Assembly (NCBI RefSeq): GCF_002105155.1
Contig: NW_019029053.1
Coordinates: forward strand, 62,001-126,000
Source of the DNA: Lobosporangium transversale
Lineage: Eukaryota > Mortierellomycota > Mortierellomycetes > Mortierellales > Mortierellaceae
Length of the DNA stretch: 64,000 nucleotides
Direction of reading: 5' to 3'
Shown: piece by piece, positions 1 to 64,000 of the stretch
Layout of the letters: every line of letters begins with the position of its first letter
Numbering within the stretch: the stretch's first letter is position 1
Made by a program: the position numbers and the translations under genes
The notes under the pieces: model-generated
The model's input: the letters and a program-made list of their open reading frames with translations, nothing else
Told to the model about the DNA's origin: nothing
Database searches by the model: none

Positions 1-559
1 TTATTCTTTTCTTGATACGCGCCAGGAGATCACCTTTATCCAAAAGAAGCTCTAGGATTTGAACGAACCATCTGGGTTATATGACACCAGATACATGGCT
101 CTCCCCGTATTGAACAGTTTATTGAATATCTCTACAACTCCTACACCGGCTCTTGCTTGCTCCTATCCACCCTTTCTACCATCTACTGCCCCGCTTCTCT
201 CCCCCTTACCTAAACTCAGAAAAAGCTGTTTTACCTTGTTCACACCCTACGCTCTCGAGACAAAGGCACTCTAGCCCGACCCAGATGTCCTTTAGTGCCT
301 GTGCTGACTTTTATCTCACATCACTCTTCGGATTCACCTAAGCATCACAGCCACAATCGCAGTCGCACTTCCCGCACCTCGACCATTAGAATTGTATTGT
401 AGTCTCACCAATATGAGCATCACACGATCCCGTGATCATTCTACCCAGTTGTCTGACAGATTCAGAACTCTTGATCGATGGTTCTGACAAATACCATTAA
501 GATCCCGAGTGTATCACTGTCAAACTAGAATTAAAACTATTCATTTGGGCTTGATCCTC

Positions 560-594
<35 letters not shown>

Positions 595-1579
595 TTCACC
601 CCTTTAATAAAACACTCATTACATAACACTCTTTCGAGCCAATGCAGAGTATGCAAGAGGCTATCGGCACTGGTCAACACTCTTTCAAGTTATGCAAAAG
701 GGTTTAGAAAACATTTCCCCCCAATCATATACAAGTTGAATGCAAAGAATATGATGATACCTCTACACAAGTCCAACAGACTTGATGGGACAGAAAATAT
801 ATTGAGACAGTGAGTAATGAGTGCACTTTAAAAAATAAAAATATCCGCTGCTGCAAATGAAGGTAGTGAAGAGAGTAAGGAAATAAGAGAGAAAGAGCCA
901 AAGTGCCTTACAACTATGACCCCATAGTAACTTCTACGCCTCCTTGATGTGCTTTGTCTCCAAATGTAAAACAGAGAGAAAAAGAGGAGAACGGATGTTA
1001 GAAAGTGGGGAGGCGCATGAAGAAACAAACCAGATAATGATCGAGAAAGGAGGAATAAAAGAAACGATAACGACCTAAAAGGAGGTATGAACAATAAAGG
1101 GAAGACAATTGAGAGAGGAAGAGGTGATGGGGAATGAAAGAAAAAGAAGCGACCCCCAAAGACACTGAGATGCGACAAAAACCACCAGGGTGATTCATTT
1201 GTAATAAAACGTTGGCCCTAATCTAAATAATATAAATAAATAATAGCGTAGATGTATATGAATAAAAAGTACGTCTGTTTGTGTGAATGGTTTGGTCAAT
1301 AGCTCTGCCAGCACCGGCCAAGTCCCCACGCCATCGGGCTCCAGGGCAGTTTTGCACGCGAAAGGTTTCTTATAAGAGATAAACATAAAAAACGCCATCT
1401 CGATTTTGCGTAGAGCATATTCAACTTTCTTTTAGACTTTACTGTTGCCTAGACATGTCAAACACGCGTTTTTTTGGCTCCAAAACGGACGTCGTTCCCT
1501 TTGCGATGATTGGGTGTACACAAATTGCATATGAAAATGCGACCCATCATGTAAAGCAAGCTTCAAGCCGTAGACATTG

Positions 1580-1611
<32 letters not shown>

Positions 1612-1797
1612 GTTCGGAGACAAATGTCCTATGATAGTATGAGGCGTCTGATTTAAGGGGTAATGAAATCTAATGTACCATTCAGGGTTCACTGTTTAAA
1701 TCGTCAATTGCCAAGTTTAAACACTTTCTCACAAACATTCACGTTTACATTTTATTTGCTCGAAACGCACATTTCATTGAAACATTTACCCATTACC
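1..1797. other. Intergenic/leader region, no confident gene
   Basis: No confident gene is seen. On the minus strand at 1-51 a 17-codon stretch follows a plausible AG acceptor at 52-53 and is open in one frame, so it could be an internal exon of a gene running out of the window to the left; this is weak. The rest is low-complexity: a T tract near 561-592, an A tract near 1580-1610 and purine-rich sequence at 840-1180. The final part is the leader of the TatD-type gene. Confidence 0.35.
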
Positions 1798-2779
1798 ATG
1801 ATCGACATCCATGCTCATATTTATCCACCTACTATCCCTATCGATTCCATCTCTCCACTTTTGCAGCGCGCAAAGGCTGCTGGTCTGACCTCACTCCTTT
1901 CTGTATCTGAGAACCTCATTGATGCTCGCCATATCCTTCGACTTTCGATTCAACATCCAAACTTCCTTTTTCCCTGTGCAGGGATTCACCCTGCACAGCC
2001 CATTCGCGATGCGGACGGCGCCACTATCGGCTATCGCTCTGCAGCCGAGACAGACCTAGAGGGCGTCTTTGAGTTCATGGAGGAAAACAGCTCTCGTCTC
2101 GTCGCCATTGGTGAAGTCGGTTTGGATTTTACACTTCCTGTTCTGAACTCACCACACAACGACTCAATTAGGCTCAAAACACCTGAAGACATCAAAACAG
2201 AACAACGCAAAGTCTTTGCACGTCAGGTACGCTTTGCACTTCAGCACAACCTTCCTTTGAATGTTCATTCCAGGAACGCAGGGCATCATGCGATCACACT
2301 ATTGGAAGAATTGGACGCCAAAAACGTGGTTTTACACGCGTTCGATGGTCAAATCAAATATGTACGGAAAGCGCTGGCTTTAGGGTATTACTTCTCGATA
2401 CCGACAAGTGTCGTCCGGATACCACAGCAGCAGGCATTGGCTGTAGAAGTACCGCTCGAGCAAATGCTACTCGAATCAGATACGCCGTGCTTAGGACCAG
2501 AGAAAGGTGTGAGCAATGTGCCATCAAATCTCTCGTTTGCTGCACAAGAGATTGCAAAAATCAAGAATTTGGAATTAGAGACCGTGGTAAGTCCCCCACT
2601 GACAAATTTCTAGCCAAATTGGATTGTTCATAAAAGAGATAAAAGTGACATGTTTGTTCTGAAAGATACCATCTCTGGCTGATTTTCAAAAAATTGAATA
2701 GATCAATCAAACAACAGAAAACGCATACAAGCTGTTCCCCAAGATCCGTCCACATTTACCAGCTTTGAGCATTGTCTAA
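1798..2779 (+). CDS. TatD-family metal-dependent hydrolase (TATDN3-like)
   Basis: Two exons, 1798-2586 and 2702-2779, joined in phase 0 by a GTAAGT...AG intron, give 288 aa. Visible metal-site motifs of the TatD family are the N-terminal HAH in MIDIHAHIYP, the glutamate in GEVGLDF, the histidine in NVHSRN, the histidine in LHAFDG and the aspartate in ESDTP. The family comprises TIM-barrel metal-dependent phosphoesterases, usually described as DNases; the motif spacing is closest to the TATDN3 branch. The start is placed at the ATG immediately before IDIHAH, because the TatD fold begins there, although an in-frame ATG lies upstream at 1663. The second exon supplies the last 25 residues and ends at TAA. 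Substrate is not predictable from sequence. Confidence 0.88.
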
Positions 2780-3269
2780 TAGTGTTTGGAGTGTATTACA
2801 ATAGTACATCGCCTATCTTCTTACAATACTCATAACATAAACAGATACGGGCTTAATTCTTGTATTAAATGTTGAAATACAATATATCGTGCTCATGCCA
2901 CCATGATTATGATAATAGCAACAATATAAAAAAAAATAGAAAAGAAAAGAAATACCGAAGGACCCTGCTATGGTTCAAGAGTTTGGAGTAAGTAGTTCTT
3001 TCTTTCTCAACTCTAGTTCTTTCTTTCTCAACTTGTGTTCTTTCCTTCTCAATTAGTGTTGAACCAATGCTCCAATCCCTCGCAGCTTTGTTTCCTCCTT
3101 CTGAACTCGCCCTTCTTTTGCACATGCATGATTGTTAGTATCCATGGGGCCACTCCTGAAATAGCATGGAAGATGCAGAAAAAAAAAATCAAAATCAAAA
3201 TCAAAATTAGCACTTGTGATATGCTAAGAGTTATATTGTTACTCCTTTTTTTTATGAGTAGTCATGTAC
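2780..3269. other. Convergent 3' region with septin coiled-coil-like remnant
   Basis: The interval lies between the ends of the TatD gene (+) and the septin (-). Read on the minus strand, about 2980-3165 contains charged, heptad-like coding sequence after a good CTATTTCAG acceptor: KEGRVQKEETKLRGIG in one frame and LIEKERTQVEKERTRVEK in another, the latter from a roughly 21-bp unit repeated three times. This is what a Cdc11-type septin normally has at its C-terminus, but here it lies beyond the septin stop codon. A run of CAAAAT-type repeats occurs near 3190-3205. Confidence 0.4.
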
Positions 3270-4918
3270 CTATTCCTCGCCTTCCTCAGTGCGAGAAAGT
3301 TTCTCTGTACGATAGTTCTCATAGAGGTAGTCGTGTGTAATTTCCTTGAGCTCTTGCAAATGCGAACTATTCCACAAAAAAAAAAAAAAAAAAAAAAAGG
3401 CATGAATAGCTGAAATTGACGCACATGGAATGGTATCTTTTTGGATTTTTGATCTTTAGAAGAATGTATCTTTTTCACTTACCTAAGAAGAGCAAATCGC
3501 AACTTTGCAAAATCACAATGTTCTGAATTATCAACCTCTACGATGCCCCATGGATATTGCCTTCCACGGACCGTGCGACCATTAACTTCGATTTCTTCTT
3601 CGCACCCAATCAACGCAAATGGTAAGAGTGATCGGAGTTCGCTGTTCTCCTCAACTGTTTCTTCGTCGTCCTCTTCAGGATCATAAGGAAAGTTGTAGAT
3701 AGGAATATTGTGGTGTTCGATGTCCTCCATGATCTAGAAGTGGAGAAGTCCCATTTCAAATTAGCTCATGATTTTTGAAAGATATTACTGTTGGATTTTT
3801 TTTTTTATAAAAAAAAAGAAAATCATCAGTAAACTTACTCGTTTCTTGAACTCAGCCAGCTCATTAGAAGTGAGGGTGTCAGCTCTTCCAATGACTGGTA
3901 TGACATTGATTCGAGGGCTCAGACGTTTCATCAGCTCAATATCAATCTCCCGGAGGCTAGTTTTAAGAATCGAAATATGCTGGTCATTATTTAGATCTTT
4001 TTTTTTTTTATAATCATGACTAAAGGAAAAAAGATAATTTGAATACCTATGACCAGTAGGCGCAATAAAGTAAAGAAGTGCATGAACACGGTTGTCACGG
4101 AAGCGCGGATTGCGCTTGATCCTAGATTCTTCTGCCAAGATATCATCATATTGTCGTTCAAGATATCCAAGAATCTCTTGGAAGCTATCGAAAAGCACGA
4201 TAAAAAGGAAAAAAAATAAGAAAATAAAAAAAAAGAGCCAATAAAAAAAAAAAAAAGGAGTGTAAATCAATTGTAGATTTGCAGGCAAGGGACCAAGGGG
4301 GTTCCATGAACAGATTTAGCTCTACTGGAGTATTGGACAGAGCTCTCTGCATTTACGATTTGCATACCAGTGATCATTGTTGATCATGTCCCCAAAGCCC
4401 GGAGTATCCACTATGGTGAGTGAGATTTTGACGCCGTCTTCGTCAAGCTCTACTCTTGCACACATGGCGATAAGTTTTAAGAGAGAGAAGAGAGGGAGAA
4501 AAGAGACAAAGGGCCAAAGTGTGAGTAAGTTGATCCTTCAGGAACCCTGAACAGATATTGATTGGATTTGAGTGCTGCACGTACCAACAGTATAAGGCTT
4601 GATCTTGATGCCTTCTTCAATATGGGCCATTTCCGGATCATCACACTCGCGTTTGGGGACAACATCAGCATCGCACAGAGTATTGATAAAAGTTGTGCGG
4701 CCAAGACCCGATGCGCCTGGAACAAAGGCACACACCAAAGTCAAAATAATAATAATAATAAAAAAAAAAAAAAGTTGAGTTGTGTGAGCTGTGTGTGACA
4801 CAAAAAGGTTTTTGCTGCGACTAGGACTGTTGGCAAACACACTTCAAACATTACCCACGACCATGAGTGTAAACTGAAATCCTTTCTTGACATTCTTGCG
4901 ACCTCGGATGCGCTGCAT
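3270..4918 (-). CDS. CDC11: Septin, Cdc11/AspA type
   Basis: Seven exons on the minus strand (4855-4918, 4585-4716, 4368-4452, 4047-4184, 3839-3956, 3483-3733, 3270-3366) keep one frame and give 294 aa. The GTPase core is clear: a P-loop-like GASGLGRTTF (the Cdc11 form, lacking the usual GKST lysine), DTPGFGD as G3, GRADTL as G4, the septin signature YLERQYDDILAEESRIKRNP, and RGRQYPWGIVEVDN. MEDIEHHNIPIYNFPYD and TVEEN match the Cdc11/AspA subgroup. Septins form filaments at septation and branching sites. Oddities: the protein stops right after YENYRTEKLSRTEEGEE, without the usual C-terminal coiled coil, and it starts only about 16 residues before the core. The first exon may be incomplete, since CACATGCAG at the start could be an acceptor. 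Confidence 0.9.
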
Positions 4919-6247
4919 GTGGAAAAGGCAATGCAGAGAAATGCTGATGTGAGCTTCCTGTCATTGTTTTACCAACTTTATCGCCTCTTGTGTTGATGGC
5001 TTTTGCTTCTTACATGTGCCATGATGCAATTAGAATGCTGTAACAAATGTAATGGACGGGAGGGTTAAAATAAAATGAAAAGTGATGAAAAGATGAACTA
5101 AAGCAAAAGAAAAAAGGAAAAGGAAAGAAAATATGTAACAGTGCCTGGACCCCATGGAATACAGGGTTGGTATTTTTTTAATAATTATTCAGTGCTTTTT
5201 TGGCTTGATAAAACTAGCACGAACGAATGTGAATGTGTGCAAACACGATGCACGTGTACGATGATACTGAAAATAGATTACGCGCTGCTTTCATTATATT
5301 TTCATCCTTGCTGAGCCAAAACTTGCCCAAAGAGCTCTCTCGATCTTTCTGCGCTGCTTGGGAAGGCCAGTCTGGCTCCTAGTCTGTCGTTCCTCTTTAT
5401 TTACTCGCTTCAATAAGCTCTCTCTCTATCATTGCTGCTTGTGTTGAAAAAAAAGCAATATTCAGTAGCCATTTCAGTTGCCCATTTTTAAATCATATTC
5501 CTTGCAAAAACCATGTCAAAAAGAGGTGTGTGGCTGGAAATAAAGGAAAGAAAGAAAGTAAAGGACGATAGAAAACCCTTGTAAACCACAAAAGCAAAAG
5601 CTGCACGTATAACAAGGCCTGACATGTCTTTGTCGATACTTCCACACTGTACATTATTTTGTTTGTTTGTAAATAAAAATTTGATTTATGATAAGGATAT
5701 TGCATCCAATGTCTCAATGGTCATAACCATGTTTATTGAGTCAAGTTACTACAGTTTGTGGTTGCGATCAATCGATCGTTTTTTTTTTTTTTTTTTTTTT
5801 TTTTTGCGCATACTACAAACCACAGAGGATATGATATTGAAAGAGAATTAGATCTTTCACCATAAAAAAAAAAAAAAAAGTACGATCAGGACAACTAGCC
5901 ACAAATAGAGATACAGCGACTGCGAACAATCATAGATAGTGCATTTCCGGATAGGTGTTTCTCACTCTGGTGATTGACAATAAGGAAGTGAAACAGGCGT
6001 TGAGAGATTCCAACATCCATCAAAAAAGGGCGAAGAATAAAAAGGCGTAGAAAGCGGACAAAGCGACCACCAAGCGACCATCATGCTATACCACTATACT
6101 ATGGCACCATGCCACTATGTCCATGCTGCGAAGCACAAATGTAACAAATGTAATGAGTTCTTAAAAAAAGGGTCTTAGTCAATCAATCACAGGTGCAACA
6201 TTACACAAAACCAATGGGTCCAAAGTCAAGCGTCGCGCAGCACATGA

Positions 6248-6281
<34 letters not shown>

Positions 6282-6410
6282 GAGCGGCTTTACTATTCAT
6301 ATTGAGATCAGGCCTGACACCTCACTTGCTACTTTTCTTTGCCTTTACTTTACTGTCATTATCAACTGCCATCATCGTCATCATCATCATTGTAGACTTT
6401 CTTTATCATA

Positions 6411-6452
<42 letters not shown>

Positions 6453-6598
6453 CGTTTCTTTTCCTGGTACATTTTTTCACCTTCCCTGATTGTCCCTCAC
6501 ACACCTCTATCTATTCTTGTAGCCACATTATTTCATTTCATTCCGTTGTATAGCGGTTCAGCTCTTTTCAAACGACAACAACAACATTGAGCATACCA
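4919..6598. other. Intergenic region between septin and TCP11-like gene
   Basis: This is the divergent upstream region of the septin (-) and the TCP11-family gene (+). No gene is recognised. It contains long homopolymers (a T tract near 5779-5805, an A tract near 5863-5879, a T tract near 6251-6278) and a T26A13 bipartite tract at about 6414-6452, in the pyrimidine-rich leader just upstream of the TCP11-like start. Confidence 0.5.
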
Positions 6599-9500
6599 AT
6601 GCCTATCCGCAGCCACGACGCTATCCCTAGCTTTATCCAGCTGGAGGAGCAACACCAACTTCTCTCGACAAGGCCTGATTCAGCTATTGTCGCCCCTTCT
6701 GTCCAGCAGAGGTCCCAACCCAAGCGAGTTCATCAAGCTAACAGGGTTAGCAGCAGCGCCAGTAAGAACAATATGGACAAATTATCGCCACCAATAGAGC
6801 AAACTACGACCATGTTCATGAGGCGCCTCAACATCTCCCACAATCCACATCACCACCCACATGCCATCAGCAAGCGTGGGGGACATCGGTCTGCCACATT
6901 GAGAGTGAGAGGAAAGCACGGCGCTGTAAAATCACCTCATATGTACTCGTCAGTTCATTGTCGACATTCTGTTGATATCCATAGCAGTGATCCTCTGCGT
7001 AAATTCAATTATTCTGGTCCATTTAACCAAGAGAGCCGTCTGGTTCTCCTCAAAAAGTATATGCAAAGTCGCCGCATTCATCTACGCCAACGTCTCACGC
7101 GGCAACACCTACAACAGCATGACTCTCTCGATACCTCAGACATGTCGTTGGATGAAGCAGACCTTATGGAAGAAGATGATGACGTCCGTGATCAACAGAG
7201 CGATCTCAACAGCGGGTTAGCAACGGACCAAGAGCAGTATCGTCGATACATGTGGACATTGGAGCAACGGCTGCGAGAGAGGATCCGGTCGGCTGAAAGG
7301 AGTCGGTCTCACTTCTTGATGGAGCGACGGCTCTCTGCAGGGGAAAGAGTGGATCATGCTTATCGTGTGGTCCAAAGACAGCGCACGGAGCAAGAGGACC
7401 GTCAGCATAGAGCTCGTGATAAACTGGAACAGAAGATGATGCGAGCCATGGCAAGAAGAAATGCTTATCTTGAGGCTGCTATCGAAAATGATCCATCTCG
7501 GAGGTTCCGACGCAAGAGCTCCGGCACTACTATTAACTCTACTGCCCCTATCACTAGCATCAATAAGGTTACGACTCATCTTGACAAGGCAAGCACTCCA
7601 GAGGTAAAGAGACCCTCATCTGATCTTGAGGTTGCAGCGCCGATAGCAGTAACGAAGGTCCCAAACATGAAGATATTCCCAACAGTCATTAGGCCAAACT
7701 CGTCCTTCGTTGGCAAAAGCACTACGGGTCGCAAGAATGAAGCACATAAACATGGATCGACTAAAAATAGCCTGACTGACATGACCCAAGTGACAGATGA
7801 GAAGCACTTGACCAGCATGACCACGCGAAAATGTATATTGCCAACATTGACAACTATGACGAAGATATCGCCGCTCTCAGGTTCTTTGCAGCAGAAGCAT
7901 CATAATTCAACGGCTGATAATGATGTGGAAGCTAGTGCAGTAGCGGGTGTACATAGAGATATGAAAATAACCGCAACGTCAGAGATGCAGCGACACAGCT
8001 ACGAACGATTGATACAGAGGGCGTCGCGTGACTACATCAAGGCGATAGGGTCGCATCAATACATCTTCACCCTCGGTTTTGATGAGTTGGCACGACTGTT
8101 GCACACAAGTAAACCTCTGATCCATGCCACGCTTCGGTTGCTCAAGTACTCTTCGCAGCTAGTCCAACTGACCCAGGACAACGGCACGGACCACAATCAA
8201 ACGTTTGAGAAGTACAAGAACCCAGCGCGCGTTTTTTTAAGCATGTACATGGTCCTAGCACACCCCAGTCAGATCCGGTCCCCCACAGAGGTAATGACGG
8301 TTTCTTGTTTCAGTTAGTTGAGAAGAGCAAAGAACCTGGTGGAAGAAGATTTTGCAATGAATTTGTCAGATCAAATTTCTGAGCTAAAAAAAATTCTTTT
8401 AATAACTTATTCACTTATTCGCAAACCTCACTCTTCCTTCATTCTCGCATTTTCTCATTCTCTCATATTCTTTCATTCCCATTCCCATTCACATTTCATA
8501 TTTCTAAATTCGCCTTTTTCTTTTTTTTTGTTCACTTTTTGCTCCTTCCCACGTTCCGAATATGACTCTTACGGATACATTGAATACGCCCACATTGCAG
8601 TACCAACCTGCTGCTTCAGAAGACCAAACCATAAACCCTGTCGATGATAGTGCATTCGACTCACTCGTTCAAGCTTCCAAAAATCTATTGGAGGCCCTTG
8701 AGGTTTGGCTTGCTGCCAATTGTACTCAGAATCAAAGCCAAAGTCAAAACCAAAATCAAAGCCCTTCAAATCAAGACCAGGCTCCAGAAGACAGTAACGC
8801 ACTATTGACCAACATTTCTAACCACCCAAGACGTGACCCAGCAACAGTTAAAGCCTTTGACGATGCATGGGCCAGCTACTACAATTTTTTTCAAGCCTGG
8901 AAAGAAAGAGACGCTCAACGGTTACTCAGCACATTGCTTGACCATGCTCGGCATATCAACTTGCTTTGGCGTACTGTGCGGAATGATCCTTCTGCTAGGA
9001 TTGAATGGGAACCTCGAATTGAGGAACAGCGTAAAGATCTTCGGGTTAAGGCCAGTCAACTCGCAGGGCCAGAAGGGGCTGCACAGCTCGATGTTGTCTT
9101 TGCGGATTATATGAATGGTTCAGCCCACACTGTTACTCCTTCATTAGCGCCACCGTCGCAAGCGGGGCTCGATAATATAGTAATACCGGCGGTGTCAGTT
9201 TCTCATGAGAACACTTCTGATTCAGTGCACCCTCGGACACAAACAACACCATCTACTGCAAAGAAAAGGCAGAGAGCTAGTTCAGTCTCGAAACAAAAGA
9301 GTGCTGCCTCGGCAACGACCAGCAACGTCAGCAAGGATTTACAGACAACTTACTCTGGCCATTCTGCAGATATGGATTCGATAATACAGCCTGATGCCAC
9401 TTCAGCCACCTCATCGGGCTATGAAGCACCCAAACCAAAGAAGCCTGCTACAACTAGTGCAGCAGCAGCAGCAGCAGCAGCTCTAGAAACTATACCAACT

Positions 9501-11162
9501 GGATTTGAGAAACCAACAAAGTGGACAAACCTTCAGTTGATTCACGAGCTAGCTATGGATTCAGGCTTCAAGGTCGAGCCAAATCGCCCGCTGGGAGCTA
9601 GAACTATGCATGAGTCGCCCTTGCTGCAAACAGCCGATCAGGGTGGTGATGATCCTACTAATGCCGCAACAGGTTTGCAAGGACTGGAGGACAGGATTCG
9701 AGCTATGGCGACCAAGGCTTACTTTGATCAGATTCGCGATGATGCAGCAAAAGGCCAATTGGGCAAGTGGATTCCTTCATTGTTGACAACGATTCGTGAG
9801 CAGCTATTGGACATGGTACCTCCAAACTCTGCCATAGCAATGCAAATTACGGAGGGTTTTGACATTGAGTTTGTACAGCAACAGATTGAGAAGAATGTCT
9901 ATGATTTAACTGGCGCCTTGAACGGGGTTGTAGACATTATGAGCAAGCTGTGCGCCCCTGTTAGAGATCAAGCCATCAAGCGGATACAGGAGAGCTTGAA
10001 TGAAATTTCGCAGGACCCTAGTCAATTGAGCGCCCCCGATGTCACCACTGAAACCTCTGCAACATCTATTGCGCCCAATGATCTTGTGAGCGTCTTGCAG
10101 AGTATCTTGGAGTTATTAGAGCTCATGCTGCTAGACATGGCCAATTTCCGGTTGACGGTTGCAAGACCAAAATTGGAGAAACAAGCAATTCCATATGAGC
10201 AAAGCGCGTTTAAAGAGTCAGTCGATAAGGGTGAGGTTTCATTAGAGTCAACACAAAATTGGCTACAGGATTCAGCGAAACGATATTTGCAACAGCAAGC
10301 CTCAGCCCCAACTTTGCCTGTTGCAACAGAGGGCGGTGCATCTTCCTCAGCCAATGATGATATCCCTGGACCCGAGTCCTCAAGTAATCCAGGCCGACGT
10401 AGGCACTACGATATTCTTGTTCATTCTTTACTGGACCTAGTGTTTTCGAGCAAACGATTTGATGTTGGTATAGACCGGGTGCAATTTCCTGCGACTTTGG
10501 CTTTGGATCGTGAGCGTATGACACGATTTCAGAATGAAGTTCAGGGACTTGCGCTTGTTGCTGTCATCATGAATATTTCTACTAATGTTTCGCCAATGCT
10601 CAGTGACGAGTCTCATGAGGAACTGAAGAATACGTTGCTGAAACTCATGGAAGCTCCTAACACATCCTTGGAGACACTAGCAGAAGCTGTCATTGAGGCA
10701 AAAGAACGAGAACTCTTAATGAATGCTCGACGATCAGCATCTAAATCCTCCTCGCCGTCATCGTCTGCACCAGGGTCATCATTATCGTCTACTTCATCCA
10801 TTATCGATTCTTCTTCATTTCCAAAACTACTACTCTCAGATGAACAAAGAAATTGTATCCAAAATACGGTCGCTCGCGCCATCTCGTTTGATAGCACCCT
10901 ATTCCGTGTCCTCTCTCAGCGTCTCCGCAAGGTTCTGGAGGATTTTACACTGTCAACCCCGAGCAGCGGAGGAAAATCAGGGGCCATGCCTAACGAAGCC
11001 GCCCTGAGTAAGGTAGGGCTAGGGCATTTGAAGAAAGAGATTGAGACCTTGGCACTGCAGTTCCGTTTCCTGACAAAATATAATGCTCAGGTCTATCGTC
11101 CGTGGTATGATCCTATGTTGGCAAAAATTATCTCCAATATCAAAAAGAGTGGAAAGCAATAA
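6599..11162 (+). CDS. TCP11/SOK1-family protein
   Basis: Modelled as one gene of two exons, 6599-8290 and 8601-11162, phase 0, 1417 aa. Exon 1 has a long Arg/Glu-rich helical region (EQRLRERIRSAERSRSH and following), then FTLGFDELARLLHTSK and ARVFLSMYMVLAHPSQ. Exon 2 resumes with FDSLVQASKNLLEALEVWLA, then the TCP11 core (LIHELAMD, IREQLLDMVPPNS and the diagnostic KLCAPVRDQAIKR). In fungal and plant TCP11 proteins FLSAYMIL-HP is followed directly by a helix like that opening exon 2, which is why the two open frames are joined. Yeast SOK1, the best-known fungal member, is a suppressor of reduced cAMP-PKA signalling. Low-complexity Gln/Ser and poly-Ala segments lie in the middle. The intron (8291-8600) is promoter-like: CT-rich and followed by an in-frame ATG at 8562, so a shorter second isoform is possible. 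Confidence 0.82.
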
Positions 11163-11359
11163 AAGAACAGTCGTTGACTCGTAGAAACCAAAAGTATCAA
11201 AATAAAAGCTTATTTTATTTTTATTATTATTATTATTAAGTTGTCATTATTATGGTGGTGCCAAGTTGTCAAATGAATGGTACAAAAATAATATACATAA
11301 ATCAAACGAATTGAACATGCTGATTAATGAAGTGAAATGAAAAATGATAAATCAATGAA

Positions 11360-11395
<36 letters not shown>

Positions 11396-11417
11396 ATCCA
11401 TGCCATTCAAAATCGTG

Positions 11418-14400
11418 TCATAAATAAATTTCTTTGACATCCTTGGCGCCGAAGTTCTCTCGACAGGTTGGACACTTGCGTTGACGAAACTCCAGCTGGT
11501 TGTCCATACATGGCTTGCAAAACACATGCATGCAACGCAGAATAACATGCGATTTAAAGTTGAGGTCACAGGCGGGACACTTGAGAAGCTTTAGATAACG
11601 TGCTGCCTGTTTCGCAGCTTCGGAATTCTCACCGGAACTAGACTCAACTTTGGCTTGTTCTTCAAGCTTCCGTTTCATCGCTTCTGTTTCTTCCGCAAGT
11701 CGTCGTCGTGCATGGGCTTCATTCTCATAGGCCTCCGTGCGCTCCTTAATCATATTCTGAAGTTCATTCAATCTCTCCTCTTGTCGAGCATACTTTTCTT
11801 TGAACCCAGCGTTTTGTTGAGTATATTCCTGAAGTTTAGTCTTATGAAGAGCCACGCTACTATTCAACAGAGTCTGCTCTCTCTCCAATGTTGCCTATAG
11901 AGTTGACTTGGATTAGTCATCAAGCAAAAAACTCTCTTGTCCGATACACGGTACTTTCAAACTAACCACGACATATTTTTTTTTTTTAAAAAAAAAAATC
12001 GCACCATTTGCATATTGAGATTCTTCTCTCGCTCTTCCAATTTCCGAATCTGATCCAGTTGCATATCTGATTGCCGTTTCATCACTGCTGTCATGTTGGC
12101 GCTGGCATCTTTGGCACGAATTAAAAGATTGCATTTGGATTCCTGACGAGTTTTGTCCGAGAGAAGCTTGTAGATCAAATCCTCTTTCTGAGCCAGTTCG
12201 ATCACTTTGCGCGAGGTTGCCTCCTCAAGTTGACCCCAGGCTGTTGCCACATCCTGAAGCTCGTTAAGTAGAGGTGCCTGAACCGCTTCGTGTGCCTGTA
12301 CATTTTGTTCAAGTAAATGAATGGTCTGATCCCTTGCCTTGATGGCTGCTTTGAGTGCATTTGTAGGATTTTCAGTATTACTGCCAATGAGACCTTCGAT
12401 TTTTACTAGCTCCGCGGTCAGCACTTTAATACGCGCTTTCGCTTGATATTCTGAAAGGATCGCTTTCTTTAGCTCATGCACTGCAGAGTCTGCCTGGTTG
12501 AAAGCCTCAAGCTCCGGAACAACACACTTAATCTGTTCTTCTAATGTTCTAAGTTTGTTACGAAGGTCGTCAAGAAACGACTTGTCGGTGGGGCCGCTCA
12601 AGTAGAATGTAAAGGCATCCCTGTCACCTGTGCTGGCAGCAAGCATGATTTGCAGACGGTGAATATCTGTTGTCAATGTAGTGATACGATCCTGAATCAC
12701 AAACATCATCGTAGTGTTGACAGAGAAAAGGATAAAGTAAGCACTAGCAGTCGTATTTGCCTTGAACACAAATGCTCAAATATAAAATTCCCTGGAATGT
12801 ACCTTTCTTGTGTTTGCGATCTTGCGAATTTCCTGATTTTGTTGCATTTCGTAATCGTCTTTGGTGCACCTAGCCTCATACATCTGTTGAAACCTATCGC
12901 GACTATCTCGTAATCGAGATATCTCGCTCTCAAGTTTCTTGAGCTCGTCCTCCAAGCCGGCTCTCCTACCCTTTTCTTCTGTCTCAAGATCTTCCATAAA
13001 TTTTCTCCGAGAATGATAGAGTTCTTCGAGGTCTGCCTTTATCTTGTTTGATTCATTTCGATATCCCTCCGCATCATTACGAGCATATTGCAGCTGTGCT
13101 AAAAGTGATTTGACATGTGGAGTCTCCTGAATCTTTCCATCTGGAATATGCTTAAGCTGTATCTTGAGCAATTCCAACTCGTTCTTTAGCTGGATCCGTT
13201 GTGTCTTCATATCTTCAAGTTCTGCCAGACGTGCTACTGCCAGTTCTCGATATTGTAAGAGCTCATCCTGGGATCCGTCATGTGCCTCATTTTTAGTATT
13301 CATATGCCCTAATGATGGTATAGTTGTGTCTGGCGTCCCGTTGTAATTCTCTCCAAAAATCTCACCCGATGTCACCGCAGCAACAATTGAGCTCTTCCCA
13401 CGGTCAACACTCTTCTCTGTTCGACGAAGCTTTTCCTTAGATTCGTCCAAGGACTCCGCTGTCTCCTCTAAACGAGCTTTAGCCATTTCGAGCTCATTCC
13501 TCAATCGCACAATCTGATCAGAAATTGAGTGATATTTGGCTTGCATTTTTTCGATATCCTTCATGCCCTTCCTTTGAAGCCCGGTAACTTTATCGTTTTC
13601 TTGCGACAACCACTCTATAAGCCTACTTTCCCTCGTTGCCGAATCTAGACTCAGATTGGAAAATAAGAGACTACTCTCAATGGTACATGCCAATAACCAG
13701 CAAAATAAAAGCATGTCAAACTACCTGCGTTGCCAAGTTCGCTCCAGAATGAGTTACGTTCGTTTTTCCAATTCGCGACCATCCGAAGCAATTCGTTCAC
13801 GATCTCCTTTGTGTGTTCTGACCGAGCTGTCATCGTTGCTTTGATGGTCTCCATTGTAAATTTATTTGTCTCGTGATTCTGGTTGTATCCTGTAGATCCA
13901 TGAAGCATGAATGACGCAACGCTAGTATCTGCCACTATGTTCAGGAATAAGCCGTATTAAGAGATGAAAACTAATTATAGTACAAAATCCTGAACGTATA
14001 AGGATTATTCACACGTTACCTGGCAAAGCAAGGCTTTCCACTTCTGTGTTGATATCAACTCTAATCATAAGCATTCCGATATCTTGCAGTAACTAAAATA
14101 TAAAATAACCTCAATTAATTAGTTTCAAGTTTTCAACCAAATTACTAGATACTTTCATTACTCGACACAAAAACTAGGCAAATTACCTTGTTCCAATAAA
14201 TGTCCACAGTACTTAGATGAGCCTCGTGCTCGACTTGCTTGTCCAGAAGTTGTTGAACTTGCTCCTGAGCACTCAAGTATTGTTTTTTGCATTCTTGCAT
14301 CTGATTCCAAATGACATTTTTCTGATAGCTAAGGAGGTTATCCTATCCATATATCAAGCATTAGATCATATGTTAGAGCTGAATTGAAGTCCAATATTTG

Positions 14401-14846
14401 TTAAACTACCAAAACAAAGAGTGTTTCGGAACCATCTTGAGTGAAAAAAACAGAAGTCGCTGCGAATTTTAATTGCCGAAAAGCCTTAATACTTTCGGTG
14501 TAATATTTTCTGAAGCAACGGCCAGATTTCAAGTTTGTCACTGTCGCTCATTATACCGAAGTCCAAGCACAGCAGAATATCAGTAGAATATATACACAAA
14601 GGATAGATTAACAAGTTATCTAAGGACACATACCTCTATTGCTGATGGCGACTGTGAGGTATCATTCTCATGATCTCCGTCAATCATATCTTGGTTACTC
14701 TCACTCAACTTTTTCTTCTTGGATAGAGAAGTGGCTGGCCCTGGCTCAGAGCTAAGGCTGCTACTATCCACGTTGGCAGACGGAGCGGACTGAGTAGAAT
14801 GAGCCTCCTCAGTAAGCTTGCGCTTGCGGATGCCCCTGTCTTCCAT
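11418..14846 (-). CDS. BRE1: E3 ubiquitin ligase BRE1 (histone H2B)
   Basis: Seven exons on the minus strand (14634-14846, 14187-14342, 14020-14092, 13725-13934, 12803-13644, 12005-12691, 11418-11894) are phase-consistent and give 885 aa. The C-terminus is a C3HC4 RING: CPACDLNFK, RCMHVFCKPCMD and RQRKCPTCRENFG, ending in the BRE1-like FGAKDVKEIYL. Upstream is almost continuous coiled coil, with the BRE1-type motif LGNADSATRESRL formed across the exon 4/5 junction. The N-terminus has a basic stretch (RKRKL and KKKKL), a likely nuclear signal. BRE1 with Rad6 monoubiquitinates H2B and supports elongation and H3K4/K79 methylation. Intron 6 contains a T12A11 tract. Intron 1 (291 nt) is larger than the others. 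Confidence 0.93.
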
Positions 14847-15278
14847 AGAAATGATCACACAGAGATTCTTTATTCTTTGAAGATGGGCTTATGGTGGGAG
14901 AGTCAACGTACGAAAAGGAAAGTCACTGGGACCACTAATAAAAGTTCTGCGGTAAGAGGCTCAAAGAGAAAATAGCTGATTATGGTTCGATGACACCAAG
15001 GAATGTGAGGTTAAATTTTGAGGTATTAATATTTGTACATTAAAATAGCGTCAATAACGCGCCATAATATCAAAGAATGAATAAAAGGCTGCTTACAAAC
15101 AAGAATGGAGTTCTCTTTGAGAAATTGCGTCGAAGTAAGGATCTAGTAAAAAAAGGAATGATTGAAGTGTTCCTTCCTCTCTAAGAAACCATTAACAACG
15201 AAGCCACATATGCTTTCATATATATCACGTGATATTATGCAACATCGGCGATGAATCGAGGGACACGCAGAAGTGTGG

Positions 15279-15396
15279 CAGTGATCTAAGCTGGTTGCCA
15301 TTTTGGTTAGACTAATTCAATTACAAGTATTTTTTGAGGCAAAAGACTTGTAATTGATAATAGTCTAACTAAAAAAGGATCCAGCTTAGATCACTG
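15279..15396. mobile_element. Short MITE-like element, 16-bp perfect TIRs
   Basis: The 118-bp segment begins CAGTGATCTAAGCTGG and ends with its exact reverse complement. Inside the TIRs the arms stay complementary with mismatches (GTTAGACTA...AATTACAAG against CTTGTAATTG...TAGTCTAAC), so the whole element can fold into one hairpin. The flanks are AGTGTGG on the left and AGTATGG on the right, a possible imperfect 7-bp target-site duplication. It has no coding capacity. It lies in the BRE1/NDUFAF7 intergenic region. Confidence 0.65.
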
Positions 15397-16141
15397 AGTA
15401 TGGGGTAATCAAACCTACAGGTTGTAAGCTGATCTTACAAGTGTCAGGTTGCTCAGAGAGTCATGCAGCGACCCACAGTGGACCTGGGCGGTGGACCACA
15501 AGAGGTATACCCAGCTCTCACAAGGAAACGGTCTGATTCGACATAAAATAGCTATTGCATCGATCGGAAAGGGGTCTTCCTTGCCATAAGTAGATGGATG
15601 AATTTGCGAGAAGAGATAACGGTCAGCTTTTAAGACAAATGGGTGCTAGATAAAGGAGTGAGGTTGCTAGACAAGCATAGACCTTGACCAAAGTGGAGCA
15701 GTTGCTATAGCACAAATACCCGCTGTGGATCGCCAAAAAAAAAAAAAAAAAAAAAAAAAAACATGTCGAGTACTGACAAGATGGCCTAGAATCTTACCGT
15801 CGAACAAAAAGCGTTTTTGCAGCCTTCATTCTAATGCCGCGGAAAGAGAAGAGCGCAAGGAAGGCTGATCGATTTTGTGCCAAGATGTCGGTATCTTAGC
15901 ACAATAATCAATCTTATCGTGGCGTGGCATGCCGGAAGAAATGGTGAATCTTTCCTAGAGTCTCTGAACGCTGCACAACTGCAATTGAGCAAACATTGCA
16001 ATCTGCTGTGTTGACATCGGAGAGGGCCCAAGAAAGTGCAAGGAATAGGACATGCGCAGGTTATAATAGCGACTTTAGACACAACTGATGATGCATCCAA
16101 ATACAAGGTCCATTTTCTACTAGCCAGTGATTTTTGCCCTT

Positions 16142-16387
16142 AATACAAAGCTAGTCTCCAGGCTTGGCAGAAGATTATGTTTTGGCAGGCATCAATGAGC
16201 TTTATACTTTCTAGAAGTGTTATCGAAGCGGACTTGGCCCGAATAGCTCTTGCAGTCATGGGTTCATATAAACAGATATATTACTCAAAGTGTAAAATAA
16301 TGTTCTGTTGATGGCCAACTGAAACATGATCTGGCTAACATGTTCGTACCTTTTCAAGTCTTAAAGACCATCGTATCTCTAACCTCC
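16142..16387. repeat. Dispersed repeat, copy A
   Basis: From ACAAAGCTAGTCTCCAGGCT this segment resembles 59911-60158 in the same orientation, sharing blocks such as GTTATGTTTTGGCAGGCATC (copy A has A for the second base), GCTCGAAT-like sequence, GTTCATAT-A-CAGA, CAAAGTG and TATCTC-AA. The copies differ by many substitutions and small indels. No open frame is conserved between them. It lies directly upstream of NDUFAF7. Its nature (transposon remnant or other) is unknown. Confidence 0.5.
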
Positions 16388-16528
16388 TGTTAAGTGAGCT
16401 TTGAGTGTTACCTTGGCTGGGAAGTTAAGGGGCAAGTATAACACCCGCCAACGAGTTCTGATCCGTTGAACTATTTCATCAGTTCAAAAAACAAATTCAT
16501 CTTCTGCCGTGTTATTTATTTCTTTCTC

Positions 16529-18215
16529 ATGTCGTGTCTGTCGCGACTCTCAGTAAACCTGGCACACGCCAATGTTCTTACAAAAACCCGGCAATTCTCT
16601 TTCAAAAGTTTACATCATCTGACAACAGACTGTGTGATCAACCTTGGTGCTTCTGCAACTCGAGTTCAGGGACTTCCAAAATATTGTCAGCGTGGCTACA
16701 GTCAACGGATTATAAGCAATGGCAGTAATCCTACTAAGCGATACACTCAAGGACGCCCTTTTCACACTTCGATGAGCAGGCAAAACCTGATTGAGGATCC
16801 GCAATACACCCCTGAGAAAGTTGCAGCGCGTGCCAAATACCCAATTATCACAGCCAAGGATGCAGCCAAGAATAATACGATGCCTGTGGCAGTAAAGATG
16901 TTGGTGCGCGAATTCATCGATGATTCGCTCTATCATCCTCACTATGGCTATTTTTCAAAGCAAGCTGTAATTTTCTCCCCCGAAACGGATTTTGATTTTG
17001 AACGGATCAGAGACAATATGCAATTTTTAGACATTATTGCCGAAAAGTATAAAGAGATTGAGGATGATATGGATGTCCGAGATGAGATCGCAAGACAAGT
17101 TTGGCATACACCCACAGAGTTATTCAAGGTAGAGTTATATTCTGTCTTAATTTCCCCTCTCTCAAAAGCCCCTGGTGCGGATGGTTTTCAGAGGCAAGAA
17201 TCATTAACAGCGGTTTGATGTTTTGCTATTGAGTTAGCCGTGGTATGGATATGCAATCGCAAAGTATATCGTAACTGAATATAAGCTCAATAACTATCCA
17301 CACAAGGACCTGATAATTTATGAGATGGGTGCAGGCAACGGAACTCTGATGCTCAACATTCTCGACTACATCCAACAGTTTGAACCATCAGTCTATGAGC
17401 GAACCAGGTATCGGATCATTGAGATTTCCAAAAAGTTGGCACAGCGACAGGGAGAACGCCAGGAGGTCCGAGATGTGACTAAGCGCCACGGGTGTGTCGA
17501 AGTGATTAACAAAAGCATTTTTGAGTGGGATACACCTGTGCCCGACCACTGCTTTTTTCTCGGCATGGAAGTTCTCGACAACTTTTCACATGATTTAATT
17601 CGCTATGACTCTGTGACGGAAGAGCCATTGCAGGGTATGGTAGCCATCGACGAAGATGGTGACTATACAGAAATATATACACCTGTCCAGGACCCGCTCA
17701 TCCAAAGGTACCTCACGATCAGAAAGCAATCTGGATACAAATCTCCTGTGCTTTCGAGACGATTTTTGAGACGACTTCGCAACCGATTACCATTTGCACC
17801 TAACATGACAGCACCTGAATTCATCCCTACAAAACTATTGTTGTTGTTGGAGACGCTTAAGAATTATTTCCCGCAACATCGATTGGTCCTTAGTGACTTC
17901 TATACATTACCGGAAGCAATCCCAGGTGTAGATGCCCCAGTTGTTCAGACACGATATAGTGGTACCATGGTCCCTTGTTCAACCTATATGGTCATGCCAG
18001 GCATGTTCGACATTTTTTTTCCTACCAATTTTGAGCTACTAAGAGACATTTACCAACAAGTTTGCCGACCATCACTTGGTATGGAAAAATCTGTCAAGGT
18101 GCAGACGCAAAAACAGTTTCTCGAACGTTATGGTGATTTGGAAAAGACACGAACTCTCAGTGGTGAGAATCCTATGTTGATGTACTATGAGAACAACAAG
18201 ATGTTTTTAAGCTAG
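16529..18215 (+). CDS. NDUFAF7: NDUFAF7-like mitochondrial arginine methyltransferase
   Basis: Two exons, 16529-17128 and 17238-18215 (phase 0), give 525 aa. The MidA/DUF185 fold is visible: DSLYHPHYGYFS near residue 130, PWYGYAIAKYI at the exon 2 start, the SAM-binding motif YEMGAGNGTLML, and FLGMEVLDNF. Human NDUFAF7 dimethylates an arginine of the NDUFS2 subunit early in complex I assembly; this protein is the likely orthologue. The N-terminus (MSCLSRLSVN..., rich in R, K and S and without acidic residues for about 30 positions) fits a matrix-targeting presequence. The start is the first ATG of the frame. Presence of this factor suggests a respiratory complex I. The 3' end converges with MRM1, leaving 57 bp between stop codons. 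Confidence 0.88.
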
Positions 18216-18272
18216 ACTATGTAGACGACGTGGAACAATGAATTGCCTCCTATTGTTTTCTATTATTTTTAT

Positions 18273-21050
18273 TCACCAGAGTAGCTTGTTACTCCGCACT
18301 CTGGACGAGCGTCCTTTATGGTCATTATCATCAAGTTGAAGTTGCCTTTGGGGCTCCGATCTTTTGCCTCCTTCATCCATATCCGCATATTTATCTGAAT
18401 CATCCTCTGCATCCTCTGATAATTCATTTTGAAGAGACCTTGATTTAGATTCCCCGGTCAAAATTCTATTTATGTATTGATACCTTCCACCCATCAGTTT
18501 AGAGATCACCATTCCCGCTGTAGCTGGGCCTCCCGCAGAGTCCATCATAGTTGTACTTGTAGATAGTGACGGGACGCTAATACAGGCATCGCAATTTTTG
18601 GCAACCTGCTTGCTAATCTTGCAACCATTGTTGCCCAGAACAAGAATGGTTGGTCGGTAGACCCCTTCTGAAGGCCAGGTGTGGATTGGCTGAGTCCATT
18701 TACTTCCAAACACACCTTGAACCCCAACAATGCTCCATCCATTAGATTTTGATGCCTACATAAACAATAAAAAGTAGGAATTAAAAAACAAAAAGTAAGA
18801 AAAATGCAAGGCTTAGAAACCCTATCTCTATTTGCATCCAAATGTCCTCCATACTTCTTATACATACCAAAACAAATTGCATCAAATTTCGAATAGGATA
18901 CAGAGGCCTATGTTCCAAGGCCCCAGCACTTGCAAGGGAAACTTCAGCAGTAGGCAGTGCGCTCCTTGCTTGTTTATACATCACACCGTCCACGCCGAAA
19001 TACCAAGCTGTCCGCAGTATCTCACCCATGATTTGAGGGTCCCAAACGTTCTCCATTACAAGCCAAATTGGAGGAAAGGAGGGTGATGTTTTCGTTGAAG
19101 GTACCATGTTTTCGGTAACAGCGGCTGATGCTTCGGATAAGAGCGGCAAACCTGCTCTAAAACTCTGGAATTTTAGTGAACCACCCTTGTCATCGAACAT
19201 TACTTGATAGTGGTTGTCTTTAGACACAGGACCAAGCGCAGTGACTAATTGAGTCGAATGGAGCGATGCTTCCAATACTACACCCTAAAAATATATTTGT
19301 TAAAAAAATAAAATAAAAGAAATAAAATGAGATGTGGGATACTGATTTTTGTGAGAAATATTTTGTGAATCCATTAAAAGATCGCTGTACGCAACTTCAT
19401 GTGATTCGCTTCCCGATAGCTCTTCTAAACGACGATTATTAGTCTTGATCACTTGAATGCCTGCATCCTGAGCAGCCCTAAGGCAGTCATTCATGTGAGG
19501 CAGATGAGATCTGCGGTCGTAAAAGTTAAAAAGTAAAGGCTCCATGATTAGTTGAGGGTGAAAGCAAGCCAAGTACGCATACGGTGCTGCATCGACAACG
19601 ATTACCGGTCCAAGACAGTTGTATTCGTATACGAAGTCGATGGAGTCCAGCCTGGCTTTGAGGCATCTCTGGAATAATACAATGTAAAACATGTTCTGAC
19701 TTTGGACTTGAGCGCTGGAAGGATCACCGCAGGGGAGTACAAAAACTCACGATCTTGTAGGCCTTCCTTACGGCTCGCCAGGTTTTCCTTCACAATTGCC
19801 TTAATAGTAGCAGAGCTGCCATGGTCATATCCAGTTACAAGGTCATAGTTGTTATCGATCGAATGTTCATTTTGACCTCGTCTTAACCTTAAATCATTTT
19901 CGCCACTCATGCTCTTGTGCCTGTGCTCATTCTTTATAGACACACCTATAGATCCTTCCTTATTCAAAGTATTTCTGTCAACTAATTCCTTGTGCTCGTT
20001 GAGAAACATGCCCTTCCTAGGAGAGTCATTCCATTTGTTTTTCTGAGCGATCAAAGCCTGAACATTTGCGCCTTCATTGTCATGTGTAGAGCTATTCATA
20101 GACCAGGCTTGCGATGCCCTACTATCTCTCGCAAGACGTTGTTGTCTTGTATCCTGTATCTTTTCTGAATCTATTTCTTGGGACAGTGGGCGATGATTGC
20201 TAGTTCTATTGACCATCGTAGTTTTAGGGTTAAGTGATTCGAGATGTGAATATGTTGATGGCGTGTCCGTTGAGGGTGATGGCAGCGATAAGCCGGATGA
20301 CGAGGATGAGGATGAGGATGAGCTGGAGGGGTCGGTGGGGAGCGAAGCTGATACAATAGCTGATTTTAGCGCTTTACTAGATACCGGCACCGTTTTACGA
20401 TATGATGACACCTGTATATTAAAATCGTCGGGTAGAACCGTTGGATGAATACTCCAGTCCAGGATGGTCCGATAAGTATAACGGTCGATCCGAGGCGGCG
20501 TTTGTGATGGTGATCGTCTCAACGGAACTGTGGTGGTGGATGCGGAAAGCCTATGGGGCTCATCTGATGCGGAACCCATTGTAGATCTATGCACATTATA
20601 CGCCTCCTGATCTGTAACTTCCGATCCTCTTGCACCTGAAGCTTTGTGATGTTGTTTGCGTTGGCCAAGCATCCCATTCGAAACAAGCGGTGCTCGATTG
20701 ATGGTTGGTAACAACGTCGAAGGGGCGGAAACGTCATTCGACGGTTCGCATACAGTACTACTTTTCCGTGAATTAGAAACTGTGACCGCGGCTGTGCCAG
20801 AAGAATCAGAGATTGATGTGGTTGCTGTGCTCGCTGATAATTGAATTATTGCTTCTTTGGAAGCCTGTACCGTTTCTTTCCCCGTGATTGTACCTCTCTT
20901 GCTGTGTTTGGATGATTGGTTGTCTATGTGATATCTGGAAAACATTGCTGTTGTGTTTATGCGGCGTAGTGATCCAGACACAGTAGACTCCCGTCTTTTC
21001 GGTATAATTAACGCTCTCATGACTCTATCTGGTGCGCGAGATCTTTGCAT
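18273..21050 (-). CDS. MRM1: Mitochondrial rRNA 2'-O-ribose methyltransferase (MRM1-like, SpoU family)
   Basis: Four exons (19606-21050, 19396-19510, 18868-19284, 18273-18755) give 819 aa. The N-terminal substrate-binding region includes LYSPAVILPALKSK, AAQDAGIQVIK and SHEGVVLEAS. The SPOUT methyltransferase follows with NVWDPQIMGEILRTAWYFG (motif 1), VLGNNGCKI (motif 2) and a motif 3-like ISVPSLSTSTTM. Yeast Mrm1 methylates a guanosine in the large mitochondrial rRNA. The basic N-terminus (MQRSRAPDRVMRALIIPKRR) suggests mitochondrial import. About 350 residues of Ser/Thr/Arg-rich low complexity separate it from the catalytic part, making the protein much longer than yeast Mrm1. The second intron needs a weak GTTGCG donor; this junction was chosen because it restores the family HxGVVLEA motif. 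Confidence 0.82.
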
Positions 21051-22018
21051 ATATTTCACTTAGCCAAACTTGCAGGGGTTATGGTTAATTCGGATAAGTT
21101 ATGCACATTGAGAAGCGACCTTGAACAAATCAAACACCAATGTCGATTCCGTTGCAGAAACAGATCGAAGATTTAGTGGCCTAATTATGGAATGTAAGAA
21201 AAAAAAAAAAAAAAAAAAATATTCAGGTGTATCTAAATAAGAGCATCTTTGAGATAATCCTTATAAATGCATAATCTTCAAAACAACAGCAACTCGTCCA
21301 TCTTTTTCTTTGTAACTTCATCCATCTTAACATCAATCGATGATTTTTATTTAAAATCACCGATGGCTCTTCAATCACATAAGTTCTTACTATTAAAGCT
21401 GCTGATTTTACAGAATATAGCCCGGTGCTCCTCCCATCTGCTTCCTGTCAAAATGTTGATTATGAAGGGGTATAAATAGATGAAAGGTCATGAGGTAGCT
21501 GAAAAGTATGGTCCATTTCATTTAGTCGCGGTCCTTATATTTTTGAATAGTCTTGAGTGTATTGGCAGCCAATTGACTCACTTGTTGTTGCAAGTCCGTC
21601 ACGTAGTAAGATGCCACCGAACCAATTCAATCATGAAGGGGTCTAGTACATAAAAACAAATAAATTAACCAAAAAAATCGTCAAACCAATAACTTACAGT
21701 TTTTTTAAGACGAAGGCCTTTCAGGACTTAGTAATAGTTGTAGTAGACCAAATTCTATTGTTGCTACCGGCTTGATGTCACTCCTCCTCCTGGACTCAAC
21801 AAAAGTTCTTTCGATATCTCAAGTTTGGTCCCAGCCTGTCAGTGAGCGTTAGTGCACATAAGCCACACAGGCTGGTGATGAGCCTAACGCGCAAGGATTC
21901 GTGGCTGTGTGCTCAGTAAGATTGCGGTCATGGCATGAGACATCACAAAAAAATCACGGGCCTTGAATAAATGCGTTTTATGCCCGCTCAAATATGACCA
22001 CATTCCAATGACGAGTCC
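21051..22018. other. Intergenic region upstream of MRM1
   Basis: No gene is recognised. The part next to 21050 is the MRM1 upstream region and includes an A tract near 21199-21220. From about 21960 to 22018 there is weak similarity to sequence just outside the right inverted repeat (about 29631-29660), suggesting that the repeats were once longer. Confidence 0.45.
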
Positions 22019-22538
22019 TTTCAAACGTCGTCCATAGCCTCCATGATGTATCCAGGCTTCAATGATGGGTTCCTTCAGCCATTGATACACGTGTAATGGT
22101 TAAATTAATTATACATTTAAGGGTGTAGAATATTTCTACGCCAGGAATGTTGAGAAACATGTCTATCAAGAAATTAAATTTCATAGGCGTCCTTTTTGAC
22201 ATTGATATACTTGATGGGTTTCTTCTAAATTGTTCATGAGCTCAATCCGTCTATGCGTTCCAAAAAAAAAAAAAAAAAAAAAAAAGCAATAATAACAATA
22301 ACAGGAGCCAATGGCGCAAAGGCCAGGATCCTGATACACTCAGTTTATCTCTTGGACTGCAAAACGGGCAAATTTGCCCAATTAGCTTTCACCAACTCAT
22401 GGGCAGATCAGATACAGTTGTCTATGCTTTCTACTAACAGAAAACAATCGTCTATTGCGTGCCAAGGAAGAAAATATTAGTAAAAATCGATCAGTAAAAA
22501 CCAGACAGCAAAAACTAATCAGCAAAAACAATATACAT
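22019..22538 (+). repeat. Left arm of 520-bp inverted repeat
   Basis: This arm is the reverse complement of 29111-29630. Both arms are 520 bp long, and even the internal homopolymer (24 A here, 24 T in the partner) has the same length. The arm contains the TATGCGTTCC-A24-GCAATAATAAC block and GGCAAATTTGCC. A 75-codon frame beginning with poly-Lys is present in both arms but comes from the A24 tract and is not regarded as a gene. The arm ends at ATATACAT, about 410 bp upstream of the XPG-like element remnant. Confidence 0.85.
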
Positions 22539-22950
22539 GTTTATAATCACAATGCACTATATCCACCATTCACTTTTCTCCACTTCTTTGCGCATCTAGC
22601 AACTTTTATCATTCTTTCATTCCTTGTTGATAGTCGTCTGTAGGTGATTGGATACTACACATTGAAGGCAAATTTGTAGTAAATTCATCAACCTTTTGTT
22701 TCGCTCATTTTCATACACCTACAAATACATCCTGCCTTTTTCTCTTCCTCTCTCTCTCTTATTTCAGGCTGATACAACAACATTTATCTCTTACCTTTCA
22801 CCTCATACTATTACACCTTCACACTCTCACACAGATTACAATCTTTTGCTTTCTTAAAGGTAAACCATGTCTAATCTAACAACTTCAACTTCAATCCAAA
22901 GCTGTATAAATTATCATTGCTTGCACTGTTTTATAATTTACTTTCTCTAG
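22539..22950. other. Leader region of the decayed XPG-like element
   Basis: Pyrimidine-rich sequence (TTTCTCTTCCTCTCTCTCTC near 22739-22760) like other promoters in the window. GCATCTAGCAACT at about 22591-22603 also occurs, in reverse complement, just inside the right inverted repeat, so the two repeat arms share patchy similarity beyond their 520-bp core. No coding sequence is seen. Confidence 0.45.
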
Positions 22951-24278
22951 ATAGGTATAAAAGGCCTCTATTCGTAGCTTTAAGGAGAGGCCTGCCACCA
23001 AAGGGGACTGATGTGCATGAGCTTGCTGCTGAACCCGATTCATTTTTTGAGTTGGATCTGCTTGGCACTTTCCACAGTGATATGCACAATATCATCCTAA
23101 GAAAATTTAACCATCAGATCTCTTTCACTGCCTGTGACCATGCTATGGCTAATTCTAAAGATCTTTAGTCCTCTTTCTATAGTGGCGATACACATTGATG
23201 GGCCTCACTGCAATGAAAAAGCCCGCACTTATAGAGACCGAGATGCTAAGCGTACAACAGCTGATGCAAAACTCGATACACTCATAGCCAACATGGAAAC
23301 CAAGTCCACTGAAGGGAAATGGAATCTCAGAGCAATATGGTTGCTATTAAAAAGAATCTTCGACAGCTCTACATATTCAGTCATAACGAGAAGAGGGAAC
23401 TCGCAACGCCATTTGGCCGATACAATAGCTTTGCAATCTGCCATTGTAGCAATGAGGCTGATGTATGTATTGCCATCAATGTACACTAACCAGTATCGCT
23501 ATACCTAGGAACTCTGACCTTCTCATCTATCCTTCTATACAAAGAGCTCTTCGTCCAATCCCTTGTCGCCACCACATGTATGCAGTATATGAGAAACAGG
23601 AGGTCCTGGAAGCCCTCGGGCATTCAAGTGGCATTCAACTCCTGGCCTACACCATTGTATCCGATAACGATTCCACCCCAAATATTCCAGTCTTTGGTCT
23701 TGCCACAAACACCGAGGCTATCTCAGCGCTCACTGACACTGATACCGAAAAGTTAGCGGAATCATATGTTCGTGAGGTCCATACCCGTAGCCATCGAACT
23801 CCTTCAGGAGGCCGATTTGACCATTCAATCAATGTTTTCCTCAATTGGGTTCAAACCCAGGCTTTGCAGCAACCAACCGCTGAAAGGCTTCTTCATTACC
23901 ATGATAGAATGAGGGCTGCAATATCTACTAGGTACCAAAACAAAAATAATCAAAGTAGGCTCCTTCAAATGAACATTTTTCAAAGTATATACAAAAAAAA
24001 GGCATCTAACCCTTGACATTGTTATTTCGTAATTGAATTGCTATCGACCTGTTTTCCCTACTAAGGAAAGGGAACTCTCTTCCAAAAAATATGAGCTGAC
24101 CAACTGTAAACAACACGACCGTCCCGTCAGCTCTGCTCATCAAAGAAAGCCCAAGAAGAAAATGGAAAAGGAAAAGAAAGAGGATGAGAAAGAAGAGGCT
24201 AAGGAGGGAAAGAAGAAGAAAAAGAAGAATAAGGGAAGGCCAAGTAGATCAGAAAGATTGATAAATCTAGGAAGATGA
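22951..24278 (+). pseudogene. Decayed XPG-like half of an XPG-Fanzor element
   Basis: Pieces in several frames align with the N-terminal half of the 45-kb gene: GIKGLYS at 22954, RGLPPKGTDVHELA then LDLLGTFHSDM, IHIDGPHCNEKA, CSNEADVCIA, SRNSDLLIY, AVYEKQEVLEALG, and the junction motif YRPVFPTKERELSS followed by NCKQHDRP and a long Lys/Glu tract. The expected start codon reads ATA at 22951. Stops and frameshifts interrupt the frame at several places, including near 22975, 23168, 23490 and 24016. The copy ends at 24278, in the Lys-rich linker; no RuvC half follows, and the PTC5-like gene's stop codon (opposite strand) lies 68 bp further on. It is therefore an inactive, 3'-truncated element copy. 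Confidence 0.75.
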
Positions 24279-24345
24279 AGCAGACTACTGTACTGTATAT
24301 ATTAAGGAGCTGCTCATGCCTTCATTGGAGTTTATTGAAAATAAC

Positions 24346-26514
24346 TTAAATATCCACAAAGCCATCGCTATCCGATGCTTCCAAGAAGTCAAATGTACTA
24401 TCCTGGTTCCCAAAAAATATCACGGTAACTATAGAAGCAATGAGTATTTTAATGTTAAACAATAGAACCAAAGGGAATGGTGTTAGAGACAAACAGCATG
24501 AAGCTACACAAAATCTCTGCAGTCATCAAAAACTTACCCGTGATATCATCTCGGTAGACACGGCTCATTGGCGCTGGGATCGAGAGCGTAGCTGCCAATT
24601 TATCATCATCCCCGCCACCCAGCGCATTCCTCACCAAATGTGTCGAAGCATTAGAGGGGTCCTTGAATGTGAACTGCCTTACCTGACTGATAGGGCCTTT
24701 AGGTGCTAAATTTGCAGGAGTCAATTCCGTCTCTTCTTCATTTTGATCACCCCTCTTCCCCGTGACAGTGCCTAGCATAGCCTTGACCTTGGTACTAATT
24801 TTGTTATCTTTCCGGTCAAGAATCGATTGTTCCTGGCCCTTTTTGCCATCCACCAGCGCACCAACTAGCTGAATTACTTCGTCTGAGGTCAGTTTATCCC
24901 ATAATCCATCTGTCGCCATCACCAAGAATTGGTCCTCTGGACGTAACTTGTGATGCTTCACCACTGGTTTCGCTGTGACATAAGGTGGAGTATGATAATT
25001 ACGATGAGGTTGACGATAGGAAGGGAACAGCCGGAATACACGTTCCTGAATATCCAATGTCCATTTGTATCGTGCATCTCCAAATGCTCGCGTAGGTTCT
25101 AGTTTAAGGCAAAGGCTGTTAAATATAATGAATATAAAAGCAACTGACAATGCAATTAGTCCTCAATATTCTACTTACCAAGTCCGCCTAGAACGCGGCC
25201 TCGCATCACTACAGTATTCTCCTCGCCGGGATGTTCCTCCTGTAATCTCCGAACCTCCCATCGATTTCTTCCAGTTTGATCGAAAGACAAAGGCACAGCA
25301 CTCCAAGAGTGCCCATCTTTCGTATCGGAAGGTTGGCGGACACCAAGTACAGCTCTAGAATCTCCAGTGCAGGCCACATATAAGTCCCGCTCTTTGATAT
25401 CCACATATGCCATCAATGCACAGGAACCTGCAATCGCTGGCAAAAGACTCGAGCATGCCAATGGACGCGAGGGAGATTCTAGAACTTGCTGTACTGTTTC
25501 GTTCACAATTTTATGGTCCAGCTTTAAAAAGCCATTCTCAATCGCATCCATCACTGCTATTACATCATGAGGATCCTTAACATGTTCCAGCTCCATGGCG
25601 ACAGTGGGAGCCAATTCTTGTGCAACTTTCTGACTGCAACACCAACCTCCATGTCCATCAAAAACACCAAAAAACACCTTTTCAATCTCTCCATCTTCTC
25701 CACGAATCGCATGGCATGAAAGATCATCCTCTATTGGATTGTTAGATGCCACCTGATTAATACAATAACCTAAAATCACTTCTTGTTTCGGCCTGTTCTT
25801 GCGATCTGAATCCTGTGTAGCCACTTTAAATGACAATTGATTCCGAGTAAGTTGTTGCTCTACTTGTTCAGGTGTTAACATCTTGAGTTGTTTTTCAAAT
25901 CGAGGAGGCCCAGACAATGGAAAAAAGGAGTAGAGACCAGCGTCTGGCGAGGGAGGGTATTCAGATTTGGTTGAGGAGCTTGAAGAGTTGACAAGAGAAG
26001 ATCGAGCGTGTAAGTAAGCTTGTTGGAATTGCCAACCAGATGAGGTGGAGTATTTATAGGCACCGGATCCTGCTAATGTGACAACGGTTCCGACAAGGAA
26101 AGCGCGAATGGCTACGCGTCTAGATTCGCTGAGATGGAACAAAGAATTGAAGCCAGGGTGCTGCTGTTTTTGCTGATGTCGCTGTTGATCACTACCATTG
26201 ACTCGGTCGCGATGGAGGCGCTCATAGTAAGGCTGTTGGGAAGACCCAGTTTTACCCTGTACAATTCTGGAAACGTTCGAGGGAGTCGGAGAGCTGGCTG
26301 TTCCTATACCTTCAGACCCCTTCAATGGTGATGGCTCTCGGTGTTGCGGCTGAGTGGGCCTGGAGCGTATAGTAGTGGTAGTTGGTTTGATACGACTGTT
26401 AGGAGATATCGAGGTGGAGAAAGAGTAGCGCAACCATGAACTTATGCGACGAGAACTGAGGTCTGACGCGCTTTGGCGAGTAGTGCCCAATAGAGCTGCG
26501 AGCTGAGGAGACAT
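24346..26514 (-). CDS. PTC5: Mitochondrial PP2C-type phosphatase (PDH phosphatase, PTC5-like)
   Basis: Three exons (25179-26514, 24538-25098, 24346-24428) give 659 aa. PP2C motifs occur in order: NNPIEDDLS, FFGVFDGHGGW, ACTGDSRAVLG, EPTRAFGDARYKW (formed across the exon 1/2 splice), VMATDGLWDKL, and YRDDITVTVIFFG across the exon 2/3 splice. The aspartates that bind the two metals are present. The N-terminus is Ser/Arg-rich (RRISSWLRYSFSTSIS), a likely presequence, followed by one hydrophobic segment (AIRAFLVGTVVTLAGSGAYKY) that may anchor the protein in the inner membrane. Yeast Ptc5 and animal PDP1 dephosphorylate and activate the pyruvate dehydrogenase E1 alpha subunit. The start is the first ATG, at 26514. 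Confidence 0.9.
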
Positions 26515-27090
26515 GTCAATGTGAGGGGACAAGAAAGGAAAGAAGGGAAAGGGCAAAAGAACACCAAGTATGACAGGATGAAAAGATAGCACTAAATTAT
26601 TCTGGTCCTTGCGCGACGCTCAACTTGTATTTGTCGATCTGCCCAACTACCTACAATACACATGTAATACACTTTTCAGCTGTACCTGATCTCATGGTTT
26701 CCCTGAAAACGTTCTTTTAATATCCGACTTTCCTATTTCAGGCTCTCTATTCAGCCTTTTTATTATTATTTCTGGTGTCATGTCATCGGCGGTCACTATT
26801 TTTTGTTATCACAATAAAGTTCTTGAGCGCGGCATCTCGGAAATGTCTCCAAAACAAGCAGCAACAATCCGTCATATTTGGGCGATTGTGATGCAAAGAT
26901 TCAGTCGTGGTTCGGAGTGGCTTGGGTTTCCATCCATTCCGCATTCTTTGTCCATCGTCTATTTTCCAATTTTCTATTTTCCGAATCCTGCTTTTCTCTC
27001 TTTCTTTTCTTCACAATAACGCACTCGCATCTTCCATCACCTCGGAACTCCAATACACAAAAAGAAACAATACTCTAATACATATTCAAC
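26515..27090. promoter_or_regulatory. Divergent promoter region of PTC5 and cytochrome c
   Basis: The 576-bp interval separates the starts of two mitochondrial-protein genes transcribed away from each other. The cytochrome c side has CT-rich leader sequence (TTTTCTCTCTTTCTTTTCTTC near 26992-27012) and ends CATATTCAACATG. No further gene is seen. A shared regulation is possible but cannot be read from the sequence. Confidence 0.45.
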
Positions 27091-27861
27091 ATGCCTTTCG
27101 CACCAGGAAACTCTGTCAATGGTAAGACATATCATAATCACACTTGATCAGAGAGGATAATAAATAGGAAAAAAAATATTTCTTGAGATCAGATCTTTTT
27201 TGGTTGTTAATCATTCCGGTCTCTAAACATTCATCATTTTACATTCTGATTTCATCTGAATCTCTTTAGGAGCCAAGCTCTTCAAGACTCGTTGCGCTCA
27301 ATGCCACACTGTCGAGGCTGTAAGTAGAAGACTTTGTCACAAGAGCACCTCTGTTTAAGGATGCCGTATTTTATTATTATTATTATTATTTATCTTGTAT
27401 GTCTGTTTATTGACAGTGTAATACCTCGTCCACTTATGCATGAACTTGATTGAATTTCCTATTCTCTTCTACTAGGGCGGCGCTAACAAGGTCGGTCCTA
27501 ACCTTCACGGTATTTTTGGTCGCAAGTCTGGCCAGGCTGCCGGCTACTCCTACACTGAGGCCAACTTGAAAAAGGGCGTCACATGGACTGAGGAGACTAT
27601 GTTCGAGTACTTGGAGAACCCCAAGGTAAGGAAAAATGAAAAACATTAAAAAAAAGAAAAAAAAAAAAAGCACTTTTGTTGCTGTGGAATTGACGTCACT
27701 GTATTATTCAGTCCATATCATGATCTAACTTCGCCATTACTTTGTTTCGCAAATCTTTCATTTAAAAGAAATACATTCCCGGAACTAAGATGGCTTTCAA
27801 CGGCTTCAAGAAGGAGGGCGAGCGTAATGATGTCATTACTTATCTCAAAGAGAACTGTTAA
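27091..27861 (+). CDS. CYC1: Cytochrome c
   Basis: Four exons (27091-27121, 27270-27319, 27476-27625, 27769-27861) give 107 aa, the usual fungal length. The haem-attachment motif CAQCH follows KLFKTR, and the axial methionine lies in [26 protein letters not shown] and [11 protein letters not shown] are highly conserved blocks. The protein carries electrons between complexes III and IV in the intermembrane space; it has no cleaved presequence, as is normal. Codon choice is strongly biased (AAG, GGC, CTC, ATC), as expected for a highly expressed gene. All four junctions are GT-AG and keep the frame. Confidence 0.97.
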
Positions 27862-28081
27862 ATAGTGCTTTTACACCTTTCAAATGTAGTGTTTTAATAC
27901 TTTTGAACTATACCATGAACAAAGGTTATGTTACACAAAATAATGCTGTGTACTTTTGGCCCTAATTTCTGTTCTGGTCATAGACAAAATGTACAAAGTT
28001 TTTTGCATTCAGTTTTATGAGATCAACGAACGTATTAATATGCATTGTTCACAGAAACATCCTGAAAGTGGTTATTCCATA
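27862..28081. other. 3' region of cytochrome c
   Basis: AT-rich sequence after the cytochrome c stop, with no recognisable gene. It runs into the decayed RS-rich sequence on the opposite strand. Confidence 0.4.
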
Positions 28082-28390
28082 TCAATGGCTCATTGGGAGC
28101 TTGAGTTTAAACCGAGCAAGCTTCTGCTGATCGCTATCCGTTTTATGGCCTTCATCGCTATATTCACGGCGTGATCGGTCGTAGTCTCTTGATCGAATAC
28201 GATTCCGACTATAGAACTATAGTCCTGGTGCCGATGTCTCTTGCTGGATGATGAGGAACGATGGTAACTGCTTGAGTTACGATAACGACCAACACTCTCT
28301 TCGTCAGAGTGAAACCATTGTCCCTACCGCTTCTATCTTCGACTATATCCTCGTCCACGGTTGAGTAGTATTGAGACTAGACGGGCGATC
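28082..28390 (-). pseudogene. Decayed RS-rich (SR-protein-like) coding remnant
   Basis: On the minus strand a coding-like sequence rich in Arg, Ser, His and Asp ends at a TGA at 28082-28084. Readable pieces are FHSDEESVGRYRNSSSYHRS, SSSSKRHRHQDYS and, after a frame change, RSRDYDRSRREYSDEGHK and LARFKLKLP. Composition resembles the RS tails of splicing-related proteins and also the tail of the neighbouring TAF2 gene, but it is not a direct copy of that tail. At least two frameshifts interrupt it and no upstream exon could be joined. Best read as the leftover C-terminus of a dead gene. Confidence 0.35.
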
Positions 28391-29110
28391 CGTGGCTTCG
28401 CTCACGGTCGCACCAGTCTAATGCTTTGCCTCGTGAGGCTTTTTACCTCGTCGCTTGAAGGCACCCATCTTAGATAAGGTCCCTGCAAACAATAAAAGTA
28501 CACACAGGAATATCCCTGTAACGTCGAACTTAGTTCAAATATTCATGGGTAAAAGAATGGTATTTCTCGGGTGTTTGAAAACAATGATTTCCAACCATTA
28601 TTGTCTCAAGCGTTTAATAGTGCCAGTAAAGAAATCTCTCGCAGTCCTCGTTGCTGTCATTCTGGGTTTAAACTTTTCAAGCCGCATTTGAGATGACATG
28701 TGCGCAATATACACTCACCAATATTTGGTACCAATTGCATAACGATCAAATGCACCGCGCATCTACAGTAGTATTTTAACCATGGTAGGGCGGATCTCAG
28801 GAAGCTGGTGTGGTTGGAACAATGGCAACATGCATTTATAGAATATCTATGGATGCCAACAGCCCCATATCCTAGCATTTTGACCTGATACTATTGCTCT
28901 TAGAGACAAAGGACTTGAGCCTGCAGTCAATTAATTTTCTAAAGTCTCGAATGACAACCACTTTTAAACCAATATGGAGTTTGGCAACATACCTCTAGCA
29001 GTAAAGGAGCCGGAAAGGAGGTAGAAAATAGTAGAGGTAGGCGCCTAATATTATGATTTTCTTAGGCTGAGGGAAGAAGGAAAGAAAATAGTAAGAGTTG
29101 CTAGATGCAA
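28391..29110. other. Spacer inside the inverted repeat, no gene recognised
   Basis: Nothing with family similarity is seen on either strand. Near the right end, the reverse complement of about 29068-29110 resembles the left-arm leader (GCATCTAGCAACT followed by pyrimidine-rich sequence). Confidence 0.4.
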
Positions 29111-29630
29111 ATGTATATTGTTTTTGCTGATTAGTTTTTGCTGTCTGGTTTTTACTGATCGATTTTTACTAATATTTTCTTCCTTGGCACGCAATAGACG
29201 ATTGTTTTCTGTTAGTAGAAAGCATAGACAACTGTATCTGATCTGCCCATGAGTTGGTGAAAGCTAATTGGGCAAATTTGCCCGTTTTGCAGTCCAAGAG
29301 ATAAACTGAGTGTATCAGGATCCTGGCCTTTGCGCCATTGGCTCCTGTTATTGTTATTATTGCTTTTTTTTTTTTTTTTTTTTTTTTGGAACGCATAGAC
29401 GGATTGAGCTCATGAACAATTTAGAAGAAACCCATCAAGTATATCAATGTCAAAAAGGACGCCTATGAAATTTAATTTCTTGATAGACATGTTTCTCAAC
29501 ATTCCTGGCGTAGAAATATTCTACACCCTTAAATGTATAATTAATTTAACCATTACACGTGTATCAATGGCTGAAGGAACCCATCATTGAAGCCTGGATA
29601 CATCATGGAGGCTATGGACGACGTTTGAAA
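29111..29630 (-). repeat. Right arm of 520-bp inverted repeat
   Basis: Reverse-complement partner of 22019-22538, the same length including the 24-nt T tract at about 29364-29387. The two arms enclose 6,572 bp holding the decayed XPG element, PTC5, cytochrome c and the RS remnant. Beyond the outer end the similarity fades gradually (TCATTGGAGTCTGGTCAT here against TCATTGGAATGTGGTCAT there), so the identical core may be a gene-converted or recently copied part of an older repeat. Confidence 0.85.
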
Positions 29631-30189
29631 AGATTCATCATTGGAGTCTGGTCATGAAAGGAATATAGCCGAGACTTATGAACGGTATCTGAAGGAATTC
29701 ATTAATTTTATTATGCAGCAATGGTTGAAGCAAGCCATGATTAAGCCATGATTCTTTATTGTTGTTATGTAAAGCCCATGATTGACGGCTATGTATCAAG
29801 GGTTGAAGGAACTCACCACTACGACTTTAGTATATACTAAAGTCGAAATGGTTTCTCCCTTATCGTAATAACTCGTTTCATAGATCTTTGCTCTATTATA
29901 TGATATATTTCATTTCATAATTTCATAATTCTTGCTCTATGATACGTCCATCCCATCCCACCCGCTAGCTATAACTTATTGTAAAATATCATCATCAATA
30001 ACATACATGTATATAACACAGTAATAATAATAATTTATAAAATGCATTCCATTCCATTCCATTCATTTCATTCCATTTTCATGTGCCTTTCAGGAAATGA
30101 GCATACTTCAATCATCGGACCTCAATCATGTGACCTCAATCATGATTATGAGCGATCATCATGAGAGCGCAACTATGGGCTTTACATTA
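29631..30189. other. Region downstream of TAF2
   Basis: AT-rich sequence with simple patterns (CATTCCATTC repeats near 30045-30080, GACCTCAATCATG repeated near 30117-30145) and no recognisable gene. It contains the 3' flank of TAF2. Confidence 0.45.
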
Positions 30190-33100
30190 CTATATAGATG
30201 AATCACGTTCACGATCTTCCGAAGACCGTTTCTTGTGCTTCTTGTGTTTGCGACTCTTCTTGTGCTTCCTATGGTCGCGGTGTTCTCGATACTCCTTGCT
30301 GCTACTGCTTTTATGATGTCTGTGCTCCTTTCTTGAAGACGATGAAGCATATTCTTCTGAATATGACCTTTCGGCCTTGTATCCTTTGCTGCTGCTGATA
30401 ATCGAAGAACGATCATCGTCCTTATCTACGTCTTCATCAACGCTGTCATAAGAGCCCCTTCTTCCACGGTCCTCGCTATGATAGTGGTGATCATGCCTTT
30501 TCCGCTTTCCAGAATCAGAGTCATAGCGTGATGACGAAGCATATTCTTCTGAATATGACCTTTCAGCCTTGTGTCGTTTGCCGCTACCGATAATCGAAGA
30601 ACGATCATCGTCCTTATCTACGCCTTCATCATTGTTGTCATAAGAGCTCCTTCTTCTACGGTCCTCGCTATGATAGTGGTGGTCATATCTTTTTCGCTTT
30701 CCAGAATCAGAGTCATAACGTGATGACGACAGCATAGACTGCGGTAGCTTCGTGGTTCGAGATGCATCATCATTGTCATCTTCACGTTCAGAGAGGTCAC
30801 TCACACTAGAAAGTTCACGCTGTCGATAATGCTTATTACTGTTTCTATCAGATGTAAAATTAGTTGACGAAGAGGTATGCTTGTGGATACCATTGTAACT
30901 GTTTCCAGTTGGCGTCACTTTTCGAAACAGGGTCGGCATAGATATCGAGGAGTTACGTTGGGTTGATTGAGTTGGTTGGGGTGGTGATTTAGATTGTTGT
31001 GAATTCGATATCACAGGGCTAGAAGAGGCCAAAGGCGAGGACGAAGATGGGGGTACGTACGCTGGCGCCATCTTGGCTGTCGCCGAAGTTGACTTGGCCT
31101 TTGGAGTTGATCCACTAGAAGCATTCGTGGCGTTGCCTTTGGATGTAGGAAGCGATGATGCTCGCCTATTTAGTCCCTCCTTTTCAATCAGATCCTCCCA
31201 CATCTTTTTGAGGCGAACACCCATCAATGCAACCATATCACCTGGATGTGTGTTAAAAAGTGCACAATTGGAAAATACCAAGTTCACATCCTGAATGACT
31301 TCGGCGCCTGAGGTGTACTGGCCGGCGACTAGCTTCTTCTCGATTGTGCCAAAATCCATTGGGTGCTTGATGACATCAAAATATGTCGGAATACCAAGCG
31401 CAATCGGATCGACTGGCACAGCAAATGCCCCAAAGTCTGGACTAGTCCTAAGCTTTTCAATGATCTTCCGGTGTGCATTCAGTTCTTCACTAGCCCGTCC
31501 CGAACCGGACGATCCAGTGGCTCCAGCGTTCGTAATAGATGTTGCTGCATACGAAGAAGTAGGATAGGCTCGATTGAGCTCCCGTTTGGCGTTTTCCACT
31601 TCCTTGTTTAATAGGCTTTGGATCATTAGACCGCCCTGTGAAAAGGGATGGTCAATGCCGTTAAAATTGACGCAGTTTTGACAGACCAGACGCACATCGT
31701 CTGCAAAGTCGTCCATGGTAGAATATTTTCCTGCTGAGAGTTTTTTGCGTATCGTAGAAAAATCCATGGGATTTTTAATCAGTACAGGATAGTTAGGCAA
31801 ATTGAGCGCCTTCCAATCCACCTAAAGTAAAAAATATATATGAGCAGTTAGGCAATCCGTTCGTTGCGAGGACGTTTCGCATCTTTAATTTACCAAGCAG
31901 GATTCTGGGAGCTTACGGGCTCTAAAAAGGGACCAGCGTGTTTATGGTTGGTGCATTTCTTTAGAATCTTCTCCATGTATTTTTCCACGACATCTTTGGG
32001 AGGTTCTAATGCTTTATCAACAGACTTGACATTCTTGGGCTTGGGCGTATTGGGAAGCGGTTTAGATTTTGATTTAGAGGTGCTTGTAACACCACTGCTA
32101 TATGGGGGACTGCCCTTGATTGGCGTCGATTCGACCCCTTGTCGAGTATTATTATCATCTCCCGGGCCAAATGCTGACTCCCACTCCGCAATCATTAATT
32201 TTTCAAGAGCATCTGCCTGGTTCACAACATATGTTCCTCTTGGGTTAAATTTACGGCAGTTGAAGATTACCAGCTCAATATCATCTCGTACTTCGTTCGC
32301 ATTCTTGTATTCGTCCATCTTGAGCTTCTGTTGAATGGTGCCCAAGTCCATAGGGTGTGATATTATTTTCAGGTACTGCGGGATTCCTTGACGAATGGGG
32401 TCAACAGGCTGTAGAAATTCGAATGCACAAGGGTCGGCCATTAGTTTTTTTAAAATCTTTTTACACTTCAACAAATCCCCAGCTTTTCCAGACGAGCCGC
32501 TCCTGGAGGAGCCTGCCATATTAGAGAAAGCAGTGGGCTTTTCCTTATGGCTTGAGGAATGGGTGGGTGGCGCAGGCGATGGGAGGCGATCAGTAGTTGA
32601 TGTAATTGGCAATGTATAAGCTGGTGCGGGCATTGACTTAGAGCTTGAAGGTTTCCGTGAGACAGAAGAAGTCGCGAGTTTTGGGTTTCGGGTTTCGTGG
32701 TCAAGCAGAGAGGATGTTGTGGTTTCATTCTGATTTATGGTTGGAATATCCGCCACTGAGCTCTTTGGGGCCTCAACGATGGTGATATTCAACTCAGGAA
32801 CACTAGCACCTGCGCTTTCCATGACACGTCGCCAGTCCTCTTCAAAGACAGTCTCTAATTCCTGACCATGGTTGTAGACATAAGTCCCACAGGGGTTGAA
32901 TTTGAAGCAGTTGTTTAACATAAGACGAATATCATCCTCGAACTCTTGAAGGTTAGCATATTGGTTCCTGTCGAGTTTAGCCTTGATAGTGCTTAGATCC
33001 ATTGGCTTATCTACAATAGCTGGGTAATGTGGAATATTTTCTGCAATTGGGTCGACAGGCACGCGGAAATGAGTAGAGGATTTATGGGTGAACATTTTGC

Positions 33101-36100
33101 GCCAGAGTTTGCGGCATAGCTTGGCAAACTCTGGTGTCATAGGCGGTGATGGCTTTCGAGGATTCTCGTCGATGGTAACACTTGTAGGTACTTTCTTTGG
33201 TGAGATTTCACTAGGCTTCGTGGTAATAGCCGATGAGGACAACGAGGGCTCCTTGTGCACGGGCGTAATAGGCTTCGGTTTGCTGTCAGACTTTGGTTTA
33301 GTGTCAGACTTTGGTTTGCTGTCAGACTTCGGTTTAGTGTCAGACTTTGGTTTAGTGTCAGACTTTGGTTTAATATCAGACTTTGGTTTAGTGTCAGACT
33401 TCGGTTTAGTGTCAGACTTTGGTTTAGTGTCAGACTTTGGTTTAATATCAGACTTTGGTTTAGTGTCAGGCTTCTTGTTAGATACTTTAGCTGACAGTTC
33501 ATTATATTCTGTCGGTGGCCGTGGTGTTGTCGATGATGCAACTGTAGGTGATGTCAAGGGTTCTTCTTTAACGTATGTAGAAAAAGACGGCCTGACATCC
33601 AAGGCTGGTGCTTCCTTGGTCAGAACTATGAGGGTGGGCCAGAGTAGGCAGGTGTTATATTAGTACAAATGACCTAGTACAGTTTTCCAAGTGCCATCTT
33701 TACACAGTCCAAGCAAATAAAATACCTCGATCTGCAGACTGAAAGGTCGCAGGGGGAGAAGGTGCTTTAGGCTTTACCGTCTTCACTGGTTTCTGCGTCT
33801 CTGGTTTAACCTTGGCAGGTTTTAAAGGCGGTGCTGGTAGTGGTGCTGGCGCTGGTGCTGTTGTTGATATTGCTTCTGGCAAAGTTACTTGAGTGTGCGA
33901 TTGAGACTGTGGTATTATTGGAGTAGAGTCAGCGGGTATTACTGGCTCCGGTGCCTTGATCAATACAGGATTAATTTCAGTCTCTCCAGAAATCGAGGAT
34001 GTTGCAGCAGGTATTTGGGTAGCAGATGAAGGTGACGTAAGGATTGATGCTGGCAGTATTGTAGCTGGTGTAGGGATATTTGATGTGCTCATCGGTGTAA
34101 AAATAGGTGACGGCTCTCTCATCTCGATTTCGTTCATGACTACCGAACGGTGTTTGAGCGATAAAGGGATTGGTTCACCAGGTGGGTAGAGGAGATCGCA
34201 GAACAAGAGTAGATTTTTCAGCACTCTATGCTCGATATAGGGATCCATAGTCAAGATCCGCCAAATCTCTGATCGAAGGACGGGTTGCTGTCCATAATGT
34301 CTTCGAATCACATCCAATCCCTGTAATGGTGACTTGTCAATAGTTTGACCAAAGGAATCACGAACGATGCCATGCTCTTCAAATAGTAATCCCTCATGCT
34401 CTCGAAGGCCATCCACACTGTTGCGTGCCATATAGACCCCCAAAATTGCAGCCATTCCCTGCGCAAGATGGAACCGGACATAGGGCGAAGGATCTTGTTC
34501 AACAACATTGCAAAGATATTCTGATGCCTTGAGGTTCTCCAATGCGCCCAGTAACAACAATGAATCAAACGATATTAGGCGTACATCGACAAAATTGCCA
34601 TATCTTGAGTGCATCATGAAATTTTTAAGATCCCGCGGAACGATCCCTGCAAGCATGAGCCTCATAGTCGCCTGCAAGCAACTGACTGTCACTGTATTAT
34701 GATAGGTTGGGATTAGATAGTCAAGGGTCCTATATCTATCAATCTCGCGTATTGCTTGTTCCAAGATATCTGCACCCGCTAACTCTTCCATGTCCTCTTC
34801 ATCATCATCAAAAAGATCCTGACTTCGGGGATGGTCTGGGATCAATGAATGTCCAAGTGCTGAAATCAGGGTGCTGACGTAATAGTTATCCGAGAAAACG
34901 TTACCGGTATTATCATTAAATCGCAAAAGGTCTAGCAAGAACTGCCGGATCGTCAAGGGACAATGACCTCGTTCGTCTCTAATGTTACTTAGCGCCACTG
35001 GAATGGCCTATACACCCATGAATGATAGGTTATTAACATATTTATTTTTCATCACAACTTATGGGCGCACAAAAAAAAACATACCTTCTGCAGATAGTAC
35101 TCCGCAAGGCTGCTAAAATCATTAGGTTTAGGCATACATGGGATCGTACCATCCGGAGAATCAAAAGTGCTCGAATGGGTTGGTGGGTAGCAGAATTTGT
35201 GTTGGAATGTCTTTGTAAGATGCAATAATCCAACCCAATCGGCTCGTGGATGAGCGCATCGAGCAATACCGTACGCAGCTTCTACTCGCACTCGAAAAAA
35301 ACATCTTGTATCCAGCAAGGTCTTCAGGAGCGATGTTGAGGCTGTTTGCGATGGCATTGATCCAAGCGCCATAATGGCTTCGTACTGGGCAACAACATCT
35401 CGATCTTTTTGGAGCTGTGCTGCCCACATAAAATCCGGCTGCTGAAAGCGTAGTTCACAAAGCCATTCAAATTCAGCATCCAATCTAATCCACTCGAACG
35501 TGGCGCTAATAGACCCTTGCTCATCATTTTGGCCCCATTCAACGATGTGCCATTCCTCTTTATCTTTTTCGTTTTCCCAGAGTCCAGCTCCGAAACCAAG
35601 TGCGCCAATACCATCCTCAATATCACCTTCTTCTTCAGCTTCACGTGCAGCCGCAGCAGCCGCAGCTTGCTTGGCCTGGAATCGTTTTGTGTTCCGACGG
35701 ATGCGCTTATATTTGGTATTGAACTGAACCTCAAAGCGCTTTCCAGCATCTTGTATATCCAGCACATGCTCATATGGCGTTCCATCAGCTTCGTGGATTC
35801 GAACCGCCATTGTCCCAGTAAATATTGTTGGAGGTGGGTGTTCGCTATTGATTCCCATTCGTATTGAATCATTTATTGGACTATTTGTAGACCATTGACG
35901 CATATTGATCTCCACCACCATTTTTTTTCGGTTGAAGTGATAGCCAAATTCGAAAACAGGGCATCCGCTGTTGTAGATCCATTGATCAGAAAAGCCTTTT
36001 GTCTCAAGTCCACTGACTTTGCGACACGTTTTCAGGAACCAGTGTGTACTAATTGCATTGTGCGCCAATTCTCCACTCATAACTGAAACTAGGATTTTAG

Positions 36101-38271
36101 GAATAACACGTGACAGCCCCAATGAAGAGCCACCTTTTGACATTCTTTTGTCCAACATGTGCAGAACTAGGGGCGCCTTCAAACCAATGAACTCTAGGTC
36201 GTCCAGATCGATAGGATATGCAATGTTTGGGTTGTATAAGGGTGCTCGGTCTCGGTCAATTGCACAGCAACGCTCGATATCTTTTTTCATCCTGAACCTG
36301 TATTCGTTGTTGCCAAACATCTTTCTGATGAACAGGGATGTCACAAAGTTGGTTAGTCCAACCATGATCCAAATATCAGGCCATGACTTGGGCACGATAT
36401 GAATACCAAACCATTGCTGAGCTAATGCCTGCGTGAGTCGCTTCCTGGTTTCATACACTTGATCAATGATATCTTCCGAGTGTAGAAGGGCGGTACTGCA
36501 AACAGCCATAGTAGCTGAAGTAAACATTGGTGCCCAAGCATCCTCGACAAAGACCATTTTGAAGGTCGAAAAAGGGTAGGACCCAATCTCGTGCATGAAA
36601 AACTCCATTGCTTTGGTCATAAATCCACAGCTAGTCCGTAACTCTGGCAACCTTCCAGGTGGACAAAAAGCAAACATTTCTGGCAAAGTGCCTCTACTTT
36701 GTGCAGTTGGAGCTTCTAATCGCTCGTTGTCATCCATATCCTCTCCACCATCATGTTGCTCTATGACTCCATAATCTTTGCGATCAAGCTTATGAACTTC
36801 GAAAACACCGGCAACAAAAGAAATTGATGCAGCCGGAGTCGGAACGGGTATGCTATAATGAAAGATGGTCTTGCTGCGTATAGAATGATGTGCCGTTTGT
36901 TGAACCAAATCGCCGCTGCATATTACATGAACTTTCTCATCCTCATCATAGTCATCCGGAGACCAGCCTTCTTCGTCCTCTACTAGACCCTCATCTGGTG
37001 CAAAAGCGGGGACAATAAAATCGATTTCCCATGTACACCTCTCGGCAAGACGATCCATACAAGGGAGCCACAGCCTTGTCGCTCCAGGTAATGGTTGATT
37101 GATGGTATATACAGAATGCGTTCGCTACGTAATATTAGTGATAATAAAATCACAACGAAGTAAATGGTAGGCTCAATAATGTAATAAAAGATTGTGTTGT
37201 TCCATCAATTAAAAAGGCCACGACATACATTAGGGACATTGATTGGATCCGGCCCTGTAAAAAATACACCCGATGACGGATTTTCCAGTTTAAAATCAAT
37301 TCGCACAGTTAGGGTCGCATAGTTCACTTCTGAATTGAGCATTGGTGCCGCTATTGGTGTCTGTGGTGTGCTTGGCTCCGGTGTTTGTGCATCTAGTTTA
37401 TTTGTGGGGCGGTCTTCGTTGATAAGCATCGTAATGAGGCCTTTGTTCATTCGCAAGACGTATAAAAATATATCCATTCAGCTTTACCTCTGACAGTGTC
37501 AATGACTTTGGATGTCCTGTTTATAGTGCCTTCATCCATCTATGACGGAAAACCTTATCATAAGGAACAAGTATAACCGGCATAATCTGTCAGCATCTAA
37601 ACATCGAATGCAACATACCATGCTAGGGACAACCATCCCTTTCGGAATCACAATAGCAAGCTCTCCCTCATCATCTTCTGCTGTCGCCATCGACCAACGT
37701 CTTTTTAAATCAAGGTGATTGTTGACGGTGCCTTCTCTTAGCAGTGCTAAAGATTCCTTGATGGAGTCGCGGTAGAAAAAGTTGCATTGTATATTATTGA
37801 CCGAAACTGATATAACCTCTATTATAAGAAAAAGCGGGTAAGAAAGTATTATAGAAATATAGTGCACACAGCCTTGTAGTCCACTATTGCTACTATAATT
37901 CCGCATGTTGCGTACCACTTTGTCGACAGTTAACGTGTAGCAACGACAAATTCTCTGTCAGTGGCAATATGAATAATTCGGTAGAGCCCTACGAATAGAA
38001 TAAGCCAAGAATAAAATTTTGCAATATAAGGAATCTGCTCGCCACATTTGACGGAAGAGATACATATACTACTCTCACATACCGTGAGTGTTTGATTGCA
38101 AAAGTCGATGTCGATTGCAACTTTTTGGTGACTCGTATTAGGATAAAAGAATTAAACGAATAAACGATAAGTCATTGCCGGTTCGCTAATTTTTCCAGAC
38201 ATGAATCGAAATACAGAATAGCAAAGCACTTATAAGGTGTATGGTCTCCTGTTGTCCTCGATCTTCTGCAT
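30190..38271 (-). CDS. TAF2: TFIID subunit TAF2 with four C-terminal bromodomains
   Basis: Ten exons (38234-38271, 38083-38134, 37916-37988, 37619-37818, 37488-37539, 37229-37440, 35085-37124, 33726-35007, 31917-33625, 30190-31821) keep one frame for 2429 aa. The N-terminal M1-aminopeptidase-like domain of TAF2 is recognised by YTLSHQKVAIDIDF, LWLPCMDRLAERCTWEIDF, PELRTSCGFMTKAMEFF, FVEDAWAPMFTSATMAV and LAQQWFGI (without the HExxH zinc site, as in TAF2). A HEAT-like part follows. The C-terminal third has four bromodomains, each with a PMDL/PMDF core and a conserved Asn (LNNCFKFNP, FNCRKFNP, CQNCVNFNG, FSNCALFN). A KPKSD[TIS] repeat precedes them, and a Ser/Arg/His/As-rich tail with a 64-aa tandem duplication ends the protein. 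The first intron fits only as AT-AC. TAF2 normally binds core promoter DNA within TFIID. Confidence 0.9.
30346..30729 (-). repeat. 192-bp tandem duplication in TAF2 tail
   Basis: Two adjacent 192-bp units (30538-30729 and 30346-30537) each encode 64 aa beginning SSRYDSDSGKRKR and ending ERSYSEEYA. They differ at about ten residues, so the duplication is not brand new. The repeat lies in the disordered, charged C-terminal tail of TAF2. Confidence 0.85.
33276..33474 (-). repeat. 18-bp tandem repeat encoding KPKSD[T/I/S]
   Basis: About eleven copies of an 18-bp unit (plus-strand form GTGTCAGACTTTGGTTTA with small variants) encode a KPKSDT/KPKSDI/KPKSDS array in TAF2, directly before the first bromodomain. 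Length variation between strains would be expected. Confidence 0.85.
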
Positions 38272-38701
38272 TCTGAGTAAGTGTCGCGTAGACAACAATC
38301 AATTCTAGCCAAACTCTGAAAATGTGAATGAAGGAGAGCGGATAGCTGAGTGTACTCCTGCCTTTATTTTTTGCTTTTTTTATCTTTTAAAGCGATATAT
38401 TCGACTCTGGATGTACAGTTTACACAACTGTAAGTGAGGGACGCGTAAAGGGCTGAAATTAGTTACAAAGGTGTTTTCTGCGTTGAACTTCGAATTCGAG
38501 TAGACGGTTGAGAGTATTAAGAGTAGTTTTGGGCTGAGTGAATGAAAAAAGCGTGGGTGATGTAAGCGAGAACTCAAGTCTTTTGGTATTTATGTGGCTT
38601 GGTCCTCTTTTTTTTTTTTTTTTTTTTTTTTATTTGCTTCATAATATGAAAGTAAACTCTTTCAACTTCCTTTCATCGACACTAAGAGTCCTGCCAACGC
38701 A
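38272..38701. promoter_or_regulatory. Divergent promoter region of TAF2 and MAP1
   Basis: The 430-bp interval lies between the TAF2 start (-) and the MAP1 start (+). It contains a T tract at about 38610-38631 close to MAP1. No other gene is seen. Confidence 0.45.
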
Positions 38702-40282
38702 ATGTCCGTTACTTCAGAGCAATTGTGCCAGGGACTTAACTGTTCAAAGCCCGCGGCCCTCCAATGCCCCACATGTCTAAAGCTTGGTATTCCTAATTCA
38801 TTCTTCTGTTCACAATCATGTTTCAAGGACAATTGGGTAGGAATTCATTACAGTTCCAGCTATCTAATTTAAAAGTTCCTCTACACTTCTTGTAGATATA
38901 CCTCAATCCATGTCAGATATTGCCATTACCCCTACTAATGCAACTTTTCATTTGATCTACATCCCCTTGCCCGTCAGATATCCCACAAGGCCATTCATAA
39001 GATTGCTGCTTTAGCCAACGGACCTCCGGCTGGTATGACTTGATTATCCGAATTGAAAGTTTTTTGAGAGGAGTAGAATGACTATCACATCGTGTGCTGT
39101 TTTAAACATTCCTTTTTTTTTTTTTATTAACAATAATAACAATAATATTAAACTTCATGTATATTATGGTCGATAGAGCAAGGAGGATCTGACCCATGGC
39201 CAGGTTTCAAGTATTCTGGTACTTTGAGACCAGTTTATCCTCTCTCTCCCCGCCGTGCTGTTCCTGATCACATTCAAAAGCCTGATTATGCCGAGACAGG
39301 GATCCCAGTGTCAGAGCAAAACATCCGCAGCTCAGCTATGATTGAAGTACTCCCTAAGGAGGACATTGACGTTTTGCGGAAAGTGTGCAAGGTGAGTCTT
39401 TCAGCATAGCCTATTACACGGATTGAAGTGAATCACCATTGGTTGGTTTAGGTGACTTAATTTTTTTGTATTTTGTATCCTGTATTTTTCTACAGATTGC
39501 TCGCGAGGTGATCGACATTGGAATTGCAGCAGTTAAAGTAGGTGTGACTACAGATGAAATTGACCGTATTATTCATGAGGCCACTATTGAGCGTGGTGGA
39601 TATCCATCGCCTCTGAACTACAACGGATTCAAAAAGTCGTGCTGTACTTCTGTCAATGAGGTTATTTGTCATGGTATTCCTGACATGCGTCCCCTCAGAG
39701 ATGGAGACATTGTCAATCTAGACGTGACCGTCTATAAGGATGGCTTTCATGCTGACTTAAACGAAACTGTCGCTGTTGGCAATGTGGATACCACCGGATT
39801 ACGCTTGATCAAGAATGCTAGGGAATGTCTCGAGAAAGCAATTGCAATGGGTATGTTTTCAAATATGATTTTTTTAACTGGATAAAGACGTGGCTACCAT
39901 GCTATTCTTACAGCCTTATATGGATATACAAATATTCCTAGTTAAGCCCGGTGCATTATACAGGGATCTCGGCAATGTAATCGAAAAACATGCCAAGAGT
40001 GAGGGATTTTCGGTTGTCAAGACGTACTGTGGGCATGGTATCCATCGTCTATTCCATTGCGCCCCCAATATTCCTCATTATGCCCGTAACAAAGCAATTG
40101 GCGTAATGAAAGTAGGCCACGTGTTTACAATCGAGCCTATGATCAACGAAGGAACATGGAAGGACGAAATGTGGCCCGATAACTGGACTGCTGTAACGCA
40201 AGATGGAAAGCGATCTGCACAGTTTGAGCAGACTATGGTCGTTACGGAGACTGGAGTAGAAGTGCTTACAGCTCGCTCTTAG
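38702..40282 (+). CDS. MAP1: Methionine aminopeptidase type 1
   Basis: Five exons (38702-38836, 38978-39032, 39177-39391, 39496-39850, 39942-40282) give 366 aa. The N-terminal C6H2 zinc finger typical of eukaryotic type 1 enzymes is intact ([25 protein letters not shown], then SHKAIH across the first splice). The pita-bread catalytic domain has all five metal ligands: D and D in [17 protein letters not shown] in GHGIHR, E in FTIEPMI, E in FEQTMVVTE. The substrate histidine is in ICHGIPD. The enzyme removes initiator methionine cotranslationally. The fifth exon begins [14 protein letters not shown] after joining with the last G of exon 4. A pogo-like transposon begins 47 bp after the stop codon. 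Confidence 0.95.
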
Positions 40283-40329
40283 AATTAATAGAGTCGCCCA
40301 CAACTTGTTTGGATAATAAATGTTTAGTA

Positions 40330-40459
40330 CAGTCGAATCTGATTTTTATAGGCGTTTTCTTAAGAAAAACGTCTACAAATTTGATTAAATTGACCTCCCT
40401 AAATGTTTTATTCTAAAATGACGTTTGGAAAGTCACACATATATATTTCTCACATGACA
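40330..40459 (+). repeat. Left TIR of pogo-like element
   Basis: 130-bp terminal inverted repeat, starting CAGTCGAATCTGATTTTTAT directly after a TA dinucleotide and ending CACATGACA. It pairs with 42570-42699. Confidence 0.92.
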
Positions 40460-40520
40460 TGTAATGAGAAACAAAAATTTTTATTTTTTTTACTCATTGC
40501 TGCTTATAACAAAAAAAAAA

Positions 40521-42485
40521 CTACTCATTGCTGCTTCTCGACGTGTAAGTATCCACTTCATCCCTGCAGCTTGCACAAGTACGCACCAAGTCCTTCACTA
40601 TCTTTCGGATCTTCCGTTTCTTTGCAGAGCCTTGGCTAGTCTTCTGTCTGATGTGTTTAAGGCCTTCATGACTGAGTACTTCGTGATCTCCTGCTAAACG
40701 CTTCAATATTTGAAAGGTCACATCCATATCCATATCGGCAAGCGGTGAGCTTTCAGCTTCAGCAGGGCTGGAAGTAGCACTACTAGGTTCTGCTACGTAT
40801 TCGCTGCTTGTCCTATCTCCCACGGTCCTCTCCTGTTGCAGGGCTTCTTCAACTAGCTCTTGCTCATCCTTTTTCTGTACTACTTCGAAATGCCAGCCTT
40901 TGATCATAGAGACCTCAGCGATCAACTGCTGGAAGTATGCTCTCTCTTGATTTTTGTATCGGTTATGTCGAATAAGCAGCCGCATTTCTTCATCGACTGC
41001 CGGCCTTTGACAACGGAGACGCTCACGCATTTCAGTCGGAAGGATTGGCGTTTTGGCAAAACAGTTTCGAAGCGTATGTGGCTTGATGTAACTCCATGCC
41101 TCAGGGATTAGTGCCCATGCTTCGCCGTTAGAAATAGATTTTTTGTTGCCAAAATTCTGAACGAGATACGTTTCGGAAGTAAGTAATTCCAAGAACGCCC
41201 GCTTGAAAACGCTTATCACCCCAGCATCGAGAGGCTGAGTTACTGGAGTGGTAGTCGCTGTATTCGGATATGCCTCCAAGGGATCCCTTCCTCTGGAACG
41301 CGCATGTCGATGTCGTTGTGCGCTGTCGCGGAGTCAAGGAGAAGAAGTGTGGGTTGCCAAAGCTCATCATCAAACTTTTGCAACCACTTGATGAATATAC
41401 ATCGATTCATCCATCCTGAATCCGCTTTCTCTATAGTCATTTTCAATGCCTTATCTTGTTCGACTTGTCTCGCGAAGTGTTTGGCTAACGAATATCAAAC
41501 AAATGCAATTGTCACGAAAAGAAATAAGAAAAAATAACAGCCAACATAGACTATTACATTCAATGTATTACCGATGACTAATGGCTTCAATGAAGTCATT
41601 GTATTGGCCATAGAGAGAGAAGTGCCAGAGGCATTGATGCAAAATAAGATAGACACCTTGCATTCTCTGAGAGCTTTGGCACCAGTTTTGGAGGTTGGTA
41701 TCGTATAGGATTTGGAATCCAGCTCTTTCAAATAGAACCCTGTTTCATCGCAATTAAATATATTATCGGGGGTGTACTCAGCGCAGATCTGGCGAATTTT
41801 TTTGAACTCAGGTTCAATTGCGTCCAAGAGCTGCCTCTCCATGAAGTTGACAATATGAAATACGATGGCGCTTCTTAAAAGTATCGAACCAATAAGCCGA
41901 AAATGATGGCTGTGCTTCAGATAGTGTATTTCCTGATTCATCTTGAAGATCACAGAGAACCGTGTATGTTACATTGGCTGCGTGTTTGAGCATCCTGCCG
42001 TTGATATACCGACTTTTCTTTCGTTGTCGCTGTATCCAGTAGTAGAGGACTTCCTCGAGAACCACGTTTTTTCGCTCAACGATATAATGTGAGCCCGGGG
42101 GGTATACCTCGGCTGCAGCTCGAATTTTGTTTTCATTATGAAGTATTCGCTGAAAGCTACTTTTTGGAACGTATAACTCCTATTAAGCATCCGAAAGATT
42201 TAGGAGAAAGCTTGACTGGGAGGCAGTCTTTCCGCTGTTCAAGGTAATGATAAATATCCAATAGTTCAACTTGTTTTTCAAGGGAGTATGAGAACCTAGA
42301 CATCGGGATCTCAAACTGTTTGGGGTTTGGGAGCAAAATAACAGCGGACATGTCATTTTTTCGGGCACTCTTTAAAAGCTCACTATACCTCTGTTCATGA
42401 GTGCGGTCGAGCTCTTCCAGCTCGCACTTTGTATATTTTTTATCATACTTAGTGGGAGGAGAAGGAGTTTTTTATTGTTTGGCAT
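40521..42485 (-). pseudogene. Pogo-like DDE transposase, frame broken
   Basis: The family is clear: an N-terminal helix-turn-helix (VPKSSFQRIL), a CENP-B-type DNA-binding domain (VLEEVLYYWIQRQRKK, FDTFKKRHRISY) and the DDE catalytic core with NCDETGFYLKELDS, LLLLDSATAHND and TTPVTQPLDAGVIS, giving the three carboxylates as D, D and D. One clean intron (41485-41571) is supported. The frame shifts at an A6 run near 42468-42473, near 42180-42200 (which could be a 43-nt intron instead), near 41824-41838 and near 41270-41285. Unless these are sequencing errors, no full transposase can be made. The domestic-looking tail after the DDE core is rich in Glu, Ser and Lys and ends at 40521. Confidence 0.8.
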
Positions 42486-42569
42486 CGTTTTAATTGAACT
42501 GTGGTGATGACTGTAAAAAGATGGACTTTTTTTGATTGTAAAGGGATGTAAAGGCTTACAAAAAAAGTG

Positions 42570-42699
42570 TGTCATGTGAGAAATATATATGTGTGACTTT
42601 CCAAACGTCATTTTAGAATAAAACATTTAGGGAGGTCAATTTAATCAAATTTGTAGGCGTTTTTCTTAAGAAAACGTCTATAAAAATCAGATTCGACTG
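42570..42699 (-). repeat. Right TIR of pogo-like element
   Basis: Reverse-complement partner of 40330-40459, ending CAGATTCGACTG before TA at 42700-42701. Confidence 0.92.
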
Positions 42700-42754
42700 T
42701 ACTGGCTATTTAGTCAGGAAATAAAATTATTTGGGCTTAAGAATTTACAAGATA

Positions 42755-43150
42755 CAGCGTTTTTAATTGTTTTATCCATTTTAAAATAAACTTTATCGGT
42801 TTTTTTTTAAAATTGTTCCAATGAATAAAAAAATTTATCCAAAGGTAAGTTAAAAAGTTGGCCGAAAAGGGCTGAGAAATTTATCCAAGTGTTTGCAAAT
42901 TTTGTCCAAGTGGTCATGCGGAATTAACCATGACTTTTGTGGGACATAGAAAGGACATGGTGTTTGGATATTTGTGACAGTCGGTTCGGTTATAATGTTT
43001 GAAAAAATGGATAATATTTCAGACACATTCGGATAACTTGTAGGATAATTTTATTAGCTTAAATGGATAAAGCTTATTTCCCATCGGAGCAATGCAAATT
43101 GAAAATGGATAAATGTTTTTTTAAAATGGATAAAACAATTAAAAACGCTG
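42755..43150. mobile_element. 396-bp MITE with TA target duplication
   Basis: The segment begins CAGCGTTTTTAATTGTTTTA and ends with the reverse complement of that sequence; the TIR is perfect for about 32 bp and continues with gaps. It is flanked by TA at 42753-42754 and 43151-43152. The interior is AT-rich, repeats ATCCA/TGGATAA-like words and has no open frame. Its CAG termini and TA duplication make it a likely non-autonomous relative of a Tc1/mariner-type element, though its TIR is different from that of the pogo-like element 55 bp to the left. Confidence 0.85.
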
Positions 43151-45077
43151 TATTTAAAATTCTAACCGTATGTCTTTAGTGTCTTGTTAATAAGCAATTT
43201 CTTGACAGAGAAGCAAGCCTGTTAGACTTGTGCTCTGATGTGGACACTAGAAGATTATGTAACCATTTTTCCAGTTACCAAAATAATATCCCTTAAACCG
43301 TCAACCTGGCAAATTTGCCATTATAAATGGGCTTAAAATCCAGCAATTCATGGGCATGTCGAAATAAATGACCGAAAACTAAACTGTTATGGAGCTATCC
43401 TGGCTTCTTTATTTGTGCCAATAAAAAAACTCTTGAAGGCTTTCGCATGACACTAGCATCCTCTTAGGGGGCCCATTGTGTTGTTTATTTATTGACTGGT
43501 GTAATAGCAGTGATAATATTCGCCATAGTATCGACTTGAAAGGAGGGCAATCTGAGTTGATTCATTCTACCGCACCTTAGAGCTTGCTCGGCAAGACTTG
43601 ATTTGTCACATCATTTGCTTCCTCATACCCAAGATGATACAAATATCTCTGTTGGAGTGAGTGGTGAACTGTGTGTGGTTCAGATGTAGTGGACATAAAC
43701 GGCGAAAGAATGCATCGAAAGGATGTGAGCGGTTATGAGAGCAAGGAAGAAGGGGTTGGTATGCCTGTTCAAGTCCTTGGCAAGAGGGCATGAGTAGCAG
43801 TTGTGATCACAAGTTGATTTCGGTGAGTCTGCATAACAATGGTATAGTTTCTAGACCCTATCTTCCACGTACAGCATTGCATTATTGGTGTTTTCAGACC
43901 TGGCGCCAATCATGCGAGGTATTTCTTTTTCCGAGGATTCCTTGTGTTAAACGGCCAGACAGAAAGCTTAAAAGACATACAGACACAACGGTGAAAAAAA
44001 TGTATGTGAGCAAACAGTTGCTGTGTTTATTTGTTGTCTGCACATGCCTTCTATCCCTAGGAAAGGATGAAACGCGTCGGTATTAATCTCGCTTCTGTAA
44101 TTCTAAATGCATATATTTTGGCGATTGGTATCAACTATCAAGTTTGCACATACACACACCAAACGACCGCCAAAAACCACCACTCTCGCTTCTGCTCTCC
44201 CTCCATCCACAAGGCGCTGCGCAATATCACCATTAACAAGGCACCGTCCAGTAAGAAAGGGTGCTTAGCTAGCTTTTACTCCAAGCAATAAGCACATCAC
44301 CTATCTCCGCCATTGATGCCGGAACCTGAGAGCCAACGAATATCTCTGCTTTAACGCAATAGTACTGGGGCTGTTGGAGCAAAGAACGACATCTGAATCC
44401 ATTCTCTGATAAAAAAGACTTTTTTTCTTTAGTTGTTACCTATAATCACCGAGTCATATCTGTCAATGCATTTATTACCCCTGTTCAAAATTATAAATAT
44501 TCTTTTATTCATTAAATTCCTCACAAAGCACAAAACGAGAGCCAGTGCAAACAAAAGAAATTGAAAAAAAAAAAAAACTGTGTAACAAAGGATCGACATC
44601 GACACTGTATGCTGTAGATGGAGATGATTTTTTCGAATGCTCACTTTGGTATCTCAATGCTATTGTTTCCAATCTGCCGTTCATGCGAGAGCTTGTATTT
44701 ATTTGTCAATCTCTGCTATTGACTGGGACAAAACCCCAATCCAAACAAAGGAACTGAATAAAGATTGATGTGGCCTGTGAAGCAAAGGATCGATATCAAA
44801 ACTATATGAGACAATGATAAAACTCATCATCAATCCAGGATATAAAAAGGGATCATTGTCTTCCTCCTTCAAAGGCCCATCCCTTTTACCACTGCCACTT
44901 GTTCCTGTATCTTTCCCTCAATATTCTTTATCTATTCGCTTTGAATCTTTACACCATAAAAAAGCTCATCCTTTTATACCTTTGTCGCCCCTTTTTTTTT
45001 TTTTTTTTTTCTTTTTCATTTCTTTTCATCACCACCATTTTTCCATTTTTCTTTCTCTTTTCGCTTAGATATTGACC
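43151..45077. other. Intergenic region upstream of the XPG-Fanzor gene
   Basis: No gene is recognised. Near 43308-43370 GGCAAATTTGCC followed by TTCATGGGCA resembles the inverted-repeat arms, in which GGGCAAATTTGCCC is followed by ACTCATGGGCAGATC; this may be a diverged third copy of that leader. AAAGGATCGACATC near 44587 and AAAGGATCGATATC near 44785 form a short direct repeat. The last 100 bp are strongly pyrimidine-rich, the probable promoter and leader of the next gene. Confidence 0.45.
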
Positions 45078-48000
45078 ATGGGGCTGAAGTCCTTCTTCAA
45101 ACTGGTTGCGGATCGCGGGGTTTTACCTTCGGAAACTGACGTGGGCACTTGGCGGCAAATCCTGACCATTCTGTTCATTTAGATCTCCTCGGTACGTTCT
45201 ATTACGACATCCTCCGCAGAGTCGTCCATGCAAAGATGAAAAACGAAACCATCATTGATGTAGGAAGGTCCCTGGCACTCGAGATAAAGGATCTTTTCAC
45301 AACGGACAACCTGACTATACATATTGATGGGGAACCTTGTACTGAGAAAGAAAAAGCAAGGACAGAACGGCAAGCCATAAGACAAAAAAATATGGACGCT
45401 TTGGAGAACAATATGAGCACCTTCGAGAGAAATTCTCGGAGTGGGGTATGGACTCGTCCTCAAGTCATGAGGCGCATCCAGAAGGGTCTTCGAGAAGTCC
45501 ACACCCTGAGCGTCCAGGACAAGGATCAGCTGGCAACAGGCCTTAGTTCTGTCTTCGATGTCTGTCTGTGTGCATATGAAGCGGACCCATGCATAGGGTG
45601 CCATGATGAGGAGAATGATAGGATCGTGATATCCCAAGACTCTGATTTTTTTGCGTACGAACGAGTCTGCTTCCTAGTGCGACCCCTTCCGCACCGTAGA
45701 CGGAAGTTTGGGGTTTACGACGTAGACAACGTTATCCAAGCACTAAGACTGCCAACACACGCGCATCTGGTGTTTTTCTGTGCCATCGCAGGCAATGACT
45801 ACTCAAGGAACCTCGAGACGTTAGGCCCGGTTAATAATCTTCGATTAGTTCGAAAGGTTGCGTGGAACAAGACCTACAATAAAATGCTTCAAGATTACCT
45901 CGGGGAAGCTAATAAGGTGTTGGGAAGGAACGTAGCCTCTGAGGAAGGCCGTTTCAGTGTAGCTCTCCGCATTTTTACTTCCGGCCATCAAACGTCGGCC
46001 CAAGCGTTACCATCGAACAATGAGTTCAATAACTTCAAGCGGCGTCTACTCAATGGAAAGGATCTTCGCCATAGAATGGCTCAGCAAAGGCGAGCGCAGC
46101 GTCGCAGAACGTAAGAAAGCTCAAGCTATAGTTTTTGGCCTTGAAACCAGACGTCCCCAATACTAATCGTTAGTCCCTTTCTTGAATAATGTAGAGGCGT
46201 ACCATCATTCTATATAGCGGAAGGGTCACATAGGAACCAGTTCCGGCCCATCTTTTCTGACAAGGCGAGCATATTGAATGGGCGCACAGTTGATATCAGT
46301 AACTGCCGTCAGCACGATAGGCCGGGCCTTAAGCATCCACCACGTCGGAAAAAGGCAAAAAAGAAGCAACAGAAAAAACAAAAGCGGAAGCACAAAGGCA
46401 AGAAGCCCCACAGGGCTAAAAAAGAAGGTGCACCAATTAGGAACTTGAAGGATGCTACGAAGGTTGACCACAGCTACAGCAGTAAGCACCCTATCAAGGC
46501 CTTAACAATTGGGTCCCTTAAGGCCTCCATGGCAAGGAAAGGCGGACTGGACGCAGATGAAAGGGATAGTATTGCAAGCCAGATCCGAGGGGCAGTTGTT
46601 GTCCTCAACCGACTACGCCGCTATGCATACTGGGTGATTGCCTTGGACATTGAGAGGATCATGCGGTTACCAGGGGCAGCAAAGTCGAGGAAAAAGGCAC
46701 TGGACGAGGTCTTGGATAGCAATGATTATTCCTTCCGTCTCGCCACCCTTCTTTTGAGTGGTCAAGGTGGCCCCAATTCAGCTTACGCGAGGGCAAAGAA
46801 ACAAGGAAAGGCGGTAGAAACGCCCCATCATCACCTCGCTTATGAACATTTCAAGGCCACCACTGAACTTTCCCCAATAAAGGATATAGACATCACATTG
46901 GGGGACGTCCAAGGCTTTGATCCCAAAAAGATCACATTTCCAAGAGCGTCAGACTTACTAATGGGCCAAGTACAGACATCATTAAGGCAGCACTACAGGA
47001 ACGCAATGGTATAGCTTGTGTAAGGTATTTTCATGCATATTCTGCAATCAAATGCTCTTTATTCACACCTTTTTTTTTTCTTTTTTTTTCTTTCTAGTTT
47101 GATGTCGAGAAAACAAACGAAGATATGAGTGACATTGAGTTTTTTTTGCGGGAGAACAAAAAAGTGAAAAAATACTCAGACTTTCCTACGTCCCCCTGGT
47201 CACCCGGGTATGTGTATCTGTCTGAACACGCCCTAGTTGACATCCTCTGGGCGAACGAAGATACCAAGCAGCTGCTGGAGCGTATTCTGCCTCTCAATAA
47301 TGCTTCCAAGACTGCAATGTATGAGTGTGTACAGGGAACAAAAGGGGTTTTGATACAGGCTCTCTTTTGTGACATTGGAGGTGATCGCATGGTTCGTGGA
47401 TATCAAGACAAAGTATCCCTGCAGTCACAGGACAAAGATCTAACTCGGTTCAAACTCAAAGGAACGATTTCTACCAACGGTCTAGTTCTGAATCTACTTG
47501 CCTATGACACAACCCAGACGAAGAGACAGCAGCAGTCTGACGTAGATGAAGAAGACCCCAGCCAAGAACTGGAGCTTTCTCAGGGATTTCTCAACACGAC
47601 GTGTTCAAAGGCGGCCGGTGAAGACCTGACAGATGAAGACTACGCAAACATAAACTGGAAGAGGAGCTCCAAGCTGCTTGAAAACGTTGAGCTCACATTC
47701 AACAAACCAGGGCGATGCCTATCCGCAAACACCACAACTATCGTCGGATGTGATCCTGGTATTGTTAACGCCCTTACGTTTTCCTCGCTGGACCCTCACA
47801 ACCCTAACTTGCGGCAAACGGTAAAGGTGAGAAGCAGGTTCTTGTACCTCCCTGTCCTCCGCTTCAATCACCTGTTGAACAAAAGGAAGCGTGAAAAAGG
47901 AATGATTGAGGTTGAGAGCGCCATCCCTGTGTTTGGAAGGGATACGTATAATGAGTACTTTCAATGGATGAACGAGGAGTCTCAGACACAGACAGGATCA

Positions 48001-48576
48001 ACGAATTTGGATGTGCTTCAAGAGTTCTACGAGTCCAGATGGCACCTGAAAAAAAAAATGGGGCCTACGAAAGGCTCAACGAGCTACGTTCGACTACGCG
48101 GTACAGCGAGTGTTGAAGATGCTTGGGGATAAAGGAGTACTTGTCGTCGGCCTGGGGTCCTTTGAAAGTAGTAAAGGAGTTCCCAGCAAGCACACTGCTA
48201 TAACGAGACATCTTGTCACACAGGTATGGCTTTTTTTAAAAAAGTAAGCAAAGCTGGAAAGCCATAGAACCCTTGCTAATAAACGACTGCCATTTGAAAC
48301 GCTTAGGTCAAAGCACGAGGACACTTCGCTGTAGGAGCGCACGAATTTTACACCAGCGCCCGCTGTCCCCAACCCCTCTGCGATAGCTTTTTAGAGACGG
48401 TGTACCCTCGCTCTGAATATTCCAGGACATGTAAGGTATTCTTCGACTGTGACGCAGTAGGGGCGGAAAACATCGCAAGAATCGGTCTTGCTCAAATTGA
48501 GAGACAAGAGAGACCTGCAAAGTACAAGCCCACGGAAGAGTCGCCTGCTCCAGCTGCAAAGCGCGCACGACGCTAG
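45078..48576 (+). pseudogene. XPG/FEN-like nuclease fused to Fanzor (TnpB-like) nuclease; two frame breaks
   Basis: Four segments (45078-46110, 46195-47008, 47098-48223, 48307-48576) would encode about 1,080 aa. Segment 1 is XPG/FEN-like: MGLKSFFKLVADRG, LDLLGTFYYD, IHIDGEP, YEADPCIG, SQDSDFFAY and GNDYSRNL supply all the expected acidic motifs. A GTAAGA...GTAG intron then joins in frame to FRPIFSDKASILNG and a long Lys/Arg linker (KKAKKKQQKKQKRKHKGKK). The remainder is Fanzor-like: IVGCDPGIVNALTF (RuvC-I), VVGLGSFESSKG, GAHEFYTSARCPQPLC (the relocated Glu typical of Fanzor plus zinc-finger cysteines) and FFDCDAVGAENIAR (RuvC-III). Two frame breaks are seen: near 45136, where two extra bases follow ETDV, and in an A10 run at 48049-48058, where nine A restore HLKKKWGLRKAQ. 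These may be sequencing errors or true inactivation. Fanzors are RNA-guided nucleases carried by eukaryotic transposons. Confidence 0.8.
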
Positions 48577-48586
48577 ACACAAGTAT

Positions 48587-48606
48587 TTGGGTGCCGGCAC
48601 ACCCAC
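48587..48606 (+). ncRNA. Candidate hairpin just after the Fanzor stop
   Basis: GGGTGCCGGCACACCC, containing the perfect palindrome GTGCCGGCAC at 48591-48600, starts about 12 bp after the stop codon. Guide RNAs of TnpB and Fanzor proteins usually come from the 3' end of the gene and its flank and contain hairpins there. Position and shape fit, but nothing else supports this. Confidence 0.2.
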
Positions 48607-48769
48607 AAAAAATTTGTAAGTTCTGTTTATTTTCGTCTCCTGTATCCATCCTCTCTAATCTTTTGCCCCTGAATTTCTGGACTAACTTTAAAAACCGTAC
48701 AGATCAACAGATACGTCTCAGTTATGTCACTAAACTGTAAGTCACAGCTGCTTTAAAAGGCAAGATATG

Positions 48770-49147
48770 ATACCAGCTAGAGTCTCAGACTACGCTTTAA
48801 CTCACCTTCGCTTAATAAGCACCACCATTGGTCTCCCTGAGGCTGGGAAAGCGTTTCTTGCGGCATATCTTCCAGAATATATAATCGGTCTATATTCACC
48901 TTTTCTCATCTATGCATATAACGGCGCATTACAAGGAACCCCTTTCAACTCATTCTTCGCCTGTATCATTGATTGGATTTTTCAGTCCCGTTTATTTCTT
49001 TCACAAGTACTCGAAATAACTCGGGATCACCAGGTTTTTTTTTTCTCACTTTTGACGCCGTTACTTGACTCTTTCAATATACCAGTGGTTGGAGGATTAT
49101 TCGCACCTCAACATGCATGGGCATTTACGCTTTTTATGTTGGAATGA
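48770..49147 (+). CDS. Unrecognised 126-aa open frame
   Basis: An ATG-started frame of 126 codons without introns. The product is hydrophobic in its middle and rich in Leu, Phe and Ala (LPEAGKAFLAAYLPEYIIGLYS, trimmed here; later FNSFFACIIDWIF). No family is recognised. It lies about 190 bp after the Fanzor-like stop on the same strand and could be an element-borne gene, a fragment, or chance. Low confidence that it is expressed. Confidence 0.2.
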   Translation: MPARVSDYALTHLRLISTTIGLPEAGKAFLAAYLPEYIIGLYSPFLIYAYNGALQGTPFNSFFACIIDWIFQSRLFLSQVLEITRDHQVFFFSLLTPLLDSFNIPVVGGLFAPQHAWAFTLFMLE

Positions 49148-50305
49148 TGACCCTTTGTGGCGCACCCAGACATAATCTTTAGCCATTTATAGAACTCTAA
49201 TGACGTTCCTCCGAACTGACCGACTTGTGGGCGAATTGCTCTGGAAGATGATATCTCGAGCGCTCATAAACATGGAACAATTTGAGTGTTAAGTTAGCCT
49301 TTGAGTAATCATTTCTTCTCTTCTTTTTCTTCTTCTCTTAATGTGCGTGTTCATGTATGTCAGCATGATGAAAAGACTTGCCCAAACAAAAGAATGGTAA
49401 AGAATATGCACAATTCTCAAGCATAGCGTTTTGCAGTCATTTATATGTGGGTTTCTATTACTTTATTTCACGAAGATTTATAAAGCATAATAAAATTTCT
49501 TTTGTTCTCGTTACTTGTTATGATTCAAGCACATCGCTATACTTACTTTATTCTGTATTCAAAAAATAAAATAAGGGGGGGGGGGGGGAATGCTTACTGT
49601 TGCGCTCTGTGGCCACTACACCTTACATTTCGTCTACACCATGAATGTTGGCGGGATATAAATAAGGATTTTCTATTCGCCGTACGGCATTTAGGAAATA
49701 AGATAGAATTGTAAAGTTCCCTCCACTAACCCGCCTGCGACATTACCATTTATCTCGGCTTTTGCAACGCCTACTCTGCCCAAGAGTCCATTGGCACACA
49801 CCATGCCATTTGGTCGAAGTGAGGCGTAGAAATTGGTTGTCGCCCCTAAATGAATTAACCTTCTATTTTTAAAGGTATGCTGAATTTAAAACTTTTTACG
49901 CGAGAATGGGCGTAAATTTCTTTGACATTTAATTTCAGATAAATATATAATACTTTTAAAACCTTAATTCATGTCACGAACGACCGTATGTCGAAAAGAT
50001 CATCAAAATGAAACTTCCTTTCTCAATTCTACTGTAGATCAAACTTTTTTGGAGTCTGAATTAAACAGATGGTTTTTGTTTAACTGGCCACCTTGTAAAA
50101 AAGTGCGACCAATGGTCGCAATTCAAGACAAGGGGTAACTTTACTGCTTTTCCATAACTCCAGATCAAGCACATCTTTAAATAAATTAAGCTCTTCCAAT
50201 CAAAAAGGGCGAGATCGGTAAAATTAAGGCTCTCAGTGAAATCAATGGACAATATATTTGTTCGCTTCATCATTTCCAGCAATCTTTTGGACACATCTCT
50301 TTACA

Positions 50306-50951
50306 ATGAACAGCCATAATCATTCCAACACCAATGTCGATCAAACCAATACTCAAGATGGCGGTTATGGTGTGCAGCCGTCGCAATCTCAGGAGAGTCA
50401 TCATTTGCCACAGCAGCAGCCATTAGCCCAGATTGATACTCAGTATGATGAGAAACAATCCCCACTATCCCCACTATCACCACAGGCCACTACCTCGAAA
50501 AAGAGGAGGACCTTGATGAATATCAATCCAGCCAAAGCTGTAGTTGGGGGAATAACCCAAGGCACCCAAGTCGTTGTTGGTGGTGTATCCACTGGAGCAC
50601 AGGCTGTTCGCGGAGGCATCTCCACAGGTAACTTGAGCTTGTTTTTGTCAATCACACTTGTATCACTTAAGGACCTTACACTCTTGATAAAGCCTGTAAT
50701 TTCAAATTTAAATGAATGAACTTGTCCCTCTCACAAAGCTCTTCTATCCTCTCGTACTACTTGTTGTGTACAAATAGTCGAAAAGGGTGTCACAAACGTT
50801 GGTACCAAGCTGAACAAAGTCCCAGGTGTCAGTCATGGTGTCTCCTTCTTTGCTGACTATCGAAAGTTTATGGATCGAGGCAATGTCATCGACTTGGCTG
50901 TAGCCGTTGTTATTGGTAATGAACTATTTCATTTCTTGCTCAGATTCTTAC

Positions 50952-50988
<37 letters not shown>

Positions 50989-51886
50989 GTTGTCTTATAA
51001 GCTTCATTAGAATTGAGAAGAACTTACTGACACATATTCATCTCTCATTAAATACTTCTTGATGGTTTCTTGGTATAGGTGCTGCTTTCACTGCAGTAAG
51101 TTCTGAGAAACTATAAGATGGAAGGGTATAACACTGGCTATCATGTAAATTAAGTCTTACTCTTATTATATTAGATTGTCACCAGTTTGGTTGCCGATAT
51201 CATTACCCCAGTGTTGGCTTTAGCCTCTGGCAAAAACTTGGAGGAGAATTTCGTCATTCTTCGGAAAAGTGATAATGCCACAGCGGAATATGTAAGTTAT
51301 GTTCTCTAAGCCGACATGTTAATAGTAATCAATGAAACCATAAGCTTTTTTCAAACTATTGATCATAACTAATGAATGCAACACAGCCTACCACCAGGCA
51401 AGCCGCGAAGGATGCAGGAAACATTACTTGGAACTGGGGAAATTTCCTTCAAACAGTGATCAACTTCTTCATTGTTTCTGCATGCGTGTTTCTGCTTGTC
51501 AAATGTAGGTATCATATCTTTCCGCTTTTATAAAGCTTGACCACATTATCATACATTAATCTAACTTCTCTAATTTACTTTCTAAACCGAGAACAGTGTA
51601 TGAGGTTGCTCGTAACAAAAAGACGGAGGTTTCAGAGAAAAAGTGCGAATATTGTTTGAAAAGCATTCCTTTGGATGCTGTACGTTGTCCAAACTGTACG
51701 ACCTGGCTCGATTGGGATGCATGCGCCAAGGCTGCAAATATGGAGCGTATAGCTGCGTCAAGCTTTTCAGGCATGTCAATGCCCATGTCAATGCCCATAC
51801 CCATGCCCATGCCCATGCCCATGCCCACACCCATGTCTATGCCCATACCCATGTCTAATACAAATGTGGACACACCTTTAGATTGA
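50306..51886 (+). CDS. MscL-type large-conductance mechanosensitive channel
   Basis: Six exons (50306-50627, 50778-50915, 51079-51095, 51175-51291, 51387-51504, 51597-51886) give 333 aa; the third is only 17 nt. The MscL core is unmistakable: FADYRKFMDRGNVIDLAVAVVIGAAF (split here by two introns), SLVADIITPVLAL, then WGNFLQTVINFFIVSACVFLLVKLYE as TM2. Bacterial MscL releases osmolytes under membrane tension; fungal versions are less studied. The fungal N-terminal extension of about 150 residues is Gln/Ser-rich and then Gly/Val-rich. After TM2 there is a zinc ribbon (CEYCLKSIPLDAVRCPNC), as in many bacterial MscL tails, and a Met-Pro repeat from a 12-bp-type tandem array. Intron 2 contains a T24A12 tract. 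Confidence 0.9.
51770..51862 (+). repeat. Met-Pro-encoding short tandem repeat
   Basis: Repeats of ATGCCCATG-type units (ATGCCCATGTCA, ATGCCCATACCC and similar) encode MSMPMSMPIPMPMPMPM near the C-terminus of the MscL-type protein. It is a simple array likely to vary in length. Confidence 0.8.
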
Positions 51887-51981
51887 TCAACTCATAAGAT
51901 AGCTGTGGCTTAAATTTTTCAGACTATATTGTGCGTTGTGACTAAAATAATTTTGTTCCCTCTTTTTGCTGGCCATTCCAA

Positions 51982-52130
51982 ATGAAGGTGCTTATCTATA
52001 CAATGGATATGAGTTAATAGCTATTGGGTATCCATCCATTCAGTTGAAGCATACAAATGTGCTTCATCCCTCCTAAAACATCGCCATTGCTGGCTAGAGA
52101 TTGTGCTATACTTCTAGACAAGAACTCAGG

Positions 52131-52164
<34 letters not shown>

Positions 52165-53757
52165 GGGCTATAGCTGGACCTGACTTCAACATATCGTTGA
52201 GACAATGTGTACATGGCGAATGCTGCAGCCAGGTGATTACAGGATGTATTTGAAATAACTGATCACTGTTGTGCTTTTTATGGCATACACATGTCATATT
52301 ACTATTACTGGAACTATAATAATGGATCATAACTGGATGGTGCTACCTTTATACCGGATTCCATCCAATAATCATGCAGCACAGGAGTTATGGATTGCAA
52401 AGTTTTTCAATTTGAATGAGGAATTATTACTGCATCGCAACAACTCAATAGATTCGGCGTATCAAAACATGAAAGAATTCGCAGCTGATAGTCCACTTTT
52501 ACTTCTTTATTATCAACAGCTGAACATTGCCAACCCAGCCACTGGCTGCCAGAAGACCATCGAATTCGATGATGAGCGCAAGACGTAAGTGTCCTATTAA
52601 AGACATCAACGAGTTTAGTTTTTGCGCTTTAAGATGGCTTCGGTTTTGCGTCATAGTGGGCAATAAGATACATGCGGTTTTTATCAAGAGATTTATCGAA
52701 GTTGTTTGTCAAGACAATATGGAAAAGAACTGGAAAATCAGCTGATGCTAGTACGAATATCGCGCAATAACATGCTTAGGAACAATAGAGACATTGGCGA
52801 TTAACTTTTCGACTTGCATCGATCCTATTAATATAGTCGCATCTTCTACGATAAGCGTATCTCTGCCGAGGTTGCTGTCGATTCCCTTGGTGATGAGTTC
52901 AAGGGCTACGTTTTCCGTATTACTGGAGGAAACGATAAGCAGGGTTTCCCTATGAAGCAGGGTGTTCTCTTGCCCTCTCGTGTTCGTCTCTTATTGTCGA
53001 AGGGTCATTCATGCTATCGTCCCCGCCGCACTGGAGAGCGCAAGCGCAAGTCTGTTCGTGGATGCATTGTCGGCTCTGATATGTCGGTCCTTTCCGTTGC
53101 TATTGTCAAGCAAGGTGAGCAGGACCTTCCTGGTCTTACCGACACTACCATTCCCAAACGTCTCGGACCCAAGCGCGCCAACAAGATCCGCAAGTTCTTT
53201 GTACGTACTATTAGCTTGGATATCATCTTTATTTGCTTATTTATGCTTTCTGGACATATACAAGATTTTTACGGAGATTATGAGGACTTCATCGCGGTTT
53301 TTAACAAAATATGAATACGCGATGATATGCGACTGAAACAAAAAAGAGCCGGACGTGGATGTTGCCATGATACAACAAGCAAAAAGAGGGCTTTTTTTTT
53401 TTTTTTTACATCAAAATGCATCACTCCGCTGATGGCACTTTACTTGTTATACCGTTTCTACTGACTTAGAACTTGAGCAAGGAGGATGATGTTCGCAAGT
53501 TCGTTATCCGTCGCGAGGTTCAGCCCAAGAACCCTGAAAAGAAACCTTACACTAAGGCCCCTAAGATTCAGCGTCTTGTTACCCCCATAGTTCTTCAGCG
53601 TAAGCGTCATCGCTTGGCTCTCAAGAAGCGTCGCGCTGAGAACGCCAAGGAGGCTGAAGCCGAGTACAAGGCTCTTCTCGCCAAACGCGTCAAGGAGGCC
53701 GCTGAGAAGCGTCAGGAAATTAAGAAGCGCCGTGCATCTTCTCTCCACAAAGCTTAA
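51982..53757 (+). CDS. RPS6: 40S ribosomal protein S6 (eS6)
   Basis: Four exons: 51982-51987 (ATGAAG only), 52520-52584, 52837-53200 and 53470-53757, giving 240 aa. The eS6 sequence is clear from [22 protein letters not shown] onwards (split by an intron), through [52 protein letters not shown], to a basic C-terminal helix. It is a component of the small ribosomal subunit and the classic S6-kinase target. The six-base first exon is inferred: eS6 starts MKLN, exon 2 begins at LN after a CAACAG acceptor, and the nearest upstream ATGAAG followed by GT is at 51982. The 532-nt first intron contains a 32-nt A tract. Codon use is strongly biased. Confidence 0.9.
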
Positions 53758-53922
53758 TTACAGAATGTTTATGTTGTATATAAACTTTCCTATTGACTTT
53801 AGATATCTAAATGATCCAGATGTGGAAGCGAACTAAAAGAGTTGGTGATATAAGAGTTAAAGAATGTGCAACATAAATATTTTCTCGAGAGAGCGCGTTT
53901 GTGCACTCAAGACGAGCGTATT

Positions 53923-53980
53923 TTATTCTAATTTCTTTGAATAGATGCGTTTCATATGGGGATCCTATCAATGTGCAACA

Positions 53981-54012
<32 letters not shown>

Positions 54013-55162
54013 TACAGATCATCAGTGACAATTTCGATCCATCTTGCCTTGTTTATTTTATTACCTCAAAAAACAAAACTGAAAACCAAAAGATGCTGTA
54101 CATATCCACAGCAAGAATGTATCCAATAATGGATTGGTAATAGATAGCAGTCCCAAAAAGTGATAACGATGTTCCCACATATTGAGGGTCGCTCATAAAC
54201 CTGTAAGGACCACCCTCAACCTAGTCCAACGATAAAACAGTCGTGTGAACAACTTTTGAGTTCTCAAATAACATGATAATTAGAGCATACATATTAAAGA
54301 GGATTACACTTACTGGTGCATCAAAACGAAAACCGAAGCTGTCGCCATTATACATGCCCTTGATACCCAGCGCCTAGAGAAACAAAGAATAGATCCACCA
54401 CCAGCAGGGTTAATAGAATGAACATTCTCAGCTTCGAAAGAAAAAGAAAAAGAAAAAAAAAAAAAAAAAAAAAACGCGATTCTTACATTTAAAGTCCATA
54501 GGTTAAGTAGAACACCAAGAACGAAACAGACTGTCCCCACAGAAGTGGCAACAGCAGCAGGGAAAATTACGAACTAACAAGACCAATTAAGCAATGAGAG
54601 TAATATTCTCGGTTAACCAGAACTGCATATTCAAAAGGCCTTTACAGATGGCAAAGCATTGTGGTGAATAACGAACCGATCCGACATCTTGGGCAACAGC
54701 CAGATGGATGAAATGATCACGAATCAAGGCGCTCAAAACCAAGTAAACAGCATAAAAGTAAATGGCATTATTTCCAATAATCTATGAAAAAAAAGGAGTG
54801 AGTGTAAGCGTGAACATGTGCGCATTTGATATCTATCACATCAAGCCGTTCATCTGCTTTCTTTCTTTACCTTAGTGAACTGATGGGTGTTGTATTCATA
54901 GCGCGCAGTGATATTGTAATTCGCAACATGCAAGATCATTGCCACTAAAAAAAAAAAAAAGAAAAATCGATCTGTTAAGACCAGTGGACACTGTGGCTTC
55001 AGCACACTCCAGCCACCTTCCTCCTTTTTTGGTTTATTTTTATGCAAACGTACAGATGGCGTGAAGGCATGGCGGCGTGTTGATCTTATTCCAGAGAAAC
55101 TCGATGAATTCAGGTGACTGCAGGTTAGAAAGAGTAGGTTCGAAGGAGGTCAGGACGCCCAT
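53923..55162 (-). CDS. OPI3: Phospholipid N-methyltransferase (OPI3/PEMT type)
   Basis: Seven exons on the minus strand (55054-55162, 54871-54944, 54677-54781, 54487-54573, 54314-54373, 54065-54220, 53923-53964) give 210 aa, close to yeast Opi3. Family blocks are ARYEYNTHQFTK, LNALGIKGMYNGDSFGFRFD (across a splice), RFMSDPQYVGTSLSFFGTAI and the C-terminal FFEDPHMKRIYSKK. Hydrophobic segments (AMILHVANYNI, AIYFYAVYLVLSALI, VGTVCFVLGVLLNLW, IIGYILAVDMY) fit four membrane spans in the ER. It performs the last methylations from phosphatidylethanolamine to phosphatidylcholine. The last intron contains a 26-nt A/T homopolymer. The gene converges on RPS6, leaving 165 bp between stops. Confidence 0.92.
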
Positions 55163-55309
55163 TGTATGGTGTGATCAAGTTTGGAAGAGGAAAGAGTGAA
55201 AGTTGCACTCTAGTTGAAAGGTTTGTAGAGAGAAAGTATTCCTAAAAATGGTCACAAACCCCATGAAAATTTGGGGCAACCATCACATGCGTTTGAAGGT
55301 ATGAAAACT

Positions 55310-57263
55310 TTATTCATTATCTATCTCTTCGTCTTTAAAGTCAAAGCCAAACACAAATCCAGCAGTGCCAGTGGCATCAGAACACGATGGCGCAACTGTT
55401 GGATCCTCATTTACTTCAGTCTCTCCTCCTCTGGTATTGTTGATATTATATCCAAGACCTAACTTGGCCTGCTCCCAAAACGACAGCTGAGCTGATGATT
55501 CTTCAATCTGGTTCTTACTCCACTTTTTAGAATGCTTAGATGCTTTCGACAGGAGTTCGATATCGTGCTCGTGCTTTGTCCACATCTCCAGTAGCTGCTT
55601 TCTTTTCGTTGTCTCTTCATGACTCAATTTTCCAACCTTTGATTTTTCCGTGTCGTTCTCCGAGTTTTCAATTTCTTGAGAGCTGTTCATTTTAAAGAAC
55701 GCCTCTTTGAACTCCTCATACAGTCCTTCCTTGCGATCATTCTTTACTCCAGAGACTTGATCACGCTTTATGTATAGAAATTCCATCGTCTCCTTCAAGT
55801 TTTGAGATCCCACATAATTCTGGGTTACCGCTATGCTTTCTTCCAAGTTAACAACAGCATGCCACCATCCTCGAGGAACGAACATAACTTCACCTTCACG
55901 GCATATCCCTTCAAGTGGACGGTCTGCGGGGCCGTTTGGTAATTGAGTTGATGCATAAAAGTTGCTGAACCACTCCATCAGTGACACAGGTGAAGTTACT
56001 TCTGATTCGTCTATGGAAACGAGGAAATTTAAGTAATAATGATTTTTCAATCATGATACTGAACAGAAGAGTAATAAAAAAAAAAAAGCTATAATAATAA
56101 TAGTAATAATAATAAAATAAAAAGAATCTACCTTCATTTGTAAAGACTCCTGGTGGAAGAATATGTGGTGGAAACATGATCCATTTTTTTGAACCCGTGA
56201 TAACCGCGTTCCATGCTGACGTAGCATTGGGATCCTAACAAAAATAGGGGTCCTAGATTGAGTCTTTCGCAATCTTTGACTATAGCTTTACAATGTAAAG
56301 CACGGCGCAAGCCATACTTACTTTATGAAATGTTGATCCAGATCTGGCGGGACCTATTATTAGCCATCGATAATCAGGCCTTTTATCCCCCATCATCCCG
56401 AAAAAGTCTTCACGAAAGTATGGTGGAACCTCAATATCTTCTTGAATCCCATCGCAGCGCTCTACAAAATTTTTATCAAATAAATACAGCGGGCTCTCAT
56501 CTTTGGTTCCAGCCGCATACTTCAGGTACCTGGCTATGGTCATTTCAACAGACTCGGCTCTCAGCAGTACATTTGACCATCTCTCCAAAAAGTATTCTGT
56601 CGACCATTTCTTCCTTGCAGGCCAATGTTGAGCCCCATCAATGATGATAACAGGCTTCCCCGGTCGTTCATACTCGTTCACAAATTCCTCAACCGTTAGA
56701 TTGGACCGACGGTCAATGTTCTCAACTGCAATATAAGGCTCCATGCCAATGGCAGCACAATAAAAAGGTTGAAAGAGAACGTCGGAATAGAAACTCTTCA
56801 GCTTCATTTGAGAGCGGTTTTTAAGGATCATTGAGGTATCATACTTGGGGTCGGATCGTTTCAAGAATGTAGCGCGCCAATTGTCCTCTTCCCACTCCCA
56901 ATCACCTCCGAATTTCTCGATTGTCAACGATTTCCACATGTCATCCAGATGTGTCAAACCGTAGAGCACCCTAGAGGCGGCACCCAGCGTCAACAGATCA
57001 TGGGACGAAAGTAGATTAAGGATCTCCATAATTATTTCATCTGTAAGGCGAGAAAGAAGGCCTAGTGAAGGCCCTCGGCAAGAGCCTGTAAAATCTGGCT
57101 GGGTAGCATCCATATAGTAGTTGCCAAGAGGTTTAATGCCTAATGGGTGTTGCAAGGACATTATGTGTTTGGTGGTAACTTTGGGCCTTTCATAGCGTAT
57201 AACAAGCCGTTGCTTCTTAGCATGGGGTTGTTGAGCTAACGAAGATGCTTCATGTGTTGGCAT
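55310..57263 (-). CDS. F-box and JmjC-domain protein (JMJD6-like)
   Basis: Three exons (56322-57263, 56132-56234, 55310-56010) give 581 aa. An F-box lies near residues 60-110 (GLLSRLTDEIIMEILNLLSS, VLYGLTHLDDMWKSL). The JmjC domain follows: FVNEYERPGKPVIIIDGAQ, the iron-binding HxD in STFHKDPNATSAWNA (formed across the first splice), GSKKWIMFPP with the 2-oxoglutarate lysine, and the second iron histidine in PRGWWHAVVNLEES. The order of blocks is that of JMJD6-type oxygenases, which hydroxylate lysines; an N-terminal F-box is a fungal-type arrangement and suggests coupling to an SCF ubiquitin ligase. The C-terminus is charged, with coiled-coil character. Substrate unknown. Confidence 0.88.
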
Positions 57264-57389
57264 AATTGAATACCGAATTACCGAATTGTCTTCAAAGATG
57301 GTGAATGTTTTTATTCTCAAAAAAGATAAAAGAAAAAAATTTTCAGGTGTGACCGCTCAATAACCAGTATCTGCCAGAAATCATTTCTT

Positions 57390-58060
57390 CTACACAGTGG
57401 CAATGCAGGCCATTTCAACAAGGACATCTTTTGGAAGGCGAGCAACTTCGACGCAGGCACGGGCAGGAAGAGCACCATTCATGTTCTGTAGAATTTAAAA
57501 TATAAAATAAAGTAGGCTTGGCTTAAGTAACTATATAATCACTTCGTTGCTGTGTCCTTTTTCCATCTTACCTTGGCATAGATCTTGTTAACTGCATCAA
57601 AGTCATTCATATTCTTCAAGTATACTGTAGTCTTGACGACCTGAGCGAAGGATGAGTTAGATGCTTGAAGTACGGCACTCATGTTGGCAAAGACTTGTTC
57701 CTATTTGATTACCAGCGATAACAACAAAATAAACAGATGGAGTAAGTAACAGTCATAAGTTAAGACATAGAATTAGATAAAATGTGGTCACCACCTACAG
57801 CCTGAGCTTCAACACTTTCAGGAACAGCACCGGACTGAGGGTTAATTCCAATGGCGCCCGAACAGAAAACAAAGCCATTAGCGACAATAGCCTGGGCTAT
57901 TGTTGATGAAACGCGAGAATATGGTAAAAGAGGTTACTGTTGAATCTGTTGTTTCATATTACACGTCTTTCAAAAGTGAAATGTTTGGAGGATGCATACA
58001 GTATGGCCCAAGAGCAGCAGGGGCGTCATTGGTGCTAACAATCTTGTGGATAGTGGCCAT
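57390..58060 (-). CDS. RidA/YjgF/YER057c/UK114-family imine deaminase
   Basis: Four exons (58000-58060, 57799-57896, 57572-57700, 57390-57485) give 127 aa, the standard RidA length. Motifs are DAPAALGPYSQAIVANGFVF (across a splice), GAIGINPQSGAVP, EQVFANMSAVLQAS, VVKTTVYLKNMNDF and the signature PARACVEVARLPKDVLVEM, whose arginine binds the imine substrate carboxylate. RidA proteins hydrolyse reactive 2-aminoacrylate and related imines. Yeast has cytosolic Hmf1 and mitochondrial Mmf1; no presequence is visible here, so a cytosolic Hmf1-like protein is more likely. Confidence 0.94.
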
Positions 58061-59309
58061 GATTTGATGGAATGTTAAGAATGTGGGGATAGGATTGATG
58101 AAGAGTGATTTACAGCTGTCAAAACCATGTCGCGAAATCTACACAGTGCACTGATGCCTGGTAGGAGAATAACACAAGTCTCTCTCAAAATATGTCATAC
58201 ACAAGGCTGGGTCAGCTGATTTATTACTTTGTACAGTAAGTTTGTTCAGGCGCGCTTGGACACCCATTTTTGCTTCCTATTCTGTATATCTGCTATAACA
58301 GTTTGCCTTTCCCTATGTGGAAGTCGTGCTATGCTCGTATCAATCGCAAAGAAGCCCAATCTCCTCCATACATCCATCACCTCGCTATTATTCTGTCAAG
58401 ACAATTCAGCGACAGCTTCCTCTCACTCTATTCTTTTTCTTTCCTTCTCTTCAGCTCTCTCTACCTCTAGTTGTCGCAGCAAAGATGGTGAGAGGAAGCC
58501 TTCGAGAGGCTGTCCAAGATGGTCATTGGTATCGACCGTGTTTCGGGCCTGCTCGAGTTAGGTACGTGCAGGTGCAGTATTGCATTTGACATTGATAACG
58601 AGCAGTAGAAAAAGTAAGTGAGAATAAGATGTGGGTCCACACACCACACCTATGGGGCATTTATTCATTTCTTAGTAGAGGGACTTGCACCAGGTAACTA
58701 CGTATCTACCTATAAGATGACATGGGTTCATTCAAAACCCTCATGTCAAAGATTTATCGCGTCTTTGTGCGACGCGTTATTGCCACTAATTTCTGCTGCA
58801 ATTTTTTAGCGTATTAATTTTGGTGTGTTTTTTACTAGTATTTTATCATTAATTTTCTTGGTATTTTCTAGGCCATCATTATATTGCATGCTGTGAAATA
58901 TGCAACAGAATCCATCGCGGACCCTCTCTGCAAGGTACATGTGCTTGCAAGGAACTCTTTGTTTTTCATGACCAGGACATGTGCAAGACAGTGATCCTAT
59001 GCGATATGAAACTTTGTCAATTATAATGTTTCAGATTAAAAATATTTACCAACTGACAAAGTTTCAGATCGAATAGGATTACTGGACCTCTTAAAAAAGT
59101 TTAGTTCATCCTTCTGCTCTTTTCTAGTAGCTGCTACTCCGACTCCTGGAGTTCTTAAGATTGTTGATAATGTATGCCTGACTTTCATGAGATGGATATA
59201 GTCTACTCTCGACATCTACACAGGCCTTGGGGTTATGAATTGCTACGATCTCTCTTTGCGCCATCTACCTTCAATAATTGTGGGTTGGTACGTCACCTTT
59301 GTTCGGAGA

Positions 59310-59592
59310 TCAAATTGTAGAATGTTGCTTTGGAGAAGCCTTTGCCTGTCTTGTGGCCTTTGCGGTTTGATAACAGCGCGTTGGCTCCTACTACACATGC
59401 TTTTTTAGCCTAGATCAAGATCCAAGATCTCGATTGTATTCCGATTCCATCCCAATACATGAACGTTAACTTCTTTGGAGGTTACAAAATTCCTGAATTC
59501 GGTCAAGTAATAGTCTGTTCCGCCGATGGTAGGAGTGATCCTCTCGGGAAGCTTATCTTTGAGCAGTCGTCTATACTTGATAATATTTAGTT
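59310..59592 (+). pseudogene. Unidentified decayed coding remnant
   Basis: One frame reads as protein-like for about 94 codons with a single internal TAG near 59412: LEKPLPVLWPLRFDNSALAP before it, and IQDLDCIPIPSQYMNVNFFG then VIVCSADGRSDPLGKLIF after it, ending at TAG 59590-59592. Composition is normal for a globular protein, unlike the surrounding AT-rich sequence. No family is recognised and no upstream exon could be connected. It may be the 3' end of a dead gene. Confidence 0.3.
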
Positions 59593-59910
59593 CTTCAATT
59601 TAAATGCAAAGGCAACTCGCCAATCGAAAACATGACATTTGTCTTTTCCTGAGAGGAATATAGATCACAATATGTTTTGGTTGAATTATGCCAGTGCACC
59701 TTTTTTTTTTCTTCCGCTTGTTTGTTTATTTATAAGTTAGATTAAGAATCATTTCCTATTGCTTACTTTGTCAAAAATCAGGTAATTCGCTTTTATAGCA
59801 AGCATGGATCTTGATCAAAGTATGTCAGCTGCTAAAATGCAGAGCCTCGTTTCTGTTGGCCTTAGTGAATTAAGTTGAAACCTCGTCTTGCATCACTACA
59901 CGGCACCCTT

Positions 59911-60158
59911 GTTACAAAGCTAGTGCCCAGGCTATGGATAAGAGGTTATGTTTTGGCAGGCATCAAGCTTAATACTTCTCAGAAATATTTTTGATATAAG
60001 CCTGGCTCGAATCATCCTTGCGTCTACGGATTTACTGGCCGAGTTCATATGAAGCAGACATGCAGTTCAAAGTGCCAGATGATACTCCATAGAGACAGGA
60101 TCCATGCAACACACCGACACCTTTCCAAGTTCCAACAGCTGTCGTATCTCCAATCGCC
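59911..60158. repeat. Dispersed repeat, copy B
   Basis: Same-orientation diverged copy of 16142-16387, sharing TACAAAGCTAGT, CCAGGCT, GTTATGTTTTGGCAGGCATC, GTTCATAT-AAGCAGA, CAAAGTGC and a CGTATCTC-AA block. The copies are 43.8 kb apart. Confidence 0.5.
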
Positions 60159-60994
60159 AGACGTCATCGACCGAGTGAGAGCATGATTTAACCCTCCACA
60201 TCTAAGAATCTCTTTTTTAATTTTTTTTCTTTATGCTCTGCCTTTGTATTCACATCTTCTGTAGCCTTTGTTACCAAGGGTGGTTGTTTGTGATAAATAC
60301 GAAAAAAAGGTAATACTTTGTAGCGAATATACAGCAATAATGAACGTGATGTTCTTCTCCTCAATGGCGAAAGCTTGGCCAATGTTGACTCTGTTGTACA
60401 AGTACGAATACAGTGTGCAGGCAGAGAAGGCAGTCACAATAGCATGGTCTCGACATTCATCGTTTGAAAGCGAGTAAGAGCAGCAAGACTGTCTAATGTG
60501 GGAAGTGGGGTGAGGAGGTCACATTATAGCAGAAATGCCACTGACCTACCAGTACTTCCCTTCTTTTCTATCTTGGACATGATTCAACTATTTTTTTTTT
60601 ATCATAAAAAAAAAAAAAAAAAAAAAGAGCAATACCACATTCTAATACCCACCATATCAACTTTGCACGGTTCGAGTCCAGGGATTTATTCGCTAGGCGC
60701 TGCCGTGTATGGGGTAAAATACAATTAGTGAATGGTAAGAAATGCAAGGTAAAGTACATGACGAAAAGAGAGGAGCTGTTTACAAAGTTACGTCTGTAAA
60801 CCATGACAGTAGGCCCAGACTGAGAGACTCGCACAAGTCGTGGTATGGAGGTGATAATAGTAATAACCCAACTTTGCTAAATAACCGAATTGGTACACTC
60901 CCATTTCAAATGAGATATCTTGTATACAATGAGTACAATAGCTCAAGACCTTGATCCATAAAACTGATCGGCAAAGATCCCCTTGTTATTGCAA

Positions 60995-61872
60995 CTAAAA
61001 TTGCTGAAGTATTGCCTCAAAATCCGCATCGAATTCTGTCATGGTACTGGTAGCATCCAAATTTCCGAAATCAATCCCGAAATCTCCATCAAATAATAGG
61101 CTTTCCAAATTCGTGGCAAGCTGCGGAGATGTTGTTCCAACCACCGTCGCGGAGGCATTGGTACTATCTTTGCATGAATGAGAACTCGATGAAGCTACGT
61201 TATCCGGCGGCGTGACAGGCGTGGTCCATGATTCGTTTGGTAAGAAGTCAAAAGTAAGGTCAGGTACTGCATTGTCGGCCGGGGATGGGGGTACTGAAGA
61301 CGTATCAGTCAGTGGGACTGCTGATAGTGGTTTGGCAACGGTAGATGCAGATACAGATGATGCAGTCTTATTTGACATTGTTTTCAGTTCTGCGCAGACT
61401 GAATCTGCGGTATTGTCTCTTTCGACTGCGAGCGTTGCAACAGTTGCTGTAGGAACATGTAGAGCATTTTGAATCGTAGGCTTCAGAGACTTATGATTGT
61501 TAAGGCAGCGCTTCTTCACAGATCTATTTCTATTATCTGGAAGAGCTTTGGTTACATCAATCGTTGATGAAGTTCGTTTTTGGGAAATTTTATGAGTATT
61601 AGGCTGTCTCTTGTCAAGGATTGATGCTTTGAACGTGGCATTATCTTGGAAAGGATAAATACACTATTAATCGCACCACCCATACCAGAAGGAAAAGGTC
61701 ATGATGTTAGTTACATATCATATGTGTACTTAGATAACAATGAGAAAAAAAAAAAAAAAAAAAAAACATGGCTTACATCTTGATTGGAGCACATCGTAAA
61801 GCTTGCATGAAATGAAATGATGTATTTGGCGATAGAGCCGCCACATAGTGGGCAATTTGATACATGGGGCAT
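60995..61872 (-). CDS. Small protein with USPL1-like cysteine motif
   Basis: Two exons (61777-61872 and 60995-61663), phase 0, give 254 aa. The N-terminus has a four-cysteine motif split by the intron: CPLCGGSIAKYIISF, then MCSNQDCIYPFQD. The arrangement C-x2-C, an aliphatic-Ser-Phe strand, C-x4-C and Tyr-Pro recalls the N-terminal zinc-binding motif of USPL1-type proteins; the similarity is from memory and limited to this motif. The rest is Ser/Thr-rich with basic patches (RSVKKRC) and an acidic, aromatic C-terminus (FDGDFGIDFGNLD...FDADFEAILQQF) like a transcription-activation segment. Function unknown; a nuclear role is a guess. The intron contains a T/A homopolymer. Confidence 0.72.
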
Positions 61873-62043
61873 GTTGCGGCAAATGAAAGATGAAGAACAG
61901 AAAATTAGAAAAGATGCCCAAAGTAGTATTGTTTTCAATGTGGCTTAGACGACTTTTTCTTTTTTTTTTTTTTTTTTATTTTAAATGCCAGACAATCCTC
62001 AACATCTCTCAACACTTCTTCCCTTTAGTTATTCCTATTCACT
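61873..62043. promoter_or_regulatory. Divergent promoter between zinc-motif gene and FKBP gene
   Basis: Only 171 bp separate the two start codons. The interval contains a T-rich tract (about 61958-61980) and then CAACATCTCTCAACACTTCTT-like pyrimidine-rich leader sequence before the FKBP start. Confidence 0.45.
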
Positions 62044-63383
62044 ATGCTCGGATTCTGGGGTATTTTAATACCATGCTTTCATCTAATTGAATTGTTGGAT
62101 TTCATAGCCTGTCCCTAGGAGTTAAACTAAATTTTTGAATCATTCCAATGTTAATGTAGGCCTTACTGTTCTGCCTGAGAAGACCTACACACAGGTCGTT
62201 GAAAACTCCTTCAAGTTGTCAATGGTTAGAATGAATCCTATTATTTTTACTGGTTTATTGACATGAACTGTTCACTCAATTAATTTTATTATTTTTCCCT
62301 TATGGCATAATCATGATTTATAGGCAGCTCTGGATGAGAATGTTAAGCCCGGTCGTTCATCGGTCCGAGTCACTGTGGATAAAAAGACATTTGTCCTTTG
62401 TTCTTTGATTTCTGGAAAGGTCGAGCAGCAGACCTTGGATTTAGTCTTTACTGAGGGCGAGGCGATTACCTTCTCCGTCTCTGGCGAAAAGTGAGTTATT
62501 GACTGACCATGTAGTTCTGTGATTGTTTGCAGTACTTGTCATTACTATGAAGCAATCATGAGTTTGGCAGCTCAACTAATTTCTATGTTCCTTTAACAGC
62601 CCTGTTCACCTCTCTGGAAACTACCTTCCCGAAGATGAGGATATGGGCTTCGATGACGATGACGATGACGAGGCTGATATGTTTGATGATGAAGATGGAG
62701 ATGAGGATGAGATGGATGACGAGGAGGATGAGGATGAGGATGAGGATGAGGATGAGAATGAGGATGAGGATGAGGAAGAGCAGGAGCAGGATGAGAATGT
62801 CATTGTCACTAAGGGCGCAAAGCGTGTCGCCAAATTTGAAGAGTCCACCAAAAAGCAGACCGTCCCTGAGAAGAAGCAGAAAGTCTCGGAGGATAAAGCT
62901 CTGCCTGTAAGTAAGGAGGAACCTAAGAAGGAGACACCGAAAAAGAAGGAGGAAGCTAAGAAGAAGGAGGAAGCTAAGAAGGAGGAAGCTAAGAAGAAGG
63001 AGGAGCCTAAGAAAGACGCGGCTAAGAAAGAGCCCAAAAAGGATAACAAAAAGGTCCTTGCCAATGGTTTAATCATCGAAGACATCAAAATTGGTACTGG
63101 CATGGCTGCGAAGTCGGGAAAAAAGATCGGCATGCGCTACATTGGTCGCCTCACCAATGGCAAAGTTTTTGACAAGAACACAAGCGGAAAGCCATTCAAC
63201 TTCAATTTAGGTCGCGGCGAGGTTATCAAGGGCTGGGACCTTGGCATTCAAGGTATGCAGCTAGGCGGTGAACGTCGATTGACTATCCCCCCTGCTCTCG
63301 CTTATGGTTCCCAGGGTGCCCCCCCAGATATCCCTCGTAATGCTACCTTGGTCTTTGAAGTCAAGTTAGTCACCTTAAAGTAA
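62044..63383 (+). CDS. FPR3: Nucleolar FKBP-type peptidyl-prolyl isomerase (Fpr3/Fpr4 type)
   Basis: Four exons (62044-62059, 62160-62224, 62324-62490, 62600-63383) give 343 aa. Domain order is that of Fpr3/Fpr4: an N-terminal nucleoplasmin-like domain ([19 protein letters not shown], then [19 protein letters not shown]), a very acidic tract (poly-Asp/Glu at 62650-62800), a Lys/Glu-rich linker, and a C-terminal FKBP domain ([62 protein letters not shown]). These proteins isomerise prolines, including in histone H3, and act as histone chaperones in the nucleolus. The first exon is 16 nt and the second intron starts GTTAGA. Confidence 0.93.
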
Positions 63384-63489
63384 AAATTCGCATCGGCATG
63401 CCTTTATTTATTATATTTTCTACTCATGTCATTTTGTCATTGTTCAAATAAATCCAGCATCCCATCATGATCGGCATCAAATTCTCAAC

Positions 63490-63648
63490 TCAGTTACTGA
63501 AGCTAGTGGAAAAAGATACTGAGCGACACTCCAATGTTCTCAAATTTACTAACGCTATTGTGCCTGTAGATGCAAATGACGGTAGCATGACGACACGTGT
63601 GTGTTGGCCATCCTTGTCTATATTGATGCAAGAAAGACATATTTTGAG

Positions 63649-63686
<38 letters not shown>

Positions 63687-64000
63687 CCTAAACTATGTAA
63701 ACCAATTCGCTGTGAACAGTACCTGAAATAAGCTCTGTTGCGAATTTATCCTGATTTCCAATGAAGTAAATGTGTGGGCGCTGTTTCATAATAAATGGGT
63801 CTTTGTCCTTAAAAGGATAACACCCTGAAATAGCAAAGTCGAGAAATTAATAAATAAATCAGTCATGCTCATATCCATTGGCACGGGAAGAAATTTTAAA
63901 TCATCGACTCACAGAGTGTGTCCGGCGCTGTTGGCGCCATATGTCCCCATTGGAGCGTCTTGACCGCCATCTCCAGTCGATTTTCAGACTTGGCATATTT
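63490..64000 (-). CDS. POLD2: DNA polymerase delta subunit 2, C-terminus (partial)
   Basis: The last three exons are present (63913-64000 running off the window, 63723-63824, 63490-63617). They encode [40 protein letters not shown] and RVVMLPSFASTGTIALVNLR, the conserved C-terminal blocks of the B subunit of DNA polymerase delta (POLD2; yeast Pol31). It bridges the catalytic subunit and the other accessory subunits at the replication fork. The last intron (63618-63722) carries a T24A12 tract on the plus strand. The stop is TGA at 63490-63492; the gene converges on the FKBP gene with 106 bp between stops. Confidence 0.92.

Follow-up and report, generated by a model that had tools for sequence, protein, structure and literature searches.

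The window analysed here, a stretch of 64,000 nucleotides (C101:62001-126000 in a genome of 42.7 Mb), raises the question of whether an XPG/FEN-type nuclease and a Fanzor nuclease can be parts of one protein, and what the former would do there. Work on Fanzors has treated them as RNA-guided nucleases that have a single active site. A natural, conserved fusion of a Fanzor with a structure-specific 5' nuclease suggests that processing of the ends follows the cut. With such a fusion one can ask directly what a transposon gains from Fanzor cleavage, and two nucleases on one natural chain could yield repair outcomes unlike those of a Fanzor alone. The first-pass annotation of the window knew of no described Fanzor with a flap endonuclease on the same chain. 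This agrees with the literature searched on Fanzor, TnpB, Mortierella and Lobosporangium, whose accessible text holds no description of an XPG-Fanzor fusion, although a mention elsewhere is possible.

The element and its gene

Comparison with 12 other copies places the gene in a multicopy transposable element of 5.4 kb, called family 1 here (Table 1). The left end of the element reads TATCCC..., the right end reads ...CAACAGATA, and TA is found at both; a long terminal inverted repeat was not seen. The element has multiplied in this genome, and an exon-2 search returned 122 match rows, fragments counted. A Pfam scan of the ORF at 43739-44083, the sole ORF scanned in the 5' part, gave no match.

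Table 1. Features of the family-1 element and of the related relic in the window
Feature	Position	Strand	Basis or remark
Whole family-1 transposable element	43287..48713	+	left-end and right-end searches, 12 copies compared
5' part, no recognised gene	43287..45077	+	length differs among copies
Exon 1, XPG/FEN1-like nuclease, frameshifted in the window copy	45078..46110	+	profile and fold match FEN1, EXO1, RAD2
Intron 1, GT-AG, joins XPG and Fanzor parts in phase	46111..46194	+	matching position in family 2
Exon 2, conserved junction motif FYIAEGSHRNQFRPIF, Lys-rich linker, start of Fanzor side	46195..47008	+	
Intron 2, GT-AG	47009..47097	+	
Exon 3, Fanzor core, first RuvC Asp (GCDPG)	47098..48223	+	relatives match solved Fanzor structures
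Intron 3, GT-AG	48224..48306	+	
Exon 4, relocated-Glu motif HEFYTS, zinc-finger region, last RuvC Asp region FDCDAVGAENI	48307..48576	+	
3' region up to the right end, expected site of a putative Fanzor guide RNA	48577..48713	+	
Interrupted relic, family-2-like XPG exon 1 and start of exon 2	22681..24290	+	

The gene spans 45078-48576, with four exons and three introns. The first-pass annotation had read much of it correctly: the XPG/FEN acidic motifs LDLLG, IHIDG, YEAD, QDSD and GNDY are all present, the canonical intron between the two parts is exactly placed and in phase, the Lys-rich linker follows it, and GCDPG, HEFYTS and FDCDAVGAENI stand where they had been assigned in the Fanzor-like end. 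The in-frame fusion that it described is real as an architecture. The window copy is not one open frame, having two changes of length, and its gene has three introns. Exon 1 is out of frame through the loss of 4 bp between 45147 and 45148, a deletion absent from all eight alignable copies (12 were tried). In exon 3, the A run near 48050 has an extra base relative to the three copies that keep this exon open. None of the 13 family-1 copies, the window included, can be read from start to stop, and in five of them the splice-site patterns gave no assembly, with parts missing or altered. What stands of the two-nuclease mobile system proposed for this locus is an XPG/FEN-type nuclease fused to a Fanzor in a transposable element; the family was once active, and its copy in the window is dead.

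The intron-1 donor of family 1 coincides in part with an in-frame TAA (window 46108-46113), and unspliced RNA would yield a free XPG nuclease. On contigs C48 and C50 (L035, L036), mirror-image copies have identical flanks, as if one region had been assembled twice.

The same genome holds a second family with the same layout and a protein identity of about 30% to family 1. One copy of family 2 (L024) gives an uninterrupted chain of 1,209 residues from four exons with GT-AG introns. Its last 47 residues, past all catalytic motifs, are in a frame that differs from that of the sister copies. Thus, with family 1 interrupted, no copy that was read is perfect to its end. The XPG exon is open in all seven family-2 copies checked and in 14 of 14 full-length XPG exon copies found in the genome at 97% or more. 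Splicing by pattern succeeded for four of the seven copies; L024 reads through, and L021, L023 and L026 are interrupted. The second copy that had been noted at 23 kb is indeed related. It turned out to be an interrupted relic with DNA ~84% identical to family 2, and so not of the family of the window element. In seven family-2 loci, a stretch of ~460-550 bp is antisense to Fanzor exon 3 of family 1, with ~85-86% identity (e.g., L021 1990-2537 against window 47290-47841); this may be a nested remnant or may have been kept for some reason. A 49-bp piece of the window (58616-58664) matches the family-2 element at ~90% identity.

The two nuclease parts and their conservation

The N-terminal part resembles FEN1, XPG (RAD2) and EXO1 in its seven acidic residues, its predicted fold, its N-terminal Met-Gly and a region that aligns to FEN1 residues 214-263. 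It differs from them in being transposon-encoded and joined to a Fanzor, and its identity to the solved structures is ~11-18%. Of the 13 complete XPG parts, 12, that of the window included, retain all seven acidic residues that bind metal. The exception, L013, has one Asp-to-Asn change; L010 and L013, both of family 1, carry Asp-to-Asn in the DSD motif. Five more XPG chains could be aligned in pieces only, and all their visible acidic residues are kept. Sequence-profile matches with E below 0.05 are all FEN1, RAD2/XPG or EXO1 chains. Structure prediction was informative for this part, with a confident FEN1-like fold (pLDDT 90) that matches FEN1, EXO1 and RAD2; the full-length model of the fusion (pLDDT 46) was unusable for placing the two active sites and was discarded.

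Profile searches supported the Fanzor part in four chains, which exceed the 26.3-bit cut-off of Pfam TNB (Cas12f1-like): L024 with 30.4, and the database proteins P0003, P0006 and P0007 with 33.2, 29.2 and 33.4. The TNB match was absent in P0002, P0005, P0008 and window exons 1-3, all scanned with Pfam. Against XPG_I, the window exon stayed below the cut-off (15.4 versus 24.9 bits), as did P0003 (13.0), and C13:672316, a related locus with a RuvC match downstream, reached 25.9. At L060 (C117:643640-643861), XPG_I scored 27.0 bits, above the cut-off, with no RuvC match nearby; this is possibly a related transposon nuclease.

A Fanzor-side profile (A6) matched the PDB entries 9b0l, TnpB-like L79 (6.1e-4), and 8gkh, the S. 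punctatus Fanzor (1.3e-3). The relocated Glu is a RuvC catalytic residue of Fanzors. We scanned 34 proteins and L024 for the RuvC Asp, the relocated Glu, the last Asp and the C4 zinc finger. All four patterns are present in 11 of the 35 chains: L024, P0003, P0006, P0007, P0009, P0012, P0010, P0013, P0015, P0019 and P0026. The other 24, several of which are short or partial (P0002 and P0005 stop short of the C-terminus), miss one or more patterns, such as the first Asp in P0014 and P0021, the last pattern in P0025 and all four in P0031. The last Asp motif is DCD in the window copy and DRD in P0003.

Judged from sequence comparison, the single-chain architecture of an XPG/FEN-type nuclease and a Fanzor is almost certainly real and conserved. 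For 31 of the 32 long XPG matches in the genome, a same-strand RuvC match follows downstream at a distance of 0.9-2.2 kb, the exception being on C56. As a control within 6 kb, upstream RuvC matches on the same strand were found for 0 of 32 and matches on the opposite strand for 7 of 32; six of these seven are antisense fragments of 183-186 bp and one comes from a neighbouring copy. All 150 RuvC match rows were used for these counts. In some copies of the element, little of the XPG exon remains. Within family 2, a 480-nt Fanzor piece shows pN/pS of 0.21 (a small sample).

The two parts are also adjacent in relatives, where the first-pass annotation had allowed that they might never be: single annotated chains occur in at least four other genera. 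At least 34 related proteins were found in the database. The XPG profile, built partly from four of its own matches (P0002, P0003, P0006 and P0007), matched 18 of the 34 listed, some of them partial; these are records of Benniella, Podila, Mortierella and Linnemannia, plus P0012. Counting Lobosporangium, for which L024 was read in this analysis, the fusion is found in at least five genera of Mortierellaceae. The protein searches scored a limited candidate set, and relatives outside this family may exist. The motif FY.......N[QR][FY]R spans the join in nine of nine chains compared; P0002, outside those nine, has a join without FY and with N.YRPVF. Across 12 chains, distances between the XPG halves correlate with distances between the Fanzor halves (r=0.80), and none of 2000 permutations was as high. 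This correlated divergence fits one old fusion, the halves of which would have been inherited together. A viral origin was rejected on weak evidence: viral contigs were scanned twice, with 32 and 37 pattern matches, and no relative was among them.

Ends, insertion sites and neighbouring genes

Family-1 insertions with the left end of the window type have AC before TA in 12 of 15 cases, each of two duplicated flanks being counted a single time. Of 11 insertions whose left end is a variant, 10 have T before the TA and one has AC. At all seven family-2 left ends compared, G stands directly before the end. In the Fanzor1 element SpuFz1, CA stands before the left repeat, the TAM is CATA and cleavage leaves 5' overhangs, according to the accessible text of its description (PMC10432273). 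The left-flank bases of our families would fit a trace of a target with a TAM of about ACTA (family 1) or GTA (family 2). At L019, a family-1 copy is inserted at a family-2 end, and the AC that precedes it was supplied by the target. Given that T and not AC predominates at the variant left ends (10 of 11 cases), the flank bases may instead be part of the element end. Most copies have TA at both ends; we looked for empty sites and found none. The family-2 ends form an imperfect 16-bp inverted pair, TATAGCCCGTTCCATT / AATGGGACGGACTATA, with 41 pattern matches in the genome and 0 for the reversed control.

Inspection of the ORFs of the listed family-1 and family-2 copies (Pfam was not run on each) revealed no recognisable transposase. 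The genome is rich in Tc1/mariner-type transposases, with 119 match rows. In the window itself, a broken Tc5-type transposase gene lies on the minus strand at 40524-42471, ~0.8 kb upstream of the element, with HTH_Tnp_Tc5 and DDE_1 matches in two of the three pieces scanned.

Three candidate partners were rejected. At L031 (C84:866000-871100), a RecQ/DEAD-type helicase gene lies ~1 kb inside a family-1 left end, yet its other near-full copies (C62, C14 and two on C84) are mostly apart from such ends, with a listed left end near the C14 copy only, on the opposite side. The helicase at L031 is probably a neighbouring or nested separate repeat. At L055 (C65:265600-271600), a Tc1/mariner transposase adjoins a family-1 left end that is truncated. 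None of the 40 left-end places listed adjoins another close copy of this transposase, which seems to be a separate repeat. The third candidate, an element that has family-2 ends and carries a transposase, was sought in a 9.2-kb pair on C85, which is a family-2 copy with other insertions (not all 41 end matches were opened).

Possible roles of the second nuclease

We lean slightly towards the following reading: the element is a Fanzor-carrying transposon, and its sole recognised protein, a single chain of FEN1/XPG/EXO1-like nuclease, linker and Fanzor, would make a guided cut followed by 5' trimming. RNA guidance of the Fanzor part is likely; action of the XPG part on the guided cut is a more tentative proposal. 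For this element, we infer a guide RNA, guided cutting and the sequence of events. A guide RNA made at the right end would lead the Fanzor part to the sister or homologous chromosome, where the RuvC site would cut at the empty site. What the cut exposes, be it a 5' overhang, a flap or the edge of an R-loop, would then be trimmed by the tethered 5' nuclease. Ends trimmed in this way would be harder to re-join directly, and copying of the element from the intact chromosome would gain the advantage. Cutting at R-loop flanks by XPG is on record in the accessible text of PMC7286691. Several observations speak against this reading: no family-1 copy reads through, the end of L024 is out of the frame of its sister copies, L010 and L013 have Asp-to-Asn in the DSD motif, the window exon stays below the XPG_I cut-off, and the variant left ends mostly have T. 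So does the folding of the right end as RNA, in which the last 60-134 nt of family 1 were not better than shuffles. In family 2, only the last 60 nt folded better, with z of -2.1 to -2.7 in four copies; the last 120 nt gave ~-0.8 in three of those.

Academ DNA transposons are mobile elements said to encode an XPG-type nuclease. They differ from the element described here in being based on a DDE transposase and in having no Fanzor part. A literature search on Academ as a precedent gave nothing usable. TIGR-Tas systems have separable modular nuclease domains. They resemble the fusion as a modular RNA-guided system, likened by description only, and differ in being prokaryotic and viral, according to the accessible text of PMC12045711. 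SpuFz1 of Spizellomyces punctatus shares with the fusion a RuvC-type nuclease, a C-terminal zinc-finger/TNB region, repeated elements with no transposase between the repeats and conserved bases before the left end; in contrast, it has no FEN1/XPG on the chain as accessibly described (PMC10432273), and the fusion adds ~340 N-terminal residues and a long basic linker. An additional module occurs in another fungal Fanzor. Its FRI domain is what we take to be an added cyclophilin-binding module. This is PpFz1 of Parasitella parasitica, whose extra module is linked to cyclophilin in the accessible text of PMC11423790, whereas that of the Mortierellaceae fusion is a nuclease.

The XPG part could instead work in mobility itself by processing element ends or strand-transfer intermediates, so that the fusion replaces a classical transposase. 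This appears unlikely. It would agree with the lack of a recognised transposase among the ORFs of the listed copies, with the inverted ends of family 2 and with family-2 copies that are mostly 97-99% alike in different flanks. However, the abundant Tc1/mariner transposases and the Tc5-type one beside the window element would make mobilisation in trans easy, and the Spu-1 Fanzor elements are likewise without a transposase within their repeats in the accessible text of PMC10432273. It is rather improbable that the element is a self-sufficient one-protein transposon, in which the Fanzor cut and FEN/XPG processing let host repair copy the element in without a classical transposase.

XRN-type relatives of the XPG fold process RNA. 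We consider it quite improbable that the XPG part similarly processes the guide RNA or its own mRNA, since the profile matches named above are to FEN1, RAD2/XPG and EXO1 only, and XRN2 first appears at rank 50 of the fold search. The 49 rows above it are by title FEN1, EXO1, XPG/Rad2, T5-type and plastid exonuclease.

The two parts might also be made as separate proteins, the single chain being an effect of gene models and retention of intron 1 yielding a free XPG nuclease. The TAA at the intron-1 donor of family 1 would allow this, and 16 of the 34 listed database proteins have no XPG profile match. Several of these 16 are partial or truncated models, and P0001 and P0027, from a Lobosporangium contig, look truncated. 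The joining motif is kept in every chain compared, and there are several single-chain models. P0012 probably represents one uninterrupted reading, because its 1,183 residues come from a source with a longest contig of 4,910 bases. Separate production is very improbable.

Finally, a captured repair nuclease carried along with the Fanzor with no selected role is hardly credible: family 1 shows pN/pS of 0.60 in the XPG exon (four copies, a small sample) and the loss of one acidic residue in two copies, but family 2 shows 0.26 in the XPG exon (a small sample, 10 segregating sites only), and the acidic residues are kept across genera at ~34% mean identity.
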